NCBI RefSeq assembly: GCF_002028545.1
Contig: NZ_MWPQ01000037.1
Span: 1-41,528 of the forward strand
From: Nitrobacter vulgaris
Lineage (GTDB): Bacteria > Pseudomonadota > Alphaproteobacteria > Rhizobiales > Xanthobacteraceae
Length of the DNA: 41,528 nt
Direction: 5' to 3'
Each line of letters begins with the position of its first letter. The stretch's first letter is position 1. A program made the position numbers and the translations under genes. This document shows, in pieces, positions 1 through 41,528 of the stretch. The notes under the pieces were generated by a model. The model saw only the letters and a program-made list of their open reading frames with translations. It had not been told where the DNA came from and did no database searches.

Positions 1-1
1 A

Positions 2-229
2 GGTTGGGGTTGGGGCGGTGGTTGGGGATCGCCTTATTACTCGTACTCTTCCCCCTACTACGGCTCCCCATATTACGGCGATGACGATTATTACGATGAT
101 GGTCCCACCGCGGTCCAAAGCAACGGCTCTGGCAGGGATGCCTCCTACTGCCAGCAACGGTTCAAATCATACGATGTGCGTTCCGGAACCTATTTGGGCC
201 ACGACGGCAAACGCCATCGCTGTCCGTAA
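2..229 (+). CDS. BA14K-type secreted protein, C-terminal part
   Basis: The frame is open from the window edge, so only the last 75 residues are present. They begin with a Gly/Trp stretch, continue with a Tyr/Ser/Pro-rich and Asp-rich linker, and end in a compact module with two Cys (DASYCQQRFKSYD, then SGTYLGHDGKRHRCP). That ending matches the BA14K family of rhizobial and Brucella exported proteins, in which the Cys-flanked C-terminus is the conserved part. The BA14K name is recognition from memory. The exact role is unknown; members are exported and Brucella BA14K is immunoreactive with lectin-like activity. A strong terminator follows 30 bases after the stop. Confidence 0.8.
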   Translation, partial: GWGWGGGWGSPYYSYSSPYYGSPYYGDDDYYDDGPTAVQSNGSGRDASYCQQRFKSYDVRSGTYLGHDGKRHRCP

Positions 230-258
230 CTAGCTTGCCCCCTTCATGGGCCCCGTCA

Positions 259-293
259 GGAGCGGTGCCAAAAGCACCGCTCCTTTTTCTTTT
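259..293 (+). terminator. Rho-independent terminator after the BA14K gene
   Basis: A perfect 10-bp stem (GGAGCGGTGC with GCACCGCTCC, 259-268 and 274-283) closes a 5-base loop and runs into a T-rich tract. It ends the transcript of the BA14K-type gene. Confidence 0.9.
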
Positions 294-938
294 ATCTTCT
301 TCGCTTTGCCGTTCCCGGCACACCTTAGCTATTTATCCGCTGAACGGTTGGTCGCGCGTAGCGAGTCGCGTCTCTGAAGCAACCCCTCGCGTGCAATAAA
401 TAGCTGTCTTGTGAACAGCGGGCGAAATTCGTCGGTGGGACGACATCAGAGACTTTTTCCGTTTCGGAATCCGTGAACACTCACCGATACTTGAAGTCAT
501 CCAAGGCGCGATTCGACCCTTGGTTTTCCCTTCTTTCCACCATATTTAGTATTTGATTCAAGAATCTGCACTAGTCCTTGACGTGCGCAAGGGAGTCGTC
601 CTAGCTTAGATTTCGGTTGGCGCGAGTATGTTTCGGGTTCCGCCGGTCGCTCCTGAAAGGTTCCAGAATGGGCACTTCGTCCGCCGGTTTGGGCAGCGGA
701 GCGCGGACGTGTCTGCGCTGAGCCGAGGTGTCAGGAACACCAAAAACCAGATCGAAACTGGCGCAAATGGGGATGTGAGGCGTTGAGTCCGAGATAGCCA
801 CGGGCCGCAGGTCCTCTGGTCGGAATCGGACTTCCAAACAGGGCCGGAACCACTGGCCGAACTGCGGGCGCAAGAGTCCGCGAATGGAAACCGCCAACGC
901 CGCCGAAGCGGTGACGGACAGTTACGGGGCACGAAACA
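294..938. other. Long intergenic region upstream of nrdJ
   Basis: About 645 bases with no convincing gene. It contains a 10-bp perfect inverted repeat (AGCTATTTAT at 327-336 and ATAAATAGCT at 396-405) and an AT-rich stretch around 537-552 that weakly resembles an NrdR box. About 600-930 is GC-rich; its minus-strand reading frames resemble the repeat-derived spurious peptides common in Bradyrhizobium intergenic DNA, so it may be a decayed interspersed repeat. The nrdJ promoter must lie here. I found no B12-box pattern for a cobalamin riboswitch. Confidence 0.5.
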
Positions 939-3900
939 ATGCGATTCGAACGGCGCTATACCAGGGACGGTCAATCACCCTATGCCGGGATCGATTTCCG
1001 GCTGACCACGAGCGAGATCCGTAATCCGGATGGCTCCGTGGTGTTTCGCCTCGAGAATGTGGAGGTGCCGGAACCGTGGTCGCAGGTCGCTTCCGATGTG
1101 CTGGCGCAGAAATATTTCAGGAAAGCCGGCGTCGCGGCGCGCCTCAAGAAGGTCGAGGAGGAAACGGTCCCTTCATGGCTGTGGCGTTCGGTCCCTGATA
1201 CCGACGCGCTCGGCGCCCTCCCCGAGAACGAACGCATCGTCGGTGAAACCTCGGCCAAGCAGGTGTTCGATCGGCTCAGTGGATGCTGGACCTATTGGGG
1301 CTGGAAGGGCGGTTACTTCACCTCTGAAGAGGACGCGCGGGCTTTCAACGACGAACTGCGCTACATGCTGGCGCGCCAGATGGTGGCGCCGAACTCGCCG
1401 CAGTGGTTCAACACCGGCCTGCACTGGGCGTATGGCATCGACGGCCCCGGCCAGGGCCACTACTACGTCGACTTCAAGACCGGCAAGCTGACCAAGTCGA
1501 AGTCGTCATACGAGCACCCGCAGCCGCATGCCTGCTTCATCCAGGGCATCGAGGATGACCTCGTCAACGAAGGCGGCATTATGGACCTGTGGGTGCGCGA
1601 GGCGCGCCTGTTCAAATACGGCTCCGGCACCGGCTCCAACTTCTCGCGCCTGCGCGGCGAAGGCGAACGTCTCTCGGGCGGCGGCCGTTCCAGCGGCCTG
1701 ATGAGTTTCCTCAAGATCGGCGACCGCGCCGCGGGCGCCATCAAGAGCGGCGGCACCACGCGCCGCGCCGCCAAGATGGTGGTGGTCGACGCCGATCATC
1801 CGGACATCGAGCAGTATATCGATTGGAAGGTGAAAGAGGAGCAGAAGGTCGCCGCTCTCGTCACCGGCTCCAGGATCAACCAGAAGCACCTCAAGGCGGT
1901 GATGCGCGCCTGCGTCAACTGCGAGGGCTCGGGTGACGATTGCTTTGTGCCGGAGAAGAACCCGGCGCTGCGCCGTGAGATCAAGCTCGCCCGCCGTGCG
2001 TTGGTCCCTGACAATTACATCAAGCGCGTCATTCAGTTCGCGCGACAAGGCTACAAGGAGATCGACTTCCCGGTCTTTGACACCGACTGGGATTCGGAGG
2101 CTTATCTCACCGTCTCCGGCCAGAATTCCAACAACTCGGTGTCGCTGAAGGACAACTTCCTGCGCGCGGTCGAGACCGACGGCGACTGGAATCTGATCGG
2201 CCGCACCACCGGAAAAGTGACGAAGACGCTGAAGGCGCGCGACCTCTGGGAGAAGATCGGCTTCGCCGCATGGGCCTCGGCCGATCCCGGCCTGCACTTC
2301 AACACCACGATGAACGACTGGCACACCTGCAAGGCATCCGGCGATATCCGTGCATCGAATCCGTGCTCGGAATACATGTTTCTCGACGATACCGCCTGCA
2401 ACCTCGCCTCCGCCAACCTGATGACGTTCCACGACACCGCCTCGAAGCAGTTCGATGTCGATGCCTATGAGCACACCGTTCGTCTCTGGATCGTCGTGCT
2501 GGAAATCTCGGTGCTGATGGCGCAGTTCCCGTCCAAGGCGATCGCGGAGCTGTCTTACGAATTCCGCACGCTGGGTCTCGGCTTCGCCAACATCGGCGGC
2601 CTCCTGATGACCATGGGCCTGTCCTATGACTCGAAGGAAGGCCGCGCACTGTGCGGCGCGCTGACCGCGATCATGACCGGTATCGCCTACAAGACCTCCG
2701 CCGAGATGGCCGGCGAGCTCGGCGTCTTTCCCGGCCACAAGAAGAACGCTGGCCACATGCTGCGCGTGATCCGCAATCACCGCCGCGCCGCGCACGGTCA
2801 ATCCAACGGCTATGAAGCGCTCGCGGTGAATCCGGTGCCGCTCGACCATGCCTCCTGCCCGCAAGCGGACCTGATCGCCCACGCGACCAGGGCGTGGGAC
2901 GATGCGCTCGCGCTCGGCGAGCAGCACGGCTACCGCAACGCGCAGGTCACCGTGGTGGCGCCGACCGGCACGATCGGTCTGGTCATGGACTGCGATACCA
3001 CCGGCATTGAGCCCGACTTCGCGCTGGTGAAATTCAAGAAGCTTGCCGGCGGCGGCTACTGGAAGATCATCAATCGCGCGGTGCCGGAGGCGCTGCGCGC
3101 GCTCGGCTATCGCGAGAGCGAGATCGCCGAGATCGAGGCCTATGCGGTTGGTCACGGCTCGCTGTCCAACGCGCCGGGTATCAACGTCTCCACCCTGAAG
3201 GCCAAGGGTTTCACCGACGAGGCCATTGCCAAGGTGGAGAAGGCGCTGCCGACCGCGTTCGACATCAAGTTCGCCTTTAATAAATGGACGTTTGGCGAAG
3301 ACTTCATCCGTGACACGCTCGGCGTTGATACCGACGCCCTCGCCTCGCCGACCTTCGACCTGCTCACGGCGATCGGTTTCAGCAGGCGCGAAATTGAAGC
3401 CGCCAACGTGCACATCTGCGGCGCGATGACGGTGGAAGGCGCGCCGCACCTCAGGGCCGAACACTATCCGGTGTTCGACTGCGCCAACCCCTGCGGCAAG
3501 ATCGGCAAGCGCTATCTCTCGGTCGAAAGCCACATCCGCATGATGGCGGCCTCGCAACCGTTCATCTCGGGCGCGATCTCGAAAACCATCAACATGCCGA
3601 ACGACGCCACGGTAGAGGACTGCAAGTCGGCCTACCTGCTGTCGTGGAAGCTCGCGCTGAAGGCCAATGCGCTCTATCGCGACGGATCGAAACTGTCCCA
3701 GCCGCTCAACTCGCAGCTCATCGCCGATGATGACGGTGACGACGACGCGATCGAGGCGCTGATGGACAAGCCGATGGCCGCGCGCGCCACGCAGGTGGCG
3801 GAGAAGGTCGTCGAGAAATTGGTGGAGCGCATCGTCGTACTGCGCGAGCGCGAGAAGATGCCGGACCGCCGCAAGGGCTACACCCAGAAGGCTGTCGTCG

Positions 3901-4682
3901 GCGGGCATAAGGTCTATTTGCGCACCGGCGAATATGACGACGGCCGCCTGGGCGAAATCTTCATCGACATGCACAAGGAAGGCGCGGCGCTACGCTCCTT
4001 CATCAATAACTTCGCCATCGCGGTTTCGCTCGGCCTGCAATACGGCGTTCCGCTGGAGGAATATGTCGACGCCTTCACTTTCACTCGCTTCGAGCCGGCG
4101 GGACCAGTGCAGGGCAACGACTCGATCAAGTACGCGACCTCGATCCTCGACTACGTGTTCCGCGAACTCGCGGTCAGCTACATGAGCCGCTACGACCTCG
4201 CCCACGTCGATCCGTCGGAGACCGGCTTTGACGCACTCGGCAAGGGTGTGGCCGAAGGCAAGACGCCGGAAGGCCAGCATGCCACCCGCTACGTGTCGAA
4301 GGGCCTGACCCGCTCGCGGACCGATAATCTTGTCGTCATGCGCGGCGGTTCACCCTCCTCCCTCGCGGGAGAGAGTCGGAGCGGAGGGGCCAACGTCACC
4401 GCCCTCTCCTCCTCGCGCGTGGGCGACACGCTCGAAGGTGCAACCGCGCTGAAGCAGGAGACCGAGCACGACCTCTCGCCGACCGAGCGGCTGGAACAGC
4501 AGCAAAGAAGCAAGGCCGCCGCCGCGCATGCAACCGCACCGACCAAGGCCGAGCGCCGCGCCGAAGCGAAAGCAAGAGGCTATGAGGGTGAGATGTGCTC
4601 GGAGTGCGGCAACTTCACCTTGGTGCGCAACGGCACCTGCATGAAGTGCGATACGTGCGGAAGCACGACGGGGTGTTCGTGA
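939..4682 (+). CDS. nrdJ: Vitamin B12-dependent (class II) ribonucleotide reductase
   Basis: Reduces ribonucleotides to deoxyribonucleotides using adenosylcobalamin, supplying DNA precursors with or without oxygen. The 1247 residues match the long alphaproteobacterial NrdJ. Visible features are the [10 protein letters not shown] region, an early PHACFIQ cysteine, the catalytic NPCSE segment (Asn-x-Cys-x-Glu), the PTGTIG nucleotide-site loop, and a C-terminal CSECGN...[14 protein letters not shown] Cys-rich tail that carries the shuttle cysteines and a zinc ribbon. The start [18 protein letters not shown] agrees with the family. It stands alone, with no adjacent nrd genes. Odd: about 25 residues near 4347-4425 ([13 protein letters not shown]) look like a translated interspersed repeat lying in the linker before the Cys tail. 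Confidence 0.97.
4347..4425 (+). repeat. Repeat-like insert read in frame within nrdJ
   Basis: The segment has alternating CCCTCC and GGAGGG tracts, a CTCCC-tcgc-GGGAG hairpin at 4358-4371 and a second GGAGGGG...CCCTCTCC pairing. Its translation, [13 protein letters not shown], resembles the SPLAGEG-type peptides that arise when a common alphaproteobacterial intergenic repeat is read through. It sits in the variable linker between the NrdJ catalytic barrel and the Cys-rich tail, so it adds residues without disrupting the frame. The repeat identity is from recall. Confidence 0.5.
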
Positions 4683-4731
4683 ACGAAGGGCATCGGTTGT
4701 CGTCGGCGGTGATGCGGACGATAAAAAAATA

Positions 4732-4755
4732 AGGGTCGCTAGTGAGAGCGGCCCT
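4732..4755 (-). terminator. Terminator hairpin with its T-run on the minus strand
   Basis: Read on the minus strand, AGGGcCGCT and AGCGaCCCT form a 9-position stem with one mismatch, followed directly by TTATTTTTTAT. The orientation would end a minus-strand transcript, although no clear minus-strand gene lies upstream. It may define the 3' end of a small RNA (see 4740-5030) or also limit readthrough from nrdJ. Confidence 0.55.
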
Positions 4756-4854
4756 CCATCATAGGTCGATTGAAGATGGGGATAAGTGGGCTGCGATAAG
4801 GCCGAATCCGTCGATATATTCTAAGAATGGGTAGAATTGATTCGTTCGCTCGAA

Positions 4855-4888
4855 ATACCAATGCCGAGGTAAACCTCGGCATTGGTAT
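4855..4888. repeat. 34-base near-perfect palindrome
   Basis: ATACCAATGCCGAGGT (4855-4870) and its exact reverse complement (4873-4888) are separated by only AA. A 16-bp perfect stem with a 2-base spacer is far beyond chance for this length. No T-run follows on either side, so it is not a standard terminator. It could be a DNA cruciform or single-strand hairpin site, an operator for the neighbouring DNA-binding protein, or part of an RNA. Confidence 0.85.
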
Positions 4889-5034
4889 CCGTGAAGCACT
4901 GTTGAGGTACTTACGGGGGCATCGAGAAAGCAGAAGCTTCCTCTCAGTAGCAAGAGCAGTTAAGCGATTCTGCAGTCCGGCGTCCAGCGGAGCCTCAACG
5001 TTTTCCAACGCCCAATGGGCAGAAAACGAGACAA

Positions 5035-5235
5035 ATGGCTAAATACGACAGGAACTCAGGCAAAGCTTGGACGGCCGGCGAGGTAAAACAACTCCGCCAA
5101 GAAGCAAAAGGTAATACGCCAACGCGCGTGATCGGGCTGCACCTCGGTCGCACGGAGACCGCTGTGCGAGCGAAAGCTTCGGAGAACGGGATTTCACTCA
5201 AACCAACGAACCAATCCCCGTATAACCGCAAATAG
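5035..5235 (+). CDS. Small SANT/HTH-like putative DNA-binding protein
   Basis: 66 residues, basic. The central part (KAWTAGEVKQLRQEAKGNTP, then RVIGLHLGRTETAVRAKASENG) has the layout of a Myb/SANT-like or GcrA-like helix-turn-helix, with Trp at the start of helix 1 and TxxAVxxKA in the recognition helix. Proteins of this kind, often ending in LKPTNQxPY, recur in Bradyrhizobium genomes as unnamed small proteins. A clear terminator follows. Its neighbours suggest a mobile or phage-derived patch. No regulatory target can be named, though the palindrome 150 bases upstream is an obvious candidate. Confidence 0.8.
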   Translation: MAKYDRNSGKAWTAGEVKQLRQEAKGNTPTRVIGLHLGRTETAVRAKASENGISLKPTNQSPYNRK

Positions 5236-5240
5236 TATTG

Positions 5241-5266
5241 GGGACGGCTGCAAGCCGTCCCTTTCA
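5241..5266 (+). terminator. Rho-independent terminator
   Basis: GGGACGGCT (5241-5249) pairs perfectly with AGCCGTCCC (5253-5261) over a 3-base loop and is followed by TTTCAAATTT. It ends the 66-residue gene and separates it from the P63C gene. Confidence 0.85.
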
Positions 5267-5316
5267 AATTTAACCTGTCACTGAAGGCAAGATGCTAATC
5301 TTAAAGGATTGACCAC

Positions 5317-6195
5317 ATGGAATCTGTTTCTGTGAAGTATGGTTCTCCCGACAATCCACTTAAGCTTGGCGATATCACCATCGAATGTTACGTACTCGAA
5401 GACGGAGAAAGAGTTCTTCTATATTCAGACATTCAGAGCGCGATGGGGTTTGCCAGTGGCGGCTCAATGGTCGCGGGGAAAAATCGACTTGAGTTGTTTG
5501 CGTCCCGCAACCGTATTGCTCAGAACATTCCGCGACATATACAACTTAAGCTCGAATCTCCGATTGAAATCAAAAAGCCAAGTGGAGCAAAAGCCTATGC
5601 TCTTCCTGCGGAGGTCCTACCCGCATTGTGCGAAGCTGTTGTGGCAGCAGCACGCATGGGAGTTCTGCAAGAGCAACAGCTCTTTATTGCTCATCAATGT
5701 GAGGTGCTGCTGAGTGGATTGTCTCGCGTTGGCATTATCGCGCTTGTTGATGAAGCGACTGGGTATCAAAGATATCGCGAAGAGCAGGCTCTTCAGAAGA
5801 TTCTAGACGCATATATTTTACCGGAACACCGTCCTTGGATGAAGGCCGTGCCTGTCGAATTTTTCCAAGAGATGTTTAGGGTGTTCGGCTGGCAACATAA
5901 GGCAGGCAATCGCGGTCCAAGGTACGCAGGCAAGCTTGTCCGCAATCTAATCTATCGTCATCTACCAAAACCTGTCCTGCCCAAGCTTGATGAGATGAAT
6001 CCCTCCTTGCCCAACTACCAGCGCAAATACCGGCATCACCAACTTCTAACTGAAGGATTTGGCTTAGAGCACTTTCGTTCTCAAATGAGCGGAGTCATGG
6101 CACTCTTACGCGCGTCCAACAATCGTAACGAATTTAATCGACTTTATTTGCGAGCCTACGGCGGCCAACTCGATCTTGATCTCGGCGATGGCTAG
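5317..6195 (+). CDS. P63C domain-containing protein (phage-derived)
   Basis: 292 residues. The N-terminal 130 contain an antirepressor-like part (LYSDIQSAMGFA, LPAEVLPALCEAVVAAARMG). DEATGYQ at about residues 145-151 leads into the P63C domain (about 160-255), with the typical W-x-K...PVEFFQEMFRVFGW, IYRHLPKPVLPKL and HHQLLTEGFGLEHF segments. P63C proteins are found in phages and prophage remnants and have no established biochemical function; KilA-N/BRO-like regulation is one idea. GC is visibly lower than in flanking genes, supporting transfer. An AAAGGA ribosome site lies about 10 bases before the ATG. No integrase or att site was seen, so this is probably a relic. Confidence 0.85.
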   Translation: MESVSVKYGSPDNPLKLGDITIECYVLEDGERVLLYSDIQSAMGFASGGSMVAGKNRLELFASRNRIAQNIPRHIQLKLESPIEIKKPSGAKAYALPAEVLPALCEAVVAAARMGVLQEQQLFIAHQCEVLLSGLSRVGIIALVDEATGYQRYREEQALQKILDAYILPEHRPWMKAVPVEFFQEMFRVFGWQHKAGNRGPRYAGKLVRNLIYRHLPKPVLPKLDEMNPSLPNYQRKYRHHQLLTEGFGLEHFRSQMSGVMALLRASNNRNEFNRLYLRAYGGQLDLDLGDG

Positions 6196-6203
6196 CCAGC
6201 ATC

Positions 6204-6290
6204 AGGCGGAGTAGCGCAACGTAGTCCGCCGCACTTCTTCCTCGATGGCGTGATGGCGGGTTACGCCTCCGGCTGACTCGCCCTGCGGTT
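6204..6290. repeat. Interspersed GGCGGA/TCCGCC-type repeat
   Basis: GGCGGAGTAGCGCAACGTAG and TCCGCC form one hairpin, followed by GGCGGGTTACGCCTCCGGCTGACTCGCC, written here in outline only. This layout recalls the GGCGGATTACGCTTCGCTAATCCGCC type of intergenic repeat abundant in Bradyrhizobium, Nitrobacter and relatives. It begins just after the P63C stop. Family assignment is from memory. Confidence 0.5.
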
Positions 6291-6395
6291 GGACAACTGC
6301 CCTTGGGCAAACCCATTCCAAGCTTGATTGGCTCACGTCCAACCATGGCAAAGGCGCGTCGGTGCGCAGACAACCTCACAAGCCCAGCAGCCTCA

Positions 6396-6494
6396 TCAAA
6401 TGCCGAGCTGTTTGATAACCACCAACCCGGCGAAGAAAGCAACCAGCAGGACTGCGCCGCCTATCACGTAGATGTTCTTGCGGCGTTTGCTCAT
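6396..6494 (-). CDS. Single-pass membrane microprotein (32 aa)
   Basis: From ATG at 6494 the product is MSKRRKNIYVIGGAVLLVAF followed by FAGLVVIKQLGI. A positively charged N-terminus is followed by one 20-residue hydrophobic helix, predicting a small inner-membrane protein. The frame extends upstream (possible starts at about 6552 and 6686), but the upstream part overlaps an intergenic repeat and looks non-coding. The ribosome site is weak. No function is known. Confidence 0.45.
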   Translation of the reverse strand: MSKRRKNIYVIGGAVLLVAFFAGLVVIKQLGI

Positions 6495-6654
6495 ATTCGG
6501 CGCCCCGTTGTATTCTCGCGTCGAGCTGCGCCATTCCCGAAAATCATTCATTGTTCGTACCTTTGTTGTCTCGGCCCGTAAGCCCCGTGCATCGTCAGCG
6601 CCTAGAGTCTGTTTCAACTGCGTTGAATCAGACTCGTCGCTTATCCTTTTGTTT

Positions 6655-6706
6655 GAGCATGATCTTTTCCGAAAACCGGTTTCCACTTTTCGGGATCATG
6701 CTCTAG
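6655..6706. repeat. Rhizobiales intergenic palindrome (GAGCATGATC...GATCATGCTC)
   Basis: GAGCATGATC at 6655-6664 and GATCATGCTC near 6695-6704 flank TTTTCCGAAAACCGGTTTCC. This is the widely dispersed palindrome of Bradyrhizobiaceae and other Rhizobiales intergenic regions, related to the RIME type. The preceding bases from about 6605, which include a short GTTTCAACTGCGTTGAATC dyad, usually accompany it. It supports the taxonomic placement. Confidence 0.8.
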
Positions 6707-6713
6707 CGCACAC

Positions 6714-7109
6714 TCACCCGCAGGTCCACACCGGTCCGATCGGCGTCTGCGTCCAGCACGGGCCGATGCTGCCGCCGTTGTAGCGGCCGCGATAGAATCC
6801 GGGCCGGCCGAAATAATACGGTGTGCCATACCAGTAATAGTGCGGCGTCGGCCCGATATACCAATGACGCTGCTCACGGCGCGCATTGCGTAGCACCGAT
6901 GCCTCCTGCTTGAACAGCGGAGCCGCGTTGTTCAGCGGCTGATGATACCCCGGCAGAAAGCCGTAGGTGTGCGGGGGATGCGGGTGTTTTCCATGTCGGT
7001 GCGCCGCCTCCGCGGAAACCCACGGCAGCGGCAGAAGGAGGATGACAATCGATAAACACAGGAGGCGCGACATGAGCCGATCATAAGCATTCGGCGGCGG
7101 CGTAACCAT
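6714..7109 (-). CDS. Secreted hypothetical protein, His/Tyr/Gly-rich
   Basis: 131 residues from ATG 7109, or 119 from ATG 7073. The inner start gives a classic signal peptide (MSRLLCLSIVILLLPLPW, then VSAEA), while the outer start has the better ribosome site (CGAGGA 6 bases upstream). The mature part is rich in His, Pro and Tyr (HRHGKHPHPPH, YWYGTPYYFGRPGFYRGRY) and ends with two Cys (GPCWTQTPIGPVWTCG), a style common among exported Bradyrhizobium proteins of unknown role. It lies 31 bases after the ROK kinase gene on the same strand, so it is probably co-transcribed. The His clusters may bind metal, which is inference only. Confidence 0.65.
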   Translation of the reverse strand: MVTPPPNAYDRLMSRLLCLSIVILLLPLPWVSAEAAHRHGKHPHPPHTYGFLPGYHQPLNNAAPLFKQEASVLRNARREQRHWYIGPTPHYYWYGTPYYFGRPGFYRGRYNGGSIGPCWTQTPIGPVWTCG

Positions 7110-7140
7110 TCAAATCCTCGAACGCCGCGCCGTTGTGTCC

Positions 7141-7938
7141 TCACCTGCCCGCGTGCTCAAGCGCGCTGCCCTTGCGGGCTGCGATGCGACCGGTCTTGTT
7201 GCTTTTGATTTTATATTGCGGATCGTCTTCGGATGCGCGGCGGGTGTGGCCCTTGTCATCCTCTCCCCACAGCCTGAACCCGCCCTCGAACGCATCGGCA
7301 TTATCGCCACGGCGCGATTTCGGCGGCAGCTTGTCGAGATGCGCGACATTGCCGCCGCCGATCAGCACCTCGTCCGGTTCGAGCGCGGCCGTGAGTTGCA
7401 TCACGATATCGGTGACGTGCTTGCGCCATTTCTTGTTGCCGCGGCGTTGCCGTCCGGCCTCACCCGCGTAGTCCTCGTAGGTCTTTCCTTTGCGATATGG
7501 CAGGTGGCCCAATTCCATCGGCTCCAGTTCGCCATCTACAATCATCGCCGAGCCAAGCCCGGTGCCGAGCCCCAGAAACAGCATCCGCCCGCCGCGATAT
7601 CCGCCGAGCGCCTGCATCAGCGCGTCGTTGACGACCTTGGCCGGTTTGCCGAACGCCTTTTGAAAGTCGAAGCCCTTCCACCCCTCGCCGAGATTGAAGG
7701 GCTCGCGCAGCGGGCGATTGCCGCAGATCGGGCCGGGATAGCCGATCGAAATGACGTCGTAGGACCAATCCTTCGTCAGCGCCTTGACCTTGCGCACCAT
7801 CTGCTTTGCCGTGAGATCGGGGCCAGATTCGAATTCGCGTTTGATGCGGTCCTTGCTGGTCATCATTTTGACGTGGGACCCCCCGATGTCGATCGCGAGA
7901 ATGGCTCGGTTCATCTGGCTGGAGCGTGCTGATTTCAT
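7141..7938 (-). CDS. ROK-family kinase, polyphosphate-glucokinase-like
   Basis: 265 residues. The N-terminus has the ASKHA phosphate loop (LAIDIGGSHVKM) and there is a second motif GLGTGLGSAM near the middle; GYPGP and VVNDA fit the sugar-binding half. The ROK zinc motif CxCGxxGC is absent, as in the PPGK/NanK-like subgroup that phosphorylates glucose with polyphosphate or ATP. The likely reaction is glucose to glucose-6-phosphate, but the donor cannot be decided from sequence. The start at 7938 has GAGGA 7 bases upstream; an inner ATG at 7914 is possible. It diverges from yghU. The C-terminal 50 residues are basic and look variable. Confidence 0.8.
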   Translation of the reverse strand: MKSARSSQMNRAILAIDIGGSHVKMMTSKDRIKREFESGPDLTAKQMVRKVKALTKDWSYDVISIGYPGPICGNRPLREPFNLGEGWKGFDFQKAFGKPAKVVNDALMQALGGYRGGRMLFLGLGTGLGSAMIVDGELEPMELGHLPYRKGKTYEDYAGEAGRQRRGNKKWRKHVTDIVMQLTAALEPDEVLIGGGNVAHLDKLPPKSRRGDNADAFEGGFRLWGEDDKGHTRRASEDDPQYKIKSNKTGRIAARKGSALEHAGR

Positions 7939-8111
7939 TGTTCGTCCTCAAAACACCTGATGCACGCCAGCGTTCCTTCCAGGATGCCGATCAAATGCGA
8001 CAGAGCTTTCCAGTTGCGTCCACCGCTTGCGGCCGTTCGCATTCAGGCCTAACTAGCTGCGGTATCCTGCCTTTTTTCCTTAGCATACTCGCTCTTCCGG
8101 AGTGCCTCTTG

Positions 8112-8984
8112 ATGACCGACGCCCCCTACACGCCGCCCAAAGTCTGGACCTTTGACAAGGAGAATGGCGGCAGATTCGCGTCCGTCAACCGTCCGACCGC
8201 AGGCGCGACTCACGAAAAGGTGCTGCCCGTCGGCAAACACCCCTTTCAACTTTATTCGCGAGGAACGCCGAACGGCCAGAAGGTCACGATCATGTTCGAG
8301 GAGCTGCTCGCGCGCGGGCATCCAGGCGCGGAGTATGACGCGTGGCTGATCCAGATCGACGGCGAGCAGTTCGGCTCGGGCTTTGTCGAGGTCAATCCGA
8401 ATTCGAAGATACCGGCCCTGATTGACCGCTCGAGACCCGAGCCGCTCCGCGTGTTCGAGTCCGGCGCGATCCTCCTGCATCTTGCGGAAAAGTTCCGCGA
8501 TTTCATTCCGAGGGCAACGGCGGCGCGCGCGGAATGCCTGTCCTGGCTATTCTGGCAGATGGGCAGCGCGCCCTATCTCGGCGGCGGCTTCGGGCATTTC
8601 TACAACTATGCGCCGGAGAAAATCGAATACGCCATCAATCGCTTCGCGATGGAAACGAAGCGGCAAATGGACGTGCTGGACCGGCGGCTCAAGGACAATG
8701 AATATCTTGCCGGTACTGAATATACCATCGCCGACATCGCGGTGTGGCCATGGTATGGCGGCCTGGCCGAGGGCAGGCTCTACGGCGACAGTGCCACCTT
8801 CCTCGACGTCCAAAGCTACAAGAACGTGCAACGCTGGACCGCGCAGATCGCCGCTCGGCCTGCGGTGAAGCGCGGCCGCATCGTCAACCGCACATCCGGT
8901 GATCCCGCAAGCCAGCTTCACGAGCGTCACGACGCCTCCGACTTCACCACCCGGACGCAGGACAAGCTCGTGAAGCAGGGTTGA
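8112..8984 (+). CDS. yghU: Glutathione-dependent disulfide-bond oxidoreductase (YghU-type GST)
   Basis: 290 residues, close to E. coli YghU (288). The open frame extends further upstream, but homologues begin at MTDAPYTPPKVW, and a GGAG lies 9 bases before this ATG. A thioredoxin-like N-domain (FQLYSRGTPNGQKVTIMFEE, cis-Pro in NSKIPAL, glutathione-binding ESGAIL) precedes an all-helical C-domain (LSWLFWQMGSAPYLGGGFGH, ADIAVWPWYGG). The Asn in TPNGQK, rather than Ser or Cys, is typical of this Ure2p-like class, which reduces disulfides and peroxides with two bound glutathiones. It probably acts in cytosolic thiol and oxidative-stress defence. It diverges from the ROK kinase gene. Confidence 0.92.
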   Translation: MTDAPYTPPKVWTFDKENGGRFASVNRPTAGATHEKVLPVGKHPFQLYSRGTPNGQKVTIMFEELLARGHPGAEYDAWLIQIDGEQFGSGFVEVNPNSKIPALIDRSRPEPLRVFESGAILLHLAEKFRDFIPRATAARAECLSWLFWQMGSAPYLGGGFGHFYNYAPEKIEYAINRFAMETKRQMDVLDRRLKDNEYLAGTEYTIADIAVWPWYGGLAEGRLYGDSATFLDVQSYKNVQRWTAQIAARPAVKRGRIVNRTSGDPASQLHERHDASDFTTRTQDKLVKQG

Positions 8985-9032
8985 CGCCCTGCCCTCCTCA
9001 TCTACAGCCAATCCGAGCTGGAGGCTCCTTCA

Positions 9033-9713
9033 ATGCATGGAAAGGTCATCGTCATCACTGGATGCTCCGGCGCACTTGGCAAGGTCGTCGCGGACGCCGC
9101 CATCGCGCGCGGCTCCAAGGTGGCCGGCATCGACCGCGCTGCTGTAAACGGCGGTGCTACCGCTGACCGGATCGAGTTCGACGGCGTCGATCTGACCGAC
9201 CCAGAACAAGCCTTGCGGGCCGTGGATGCGGCGGCTGCGCATTTCGGCCGGCTAGATGCCCTCGTCAATATCGCCGGTGCATTCGCGTTCGAAACTATCG
9301 CGGACGGCGACTCCAAAACATGGCAGCACCTCTACGCGATCAACGTGACGACCGCGCTGAACACCTCGCGGGCCGCGATCCCGCATCTGGTTGCATCCGG
9401 CGCCGGACGTATCGTCAACATCGGCGCGACCGGAGCATTACAGGCCGGCGCTGGCATGGGCGCCTATGCTGCGTCGAAAGCGGCCGTGCATCGGCTGACC
9501 GAAGCGCTTGCCTCCGAGTTGAAAGGCAAGGTGACCGTCAATGCCGTCCTGCCCTCGACGATCGACACGCCAGCCAACCGCAGGGACATGCCCAAAGCGG
9601 ATTTCGCGACGTGGGTGACGGCGCAGGAACTAGCGAATGTCATTCTGTTTCTGGCAAGCGATGCGGCAAGCGGAGTCACCGGCGCGCTACTACCGGTGCG
9701 TGGACGCGTCTGA
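9033..9713 (+). CDS. SDR-family NAD(P)-binding oxidoreductase, atypical active site
   Basis: 226 residues with a Rossmann fold. The dinucleotide loop is TGCSGALG (residues 9-16), NIAG replaces the usual NNAG (79-82), and Tyr145-x3-Lys149 is intact (YAASK). The position 13 before Tyr145, normally the catalytic Ser, is Ala132 (VNIGATGALQAG). Similar proteobacterial proteins ending in PVRGRV or PVTGRV appear to share this, as does dihydropteridine reductase, so it is probably a subfamily trait. Substrate unknown. A GGAGG ribosome site precedes the ATG. It follows yghU by 48 bases and may be co-transcribed. Confidence 0.88.
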   Translation: MHGKVIVITGCSGALGKVVADAAIARGSKVAGIDRAAVNGGATADRIEFDGVDLTDPEQALRAVDAAAAHFGRLDALVNIAGAFAFETIADGDSKTWQHLYAINVTTALNTSRAAIPHLVASGAGRIVNIGATGALQAGAGMGAYAASKAAVHRLTEALASELKGKVTVNAVLPSTIDTPANRRDMPKADFATWVTAQELANVILFLASDAASGVTGALLPVRGRV

Positions 9714-9876
9714 ACGCGACCTTCTCCTCTTGCAAACGGTCTAACCGGGTTTTTAGTAACCTACGGTTCTTCGACTCTTGCATTTCTCTTGTGGCGTGTA
9801 ATTATGGCAGTTATGCTATCTATGGTAGCGACGATAAGAAGTTCCCAGCCCTAGGGTTTTCTACAGGGATCAGCAG

Positions 9877-10404
9877 ATGCCTGGCCGCAGCAGCTATTCC
9901 TACGAGGATTTGCTGGCTTGCGGCCGTGGCGAGATGTTCGGTCCTGGCGAACCCAAACTGCCATTACCGCCGATGCTGATGTTCGATCGCATCACGGAAA
10001 TCACGGAAGGCGGCGGAAAATACAGGCGCGGACTGGTGCGCGCTGAGCTCGATATCAAACCGGACCTCTGGTTCTTCCAATGCCACTTTCAGAACGATCC
10101 GGTGATGCCCGGCTGTCTTGGTCTCGATGGGCTTTGGCAGATGGTGGGATTTTATCTGGTCTGGCTTGGCCGCGACCGGAATGTGAAAGCTCGTGCCCTC
10201 GGTCTCGGCGATTTGAAATTTGCAGGTCAGATTCTGCCGCATGCGCGCAGGCTTTCCTACACGGTGGACATCAAACGGGTGAGGCGTTCGAGGCTGGTGA
10301 TGGCAATTGCCGACGGCACGGTAAGCGTTGACGGCGATATGATCTATTGTGCCAAAGATCTTCGGCTCGGCCTGTTCAAAAGCCTTCCAGGGTCGCCGAC
10401 TTAG
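9877..10404 (+). CDS. fabA: 3-hydroxydecanoyl-ACP dehydratase/isomerase
   Basis: 175 residues, against 172 in E. coli FabA. Catalytic His70 (FQCHF) and Asp84 ([10 protein letters not shown]) fall at the E. coli positions, and NDPVMPG is intact. The enzyme dehydrates 3-hydroxydecanoyl-ACP and isomerises trans-2- to cis-3-decenoyl-ACP, opening the unsaturated fatty-acid branch of type II synthesis in the cytosol. AGGG lies 10 bases before the ATG. In most Rhizobiales fabA is followed by fabB and fabI; here the next gene is an unrelated DUF2161 protein, so this is either an orphan or a second copy. Nothing in the active site suggests loss of function. Confidence 0.95.
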
Positions 10405-10453
10405 CCGACCGACTGATAAGATCCGGGCCGTTGAGTCGGCCTGAGCGTGCAAC

Positions 10454-11131
10454 GTGGAAACCTCGCTTTATCTTCCGGTCAAACGTCATCTTGAAAGCCT
10501 TGGCTTCACTGTTAAGGGCGAAGTCGGCGGCTGCGATCTGGTTGCGCTCAGCGGCGATGATCCGCCGATCGTCGTGATCGGCGAGCTGAAACTGAGTTTC
10601 AATCTGGAACTCATTCTTCAAGGCGTCGAGCGCGCAGGCGCATGCGATGAGGTCTGGCTTGCCGCCAGGCTGTCGATGAACGGCAAGGGACGCGAGAGCG
10701 ACGCGCGCTATCGGAACCTGTGCCGGCGGCTAGGGTTCGGAATGCTCGGGGTGACACACCAAGGGAGCGTTGAAGTGCTGGTGGCGCCCTCCGCTGTCAG
10801 TCCGCGCCGCAATCCCAAGAAGCGCTCTCGGCTGGTCATAGAGCACCAACGCCGCAAGGGCGATCCAGTTGCCGGCGGCAGCACGCGGACGCCGATCATG
10901 ACAGCGTATCGCCAGCAGGCACTGGTTTGCGCAGCCGCAATGGCTACCGGTCCATGCCGCGTGCGGGATCTCAGAGTGGAAGCTCCGGATGCCGGAAAAA
11001 TCCTCCTTCACAATGTCTATGGATGGTTCGACCGCATTGAGCGTGGAATTTATGCCTTGACCGACGCCGGCAGAACCGCGCTGAAGCGATGGCCTCAGGG
11101 GCCATCCGAAGTAGTACCGATCGCCGAATAA
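10454..11131 (+). CDS. DUF2161 family protein, PD-(D/E)XK nuclease-like fold
   Basis: 225 residues from a GTG start (METSLYLPVKRHLESLGF). The N-terminal half has the PD-(D/E)XK outline: a helix, GGCDLVAL with a conserved Asp, and IGELKLSF with Glu-x-Lys. The middle is basic (PRRNPKKRSRLVIEHQRRKG) and the C-terminal 70 residues look like a winged helix (AAAMATGPCRVRDLR, YALTDAGRTALKRW). The family is annotated as a putative phosphodiesterase. A role in DNA processing or restriction is inferred from the fold only. It follows fabA by 49 bases on the same strand. Confidence 0.82.
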   Translation: METSLYLPVKRHLESLGFTVKGEVGGCDLVALSGDDPPIVVIGELKLSFNLELILQGVERAGACDEVWLAARLSMNGKGRESDARYRNLCRRLGFGMLGVTHQGSVEVLVAPSAVSPRRNPKKRSRLVIEHQRRKGDPVAGGSTRTPIMTAYRQQALVCAAAMATGPCRVRDLRVEAPDAGKILLHNVYGWFDRIERGIYALTDAGRTALKRWPQGPSEVVPIAE

Positions 11132-11467
11132 CCCCCGGGCAAGTCAGAACCCCATGCAGGGTCTTTAAGGCAAAGCGCGGCTGCATGTCGCATGTTGCTT
11201 TATGCGCAACTTGGCAATGTGCAAAGCGCGTCAAAATGCATAGCTGTTTTGCCACTTTAGATCCCGTATGAGTGCATACCGAGTCTCCTGACCTAAAGCA
11301 GGATGAGGTTTGATTGTACTTTCCGCTTCTTTTTGAATCGAAAAGTGCGGATGCCGGAGACAATGGTTCGAAGAACCGTCGTTCTTTGAACGACCACGGT
11401 CATGTCGCGTTGAGGCGTTTCACGTCAATTTTCATGGGCTGAGTTTGCCCAACCATTGAGGCGAACG
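11132..11467. other. Intergenic region, no gene seen
   Basis: About 336 bases. CAAAGCGCG occurs twice (near 11171 and 11221), flanking a stretch with repeated GCATG and TGCGCAA words. The part around 11296-11315 (AAAGCAGGATGAGGTTTGAT) may be a worn interspersed repeat. No terminator or RNA gene could be supported. Frames here are short shadows. Confidence 0.4.
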
Positions 11468-11767
11468 ATGAGCGAAGGCTGGCATACAAAATTTGGCATC
11501 CGGCGGGTTCGCCACGATCCTCCCACGTTGGAGGAAGCCATCTTCGCGGCCATGGGGATCACCGACGATCTCGACTCGCAGGCGGAGATTGCGGCATCGC
11601 TGATTGGAATGCCGTTCGATGTCGTTCACGCAGAGGTCAAGAAGACCGCTCGTGCTGTTACGCGGTCGCCTACGACGCGCGTGATTGCGGGTGAGCAGGG
11701 CGCGTTGCGCTCGGTCGTGGTCGAGCGCCGCGTAGTTCGCAGATTTGCCAACGACAGGCGATTATGA
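11468..11767 (+). CDS. Conserved hypothetical protein (99 aa)
   Basis: The ATG at 11468 is preceded by GAGGCGA, so this start is preferred over a TTG 12 bases upstream. The N-terminus (WHTKFGIRRVRHDPPTLEEA) followed by an acidic helix (AAMGITDDLDSQAEIAASL) resembles a family of 90-100-residue unnamed proteins in Bradyrhizobium. The C-terminus is Arg-rich (VVVERRVVRRFANDRRL). It is predicted to be soluble, with no signal peptide or membrane helix. The basic tail could contact nucleic acid; the function is not known. Confidence 0.75.
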   Translation: MSEGWHTKFGIRRVRHDPPTLEEAIFAAMGITDDLDSQAEIAASLIGMPFDVVHAEVKKTARAVTRSPTTRVIAGEQGALRSVVVERRVVRRFANDRRL

Positions 11768-11894
11768 CGCGAGTCGAGTCGAGATTAGCTTAGCTGCAAA
11801 CCGCACTATTCTTCCGACTGCCTGCTGACGTTCTTCGCAGCGCTGAAAATCGTGTTACGAGAATGCGAATTGTCGCTGCTAAGAAGGATACCAG

Positions 11895-12140
11895 ATGCCG
11901 AAAAGTTGCGACCTGCTTTTTTTGATAGTTGTCACACTGAGCATTGCGGCGCCCGCCGCACACGCTTCGCAAGTTGCGCGAGAGACCGACGTCGTCAATC
12001 TGCGGCTGGGCGAACGCATTCTTGTCGATGATGGATCTTGTCCGGCGGGGCAGATTAAGGAAATCTCCGGTACGAAACTGACCCCGGCCGGCGTTGTTCC
12101 GGCACGCAAGTGCATATCGCGGGTCGGCTCAAAGCGGTGA
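11895..12140 (+). CDS. DUF6719-like small exported protein
   Basis: 81 residues. A Sec signal peptide (MPKSCDLLFLIVVTLSIAAP, cleavage after AHA) is followed by about 55 mature residues with LGERILVDDGSCPAGQIKEI and a final RKC. The GxRxLVDDGSCPxGQIKE core matches the DUF6719 proteins of Bradyrhizobiaceae. The two mature Cys may form a disulfide in the periplasm. The family assignment is from memory and the function is unknown. It converges on creA. Confidence 0.75.
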   Translation: MPKSCDLLFLIVVTLSIAAPAAHASQVARETDVVNLRLGERILVDDGSCPAGQIKEISGTKLTPAGVVPARKCISRVGSKR

Positions 12141-12182
12141 ATGCGTACCTCCGTCGCATTAACATCGCCTTCGAACGTGACT

Positions 12183-12743
12183 CTAATCGGAAATGAAATC
12201 CCCGCATTTCTGGATGGTGGTGTCCGAAGCGCCCCAGGGCATGATCGGTACTGAGGACGTCGAATTCTGTGGCGAGCCCTCGATCACTCGGTCGGAATAA
12301 ACCATATAGACCAGCACGTTTCGTTTTGCGTCACAGCCCCGCACGATCTGCATCTTCTTGAACAGCAGCGAGCGCCGCTGCCGGAACATGTCTTCGCCCT
12401 GCTTCATCTTTTCCTTGAAGCGAATCGGCCCCATCTGGCGACACGACAGCGAAATATCCGAGACTTCCTCCGCCACTCCAAGCCACCCCTTGATGCCGCC
12501 CTTCTCGGGTAACGTGAAATGGCAAGCAACGCCTTCGATCTCAGGATCATCGACGCCATACGTCGCAAGCTTGTCATTCGGTGTCAGCAGCTTGAAAACC
12601 GTCGAGCGACGAAAGATCAGATCGGGCTCGTCTGCTGCATGGGCGTATGTTCCGGCGAACACCGCCACCGTAAGGACGATGAAGGCCAAAAAGGTCCGAG
12701 CCGTTCGGCGCTTCTCATCATGAATCTGAGCTCGAAATGTCAT
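12183..12743 (-). CDS. creA: CreA family exported protein
   Basis: 186 residues with a signal peptide (RTFLAFIVLTVAVFAG, then TYAHAADEP). The mature part shows the CreA pattern: FKLLTPNDKLATYGVDDPEI, GVACHFT, GGIKGWLGVAEE, SLSCRQMGPI, a long SDRVIEGSPQNS stretch and VPIMPWG. CreA proteins are periplasmic proteins of unknown biochemical role, widespread in Proteobacteria. GGAG lies 9 bases before the ATG. It is transcribed away from the L,D-transpeptidase gene across a shared 200-base upstream region. Confidence 0.92.
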   Translation of the reverse strand: MTFRAQIHDEKRRTARTFLAFIVLTVAVFAGTYAHAADEPDLIFRRSTVFKLLTPNDKLATYGVDDPEIEGVACHFTLPEKGGIKGWLGVAEEVSDISLSCRQMGPIRFKEKMKQGEDMFRQRRSLLFKKMQIVRGCDAKRNVLVYMVYSDRVIEGSPQNSTSSVPIMPWGASDTTIQKCGDFISD

Positions 12744-12945
12744 CAGGTAGCTCCGTTTGCTGAGTCCGACCTATGTAAGTTCTTCAAGTTCCCGAGAAAA
12801 GATCTCGACCGCCGAGCGAGCCGAGAATTAGATTCGTGTGAAGGATTTTGCATTATTTAAAGGAAGCCAGCCGGAAAACCGACACAGACCGGTAGGAAGT
12901 GAAGTCGGAAGCGCTAAATCTGAACCATGATTCGAGGACAAAGGC

Positions 12946-14394
12946 GTGAGTGAATATCTGTCCTTCCTGCGCACGATGCGGTGGACCGCCAATGTTCCCT
13001 CGGTTTGCGTGGGTACATATCCTTGGTCGGTACGCCTCGGGATTGGACTGCTGATCGCCGTCCTGACCGGACTTGTATCACCCGCGCGCAGCCAGATCTT
13101 CTGGCAGGACGATTATCCGGACTTTTTTAACGAAGGATCTCCCCCGCCGCCCGTCACGAGGCCGCAGGCGCATGGAGCTAAACATCGCCGGCTCCCAAAG
13201 CCAGAATCGGCGGCTAAAGTCACGCGGAAGCCAAATGGCCCCATCATCATTGCCATTTCAATCCGGCGGCAAATGCTCAAGATCTATGACGCCAACGGCT
13301 TTTTCGCCGAAACCCCGGTGTCGACTGGAATGAGCGGCCACGGAACTCCAATGGGTGTTTTCAGCGTCATTCAAAAGCAAAAATGGCATCGCTCGAATAT
13401 CTACAGCGGCGCGCCAATGCCCTACATGCAACGCATCACCTGGTCTGGCATCGCGATGCACGCGGGCGCGCTTCCAGGTTATCCTGCGTCGCACGGATGC
13501 ATCCGAATGCCCTTGGACTTCGCAGTGAAGATGTGGAATTGGACCAGGATCGGCGCTCGAGTCATCATCACTCCTGACGAGGTGACGCCCGCTGATTTTT
13601 CGCACCCTGTGCTGATAAGCCGTCGGCCAGAGCCCGTGCCGGCCGAGGTGAAAGCCGACGCCAACGCCGCGATGTCGCAAGTCAAAGTTTCATCGCTTAC
13701 ATCCGGTTTGCCTGCGACCGGTGGATCCATCACTGCGACGCCTGAGGCGGCGGCCGCCGAGCCGATCAAGGGAGATTCAGGCAACACGGGGGACACCGAC
13801 GTCACGGTAACGGCGGCGGCCAACCCTGTCAGCGATACGGTGGTTTCCCCCGCCGAAATCCCCGCAGGGTCGGAGGATCAACCGCAAACCTCTCCTGCGA
13901 GTGCGGAGAAGGCTGAACTCGCGGCGATCTCCGCACTGAAGCGGAGCGGACGGATCGCGGTCTTTGTCAGCGGCAAGGACAGCAAGATCTATGTGCGGCA
14001 GAACTTTACGCCGATATTCGATGCTCCCATCACGATCGCCGCGAGCGATCGGCCTTTGGGAACACACGTGTTCACCGCGGAAGTCGCCAAGGACAGCAAG
14101 GCTGACTTCCGCTGGTCGGTCGTGTCGCTCCCGGCGCTGGAGCGTCGCGCCGACCGAGTTCACGTTCTCAAAGGTCGGTCCGGCCAGAAAACGACCGTGG
14201 TCAACGCAACGGTCAGGCCGACCCCTGTTCCGGATAGCGCCACCGACGCGTTGAACCGCATCTCCATCCCTGAGAACGTCATGGCGCAAATCGCTATTGC
14301 CTTTTCAACGGGAGACTCCATCATTGTCTCCGATCAGAGTATTGCAGGCAGCGAAACCGGTGAAGGCACCGACTTCATCGTCGGGCTGCGATAA
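12946..14394 (+). CDS. L,D-transpeptidase (YkuD domain)
   Basis: 482 residues from GTG 12946, with GAGGA 7 bases upstream. A signal or membrane segment (about residues 30-48, LGIGLLIAVLTGLVSPARS) and a Pro-rich linker precede a YkuD domain (about 98-210). The catalytic signature is HAGALPGYPASHGCIRMP with Cys185, His172 and His183. The enzyme should make or attach through 3-3 peptidoglycan cross-links in the periplasm. The C-terminal half (about 215-480) is an Ala/Pro/Thr linker and a second conserved-looking part (GRIAVFVSGKDSKIYVRQNF) resembling a degenerate second YkuD-like fold without a Cys. A polysaccharide deacetylase follows in the same direction. Confidence 0.93.
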   Translation: MSEYLSFLRTMRWTANVPSVCVGTYPWSVRLGIGLLIAVLTGLVSPARSQIFWQDDYPDFFNEGSPPPPVTRPQAHGAKHRRLPKPESAAKVTRKPNGPIIIAISIRRQMLKIYDANGFFAETPVSTGMSGHGTPMGVFSVIQKQKWHRSNIYSGAPMPYMQRITWSGIAMHAGALPGYPASHGCIRMPLDFAVKMWNWTRIGARVIITPDEVTPADFSHPVLISRRPEPVPAEVKADANAAMSQVKVSSLTSGLPATGGSITATPEAAAAEPIKGDSGNTGDTDVTVTAAANPVSDTVVSPAEIPAGSEDQPQTSPASAEKAELAAISALKRSGRIAVFVSGKDSKIYVRQNFTPIFDAPITIAASDRPLGTHVFTAEVAKDSKADFRWSVVSLPALERRADRVHVLKGRSGQKTTVVNATVRPTPVPDSATDALNRISIPENVMAQIAIAFSTGDSIIVSDQSIAGSETGEGTDFIVGLR

Positions 14395-14574
14395 AGTGGC
14401 GGTTCAATTGCTCGGGCTTTCGCTCGGCGCTATTGCCATGGTCGCGTACACGGCGGTATCAGAGGAAGCAGCCCAACTGGGGATAAATGCCGTTTCCGTG
14501 GAAGGGGTCGTCTGTAGCTGCGCTAGAATGAGAAAGCGGGCGATTCAACCGCGATAACCTTTGAGGTGATCGAG

Positions 14575-15504
14575 ATGCGCATGACGACAGGGCTGATCTT
14601 TGCAGGCGCGGTTTCGTTGTGTGCGACCACGGTCGCCTGGTCGCAGACGCCCGCACCCAAGGGAGTCCAGAATGCGGCCGCGCCGGTTCCCGCGCGGGCA
14701 AGCGGAGTGCAGGTCGCCTGTAACGGAAGCCCCGACGCACTCGGTGTTGCCCGCGTGGTCCAAATTGATACGACCGGTGGTCCTGGCTTCGGATTCGAGC
14801 ATTTCAAGCAACTCGACTTCCTGCGCGACAAGGAAGTGGTGCTGACGTTTGATGATGGTCCGTGGCCCGGAAATACGCCTGCCGTGCTGAAGGCGCTTGC
14901 CGATCAGTGCACCACCGGAATCTTCTTCTCGATCGGCAAGCACGCGACCTACCATCCCGAGATCCTGCGGAATGTCGCCGCCGCCGGACACACGGTCGGC
15001 TCGCACACATGGTCGCACGCTAATCTCAACAACAAGAAGCTGTCCGAGGCGCAGCGCAAGGACGAGATCGAGAAGGGATTCAGCGCCGTCAAATGGGCGC
15101 TTGAGGCTGCTCCTGCCCCGTTTTTCCGTTTCCCTGCGCTACAGCATCCGCCAGAGATGGTGACCTACCTTGGCGAGCGCAATATCGCGATCTTTTCCTG
15201 CGACGTCGACTCATTCGACTTCAAGTCGCACAAGGCTCAACAGGTGGTCGACAACATCTTCAAGAAGCTCGACAAGGTCGGCAAGGGTATCATTTTGATG
15301 CACGACTTCCAGAAGCATACCGCCGAGGCGCTGCCGGAGGTTTTGCGCAGGCTGAAGGCCGGTGGATACAAAGTCGTGCAGATGAAGGCAAAGGCGCCGA
15401 TCGAGACGCTCGCGCAATACGACGAGGAACTGAAGAAGGATACCAAGCTGCCGACCGTGAGTTCCCGGCCGGTCAACAGCGTCGTCCAGACGATCTCCGA
15501 ATAA
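14575..15504 (+). CDS. NodB-type polysaccharide deacetylase, exported
   Basis: 309 residues from ATG 14575, the best-placed start after GAGGTG; GTG 14566 is possible. A signal peptide (MRMTTGLIFAGAVSLCATTV, then AWSQ) is followed by a CE4/NodB domain: LTFDDGP with the metal and catalytic Asp pair (residues 93-94), SHTWSH metal His (144, 148), RFPALQ (Arg loop) and LMHD with the catalytic His. It probably removes acetyl groups from periplasmic or surface N-acetyl sugars, such as peptidoglycan or an exopolysaccharide; the substrate is not decidable. The neighbouring L,D-transpeptidase suggests wall remodelling. Confidence 0.93.
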   Translation: MRMTTGLIFAGAVSLCATTVAWSQTPAPKGVQNAAAPVPARASGVQVACNGSPDALGVARVVQIDTTGGPGFGFEHFKQLDFLRDKEVVLTFDDGPWPGNTPAVLKALADQCTTGIFFSIGKHATYHPEILRNVAAAGHTVGSHTWSHANLNNKKLSEAQRKDEIEKGFSAVKWALEAAPAPFFRFPALQHPPEMVTYLGERNIAIFSCDVDSFDFKSHKAQQVVDNIFKKLDKVGKGIILMHDFQKHTAEALPEVLRRLKAGGYKVVQMKAKAPIETLAQYDEELKKDTKLPTVSSRPVNSVVQTISE

Positions 15505-15527
15505 CGCGCGACGATCCGGAAAGGCTT

Positions 15528-16076
15528 ATGCTTCGCATCGAGGGCTATGTCATCGTGTCGGCGGACGGAATGCTCGCCGATGCGAGCCATGTGATGCCGC
15601 AAGCGCTGAAATTCAGGGGCGATCTTGAGTTTTTCACCGCAGGACTGGATCATGCGGACGTCGTCGTTCATGGACGCAATTCGTTCGAGGATCAGCCCAA
15701 CTCGCCGCTGCGCAAAAGGGTTAGACTAACCCGCCGCGTAGCCGCTCTTGAACGTGATCCCGAAAACGAAAAGGCTACCTTATGGAATCCCGCTGGCGCG
15801 TCGTTCGAGGACGCCTGCGCTCATGCCGGAGTGCGCGACGGAGTGGCCGCGATCATCGGTGGACCTTCAGTATTCGAAATGTTTCTCGATCGTTATGATA
15901 CGTTCTGGCTGTCGGAAGCTCCGCACGTGAGGTTACCCGGAGGCGAAGGCTGCTTTCCCGGCGTCCCCGATAGTTCTCCTCAAGCTGTGTTGGCGGCACA
16001 TGGACTTCAGCCTAGCGAGGTCCGGATTCTCGATGCGGAGAACGACGTTCGCGTTACAGCATGGCGCCGCGTTTGA
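15528..16076 (+). CDS. RibD C-terminal/dihydrofolate reductase-like protein
   Basis: 182 residues with GGAAAGG just before the ATG. IEGYVIVSADGMLAD at the start, VVVHGRNSFE in the middle and AAIIGGPSVFEMFLDRYDTF later follow the DHFR/RibD-C fold, with the GGPSVF nucleotide-binding loop. The middle loop (QPNSPLRKRVRLTRR) is unlike typical RibD. It is probably an NAD(P)H-dependent reductase of a pterin- or pyrimidine-like substrate, but the substrate is unknown. It lies 23 bases after the deacetylase gene, so it could be co-transcribed without a functional link. Confidence 0.8.
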   Translation: MLRIEGYVIVSADGMLADASHVMPQALKFRGDLEFFTAGLDHADVVVHGRNSFEDQPNSPLRKRVRLTRRVAALERDPENEKATLWNPAGASFEDACAHAGVRDGVAAIIGGPSVFEMFLDRYDTFWLSEAPHVRLPGGEGCFPGVPDSSPQAVLAAHGLQPSEVRILDAENDVRVTAWRRV

Positions 16077-16303
16077 CAGAGTAGATTTCCCGCAAGACGC
16101 TTCATCCTCTCAGTGGCCGGGCTTGTCTAACATTACGGAGGAGCTGCCGTTATCATAGCGGACCCGGCTACTGTATTGGAGAGTCCGGCACCTTATTGGA
16201 GGAAAGCGAACAGCGCGAACAATCTCTAATTGAGGCTCAAGTTAGGATTATCTACCATCTGGCTCGATAGTTAGAGATCATTCGCCTCTTGAAGGGATAG
16301 AAA

Positions 16304-16618
16304 ATGAATCCAGCCATGCAGATGATGATGCCCATGATGGGCGGCGCGGCGCCCATGATGATGAATGGCATGATGCCGATGGGCGGCATGATGCCAATGA
16401 ACGGTATGATGGCGATGCCGACCATGATGTGCCAGATGACTTGCACAATGACGGCCAATGGCATGACTTGCGAGATGACACCCATGGACGCGTCGATGAA
16501 GGACATGTTCATGCAGTGCTGCCAAAACATGATGAACATGGCGAACAACGGCATGCCCATGATGATGTGTTGCGGCGGGATGGCGATGATGTGCGTCATG
16601 CCGGCCAAGGCAGCCTGA
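16304..16618 (+). CDS. Methionine- and cysteine-rich small protein
   Basis: 104 residues with 40 Met (38%) and 8 Cys (43, 47, 56, 72, 73, 89, 90, 97). Residues 1-42 are Met/Gly/Pro/Asn repeats (MMPMGGMMPMNGMM). Residues 43-97 add paired and spaced Cys (MMCQMTCTM, MTCEM, QCCQ, MMMCCGG, MMCVM). There is no signal peptide, and only two Lys and three acidic residues. An AAGGGA ribosome site lies 8 bases before the ATG, and a strong terminator follows 28 bases after the stop. Met and Cys thioethers and thiols bind Cu(I) or other soft metals, so metal sequestration is inferred. Antisense frames give His-rich or Ile-rich shadows. I recall similar unnamed rhizobial proteins but no characterised family. 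Confidence 0.8.
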   Translation: MNPAMQMMMPMMGGAAPMMMNGMMPMGGMMPMNGMMAMPTMMCQMTCTMTANGMTCEMTPMDASMKDMFMQCCQNMMNMANNGMPMMMCCGGMAMMCVMPAKAA

Positions 16619-16645
16619 CGATATCGAACGGTCCGGTTGAGTTCG

Positions 16646-16680
16646 AACAAGGGCTGGCTGATCCTGCCCTTGTTTTTGTT
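16646..16680 (+). terminator. Rho-independent terminator after the Met-rich gene
   Basis: AACAAGGGC (16646-16654) pairs perfectly with GCCCTTGTT (16666-16674) over an 11-base loop, and the 3' arm continues into TTTGTTT. This confirms that the plus strand is the transcribed strand for the Met-rich ORF. Confidence 0.88.
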
Positions 16681-16728
16681 TCAGGCTGGGCGAGTGGTGG
16701 CCGTAAATATCGCGGGGTTGTGCCAGCG

Positions 16729-17355
16729 TCAGCCGATCATCTGCGCATAGGTCATCACGAGATACAGAACTGCCTCGTCTGTGCCGAGATTGCGGTATGC
16801 GTGCGGAACGTCCGCCTCGAACAGCATGGCGTCTCCCTCTCTCAGAGTCGTTGGCCGCGCCGATCCGACGGCGATTTCGACAGACCCTTTGGCAACGACC
16901 AGATTCTCGCGTGTCCCTGCCGCATGAGCTTCGGCGTTTTCGCAATAGAGTGGAGCGAGCCGGAGTTCATAGAACTCAGTTCGTCGTTCGCTATCGAACG
17001 GAAACAGAGCCCGGGAGGTGAACTGTCCCTGATTGGATGACAACAGTTTCGATCCATCGCGCCGCAGAACGATGATTCCTTCGGGATTGCCAATGGCGAT
17101 CAGGCTAGCGAACGGAACGGTGAGCGAGGTGCATATTTTCCAAAGCAGACCGATGGTCGGCGTGCTCTTGCCCGTTTCGATCTGGCCAAGCATAGCGCGG
17201 CTCACGCCCGATTGCTTGGCCAACCGCTCAAGCGACAAGCCTTGCCGTAACCGGATGCGGCGCAAATTCTTTCCGACAATCACCGGCAGTTCAATGCAAT
17301 CCAGACCGCCTCCATCGCCTTGATGGTAAATCTGGCTCGTGTCTAGTTTGCTCAT
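16729..17355 (-). CDS. XRE-family regulator with C-terminal cupin domain
   Basis: 208 residues from ATG 17355. A helix-turn-helix (about 28-85: VGKNLRRIRLRQGLSLERLA, then KQSGVSRAMLGQIETGKSTP) is followed by a cupin barrel (about 130-205: EAHAAGTRENLVVAKGSVEI, LREGDAMLFEADVPHAYRN). Such proteins repress or activate nearby genes in response to a small ligand, often an amino acid, polyamine or antibiotic. The start is chosen because its ATG overlaps the TGA of the upstream small ORF (ATGA), implying translational coupling; an earlier ATG at 17400 is possible. It converges on the Met-rich gene. Confidence 0.88.
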   Translation of the reverse strand: MSKLDTSQIYHQGDGGGLDCIELPVIVGKNLRRIRLRQGLSLERLAKQSGVSRAMLGQIETGKSTPTIGLLWKICTSLTVPFASLIAIGNPEGIIVLRRDGSKLLSSNQGQFTSRALFPFDSERRTEFYELRLAPLYCENAEAHAAGTRENLVVAKGSVEIAVGSARPTTLREGDAMLFEADVPHAYRNLGTDEAVLYLVMTYAQMIG

Positions 17356-17573
17356 GCGATGATCGGGCTGGACTCCGTAGATCTGGGCCTTGATATCCAT
17401 GTTTGGAACCCAACGAAGACGACAGGCACCGTCAGCCACATAAACGGAAGAACGAACGGGATGTTGAATTGGCTGGCCGATGACAGACCACAAGCCTCTC
17501 CGGATTTCGCTGCGCGCCTGCGCCGCTCCAGATAAGGTTGAAAATCAATGATAGCGGCACTGCTTTTTCCCAC
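17352..17573 (-). CDS. Putative small single-pass membrane protein coupled to the regulator
   Basis: 73 residues from a GTG start. The N-terminus (MGKSSAAIIDFQPYLERRRR) has the IIDFxxYxxRR pattern seen in several short rhizobial proteins. It is followed by one hydrophobic stretch (FNIPFVLPFMWLTVPVVFVG) and a short polar tail. Its TGA overlaps the ATG of the XRE-cupin gene, as expected for a coupled two-gene operon. The ribosome site is weak and no homologue is recognised with certainty. If it is real, a membrane protein is made with its regulator. Confidence 0.45.
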   Translation of the reverse strand: MGKSSAAIIDFQPYLERRRRAAKSGEACGLSSASQFNIPFVLPFMWLTVPVVFVGFQTWISRPRSTESSPIIA

Positions 17574-17872
17574 GGCTTCACCATTTCAAATGCATTGATC
17601 GAGAGTCGTTTCACCATATGTTGGCGAAGCGGAGTGATCCTCACAATCGGCAGCAAAAGAAAACGATAAACTTCGCAGAATGCGCCGTCTTGCGACAGAG
17701 TCATTCTGAGCAATGCAACCGTAGAAGTTAATATCACCCACGTCAGCACACACGAACGGGCGGCACAAATGAGCATTCCGCTCGCATTCGTGTGGCGGTC
17801 ATCTGGCCTCTCCGGGAATACTGAAGCTTCGCAACCTCATCCTCCTCGGATTAAACCGCTTAACGCACGCAC

Positions 17873-20155
17873 CTAAGAGCGGATCGCGCGCTCTTGCGCC
17901 TCGACCACCGCAATGGCTGTCATGTTGAGGATCCCGCGCGCCGTCACTGACGGGGTCAAAATGTGGGCGGGATGCGCGGGACCGATCAGGATAGGTCCGA
18001 CAAGCAGGCCGCTGCCGAGCACCTTGATCATCTGATAGGCGGCGTTCGCTGCATCGAGGTTGGGCAGAATTAGAACGTTGGCGACGCCGGTTAACCGAGA
18101 ATGCGGCAAGATCAGTTGTCGTGCGGACTCCGACAAGGCGGTATCGCCCTGCATTTCACCGTCAGCCTCGATATCGGGATGACGGGCGATGAACAGTTCG
18201 GTCGCTCGACGCGCCTTGCGCGAGGATTCCGTATCGTAGCTGCCGAAATCGGAATGCGACACGAAAGCGATCTTCGGCGTGATGTTGAAGCGCTGCACAT
18301 GGACGGCAGCCTGGGATGCGATGTCCGCGAGTTCGTCAGCGGACGGGTTTGGGCGCACCTGCGTATCCGCGATGAAATAGGCGCCCTTGCCGGTGATCAT
18401 CAGCGATAGCGCGGCGAAGTCGCTTGCCCCGGGCAGATACCCGATGATCTCCCGAATGTGCCGGAGGTGCCGCATATAGCTGCCTTCAACGCCGCACAGC
18501 ATCGCATCGGCTTCGCCTCGCACCACCGCGAGCGCCGCTATTACGGTCGCATTGGTGCGGATCGTCGTCCGTGCGACGTCCGGCGTCGCGCCGTGCCGGC
18601 CGGCAACATCGATGTAGGACTGCACATATGCTCGGTAGCGGGGATCGTCCTCGGGGTTGATCAGATCGAAATCCCTGCCCGCCTTGATCGCGAGACCGAG
18701 ACGCCTGAGACGCGTCTCCACCACGGACGGGCGACCGACCAGGATCGGGCGGGCCAGTTGCTCCTCAAGCACCTCTTGAGTGGCTCGCAGCACACGCAGA
18801 TCCTCGCCCTCGGCGTAGATCACCCGAAACGGCTGCTTCTTTGCCTTCGCAAATACTGGTTTCATGACGAGGCCGGACCGGAAGGCAAAGCGTTCAAGCC
18901 GCGCGTGGTACTCGTCGAAATTCGTGATCGGCCGCGTCGCAACTCCCGAAGCCATGGCAGCCCTCGCGACGGCGGGCGCGATGCGCAGGATCAGGCGGGG
19001 GTCGAATGGACTGGGAATCAAAGAGCCCGGTCCGAAACCATGAGTTTCGCTGTCAAATCGGATAGCGGCGTCGGACGGCGGTTCGCGGGCTAGCCGGGCG
19101 ATGGCATCGACAGCGGCTAGCTTCATATCCTCGTTGATCGCGGTGGCGCCGACGTCGAGAGCGCCGCGGAAGATAAAGGGAAAGCACAGGACGTTGTTCA
19201 CCTGATTAGGAAAGTCGGAACGTCCAGTGCAGATCATGGCATCCGGCCGCGCCTTGCGCGCCTCGTCCGGCATGATTTCCGGAACAGGATTGGCGAGCGC
19301 CAGCACCAGGGGCTTATCCGCCATCTGCGCGACCATCTCCGGCGTCAACACGCCGCCGGCCGAGACGCCCAGAAACACATCCGCGCCCGCAATCGCTTCC
19401 GCCAGCTTGCGCTTGTCGGTCTTCTGCGAATAAACCGCTTTCCACTTGTCCATTCGGGTATTGCGGCCGTCGTAAACAACGCCGTCGATATCGCAAACCC
19501 AGATGTTTTTGCGCTGCGCGCCCATCGACACCAGCAGATTGAGACAGGCGATAGCGGCCGCCCCCGCGCCTGACGCGACGATCTTGACCTCTTCGAGCGC
19601 CTTGCCATTCAGCAACAGCGCGTTGGTGATGGCGGCAGCGACGATGATCGCGGTGCCGTGCTGGTCGTCATGAAAGACCGGAATCTTCATCCGGGCCTTC
19701 AGCCGCTCCTCGATTTCGAAGCACTCGGGCCCCTTGATGTCCTCAAGGTTGATTCCGCCGAAGGTCGGCTCCAGCGCCGCGACCGTCTCCACCACGCGCT
19801 CGATGGTATCGGCAGCGATCTCGATATCGAACACGTCGATGCCGGCAAACTTCTTGAACAGGACCGCCTTGCCTTCCATGACGGGCTTGGAGGCGAGCGG
19901 CCCAATATTACCAAGACCGAGCACGGCTGTGCCGTTCGATACCACGGCGACTAGATTGGCCCGGCCGGTCAGCGTTGCGGCTTCCGCGGGATCGGCGACG
20001 ATCTCCTCGCAGGCTGCCGCAACGCCCGGTGAATAGGCAAGCGCGAGGTCGCGCTGGTTGGCGAGCGGTTTTGTTGGCTGAATTTCGAGCTTGCCGGGAC
20101 GCGGGTTGCGGTGGAACGACAGCGCGGCGGAGCGGAGATCTTCTGAATACGACAC
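17873..20155 (-). CDS. maeB: NADP-dependent malic enzyme with phosphotransacetylase-like domain
   Basis: 760 residues from GTG 20155, which has GGGGAGCG 6 bases upstream; the open frame extends 27 codons further without support. The N-terminal half is the malic enzyme ([11 protein letters not shown] with the catalytic Tyr region, [18 protein letters not shown] metal and substrate site, SGAGAAA nucleotide site). The C-terminal 320 residues are the PTA-like domain typical of MaeB ([21 protein letters not shown]-like [16 protein letters not shown]). It decarboxylates malate to pyruvate, making NADPH and feeding acetyl-CoA; the PTA part is regulatory and not a transacetylase. It lies downstream of aspS on the same strand with a 189-base gap. 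Confidence 0.95.
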
Positions 20156-20344
20156 GGTAAACGCTCCCCGGAAGCTTCGGTCGGCCGGTTGGCGGAGCGG
20201 ATCTGACAATAGCGCGCTACCGGCTGCCAGTCCCAAACACGAATGTCAAAATCCAAGCTTCGTCAGCAATTTGCCTGCGATTGCTCGATGCTACTCTCGC
20301 AGAGATGCCTGCGGAAAAGAGATGCCGAAGCTAGAATCGAACCG

Positions 20345-22117
20345 CTAGTCTTTTGGCAGATTGAGCCGGATATGAAGCTCGCGCAACTGCTTCGGAGCGA
20401 CGTCTGATGGCGCGCTCATCAGCAGATCCTCGGCCTGCTGGTTCATCGGAAACAGGGAGATTTCGCGCAGGTTGGTGGTGCCGCAGAGCAGCATGACGAT
20501 GCGGTCGACGCCGGCCGCCATGCCGCCATGCGGCGGTGCGCCGTATTGAAACGCGCGGTACATGCCGCCGAAGCGCTCGACGACCTCGGTCTCACCATAA
20601 CCGGCGATCTCGAACGCCTTCACCATCGCTTCCGGCCTGTGATTACGAATGCCGCCGGAGGCGATCTCGTAGCCGTTGCAGGCGATGTCGTACTGGAACG
20701 CCTTGATCGTCAGCGGGTCCTGGGTGTTGAGCGCGTCGAGCCCGCCCTGCGGCATCGAGAATGGATTGTGCGAGAAGTCGACCTTTTTATCTTCTTCGTT
20801 GTACTCATACATCGGGAAGTCGACGATCCAGGCCAGCTCGAACCTGTCCTTGTCGATCAGGTTCAGTTCCTCGCCGAGTTTGGTGCGCGCGAGCCCTGCG
20901 AACTTCCAGAATTTTGCCGGATCGCCAGCAACGAAGAAGGCCGCATCGCCGGCTTTCAATTTAAGTGCCGCGCGAATGGTCCCGGTGCGCTCAGGCCCGA
21001 TATTGTTGGCGAGCGGGCCTGCGCCCTCGCCGTCCTCGCGCCACATGATGTAGCCGAGGCCCGGCTGACCCTCGCCCTGCGCCCACGAATTCATGCGGTC
21101 GCAGAACGCCCGGCTGCCGCCGCCCGGCCCCGGAAGCGCCCAGACCTGGTTCTTCGAATCCTCCAGCATCCGAGCGAACACCTTGAAGCCCGAGCCGCGG
21201 AAATGCTCGGATACGTCCTGCATTTCCAGCGGATTGCGCAGGTCGGGCTTGTCGGTGCCGTACTTGCGTAGGCTTTCAGCAAACGGAATCCGCGGCCAGT
21301 TCTTTGTGACCGGCTTGCCCTTGGCGAACTCCTCGAACACGCCGGTGACAACCGGCTCAACCGCAGCAAAAACATCGTCTTGCTCGATGAAGCTCATTTC
21401 AAGATCGAGCTGGTAGAACTCGCCCGGCAGGCGGTCGGCGCGCGGGTCTTCGTCTCGGAAGCACGGCGCGATCTGAAAGTAGCGGTCGAAGCCGGACATC
21501 ATCAAAAGCTGCTTATACTGCTGCGGCGCCTGCGGCAGCGCGTAGAACTTGCCAGGATGAATGCGGCTCGGCACCAGGAAGTCGCGTGCGCCTTCCGGCG
21601 AGGAGGCCGTCAGGATCGGGGTCTGGAACTCGAAGAAACCCTGTTCCTTCATGCGCCTGCGCATCGAATCGACGATGGCGCCGCGGGTCATGATGTTCTG
21701 ATGCAGCTTCTCGCGACGAAGGTCGAGAAAACGGTACTTAAGCCTTATGTCTTCGGGGTATTCCTGCTCGCCGAATACCGGCAGCGGCAATTCGGCGGCA
21801 GGGCCGAGCACCTCGATTTCCGTAATATAGATTTCAACGCTACCGGTCGGCAGTTCCGGATTTTCGGTGCCTGCCGGACGGCGGCGCGCCTTGCCGTCGA
21901 TCCGGACCACCCATTCGGAGCGTAGCTTTTCAGCGTCGGCGAAAGCCGGCGAGTCCGGATCGGCTACGCACTGGGTCAGCCCGTAATGATCGCGCAGGTC
22001 GATGAACAGCACCCCGCCGTGGTCGCGAATGCGATGGCACCAGCCGGACAGGCGGACCGTCTGGTCGATGTGGCTGTCGCGGAGCGCGCCGCAGGTATGG
22101 GACCGATAGCGATGCAT
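20345..22117 (-). CDS. aspS: Aspartate--tRNA(Asp/Asn) ligase, non-discriminating type
   Basis: 590 residues, the full bacterial AspRS: OB-fold anticodon domain (1-105), class II core with motif 2 ([19 protein letters not shown]), the bacterial GAD insertion (about 290-410) and motif 3 ([14 protein letters not shown]). It charges tRNA with Asp. His33 in RIRDHGG corresponds to the His of the Pseudomonas enzyme, where it allows tRNA(Asn) recognition (Leu in E. coli). This suggests mischarged Asp-tRNA(Asn) is corrected by GatCAB, which is not in the window. The start [10 protein letters not shown] is family-typical. It is transcribed away from rnd across an unusual repeat-rich region. Confidence 0.97.
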
Positions 22118-22504
22118 GGAAATCCTGCAGGAATGCTTCAGAGGCGGAATCGGAGGCCGGACCGGGCCGAACGGTTGAGCGTCAGGGGTTTACCCGAGCG
22201 GAAGGAGCGCGGCAACCGGATGGCGGAACCTGAAAGAGCGGCTAGTGGTCCGATTCTAACATTCGCCCCCCTTTTTTGGACGCGGCTTCTTGCGAACGTT
22301 AGAATCGAAAGACCGTTAGCAAACATAAGATGTTAGGGGAGTTTTTGAGTTTGACGTTCGCGTCAGGGCGCACGTTCAAGTGGCTTGCGAATGTCAAATT
22401 CACTCTACTAAAAGCATTTTTTGACCGCAGAAGTCTGCAAAACCAAACGCAGTGCGCGCGGAAAGCGGGGCGACAAGGGCAAAGAGACGGGCTATGGAGC
22501 GTTC
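22118..22504. promoter_or_regulatory. Shared aspS-rnd upstream region with two inverted-repeat pairs
   Basis: 387 bases between divergent genes. Pair 1: CGATTCTAACATTCG (22251-22265) and CGAACGTTAGAATCG (22293-22307), 14 of 15 complementary. Pair 2: TTTGACGTTCGC (22350-22361) and GCGAATGTCAAA (22387-22398), 11 of 12. All four arms contain RAC(A/G)TTCGC, so one 9-base word occurs four times in alternating orientation. Nothing here codes for a protein. The layout suggests operator sites, or RNA hairpins acting on one of the genes. Confidence 0.55.
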
Positions 22505-23653
22505 ATGGACCTGATTACGACCACTGCGGAACTGACCTCCGTCTGCGCTCGCTTCGCCAAGTACCCGGTTATCACCGTCGATACGGAATTCCTCCGCGAG
22601 ACCACCTATTATCCCCTGCTCTGCGTTATTCAGCTGGCGAGCTCCGACGAGGCCGTTGCGATCGACACTCTAGCAACGGGAATCGACCTGAAGCCTTTTT
22701 TCACGTTGATGTCGAACGAAAGCGTCCTGAAGGTCTTCCACGCCGCACGACAAGACATCGAAATTATCTGGCACCAGGCCGGCATCATTCCCCATCCCGT
22801 CTTCGACACACAGGTAGCTGCCATGGTGCTCGGATACGGCGATTCCATCGCCTATGACGCGCTGGTCGAACGCGTCACGGGGCATCGTCCGGACAAGACC
22901 CATCGATTCACCGACTGGTCGCGCCGGCCCCTGACGGCGGAACAACTCGAATACGCTGTAGCGGACGTCACCCATCTCCGCGACGTCTTTGCCGCTCTCG
23001 ATGCCGATCTCAAGAAGCGTGGCCGCAGTGATTGGGTCAGCGAGGAGATGGAGGTTTTGACTTCGCCAAAAACCTATGACTTCCACCCCGAACGTGCATG
23101 GGAGCGATTGAAGACCCGCGTTCGCAAGCCGAAGGACCTCGCCATTTTGATGGAAGTGGCAGCATGGCGCGAACAGGAAGCCCAGAGTCGGAACATTCCG
23201 CGGTCGCGGGTGCTGAAAGACGACGCCGTCGGTGATATCGCGACCCACGCTCCCGCCAACCCGGAGCGGCTGGCGACGCTGCGCTCGCTGCCAAAAGGTT
23301 TTGAAAAATCCCAGTGGGGCGTCGATATCGTCGCGGCCGTCCAGCGCGGGCTCGCACGAGACCCGCACGCGCTGCCGAAGATCGAGAAACCGCGCAACAA
23401 TTCGAACGGCGCTGCTACGGTGGAGCTTCTCAAGGTTCTCCTGCGCATGACGTCCGAGCGCCATGCCGTTGCGAGCAAGGTGATCGCGACCGTGGACGAC
23501 CTGGAACGGATCGCAGCCGATGACGAGGCCGATGTCGGTGCGCTGCACGGCTGGCGGCGCGAACTGTTCGGCGAGACCGCCCTCGCGCTAAAGCACGGCA
23601 GGCTGGCTCTGGCGATCGAAAAGGGCCGGGTGTTGCTTGTGGAGCGAACTTAG
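22505..23653 (+). CDS. rnd: Ribonuclease D
   Basis: 382 residues from ATG 22505 (GGAG 5 bases upstream); a TTG-initiated extension to 22421 is not supported. DEDD-family 3'-5' exonuclease: VDTEFLRE (Exo I Asp/Glu), [11 protein letters not shown] (Exo II Asp), and [12 protein letters not shown], preceded by QLEY (Exo III Tyr and Asp). An HRDC-type domain (about 205-290) follows, and a second helical region lies at the C-terminus. It trims tRNA precursors and other stable RNAs in the cytosol. The aspS-rnd divergent pair is common in Rhizobiales, which is from memory. Confidence 0.96.
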
Positions 23654-23693
23654 AGCGTACCTCGAGTTTCGCACAACAAGTTCAGAACGCACA

Positions 23694-25004
23694 TCACGGG
23701 ACCGACCTCCGGGCTACCAGTTTGCTGATCCGCGGACCGTCCATTTCCATGATCCGGAACAACCATCCCTCCCAGGTAAACTCGTCACCGATAGCTGGTA
23801 TTCGACCTAGCAGCTCAATCGCGCAGCCTGCCACGGTATGAAAGTCTCCATCGGGCTTGCGAGCGATGTTCAAGTGCATCATCGCTTCGTCAATCGGCAT
23901 TTTTCCATTGATGATAAGCTGGCCGTTGTCGCCTTCCTGTATGTCCGCCTCCTCGCCGGCGTCCGGCAATTCTCCCGCAATGGACTCCAGAAGATCGGTA
24001 CGAGTAATAATTCCCTGCAATGTGCCGTACTCATCAACGACAATGCCAACGCGAACGGGTTGCGCCTTGAAACGCTCGATAGCCTGCAGGATCGGCGTGA
24101 ACTCCGCGAATACTAGTGGTTGTTGCAGAACCACGAGCGGATCAACTTCAGCGCCTTCAAGCGCCTGATCGAGCAAGTCCTGTTTTCGCAGCACGCCGAC
24201 GATCTCGTCGATGCTCCCCTGCCCGATCACGACGTGCTCATACGGGCAGTCACGGACCACATTGAGAATTTCGTCCCGGTTGTCATTTGCGTCCGCCCAA
24301 ACCACACTCGTCCGCGGCGTCATGATGTCGCTCACATCGCGACTCGTGAGACTGATGACCCGCTCGACGACTTCCCGCTGGGTTCGAGCAAGCAAGCCAG
24401 CTCGCTCAGTCTCTGCAACGAGAAGTCTGATCTCGTCAGGCGAATGAAGCGATTCCTTTTCGCTGGCTGCGCTGAGGCCGAACAAGCGCAAGACACCGTT
24501 GCCGAGCCCGTTCAATGACACGATTGCCGGCTTCAACAAAAACCCGAACAGGGAGAGCGGACGCACGATAATCAACGCAGTGGTCTCGGTTCGCTGCAAG
24601 GCCAGGCTTTTGGGAGCGAGCTCGCCAAGCACGATATGCAAAATCGTAATGATCGCGAAGGCGACGATAATAGCGATGGCGTGAGCGCCGATTTCGGCTC
24701 CGGTGCCGAATGGCAGTATCAACAGCGGCTCGATCAGGTGCGCCAACGCGGGCTCCCCGATCCAACCGAGGGCCAATGATGACAGCGTAATCCCGAGCTG
24801 GCATGCTGCGAGATTATAATCCAGGTGTTCGACCGCCTTCTGTAACGCACGGGCGTTTACACGTCCTGCAGCAACCAGTTGCGCGACGCGGCTGCGACGC
24901 ATGGCCACCAGCGAAAATTCGGATGCGACGAAAAAACCATTCGCCACGACAAGAATGATGACTGAGAGAACTCCGGCTAGACTGGCTGAATTGCCATCAC
25001 CCAC
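23694..25004 (-). CDS. CNNM/CorC-HlyC family transporter-like protein
   Basis: 436 residues from GTG 25004 with AGGAG 8 bases upstream. DUF21/CNNM membrane domain (about 1-190: LSVIILVVANGFFVASEFSL, ITLSSLALGWIGEPAL, IVLGELAPKSLAL), a CBS pair (about 205-330: DIMTPRTSVV, PVRVGIVVDEYGTLQGIITR) and a CorC/HlyC C-terminal domain (about 345-425). Homologues export Mg2+ or Co2+, or influence their resistance; the haemolysin name is historical. Inner membrane. It follows ppx on the same strand and converges with rnd. Confidence 0.93.
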   Translation of the reverse strand: MGDGNSASLAGVLSVIILVVANGFFVASEFSLVAMRRSRVAQLVAAGRVNARALQKAVEHLDYNLAACQLGITLSSLALGWIGEPALAHLIEPLLILPFGTGAEIGAHAIAIIVAFAIITILHIVLGELAPKSLALQRTETTALIIVRPLSLFGFLLKPAIVSLNGLGNGVLRLFGLSAASEKESLHSPDEIRLLVAETERAGLLARTQREVVERVISLTSRDVSDIMTPRTSVVWADANDNRDEILNVVRDCPYEHVVIGQGSIDEIVGVLRKQDLLDQALEGAEVDPLVVLQQPLVFAEFTPILQAIERFKAQPVRVGIVVDEYGTLQGIITRTDLLESIAGELPDAGEEADIQEGDNGQLIINGKMPIDEAMMHLNIARKPDGDFHTVAGCAIELLGRIPAIGDEFTWEGWLFRIMEMDGPRISKLVARRSVP

Positions 25005-25103
25005 AGCGACATCTCCTTATGAGTGTTCCAGCACGATAGTATTACGAGGCGGATGGCCGATGCGCGCAGAGAAAACGCCGCAGACGGTGTCCCCACGAAC
25101 GGG

Positions 25104-26615
25104 CTAGCGGAGGACGATCGAGCCCGAGCGGCCAACAAGGCGCGCCAGCTGTTTGAACCGGCCGCCCACACGATCCGCGACCAGATCGATCAGCCGGTGC
25201 TCGAACACAAGCGTCAGCTTGCGGCCGCTGCTTTTAAAATGGGTGGCGGACAACACACCTGGCCGAGCCGCCGAAATCATATGTGCGACCCGAAAGGCTG
25301 CGCCCAGAATGCGCGCTCTCTCATCCATAGGCGGAGTTACCAATTCGCATATCACCGGGGATGGTTCGTTCACCTCATTTAACCCGGCATAGCGATAATA
25401 TACTGACAGCGCGACGAACGCTCGTCCTTGATGGTCGATGCTGCCAAAATTGCCGTGCATGATCGAATCGAGCGTCTGCTCGCTGCGGTAGTCCGGATGT
25501 ATGCGCCAGCCGATATCGGAAAGCAGGCAAGCGGCGTGACGCAGCCGGCGATCGTCTTCGGTCTCATGAAGTTTCGCAATCTGGAACAGTCGATCAGTCC
25601 ATTGGATCAGTTCCTCGGCATGGCGTGCGGAACGTGAGAGCAAGCCGTTCAGCGACTGCGCGGCGCAGATTAATCCATCCCGCGAGCGGTCAGCGGCCGG
25701 CAGCATCGAATAAAGCAGACCTTCGCGGACACCATAGGTCGAGAACACGATGGTTTTTGGCTTCGCAATCCGGATGATATGTTCCAGGACGAGAGCGGCA
25801 TAAGTCAGCAGCGGCTGGCGCGCCTCGGCAACGGCCTCGATATCTGCCAGCGTCTGGGAAGCCGCTAGACGACGCAGCCGCCGGACGAAATCGAGCGCGT
25901 CTGCTGCGGGAATGGAATAGCCGTGCATGACGCGAAGTGGATAACCGCTCTGGATGATGTGAATGCGAGCTAACGCTCGCCACGTCCCGCCGATCGCGTA
26001 AAAGGTACGGCCCTGTCCGGTCTTTAGCGGCACCGCGCCGGCAAGCGCGGCTTTTACGATTCGGTCTGCGCGCTTCAACGATTTCTTCGACGCATCCTGC
26101 AATGCGAGACTGCCCAGCGGGAGCGTTATTCCACGACCGATGCGATGACCGCGCACGTCGGTCAATTCCAACGAACCGCCACCGAGATCCCCCACGATCC
26201 CGTTCGGTTTGTGGACGCTGGAAACCACGCCTAGCGCTGCGAAATAAGCCTCCCGCGATCCCGACAGGATTTCAATCGGCACACGGCAGATGCGTTCAGC
26301 CTTGGCTATGAAATCAGGACCATTTGTGGCATCGCGGCAAGCGGCGGTTGCGATGGCGTAGACGCGACCGACCTTCATGACCCTGCACAGGGCGTGAAAA
26401 CGCCGCAGCGAGGTCAGCGCCTTGTTGATCGGATCCTGCGCGAGCAACCCGGTGGATTGCACCTCGCGCCCGAGCCCGCACGATGCTTTCTCGTTGAAAA
26501 TCGAAACGAGGCTCCGCTGCAACGCTTCATAGACGACGAGACGTACGGAATTGGAGCCGATATCGATAACAGCGACGCTGGAGCCAGGCTTGCTTGGGCG
26601 CGGATATTCTCGCAC
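25104..26615 (-). CDS. ppx: Exopolyphosphatase (Ppx/GppA family)
   Basis: 503 residues from GTG 26615. The ribosome site AGGAGG (26619-26624) overlaps the ppk stop codon, which fixes this start and shows a tightly coupled ppk-ppx operon; the frame open further upstream lies inside ppk. N-terminal ASKHA domain: AVIDIGSNSVRLVVYE, IATAACRDATNG, VGDLGGGSLELT, and AIGGTWRALAR. The C-terminal part is HD-like (RHAACLLSDIGWRIHPDYRS). It releases phosphate from polyphosphate ends or hydrolyses pppGpp; sequence cannot separate the two. Confidence 0.95.
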   Translation of the reverse strand: MREYPRPSKPGSSVAVIDIGSNSVRLVVYEALQRSLVSIFNEKASCGLGREVQSTGLLAQDPINKALTSLRRFHALCRVMKVGRVYAIATAACRDATNGPDFIAKAERICRVPIEILSGSREAYFAALGVVSSVHKPNGIVGDLGGGSLELTDVRGHRIGRGITLPLGSLALQDASKKSLKRADRIVKAALAGAVPLKTGQGRTFYAIGGTWRALARIHIIQSGYPLRVMHGYSIPAADALDFVRRLRRLAASQTLADIEAVAEARQPLLTYAALVLEHIIRIAKPKTIVFSTYGVREGLLYSMLPAADRSRDGLICAAQSLNGLLSRSARHAEELIQWTDRLFQIAKLHETEDDRRLRHAACLLSDIGWRIHPDYRSEQTLDSIMHGNFGSIDHQGRAFVALSVYYRYAGLNEVNEPSPVICELVTPPMDERARILGAAFRVAHMISAARPGVLSATHFKSSGRKLTLVFEHRLIDLVADRVGGRFKQLARLVGRSGSIVLR

Positions 26616-26622
26616 AGGCCTC

Positions 26623-28824
26623 CTATGCGGGTGACTGCCGCTCTGCGCGACGCGTGAGGCGGCGCGGCGAAGATTCCTTGAGCGACTTTCCACGGCCGGA
26701 CAGACTCGGATTCGTCATGAAATAGTTATGCAGGTTGAAGGGCTCCTCGCCCTTCGCGGCCTTCATACGCGTTGATGATCCATCCGGCAACAACTGCCAA
26801 CTCTGTTCAGTATCCTTCAGGTTCGCGACCATGATCTGCTCGAGAACCTGCTGATGCACCGTCGCATTTTGTAAGGGGCATAGTACTTCGACGCGGCGGT
26901 CGAGGTTGCGCGGCATCATGTCCGCAGACGAGATATACACAGCAGCCTTTGGGCCGGGCATCGGTTGCCCCATTCCAAAACAGTAAATTCGTCCGTGTTC
27001 AAGAAACCTGCCGATGATTGATTTGACGCGAATGTTTTCCGACAATCCGGGAACTCCGGGTCGAAGGCAGCATATGCCGCGCACGATCAACTCGACAGAA
27101 ACGCCGGCCAGGGATGCTTCATACAGGGCGTCGATGATATCGGGATCGACCAGCGCGTTCATCTTCATCCAGATCGCGGCCGGTTTGCCGTTACGGGCAA
27201 ACGTGGTTTCGCCTCGAATATGATCGAGAATCCGGTTTCGCAATGTCAGAGGCGATACGGCCATTTTTTCGATATCGCTCGGCTCGGCGTAGCCCGTGAT
27301 GTAATTGAATACGCGCGCCGCATCACGGCCGATAATCGGATCCGATGTAAAATAAGACAGGTCGGTGTAAATGCGCGCGGTCACGGGGTGATAGTTTCCA
27401 GTGCCGGTGTGGACGTAAGTCGCGAGACTACCGCCTTCCCGGCGTACAACCAGCGACAGCTTGGCGTGCGTCTTCAGCTCAAGGAAGCCGTAAACCACTT
27501 GGGCGCCGGCGCGCTCGAGATCGCGCGCCCATCGGATGTTGGCCTCTTCGTCAAAACGCGCTTTGAGTTCAATGAGCGCCGTAACCGACTTACCAGCCTC
27601 CGCGGCCTCCACCAGCGCCCGCACGATCGGCGAGTTGTTGGAGGTGCGGTAGAGCGTCTGCTTGATCGCGACCACGTCAGGGTCGCGCGCAGCCTGCTGC
27701 AAGAACTGCACGACGACGTCAAACGATTCATAAGGATGATGAACAATCAGGTCTTTCTGCCGGATTGCAGCGAACACGTCGCCGCCGTGATCGCGCACCC
27801 GTTCCGGGTGGCGCGGGACGTACGGCACGAATTCAAGGTCTGACCGATCGAGCCGTGTGAGTTGCGACAGCTCGTTCATGGCCAGGACGCCATCCACCAA
27901 CAATACTTCGTCGTCGGCCGCCGATAACGCTCGCTGAACGAATGCCCGTAGCTCAGCCGGCATTGCGGCTTCGATCTCGAGCCGGATGACGGAGCCGCGG
28001 CGGCGGCGTTTCAATGCGGTCTCGAACAGGCGAACCAGATCCTCCGCCTCCTCCTCGATCTCCAGTTCGGAATCCCGGATGATGCGAAACGCGCCCTGTC
28101 CCTTGACGGTGTAACCTGGAAACAGTCGGTTGATGAACAGGCTGGTGGCGCCTTCAAGCGTGATCAATCTGACGGGGTCGTCCTTGCTGGCCGGCGGTAG
28201 CCTCAGAAACCGGTCGATCTTGCCCGGCATACGGATCAACGCATTCATCGGCTTACCGTCAGAGGTGCGCGCGAGCTGTAGCGCGATGGTGAAGCCGAGA
28301 CTTGGAATGAATGGAAAGGGGTGGGCCGGATCGATAGCGAGCGGCGTCAGCAAGGGGAAAATATTGTGCAGGAAGTGATCCGCAATCCAGCTTCGCTCGG
28401 CTTTGGTGACGTCCTTGCCATCGATCAGGACGATCCCGACTTCGGTCAGCACATTACGGAGATCTCGCCAGATCGCCTGTTGATCGCTCGCGAGCCTTGA
28501 GACCGTCTCGTTGATGAGAACAAGTTGCTCCGACGGCGGCAGCCCGTCCGGGCTGCGCTCGGTAATCCCTTCCCGGACCTGCGCCTTGATACCGGCAACG
28601 CGAACCATGAAGAACTCGTCAAGGTTATTGGCGGAAATCGACAGAAAGCGGACGCGTTCGAGCGCGGGGTGGCCGGGATTGACGGATTCTTCAAGTACGC
28701 GACGATTGAAATGCAGCCAGGACAGCTCCCGATTGATGAACCGTTCCGGGCTGGTGCGGATTGCGGAGTCCAGTTGCGGCTCCCGCCTTTTTTCTTCGGT
28801 AGCAATAGTTTGAGCTGAATCCAT
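26623..28824 (-). CDS. ppk: Polyphosphate kinase 1
   Basis: 733 residues from ATG 28824 ([14 protein letters not shown]); the frame extends 39 codons upstream without a good site. N-domain ([19 protein letters not shown]), head domain and two PLD-like catalytic domains. [14 protein letters not shown] carries the catalytic His region, [11 protein letters not shown] the PPK1 signature, and the C-domain has [18 protein letters not shown]. It transfers the ATP gamma-phosphate to growing polyphosphate, reversibly. The ribosome site is weak. It is transcribed with ppx immediately after it, so synthesis and breakdown enzymes are made together. hdaA lies 150 bases upstream on the same strand. Confidence 0.96.
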
Positions 28825-28974
28825 TGATATGACGGTTCCGTATCTCGTTGGTCGTGCGGGCACGGCGGCGCAGCTGCAAACCATGGGCCAGCTCAATGAC
28901 CTTTCCATGACATTTGATGTTACGGAAGGTCGTGACGTCAAGGGTGAGCCGGAGGGATGCGGAGCCGTATGGCT

Positions 28975-29655
28975 TCAGTCCTGATTACGCAGCAGTTCGG
29001 CGGCGAGCGCGCGAGTCACAGGTCTGCCAAGCCGTAACGATTCGGTATCGAGTTGTTCGACGGCGAGGCGAGCGGCAGCAAATGATCGTTCGGTCCGGGT
29101 TGCGATATAATTGACGACCGCTTCGTCGATGTTCATTTGGCGGTCCGCGGAGAACTTCACGATCAGCGCCCGGAATAGCTGATCGTCAGGCGGCATCAAC
29201 GTCACGACCGGCACCGCGCGGAGTCGCGAACGGAGATCACGCAACCTGATCTCCATCGCGGCCGGAGTGACTCGCGCCGTGATCAGCACGAACGCGGCCT
29301 CTTCACGGGCGAGATTTATCAGGTGAAACATTGCAAGCTCGTCGAAGGCTTGCGGATTAATGTCCTCTACGACGAGCGCCCCTGTCGCCAAAGCAGCTGG
29401 TACTGTCGCCGCAGTCAGGCTTCGCGCGCTTATGGAGCGCGCGCCCGCCTGCTCCGCCCAGATCGTCGCGAGATGGCTTTTGCCGCAACCTTCGGGCCCG
29501 GCCAGCAACATGATCCTGTTCGGCCACTCCGGCCAGCTCTCAATCAGCGATAGCGCCGCCGCGTTCGCGTGACCTTCCAGAAAGTCGTCCCGCGAAAAGC
29601 TTTCAGCGTGCGGCAGCGCGAATGCGAGCTGACGGGAGGGGGAGCGGTCTGCCAC
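28975..29655 (-). CDS. hdaA: DnaA regulatory inactivator HdaA
   Basis: 226 residues from GTG 29655 (GGAG 7 bases upstream). A DnaA-like AAA+ module without the DNA-binding domain IV: N-terminal RQLAFALPH, which resembles a beta-clamp-binding motif, Walker A GPEGCGKSH, Walker B LVVEDIN, sensor 1 VLITAR and a C-terminal lid (RSFAAARLAVEQLDTESL). With the replication clamp it stimulates ATP hydrolysis by DnaA, limiting re-initiation, as shown in Caulobacter. Upstream is the PgsA-like gene and downstream ppk, all on one strand. Confidence 0.93.
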   Translation of the reverse strand: MADRSPSRQLAFALPHAESFSRDDFLEGHANAAALSLIESWPEWPNRIMLLAGPEGCGKSHLATIWAEQAGARSISARSLTAATVPAALATGALVVEDINPQAFDELAMFHLINLAREEAAFVLITARVTPAAMEIRLRDLRSRLRAVPVVTLMPPDDQLFRALIVKFSADRQMNIDEAVVNYIATRTERSFAAARLAVEQLDTESLRLGRPVTRALAAELLRNQD

Positions 29656-29719
29656 GCATCTACTCCACTACAAACTCTACACCGGACCACCAGCACCAAC
29701 TTGCGCGCACCGTGCCATC

Positions 29720-30262
29720 TCATTTCGGATCGATGGTGCTCATGTGACGCACCCACTCAACGAGATAGAAAGAGACGGAAACCAGGGTCAAGACCGCAAT
29801 GGCGACCATCAGAAGGGTATCATAGGGCGAGGAATCAAATCCGAATCCCAGCGCCGCCAGCACCAACGCCGCGAACCCGACCTGTGCCCCCGTATTGAGC
29901 TTCGAAACCAGCAGCGGCTTCATGGGCACCGGCTTGTTGAACAGCCACGACACGATCACGGCCCCGACGATCATGATGTCGCGCGAGACCACCAGGATAA
30001 CGAGCCAAATGGGAACGGCCCCCAGGATGCCGAGCGTCACGAAGATCGAGACCAGCAGCGCCTTGTCGGCCAGTGGATCCAGAAGCGCGCCCAGTTCACT
30101 TGCCATATTGAAGCGCTTGGCTAAAAACCCGTCCACCGCATCGCTGACGCCGGCAACCACAAAGATGGCAAACGCGATTTCCATCTGATTGGAGGCGATA
30201 GCCCAGATAATGACTGGCACGAGCAGAATGCGGCCGAGCGTAATGATATTTGGAATACTCAC
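29720..30262 (-). CDS. CDP-alcohol phosphatidyltransferase, PgsA-like
   Basis: 180 residues from GTG 30262. The family signature DG-x2-A-(K)R-x8-G-x3-D-x3-D is complete in [20 protein letters not shown] followed by LLDPLADK. There are about five or six hydrophobic helices, starting with [20 protein letters not shown]. The N-terminus matches phosphatidylglycerophosphate synthases more than phosphatidylserine synthases, so CDP-diacylglycerol plus glycerol-3-phosphate is the likely reaction. A second paralogue next to uvrC is usual in Rhizobiales, so the physiological role of this copy is less certain. Inner membrane. It diverges from purM. Confidence 0.88.
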
Positions 30263-30432
30263 GCGACGTTTCCCAGGCTCCGGATGGTTTCCGCACAAAA
30301 CCTTCGGGAGACAAGGCTTTGCCGCAGGGATCGGCCCTTGTCTACATAGTATATGCGGACAGCCCGTGCGAGCCATTGCGCAAGTCCGCAATCCGACGTA
30401 ACCAGCCGGAAAATGTCTTCGAGCGCTGCTGC

Positions 30433-31506
30433 ATGACCGACAAGAACGATGGCCTTACCTATGCCGGGGCAGGTGTCGATATCGACGCCGGCAACCGGCT
30501 GGTTGACCTCATCAAGCCGATGGTTCGCGCGACCGCTCGCGCCGGCGCGGATGCTGAGATCGGTGGGTTCGGCGGGCTGTTTGATCTCAAGGCCGCGGGA
30601 TTTACGGACCCGATTTTGGTCGCGGCCAACGACGGGGTTGGAACCAAGGTCAAGATCGCAATCGAAACCGGTATTCACGACACCATCGGCATCGATCTCG
30701 TCGCCATGTCCGTCAACGATCTCGTCGTGCAAGGTGCGGAGCCGTTGTTCTTCCTTGATTATTTTGCCTGCGGCAAGCTTGATCCCGAAACGGCCGCGGC
30801 GATCGTGGCCGGGATCGCGGAAGGGTGCCGGGAGGCGGGTTGCGCTCTGATCGGCGGCGAAACGGCTGAAATGCCGGGCCTCTACAAGGAGGGTGACTAT
30901 GATCTTGCCGGCTTCGCAGTCGGCGCGGCGGAACGCGGCGCCCTGTTGCCAGGCCGCGATATCGCTGCCGGAGATGCGGTGATCGGACTTGCGTCGTCCG
31001 GCGTGCATTCCAATGGCTATTCGCTGGTCCGCAAGATTGTCGAAGTTTCGGGAACCGCCCTCGCCGCTCCAGCGCCTTTTGCCCCGGTTACGACCTTGGG
31101 AGGCGCGCTGCTAACCCCTACCCGGCTTTACGTCAAATCCTGCCTGCGCGCGATCCGCGAAACCGGCGCGGTGAAAGGGCTTGCCCACATCACCGGAGGC
31201 GGCTTCACCGACAATATTCCTCGCGTACTGCCCGAAGGACTCGGTGTGCGGATCGATCTCGCCAGGTTGACGGTACTTCCGGTGTTCAAATGGCTGGCGC
31301 ATCAGGGCAGCATAGCCGAACGCGAAATGCTTCGAACCTTCAATTGCGGTATCGGAATGATCGCGATCGTGCGCCGTGATGCGGTTCAGCAAGTCGTGGA
31401 CGTGTTGGCGCAGGCCGGTGAACGCGTTTCGTTGCTCGGTGACGTGATCGTCGCGGGCGATGAAGGCCGTGTCATTTACGAGGGCCACCTCGATCTCGCG
31501 ATGTAG
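30433..31506 (+). CDS. purM: Phosphoribosylformylglycinamidine cyclo-ligase (AIR synthetase)
   Basis: 357 residues from ATG 30433 ([20 protein letters not shown]); the frame open upstream to 30250 lacks support. AIRS fold with [15 protein letters not shown] (ATP and Mg site), [33 protein letters not shown] and [13 protein letters not shown]. It closes FGAM to AIR with ATP in step 5 of purine synthesis. The next gene is purN, 24 bases on and in the same direction. The 170-base divergent region with the PgsA-like gene should hold its promoter. Confidence 0.97.
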
Positions 31507-31530
31507 AACGCCCCCGCAGGGAATGAGAGC

Positions 31531-32184
31531 ATGAAACGCCGTGTCGCCATCCTGATTTCCGGACGCGGATCGAATATGATGGCGCTGGTGGAAGCCGCGA
31601 AAGCCGCGAACTTTCCGGCTGAGATCGCGGTCGTCATTTCCAATAAGGCCGACGCGGCGGGCCTCGCCAGAGCTGGAGCAGTCGGCATCGAGACCCTCGT
31701 CATTGAAAGCAAGCCATTTGGCAAGGATCGCGTGGCGTTCGAGGCCAAACTGCAATCCGCTCTGGACGACAAGCGCATCGAATTCATCTGCCTCGGCGGT
31801 TTCATGCGGCTGTTCACTGCTGAGTTCGTCCAACGTTGGCATGGGCGAATGCTCAACATCCATCCCTCGCTGCTTCCATCATTCCGAGGACTCGACCCCC
31901 ACGGTCAGGCCCTGCGCGCAGGCGTGAAGATCTCTGGCGCCACGGTTCATTTCGTTGTTGCGGAAACAGATGCCGGCCCCATCATCATGCAGGGCGCGGT
32001 GACCGTCCGCGACGACGATACAGCTGAGATACTGGCCGCACGCGTGCTGGAGATCGAGCATCGTATCTACCCGGATGCGCTGCGGCTGGTCGCGGGTGGT
32101 GGCACGCGACTGGATGGCGACATCTGTAATACGTCGGCAAAGGCCAGTCTGGACGATAGCCTGATCTCGCCGTTGGTGATCTGA
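31531..32184 (+). CDS. purN: Phosphoribosylglycinamide formyltransferase
   Basis: 217 residues. RVAILISGRGSNMMALVEAA is the phosphate site, and Asn109, His111 (MLNIHPSLLPSFRG) and Asp147 (ETDAGPI) are the catalytic triad. It transfers a formyl group from 10-formyl-THF to GAR in step 3 of purine synthesis. It forms an operon with purM. One difference is GLDPHGQAL, where many homologues have GLHAHxxAL; this is a substrate-loop variation not expected to abolish activity. Confidence 0.96.
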   Translation: MKRRVAILISGRGSNMMALVEAAKAANFPAEIAVVISNKADAAGLARAGAVGIETLVIESKPFGKDRVAFEAKLQSALDDKRIEFICLGGFMRLFTAEFVQRWHGRMLNIHPSLLPSFRGLDPHGQALRAGVKISGATVHFVVAETDAGPIIMQGAVTVRDDDTAEILAARVLEIEHRIYPDALRLVAGGGTRLDGDICNTSAKASLDDSLISPLVI

Positions 32185-32316
32185 CCAAGTTCTGTCGGAT
32201 CAAACGAGTCCAACACGCCTCTCGCGACCGGGGAGCACATTGCCGAGCCGACCGCGGGATCGCGCCCAACTACGCCGGAGACCGGCCCACGTGTCGCCAC
32301 CAAATCTATCCACGCT

Positions 32317-33144
32317 TTAGAAGCGCTTATCGGCGGCCCACGTGCGATTGCGCCAGATCGCCCCGGCGATCAGTACGATCATAACTCCTAGTACGCCACA
32401 CAATACCTCGCCTCCGGGTCCGCCGGAGGCAAATTGCGGTGCGATGCCGAACCACCCCAAGACTGTATCCAGAAAGGTACCCGCGCCCGTGTCGAAGAAT
32501 TGATGCAGCTGTGGCGCAACCGCCGGATCGGTTGCGATGACCTCGCCCGCGATCCAGCCCAGCAACGCCGATCCGGCCCAGACCAGAAAGGGCAAATGCG
32601 TCAGAAGCATCATGATCAGCGCGGCGCCCGTCACGATCAGAGGCACGCTGACTGCCAGCCCGATGATCAGCAGCGGCACGCTGCCATTCGCCGCCGCCGC
32701 GATCGCAATCACATTGTCGAGACTCATGACGAAGTCGGCGACCACCACCACCCGAACGGCAGCCCAGAGATGGCTGGTCGCCGGGATTCCCTCTTCGCTC
32801 TCTTTCTCCGGCACCAGCAATTTGGCGGCAATCACCAGCAGCGCGAGCCCTCCTGCCAACTTGAGGTAGGGCAACCCCATCAAGGTCGTGATGATCCCGG
32901 CGAAGATGATGCGAAGGCCGACCGCAGCGCCGGCGCCAAGCACCACTCCCCAAAAACGCAGTTGGGGAGGCAGCCCGCGACAGGCAAGCGCGATCACCAG
33001 CGCGTTGTCGCCGGACAGGACAACATCGATCCAAATGATCTTGCCGACGGCGAGCCAGAATGCCGGATCATCTACATCGTTTCGAAACTGCTCGAAGGCC
33101 GATGCGATCGTCGTTAGATCGAAGACGTGCAGAAGCGAATCCAA
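32317..33144 (-). CDS. TerC-family integral membrane protein (YjbE-like)
   Basis: 275 residues from a TTG start (MDSLLHVFDLTTIA) with GGGAAG 8 bases upstream. About seven hydrophobic helices. The two TerC signatures are VVLSGDNALVIALAC in the first half and VMSLDNVIAIAAAA in the second, each with acidic residues in the membrane. TerC-like proteins export Mn2+ or other divalent metals, or confer tellurite resistance. An Mn-related role is inferred from the family. The C-terminal 50 residues, before a final helix, are variable. It follows ndk on the same strand by 38 bases. Confidence 0.9.
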   Translation of the reverse strand: MDSLLHVFDLTTIASAFEQFRNDVDDPAFWLAVGKIIWIDVVLSGDNALVIALACRGLPPQLRFWGVVLGAGAAVGLRIIFAGIITTLMGLPYLKLAGGLALLVIAAKLLVPEKESEEGIPATSHLWAAVRVVVVADFVMSLDNVIAIAAAANGSVPLLIIGLAVSVPLIVTGAALIMMLLTHLPFLVWAGSALLGWIAGEVIATDPAVAPQLHQFFDTGAGTFLDTVLGWFGIAPQFASGGPGGEVLCGVLGVMIVLIAGAIWRNRTWAADKRF

Positions 33145-33182
33145 CGTCAGCTTCCCTTCGATCGAGCGCCGCCAGATCTGGC

Positions 33183-33605
33183 CTAGCCGACTATCTCGTT
33201 GCCGGAGAAGAACTGGGCAATCTCGATCGCGGCTGTCTCGGCGGCGTCCGATCCATGAACGGAGTTTTCACCGACCGATTTCGCATGGAGCTTGCGGATG
33301 GTGCCATCGGCCGCCTTGGACGGGTCGGTTGCACCCATGATCTCGCGATGCCTGAGGACCGCATTGTCGCCCTCGAGCACTTGCACGACCACTGGCCCGG
33401 AAATCATGAAGTCGACGAGTTCTCCGAAGAAGGGACGCGTCTTGTGCACGGCGTAAAACGTCTCGGCCTGCTCACGGGTCATGCGGATGCGCTTTTGGGC
33501 CACAACTCGCAGTCCAGCCTTTTCTATCAGGGCGTTGATCGCGCCGGTCAGGTTTCGCGCGGTCGCGTCCGGCTTGAGAATCGAAAAGGTGCGTTCAATC
33601 GCCAT
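33183..33605 (-). CDS. ndk: Nucleoside diphosphate kinase
   Basis: 140 residues, standard length. [19 protein letters not shown] is the family N-terminus and [12 protein letters not shown] holds the phosphorylated His117. It transfers gamma-phosphate from NTPs to NDPs through phospho-His. AAGGACG lies 9 bases before the ATG. The TerC gene follows closely on the same strand. Confidence 0.98.
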
Positions 33606-33885
33606 GATATCGTCCTTGATTCAGCGGTCGTGGGAATTGCGGCGCTTATATCGGCGTGCATCATTCACGGCAAGCGCGCTCGGCAGGCCGCCGGAGGGCT
33701 GGTAATGCGGCAAAACAACCCGCGTCGGGGATTGCGCGCACTGAAAATCGCGCGATTTTCGTGAAAATGAGCGACAATAATGGATAACAAAGCGCGCAGG
33801 CGTTTTTCACAACGCATGCGATGGCGAAGCTGCTATAAACCCCCGCACACCCTGCTATTGCGATGAACGAACAGGCTTTCGATAG

Positions 33886-34233
33886 ATGAGTGGATTCAAG
33901 GAACCCGGCTTCGCGGACCGCCAAAAGGCGGCGCTGGAGGCCCGGAAAAATATTCTCGACAAGTTTCGCGCCAAGCCCGGTCCCGACGATCCCGCCGTAA
34001 AGCAAAGACAGGCCGAGCGCGAGGCCCAGGCGGCTGCACGCGAGAAGGCGCGGCAAGCCCGCGAAGTCGAGAAGGCCGCGCAAAAAGCCCGTGAGGCAGA
34101 GGCCGCTGCGGTCGCCGCCGCGCAACTCGCCCGGGAGAAAGAAGAAGCCGCCGCCGCCGCCGCGGCGCTTGAGGCCGAGCGCAAGGCGGCGCGCGATGCC
34201 CGCTATGCCGCCAGAAAGGGACGGAAGAAGTAG
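33886..34233 (+). CDS. DUF6481 family protein, charged helical
   Basis: 115 residues. The N-terminus MSGFKEPGFADRQKAALEAR and PGPDDPAVKQRQAERE match DUF6481 proteins of Bradyrhizobiaceae (from memory). Residues 40-115 are almost only Ala, Glu, Lys, Arg and Gln, and should form a long single helix or coiled coil ending in a basic AARKGRKK tail. There is no signal peptide or membrane helix. The basic tail hints at nucleic-acid or ribosome association, but no function is established. The ribosome site is weak. It stands alone between ndk and the carboxylase operon. Confidence 0.82.
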   Translation: MSGFKEPGFADRQKAALEARKNILDKFRAKPGPDDPAVKQRQAEREAQAAAREKARQAREVEKAAQKAREAEAAAVAAAQLAREKEEAAAAAAALEAERKAARDARYAARKGRKK

Positions 34234-34391
34234 CCAGCAATTTAGCGGACGTTGGTCCCGGACCATTGCCGTATACCGGCCGGCGGCAAACTGCCGGAGA
34301 CGAATCGGCCTGATGACGTGTCTGGTCTCTACCTGAGAATAGACCCTGACGGAAAAGTCACGGGGATGGAAATTCCGGGTCGTGAGACAGA

Positions 34392-36392
34392 CTAAGCCGC
34401 GGGCTCAATGTCGGCGAGTTCGGCGCCTTCCTGCACGATATCGCCGACCTTGCATTTAAGCTCCTTCAACTTACCGGCGTAGGGCGCGCGCAAGGTCTGC
34501 TCCATCTTCATGACTTCGAGGGTGAGGATGGGTGCACCCTTCTCCAACAGCGCCCCCTCTTCCGCGAGCAACGCGACCACTGTGCCCGGAAGCGGTGCGA
34601 CGATGCGATCTTCGCCGGTCTGCTCCTCATCGTCTTCGCCAAAGGGATCGACCCAGTGCAACTCGAACCGCCCATTGCGTGTCCGCAAGTAGAGTTCGCG
34701 TCCGTCGACGACGAAGACAACATGGCTTCGTATTCCATCGAGCGTGAGGATCATGCCTTCTCGGTCGTCCGCAGCAAACGCGAATGCAAGATTCTTTTTT
34801 CCTAGCCGGATTTCGTACGGGCCATTGCCATAGACGAACGTGACCGCGTGCTCGGCCTGACCCTGACGGAATACGAACCGCCGCCGACGTCGGCCGACCA
34901 CCATCCAGCCCGCCGTTCGCCAGGGCGATGCCTGGTCCGTTGGAGACATCTTGCTTTCCGCCAGTAGGACAGCGGCGACGGATGCCGCGAGTTCGGTCTC
35001 GCCCGGTGCCGCTGAAGGCTGGGTCAGGTCTTGAAGATGACGCTCGATAACCCCCGTGTCGACCGCGTTGGCGCGTACGTCCGCATGCGTGACCAGCGCG
35101 GATAGAAACGGAATGTTGGTGACGACGCCGCGGACATCGGTTTCTTCGATGCCGCGGTTGAGCCGGCAGATCGCGGCTTCGCGGGTTGGTGCCCATGCGA
35201 CTATTTTGGCGAGCATGGCATCGTAATTCGGCGAAACCGCATCGCCTTCACGGTAGCCGGCATCGATGCGCAGGCCATCCACCTCCGGGGGCGTATGCCA
35301 CGTCTTGATGCGGCCGACAGATGGCATGAAGCTCTTATTTGGGTTCTCGGCGTAGACTCGCGCTTCGATGGCGTGGCCATTCAGTCTGATCTGGTCCTGC
35401 GTCAGCGGCAGTTTTTCGCCGAACGCGACCCGAAGTTGCCATTCCACGAGGTCGATTCCGGTGATGAGTTCGGTCACGGGATGCTCAACTTGTAGGCGGG
35501 TGTTCATTTCGATGAAGAACACGTCCTTGCCGTCAGATACGAACTCGACGGTGCCCGCGCCGACATAACTCACCGCGGAGGCGGCCTTGCGCGCGGCTTC
35601 GCATACCTTGTCGCGCTGCGCGGCGTCGAGTGTCGGCGACGGCGCTTCCTCGATCACCTTCTGGTGCCTGCGCTGTAAGGTGCATTCACGCTCGAACAAA
35701 GACACCAGATTGCCATGGCTGTCGCCGATCACCTGCACCTCGATATGCCGAGGGCTCTCAACGTATTTCTCGATTAGCATCCGGTCGTCACCGAATGCCG
35801 CCTTGGCCTCCCGCCTGGCGCTGACGATAGCCGGGGTCAGTTCCGCAGCCGAACGCACGATCCGCATACCGCGGCCACCGCCGCCAGCGGACGCCTTCAC
35901 CAGAACCGGATAGCCGATCCGGTCCGCAGCGCCCTGCAGCGTGGCTTCGTCCTGCGCGTCGCCGTGATAGCCTGGCACCAGCGGCACGCCTGCCTTTTGC
36001 ATCAGCGCCTTGGCGTCCGACTTCGTCCCCATTGCGGTCATCATCGCCGCTGTCGGTCCGACGAACACGAGGCCGGCATCGGCGCAGGCTTGCGCGAAAC
36101 CGGCATTCTCCGACAAAAACCCGTAGCCCGGATGGACGCCTTCCGCGCCGGACTTGCGGGCCGCGTCGATCACCTTCTCGATGTCGAGATAGCTGTCGCG
36201 GGCGGGTGCGGGTCCAAGCAACACGGCATCGTCGGCCATGCCAACATGCATCGCGTCGCGATCCGCCTCCGAATAGACGGCAACGGTGCGCAGACCCATG
36301 GCTCGGGCGGAACGGATTACGCGGCACGCAATCTCACCGCGATTGGCGATCAGGAGCGTGCTGAAACGGCGATAATGCGGACGCTTCGCCAT
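34392..36392 (-). CDS. mccA: Acyl-CoA carboxylase biotin-carboxylase/BCCP subunit (methylcrotonyl-CoA type)
   Basis: 666 residues from ATG 36392, with AGGA upstream and 2 bases after the beta-subunit stop. Biotin carboxylase domain (about 8-455: TLLIANRGEIACRVIRSA, KASAGGGGRGMRIV, EMNTRLQVEHPVTE), a linker domain, and a C-terminal biotinyl domain with EVMKMEQTL holding the biotinylated Lys. It carboxylates biotin with ATP and bicarbonate for transfer by the beta subunit. Length and partner suggest 3-methylcrotonyl-CoA carboxylase of leucine breakdown. Geranyl- or propionyl-CoA carboxylase is possible, because no other leucine-pathway gene is nearby. Confidence 0.93.
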   Translation of the reverse strand: MAKRPHYRRFSTLLIANRGEIACRVIRSARAMGLRTVAVYSEADRDAMHVGMADDAVLLGPAPARDSYLDIEKVIDAARKSGAEGVHPGYGFLSENAGFAQACADAGLVFVGPTAAMMTAMGTKSDAKALMQKAGVPLVPGYHGDAQDEATLQGAADRIGYPVLVKASAGGGGRGMRIVRSAAELTPAIVSARREAKAAFGDDRMLIEKYVESPRHIEVQVIGDSHGNLVSLFERECTLQRRHQKVIEEAPSPTLDAAQRDKVCEAARKAASAVSYVGAGTVEFVSDGKDVFFIEMNTRLQVEHPVTELITGIDLVEWQLRVAFGEKLPLTQDQIRLNGHAIEARVYAENPNKSFMPSVGRIKTWHTPPEVDGLRIDAGYREGDAVSPNYDAMLAKIVAWAPTREAAICRLNRGIEETDVRGVVTNIPFLSALVTHADVRANAVDTGVIERHLQDLTQPSAAPGETELAASVAAVLLAESKMSPTDQASPWRTAGWMVVGRRRRRFVFRQGQAEHAVTFVYGNGPYEIRLGKKNLAFAFAADDREGMILTLDGIRSHVVFVVDGRELYLRTRNGRFELHWVDPFGEDDEEQTGEDRIVAPLPGTVVALLAEEGALLEKGAPILTLEVMKMEQTLRAPYAGKLKELKCKVGDIVQEGAELADIEPAA

Positions 36393-36394
36393 GA

Positions 36395-37999
36395 TCACAT
36401 CCTGAACAGCCCAAACGTCGTTGGTTCGATCGGCGCGTTCGCGGCCGCCGACAATCCAAGTCCCAGCACGAGGCGCGTGTCGGCAGGATCGATCACCCCG
36501 TCGTCCCATAGCCGCGCGGTGGCGTAATAAGGATTGCCCTGGTTCTCGTATTGCGCGCGGATCGGTGCCTGGAATTCGCGCTCCTCCTCCGCAGACCAGG
36601 TGCCGCCTTTGGCTTCGATATTCTCCCGGCGCAGCGTACTGAGAACCATCGCAGCCTGTTCGCCGCCCATCACCGAGATGCGCGCGTTCGGCCACATCCA
36701 CAAAAATCGGGGCGAGAAAGCGCGGCCGCACATGCCGTAATTGCCGGCGCCGTAGGAGCCGCCGATCACCACCGTGAACTTCGGCACGCCCGCGGTCGCA
36801 ACCGCCGTGACAAGCTTGGCCCCGTCGCGCGCGATGCCGCCCGCTTCGTATTTCTTACCGACCATGAAGCCCGTAATGTTTTGCAGGAATACCAGCGGAA
36901 TGCCGCGCTGGCAGCACAGCTCGATGAAATGTGTTCCCTTCAGCGAGCTTTCGCTGAACAGGATGCCGTTGTTGGCGACGATGCCGACCGGATATCCCCA
37001 GATATGGGCGAAGCCGCACACCAGCGTCTGGCCGTACAGCTTCTTAAATTCATCAAACTCCGAACCGTCAACGATGCGGGCGATGATGTCGCGCACATCG
37101 AACGGCTTTCGACCGTCCGCCGGCACCACGCCGTAGATTTCCTCCCGTGCGAACAGCGGCTCGCGCGGTTCATGCATGTTAAGCGCAGCGTGTTGCGGTG
37201 GCTTCAGGGTGGAAACGATACGGCGCGCAATCCCGATCGCATGGGCATCGTTTTGCGCATAGTGATCGGTGACGCCGGATTGGCGCGAATGCACATCGGC
37301 ACCGCCCAGCTCTTCAGCGGTAACGACCTCGCCCGTGGCTGCTTTCACAAGCGGCGGACCGCCTAGAAAGATCGTGCCCTGATTGCGGACGATGATGCTC
37401 TCATCCGACATCGCAGGCACATAGGCGCCGCCCGCGGTGCATGATCCCATCACGATCGCGATCTGCGGAATGCCTGTCGCCGACATGTTGGCCTGGTTGT
37501 AGAAGATGCGGCCGAAGTGACGCTCGTCCGGAAAAATTTCGTCCTGCTGCGGCAGGAAAGCGCCGCCGGAATCCACCATGTAGATGCAGGGCAGATTGTT
37601 CTGCCGCGCGATCTCTTGCGCCCGCAGATGCTTCTTCACGGTCATCGGATAGTAGGTGCCACCCTTGATGGTCGCATCGTTGGCGACGATCACGCACTCG
37701 CGGCCCGAGACGCGCCCGACGCCGGTGATAATGCTCGCAGAATGCACGTCGCCGCCGTACATGCCGTTCGCCGCCAGCGGCGACAGCTCGAGAAACGCGG
37801 TGCCGGGATCGAGCAGCAGGTCGACACGATCGCGGGCCAACATTTTGCCGCGTGAGGTGTGGCGGGCGCGCGCGGTCTCGCCGCCTCCGCCCGCGACGCT
37901 CGCGAGCTTGTCGCGCAACTCGTTGACCAGAATTTTCATCGCCTCGACGTTGAGCGCGAAATCTGACGACGTTGGATCGACACCGGAACGGAGCGCCAT
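36395..37999 (-). CDS. mccB: Acyl-CoA carboxylase carboxyltransferase subunit (methylcrotonyl-CoA type)
   Basis: 534 residues, the usual MCC-beta length. Two crotonase-like halves: [74 protein letters not shown] and [20 protein letters not shown]. The last two are strong MCC/GCC signatures. It moves the carboxyl group from biotin to the acyl-CoA, giving 3-methylglutaconyl-CoA if the substrate is methylcrotonyl-CoA. It is the first gene of a two-gene operon with mccA. The ribosome site before the ATG is weak. Confidence 0.94.
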
Positions 38000-38102
38000 G
38001 ACAGTCCAGAATGCTTGGCAGGCGTGAAACGCGCGCCTTAATCCGGCCAGGGTGCCCGGCCCTTCCGGGTAAGGTCAACCTTGGTTCGGTCCATCCTCCC
38101 GC

Positions 38103-38408
38103 TTAATGGGTCCAGGGTTCGATGCGACGAAACGCAAAATTGTCCGCGTAGGCGGCTTTTCGCTCCGGCTTCACCTTTGGTTCTATCACTTGATAGGGGA
38201 TGCCTTTGCGCTCGCAATAGGCGATCGCATCCTCCTTGGTCTCGAAGCGAAGCGTGATTTGCTGCTTCATGTCGCCGGAACTGGTCCAACCCATCAGAGG
38301 TTCGATCACCCTTGCCTGCTCGGGCTCGTAGTCCAGTTGCCATTCCTTCGTTCTGGCAGCGCCCGACTGCATCGCATTCTTGGCGGGCTTAAAGATACGT
38401 GCCGTCAT
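38103..38408 (-). CDS. NDUFS4-like NADH dehydrogenase accessory subunit
   Basis: 101 residues. W-x-L-x-Y (EWQLDYEPEQ), EPLMGWTSSGDMKQQITLRF, KEDAIAYCERKGIPYQVIEP and the C-terminal YADNFAFRRIEPWTH follow the ETC complex I subunit family (PF04800), the bacterial relative of the mitochondrial 18-kDa NDUFS4 subunit, which is confined to alphaproteobacteria. It binds the peripheral arm of respiratory complex I. The nuo operon is not in the window. It stands upstream of the mcc operon on the same strand. Confidence 0.94.
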   Translation of the reverse strand: MTARIFKPAKNAMQSGAARTKEWQLDYEPEQARVIEPLMGWTSSGDMKQQITLRFETKEDAIAYCERKGIPYQVIEPKVKPERKAAYADNFAFRRIEPWTH

Positions 38409-38533
38409 GGATCACTATAACCTGCTGCTAGCGGGCCGATCCGGCAGAAAAGCCGGCGGACACCATCGGATATAATCGTTATGTCGCGGCCTGACAATCT
38501 GGTGTTTTCGCGGCGCAATGGCGCCGCGGCCCC

Positions 38534-40345
38534 TTAGGCTCGCCTGAGGTTCGACATGACGACGGTGCCCACGTCGGTGTAGACGCCGACGAGCGGTCCC
38601 ATGATCCGGTGCAAGCCTGTCTTGGAAACCACCGTGTCATGTAACACCAGATGATCGATGCCCGTGGTCAGGAAGCAGCGCATGGCATCGCGCGGCGTCT
38701 CTACGATCGGTTCGCCCTTGACGTTGAATGACGTATTGATCAGCACGGGAACGCCGGTCAGCTCCTCGAATTCCTTCAGCAGCCGATAGAGTGCGGGGTT
38801 CGTGCTCTCGCGTACGGTCTGCACTCTCGCCGTGCCGTCGACGTGAACCACCGCCGGAATCCGGTCGCGCCATTCCGGCCGAACCGCCTTGGCGATCAGC
38901 ATGAACGGTGAATCCTCGTCGCCCTCGAAGACATCGGTCATGCGCTCGGCCAACACGATGGGCGCGAAAGGGCGGAACGGCTGGCGGTGCTTGACCCGGC
39001 TGTTGAGGATATCCTTCATATCGGCCTTGCGCGGATCGGCGATCAGGCTGCGATTGCCGAGCGCGCGCGGGCCGAACTCGGAACGCCCCTGAAACCAGCC
39101 GATGACCTTCTGATCCGCCAGAAGCTTCGCGGTTTCGGCGTAGACATTTAAGCTTTTCACCGCCGCCGTCTGGACCTTGACGATCGAGCGCTGGGTTGCG
39201 GCCTCGACCTCGGCGTCCGAATAACCGCGACCGACATAGGCGTGCTCCATCACGAAGCCGCGCTGCTGCTTCTGCACTTCGAGCCAACCGTAGAGAGCGC
39301 AGCCGATGGCGATGCCGTCGTCACCCGCCGCTGGCTGAATCCAGACGTTTTCGAATCCGGCCTCCCGCGCGACGCGTCCATTGGCCACGCAGTTCAGCGC
39401 CACGCCGCCGGCGATGCAGAGGTTTTTCGCGCCCGTGGTTTCCCGAAGCCAATTGGCGCGGGCAAGCAGCACCTTTTCTGTGTCGTCCTGAACCCGCCAT
39501 GCCATATCCTCCCAATGCCGCATGGAGGGGCTGCTGTCCCATTTTCCGCCACCTTCAGCGATGTAGGGCTGGTTAAATTCGGCCGACCAGCGCGGGACCG
39601 TGAGACGATTGTCGGTGATGTCCATCAGCGACTTGATCTGCTCGCGGCGTCCGTACGGTGCGAGCCCCATCAGCTCGCCGCATTTATTCCAGTCGCCGAA
39701 TACATAAGTGGAAGCGCGGCTGTAGAGCGCGCCGAGCCCTGGCATGTTGTAGAATTCGTCGCTGAAAAAGCCGCGGTCCGGCTCCATCCAAACCTTCTTC
39801 AGGCATTCGAGCGACTTGCCGCTGAACTGGTAGTAGCTCTCCGACTCGCGCGCGAGCGGCGATGCGGTGTCACTTTCCGGATAGGGCTCGGTCACGTCCG
39901 ATCGATAGCTGCCGACGCCGTCGACGATCATGATTGCGCCCTCATCGAACGGGCAGGCCGCAAAGGCGCTATAGGCGTGCGCCAGATGGTGTGAGATTGA
40001 CACCACCTTGTCAGAACGCGAGCGGAAATACGGATGGTCGTGCGCGTCCAGCCGCTCCTCGGGGGGAAGGAATCCCGGCATGTCCTGATAGATCAGCCGC
40101 TCCTCCATTTCCGGAACGGGAAGGATGTAGCAATTGCGAACCACCAGATCGATGTCGCCGATGGCGATGCCTTCGGCTCCGAGACAGTAGTCAATGACCT
40201 CCTTGAAGAATCCGCTGGCGTGCTTTTCGCGCGTGATCCGTTCCTTGGCGATAGCGAAAGCAACGGCGCCGTCTCGAAGCAGGCAGGCGCTCACGTCGTG
40301 ATCATAGGTGTTGAGACCGAGAACATAGGTGTGCTTTTTTGACAT
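38534..40345 (-). CDS. O-carbamoyltransferase, NodU/TobZ-type
   Basis: 603 residues. N-terminal Kae1-like carbamoyl-transfer domain (YVLGLNTYDHDVSACLLRDG, metal-binding HHLAHAYSAF with His120 and His123, VDGVGSYRSD, IAGGVALNCVANG) and a C-terminal YrdC-like carbamoyl-adenylate domain (WFQGRSEFGPRALGNRSLIA, RPFAPIVL, NTSFNVKGEPIV). It makes carbamoyl-adenylate from carbamoyl phosphate and ATP, then carbamoylates a hydroxyl on a sugar or other acceptor. No nod, glycosyltransferase or antibiotic genes are adjacent, so the acceptor is unknown; lipopolysaccharide or hopanoids are guesses. A CG-rich hairpin (about 38510-38530) without a T-run follows the stop. Confidence 0.92.
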   Translation of the reverse strand: MSKKHTYVLGLNTYDHDVSACLLRDGAVAFAIAKERITREKHASGFFKEVIDYCLGAEGIAIGDIDLVVRNCYILPVPEMEERLIYQDMPGFLPPEERLDAHDHPYFRSRSDKVVSISHHLAHAYSAFAACPFDEGAIMIVDGVGSYRSDVTEPYPESDTASPLARESESYYQFSGKSLECLKKVWMEPDRGFFSDEFYNMPGLGALYSRASTYVFGDWNKCGELMGLAPYGRREQIKSLMDITDNRLTVPRWSAEFNQPYIAEGGGKWDSSPSMRHWEDMAWRVQDDTEKVLLARANWLRETTGAKNLCIAGGVALNCVANGRVAREAGFENVWIQPAAGDDGIAIGCALYGWLEVQKQQRGFVMEHAYVGRGYSDAEVEAATQRSIVKVQTAAVKSLNVYAETAKLLADQKVIGWFQGRSEFGPRALGNRSLIADPRKADMKDILNSRVKHRQPFRPFAPIVLAERMTDVFEGDEDSPFMLIAKAVRPEWRDRIPAVVHVDGTARVQTVRESTNPALYRLLKEFEELTGVPVLINTSFNVKGEPIVETPRDAMRCFLTTGIDHLVLHDTVVSKTGLHRIMGPLVGVYTDVGTVVMSNLRRA

Positions 40346-40809
40346 GAGCCTCTGCGGAGCAATCTCGAGGGAGGATTCGGGCGCCGCCTCGTATTCGCGA
40401 AGCCCAACCTGGTGATGCGGCTAACATGACGCCATCAAGGGAGCCACGTTTATGCCTGCCCTTTTGCGTCGCTTCTGCGGCACAGGAAGTTCACGACGGC
40501 TCGACCAGAAAACTTGGATTTAAAATGCACGCAACTAAAAGTTGTTATATACAACCATTGATTGTTATATGGTGAGTATCGCGTCTTTTTCGCCATCGTT
40601 GCGTGAACCTTAACACGTTAGCTGCCGACCCTTGACTGAGCGGAAGCCGACCCTGGTCTCGATTAGCGGCAACGCTCAAGTTCGTTGGAAATGTTATTTT
40701 ATCATGCACCAAACCAAGGCAAACTGATTGCCTTAGATTCGCGACAATAATTGTTCCGAATACAAGGTCTGCTTCACGACGGTGCCAAACAGAGTTGGAG
40801 ATTCACTTG
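40346..40809. promoter_or_regulatory. Upstream region with TTGTTATAT direct repeats
   Basis: 464 bases between divergent genes, with AT-rich DNA from about 40500. TTGTTATAT occurs at 40542-40550 and again at 40562-40570, exactly 20 bases or about two helical turns apart, beside small dyads (CAAC-taaaa-GTTG at about 40532-40545 and ACAA...TTGT). Further on, AAGGCAA-actga-TTGCCTT (40716-40734) forms a 7-bp hairpin. These look like protein-binding sites in a promoter region. No gene is seen. Confidence 0.45.
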
Positions 40810-41184
40810 ATGATTCAAAAAAGTTCGAGCGCGCAACGTAGCATCATCACTCGCGTCCTGGCGGCAGCGGCGATGGTTGGCGTGTATTTTATCAGCGTTG
40901 CTGGCGTGTCCTCGGTTCTGGTCGCCGGATCGACTACTTCGGCGGAAGCGCGCGGTGGTGGTCGCGGCGGCGGCGGCCGTGGCGGCGGCTGGGGTCGCGG
41001 CGGCGGCCGTGGTCGCGGCGGCGGCTGGGGTCGCGGCGGTGGCTGGGGTCGTGGCGGCGGCTGGGGTCGCGGTCGCGGCTGGGGCTACGGCGGCTTGGGC
41101 TACGGCTTAGGCTACGGCGCTGGTATGGGCTATGGCGGGTGCTACTTCAGCCCGCGCTGGGGCCGCACGATCTGCCCATACTGA
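40810..41184 (+). CDS. Exported Gly/Arg/Trp-repeat protein
   Basis: 124 residues from ATG 40810 (GGAG about 10 bases upstream). A basic N-terminus and hydrophobic segment (VLAAAAMVGVYFISVAGVSS) ending at SAEA predict a signal peptide or anchor. Residues 47-95 are repeats of GGGWGR and GGGRGR, followed by a Gly/Tyr part (YGGLGYGLGYGAGMGYGG) and a C-terminus with two Cys (CYFSPRWGRTICPY). The coding DNA is a tandem repeat. It resembles cell-surface or periplasmic Gly-rich proteins and recalls the Gly/Trp part of the BA14K protein at the window start. Arg-Gly repeats may bind nucleic acid or polyanions; the role is unknown. Confidence 0.82.
   Translation: MIQKSSSAQRSIITRVLAAAAMVGVYFISVAGVSSVLVAGSTTSAEARGGGRGGGGRGGGWGRGGGRGRGGGWGRGGGWGRGGGWGRGRGWGYGGLGYGLGYGAGMGYGGCYFSPRWGRTICPY
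40951..41085 (+). repeat. GGCGGCTGGGGTCGC tandem repeats inside the Gly-rich gene
   Basis: Imperfect tandem copies of GGCGGCTGGGGTCGC and GGCGGCCGTGGTCGC, with units of 15-18 bases, encode the GGGWGR/GGGRGR blocks. Multiples of three preserve the frame. Copy number is likely to vary between strains by slippage. Confidence 0.8.
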
Positions 41185-41432
41185 TCGTCGCTCGGCAAGT
41201 ATCAACGGGGGTGCGCCGGTTGGCGTGCCCCTTTTTTTGAATGCGGATGCTTTCAAGACAAAATATGCGTCGCCTGTGTCTGACGCATGAATGCGATCAT
41301 GCTGCCTTGGAGCCTTTCCGCTTCTGATGGAAAATTCAGAGGCGAAGCTCTCAGATCTTAATCTGACGCGTTTTCTTCACGCGAACCGGTATCTGCACGC
41401 ACCGGTGGTTCATTCAACACCTTCGCGAACTA
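41185..41432. other. Spacer between the Gly-rich gene and an IS end
   Basis: Apart from the terminator at 41208-41238 no gene is supported. ACGCGTTTTCTTCACGCGAA around 41368 is a short dyad of the kind found in rhizobial intergenic repeats. Short ORFs (such as 41291-41476) run into the IS end and are probably not real. Confidence 0.4.
41208..41238 (+). terminator. Rho-independent terminator after the Gly-rich gene
   Basis: GGGGTGCGCC (41208-41217) pairs with GGCGTGCCCC (41222-41231), with two G-T wobbles and a 4-base loop, followed by seven T. A strong terminator. Confidence 0.9.
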
Positions 41433-41528
41433 GGGTCTGGACCCATAAAATGATTCCTTCTGCGCTGAGTTTGTGATTCACGGTCTCCGACAGGAGGCCC
41501 CTCATGAGTCGCGATTACTTTTGGCTAA
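41433..41528 (+). mobile_element. Left end of an IS5-family insertion sequence (truncated by the window)
   Basis: GGGTCTGGACCC (41433-41444), preceded by CTA, resembles the terminal inverted repeat of IS5-group elements of Bradyrhizobiaceae. It is followed after about 60 bases by a ribosome site and a transposase-like start. The right end, target duplication and full transposase lie outside the window, so the exact element cannot be named. The boundary may be off by a few bases. Confidence 0.6.
41504..41528 (+). CDS. IS5-family transposase, N-terminal start only
   Basis: GGAGG lies 6 bases before the ATG at 41504. Only MSRDYFWL is present before the window ends. IS5-family transposases of rhizobia typically begin MSRDxFWLxxxQ, which supports the call together with the IR-like sequence upstream. 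Eight residues are not decisive on their own. Confidence 0.6.

Follow-up and report, generated by a model that had tools for sequence, protein, structure and literature searches.

The window analysed here is a 41,528-nucleotide stretch of a Nitrobacter vulgaris contig, and it contains a gene at 16304-16618 on the forward strand whose 104-residue product is dominated by methionine (40 Met and eight Cys, the latter at positions 43, 47, 56, 72, 73, 89, 90 and 97). Its frame holds 40 in-frame ATG codons versus two and none in the other two forward frames, and elsewhere in the window the richest 100-codon stretch of the six frames has 15 Met. An earlier note, made from the sequence alone, had the coordinates, frame and composition right, and its division of the protein into a Met/Gly/Pro first part and a Cys-patterned second part is borne out: residues 1-42 form a Met/Pro/Gly/Asn part and residues 43-97 a Cys-patterned core. 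By inspection, the first charged residue is E57, no positive charge precedes K66 and no signal peptide is visible (as the note had also said), so the protein is probably cytoplasmic. It contains no His.

The note took the gene for a real transcription unit, and both of the signals it named are confirmed. A ribosome binding site (AAGGGA, read from the sequence) lies at 16292-16297 on the forward strand, and a terminator hairpin followed by a U-run (stem 16645-16675, forward strand) stands between the gene and its convergent neighbour. Folding of 16640-16682 gave -17.3 kcal/mol (z -3.98), with none of 200 shuffles as good; a consensus terminator scanner found no terminators and did not list this hairpin. 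A reverse-strand ORF over the same bases as the gene (16252-16650) was taken to be a shadow because the excess of synonymous change is in the sense frame. Just upstream of the gene, at 15528-16076 on the forward strand, is a DHFR-like protein (21.4 bits, below the Pfam cut-off of 25).

The convergent neighbour, at 16729-17355 on the reverse strand (208 aa from the ATG at 17355), encodes an XRE-cupin regulator, with an XRE-type HTH and then a cupin domain, both above cut-off (HTH_3 49.9 bits, cut-off 23; Cupin_2 41.5 bits, cut-off 27.2). Its nearest PDB chain is 1Y9Q (E 2e-20), which was crystallised with D-methionine according to PMC7901475. The same source portrays proteins of this XRE-cupin type as repressors that act locally on adjacent metabolic genes and bind palindromes. 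A small ORF of 73 aa (17352-17573, reverse strand), which reads IIDFQPYLERRR and then a hydrophobic stretch, precedes the regulator, and its stop overlaps the regulator's start as ATGA.

The Met/Cys-rich ORF is a real, conserved gene of the Nitrobacter genome. A genome-contig scan found ten loci in nine genomes (two loci coming from one Bradyrhizobium), the hosts being Afipia, N. winogradskyi, Bradyrhizobium, Rhodopseudomonas and Mesorhizobium loti. Profile searches of family, order, class and phylum samples, which overlap, found the gene in 18/391 genomes of the family (8/47 genera; 3/9 in the window's genus), 10/397 of the order, 2/385 of the class (the window's genome among them) and 8/269 of the phylum, two of the last being weak and lacking ORF support. 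These two (G1187 and G1358) have no Met-rich ORF and were not counted as homologues. Four genomes of another family of the phylum (f233) encode proteins of 168-171 residues in which the core occurs twice as a tandem duplication, the second core sharing 52% identity with the profile over 62 columns. Within the order, the gene is scattered patchily over several families, a pattern that loss or transfer would produce. Plasmids searched with the Met protein as query gave no match, but this was a false negative (BLAST masks low complexity), because starting from the regulator led to two Rhizobium plasmids that carry the gene. Regarding phage carriage, 91 pattern matches in viral contigs gave no confirmed case.

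The earlier note knew of no matching family, and searches agree. The window protein matched no NCBIfam family at E <= 0.1 and no Pfam family at 1e-3, 17 homologues gave only sub-threshold Pfam matches (GATase_3, best E 0.037, in 10/17, and TreT_GT1), and a sequence search with the homologues found no PDB match at E <= 10. A structure model was too poor for a fold search (mean pLDDT 46.5). Literature searches, which left most subscription papers outside their reach, found no description of such a family. The Met/Cys-rich proteins appear to be an undescribed family.

To describe conservation, we used an alignment of the 17 homologues (including the window protein), scoring Met positions over the other 16 rows. 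C47, C56, C72 and C90 are invariant in 17/17 homologues; C73 is present in 16/17, C43 in 15/17, C97 in 13/17 and C89 in 4/17. Outside these rows, C72 is lost in two loci that keep C73 (L082 and L086), C90 is lost in a third (L087), and the duplicated f233 proteins are missing the CC pair from their first core. In the first part of the protein, window Met residues are identical in a mean of 0.77 of the other rows versus 0.47 for the remaining ones; core values are 0.92 for Met, 0.59 for other residues and 0.84 for Cys. The expectation that Cys spacing is kept more than Met runs is thus half right: four Cys are invariant and the Met-rich part varies in length, but core Met is as conserved as Cys, and C72 and C90 are lost beyond the 17 rows. 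Slippage in ATG repeats, which the earlier note thought could inflate Met, is not the chief source of the Met content, because Met positions are the more conserved ones in both parts.

The note had also allowed for non-coding drift. Comparison of the core with the N. winogradskyi copy instead gave pS 0.35 and pN 0.013 (over all pairs in the core, pN/pS is 0.42, uncorrected), and purifying selection acts on the gene. A non-coding or slippage artefact is ruled out by the start, frame and composition kept in homologues and by pS far exceeding pN. Met and Cys make up 41-51% of residues in each of the 17 homologues (70-132 aa long), 50-52% in three Rhizobium proteins and 47-52% in the four f233 proteins; over all 24 homologues counted, the share stays at 41-52% while lengths span 70 to 171 residues. 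Given the Cys pattern, the pN/pS values and a sulfur share that stays within this range despite length variation, what is kept is both the pattern of the core and the proportion of Met plus Cys.

The gene has a dedicated XRE-cupin regulator, which the earlier note did not link to it. The two lie tail to tail in 24/26 genomes and, with five more loci from the contig scan, the regulator is convergent in 29/31 loci. The exceptions are L074 (G077), whose genome has no close regulator, and L080 (G125), where the regulator is elsewhere, beside a sulfate ABC transporter. The stop-to-stop gap is 42-177 nt in 28 measured loci; the longest is in L031, whose regulator frame runs into an early stop. L031 and L032 both lie in a single Bradyrhizobium genome, which carries the module twice, one copy having this early stop. 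Among the 391 family genomes, 17 have both genes, each gene stands alone in one genome and 372 have neither (p 1.4e-27 by Fisher's test, with no correction for kinship), counting regulators above 250 bits (18/391 genomes; a 19th, in G344, has only 136 bits). In 61 relatives, the gene and regulator occur together in 5/5, and in f233 a 51%-identical XRE-cupin protein is convergent in 3/4 loci, the fourth being cut by a contig end. Annotated relatives on Mesorhizobium and Rhizobium plasmids have, in L161-L163, the order small ORF, regulator, convergent Met/Cys gene and, in L164, the regulator and the Met/Cys gene. In these four, the Met/Cys gene is annotated as hypothetical or, in L162, unannotated on that strand; the L161 copy lacks the Met-rich tail. 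The small ORF's counterpart is annotated as a gene on Rhizobium and Mesorhizobium plasmids, and in a simple pattern search 21/29 regulator loci had a similar frame (60-100 residues, ID-x3-YR-x-RR and a hydrophobic tail) that lies ahead of the regulator and either overlaps it or comes close to touching it.

Such tight pairing, the position-specific conservation of the core and the third small gene overlapping the regulator would all suit a protein that acts as the regulator's effector or co-sensor. Its core would bind a sulfur metabolite or a partner (e.g., the small ORF's product) and tune sulfur uptake, and the high Met content would make the protein's synthesis itself a report of Met supply. 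However, this leaves unexplained why Met is kept in the variable tail while other residues change, and why f233 has a duplication that doubles the sulfur load, so we consider it an unlikely explanation.

Upstream alignment of homologue loci revealed palindromes of the form TCC-N3-AT-N3-GGA. In the window, an operator-like palindrome (O1, TCTAACATTACGGA) at 16126-16139, 171 nt before the start codon, has one mismatch to the TCC-N8-GGA consensus. A weak operator-like site (O2) lies 20 bp from it at 16146-16159, with a score of 8.2 (the control rate is 0.20 per kb at score 8), and a half-conserved site (O3, ...TTATTGGA) at 16187-16200 forms the start of a conserved TTATTGGAGGAAAGCGA element; in Rhizobium, the O3 position holds a full palindrome. 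Allowing up to one mismatch, 13/24 target loci have a site before the Met/Cys gene, and 16/21 sites in 406 kb stand there, versus five sites in 352 kb of controls; allowing up to two, 20/28 loci have a site between -190 and -150 and 7/28 have a third near -113. The number of sites in target loci is no test, because the motif was derived from these sequences. Outside the training set, three Rhizobium loci show them at -172/-173, at -152/-153 and at -110 to -112; their scores are 7.1-15.4, and some are weak. These sites are absent upstream of the duplicated f233 homologues. The conserved palindromes stand before the Met/Cys gene, the regulator's neighbour, and are candidate binding sites for the regulator.

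The regulator's promoters have a site at score >= 8 in 4/29 loci and a good one in only one or two (that of L087 is strong). Searching 18 genomes for twin operators gave 28 matches versus 17 for a reversed control and no clear regulon; nine of the 18 show a site before the Met/Cys gene, and none of the 28 matches is in the window's genome. One further consensus-like site pair (L137) precedes an amino-acid-type ABC binding protein, and the remaining matches are not interpretable. Another XRE-family gene frame lies near TCC-N8-GGA sites in G142 (L140). A translated leader peptide near -110 was rejected because, in Bradyrhizobium-type loci and in Rhizobium, the element turned out to be another palindrome, the third. 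Right after the third site, GGAGGAAAGCGA (16198-16209) is kept in many loci at a distance of about 107 nt from the start, and the palindrome does not explain it. An Rfam search of ten loci for an upstream riboswitch gave one sub-threshold snoRNA match, inside the gene region of L043.

Genes for sulfur acquisition are over-represented around the Met/Cys gene, though not in the window itself. We compared 213 target genes (>= 120 aa, within 5.5 kb, 24 loci) with 222 of 226 control genes from 22 regions of the same genomes, mostly 60-100 kb away (four very long proteins were left out). NMT1, the SsuA/TauA-type binding protein family, was found in 18/213 neighbour versus at most 3/222 control genes (p = 5e-4), the control figure being an upper bound as NMT1 is not among the 25 families listed, and the transport permease PF00528 in 24/213 versus at most 8/222 (p 0.003). 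Among the target families listed were Cys_Met_Meta_PP (4), nitrogenase-like (4), Rhodanese (3), MetQ-type lipoprotein (3) and SATase_N (2). NCBIfam named TauA in L081 and L088, SsuA in L070 and L076 (above cut-off) and L069 (below), Xsc in L070 and an NtaA/DmoA monooxygenase in L067. L082 has CBS-like and cystathionine-lyase-like enzymes below equivalog cut-offs; the protein tested in L072 is a nickel/peptide-type binding protein, and that tested in L084 matched no NCBIfam family. Nitrogenase-like gene clusters adjoin the Met/Cys gene in L085 and L086, and the L085 subunit matches PDB 9fmg (E 1e-175), whose entry says Nitrogenase and which we take to be methylthio-alkane reductase.

A sulfur marker, seeded from these proteins, occurs in 19/24 target versus 3/22 control loci. 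In seedless loci only, the figures are 10/15 versus 3/22 (p 0.0015), with two of the ten being close kin of seed loci. Of the 24 target neighbourhoods examined, those of the window, L066, L072, L084 and L089 have no marker. Regulators apart from the Met/Cys gene were found in similar surroundings: one without it (L133) adjoins cysE, cysK, MetQ and MetY, one without it adjacent (L134) is by a sulfate ABC transporter, and a distant regulator (L135) adjoins genes reading, by eye, like sulfate adenylyltransferase and APS kinase. On annotated Rhizobium plasmids, tauA and msuE are a few kb away, with a flavin monooxygenase also a neighbour.

This context bears on the soft-metal handling that the earlier note proposed. 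Met and Cys are Cu(I) ligands, so the conserved Cys, four to five in number, might with the help of Met buffer Cu(I), Ag or Hg in the cytoplasm. The invariance of C47, C56, C72 and C90 favours this, and a low-confidence model has a hairpin (45-50 and 53-58) with C47 on one strand and C56 on the other, C72/C73 falling in the next helix. However, the neighbourhoods are sulfur-related and give the idea no contextual support. Copper-export and multicopper-oxidase motifs occur in none of 344 called neighbour genes, which is weak evidence because the P-type ATPase motif is also absent from 295 control genes. The lack of His and the losses of C72 and C90 count against a metal buffer as well, and XRE-cupin proteins are described (PMC7901475) as metabolic repressors, not metal sensors. 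It is possible that the Cys core binds metal, but we consider a metal buffer improbable as the protein's role.

A sacrificial oxidant sink, in which Met is oxidised to the sulfoxide and recycled by Msr enzymes, would account for the high Met density and has a precedent in the methionine-rich peptide MrpX/BcrX (PMC8315932). A gene with an MsrB-like motif lies about 1.2 kb away in one Mesorhizobium loti locus (L084), but by motif regex this is the only one of the 344 neighbour genes with an MsrB motif, and MsrA and MsrP motifs occur in none. Since there is also no visible signal peptide, the regulator is of a different type, and it is the N-terminal Met part that varies while the Cys core is kept, we judge an oxidant sink to be slightly less likely than the metal buffer.

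The protein's link to sulfur is well supported, and it very probably serves sulfur homeostasis of some kind. The D-methionine in the regulator's solved relative, together with the sulfur context, leads us to read it as a cytoplasmic protein that, under regulation, acts as a sink or store for Met and Cys, a mechanism to which we give a little under an even chance. Its own regulator and frequent sulfur-nutrition neighbours would perhaps make it a sulfur reserve rather than a metal binder. A ribosome-made cytoplasmic protein would hold reduced sulfur in a small conserved-Cys core and a variable Met/Pro/Gly/Asn tail. The regulator, whose cupin domain probably binds methionine or another sulfur metabolite, would control the gene from two or three upstream palindromic operators; the protein would be made when reduced sulfur is plentiful, and proteolysis would recover its residues when sulfur is short. 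In its fullest form (a dedicated bacterial sulfur reserve, about half Met and Cys, under a methionine-sensing XRE-cupin switch and broken down on sulfur starvation), we find the idea doubtful. A pure composition store needs no position-specific core, and the conserved core looks like a fold or ligand site. Also against a reserve are the window's own neighbourhood and that of L066, which lack the marker, the twin-operator search with no clear regulon, the rarity of good sites at the regulator's own promoter and the f233 homologues without upstream sites.

We know of no bacterial protein for sulfur banking, and our literature searches found no paper on such a reserve protein and hence no precedent. 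Bacteria are reported to spare sulfur under starvation by avoiding Met- and Cys-rich proteins (PMC8557817). One that instead concentrates these residues and has a regulator to itself would suggest that sulfur is being banked and, if this is true, the protein would be the sulfur counterpart of cyanophycin, which serves nitrogen. Should it be a Cu(I) buffer or oxidant sink instead, the family would still be an undescribed one, and its regulator an unusual one. The pair is directly open to genetics, with a single regulator, a single target and candidate operators, and homologues are present in culturable rhizobia and in R. palustris.

Several known systems resemble parts of this one. MrpX/BcrX (yedYZ-mrpX, bcrXQP) is likewise a small Met-dominated bacterial protein with a dedicated regulator (PMC8315932). 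Those peptides carry MXKDX repeats and are associated with reductases of the MsrPQ type and with an ECF sigma factor; the title of reference 39 in PMC8315932 calls MrpX periplasmic. However, the window protein lacks the MXKDX repeat (KD occurs only once), has no visible signal peptide by inspection and is paired with an XRE-cupin regulator, and no MsrP motif occurs in the 344 neighbour genes. Csp copper-storage proteins and metallothioneins are Cys-containing small cytoplasmic proteins, as the Met/Cys-rich protein would be by inspection. Here, however, Met dominates rather than Cys, there is no dense CXC array, and the 17 homologues matched neither family in Pfam at cut-off nor in the PDB at E <= 10. 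Plant seed storage proteins have a far lower share of Met. The sulfur-rich ones do keep sulfur as Met and Cys in protein (sulfur storage in maize seed is the subject of PMC3420316), and the comparison is solely one of how they work. The XRE-cupin local repressors PauR, PsdR and ErfA, along with 1Y9Q, share HTH_3 plus Cupin_2 and pairing with a neighbouring gene, and palindromes that may be binding sites lie near it here, but the partner is convergent, and the presumed target is a Met/Cys-rich protein instead of an enzyme or transporter.
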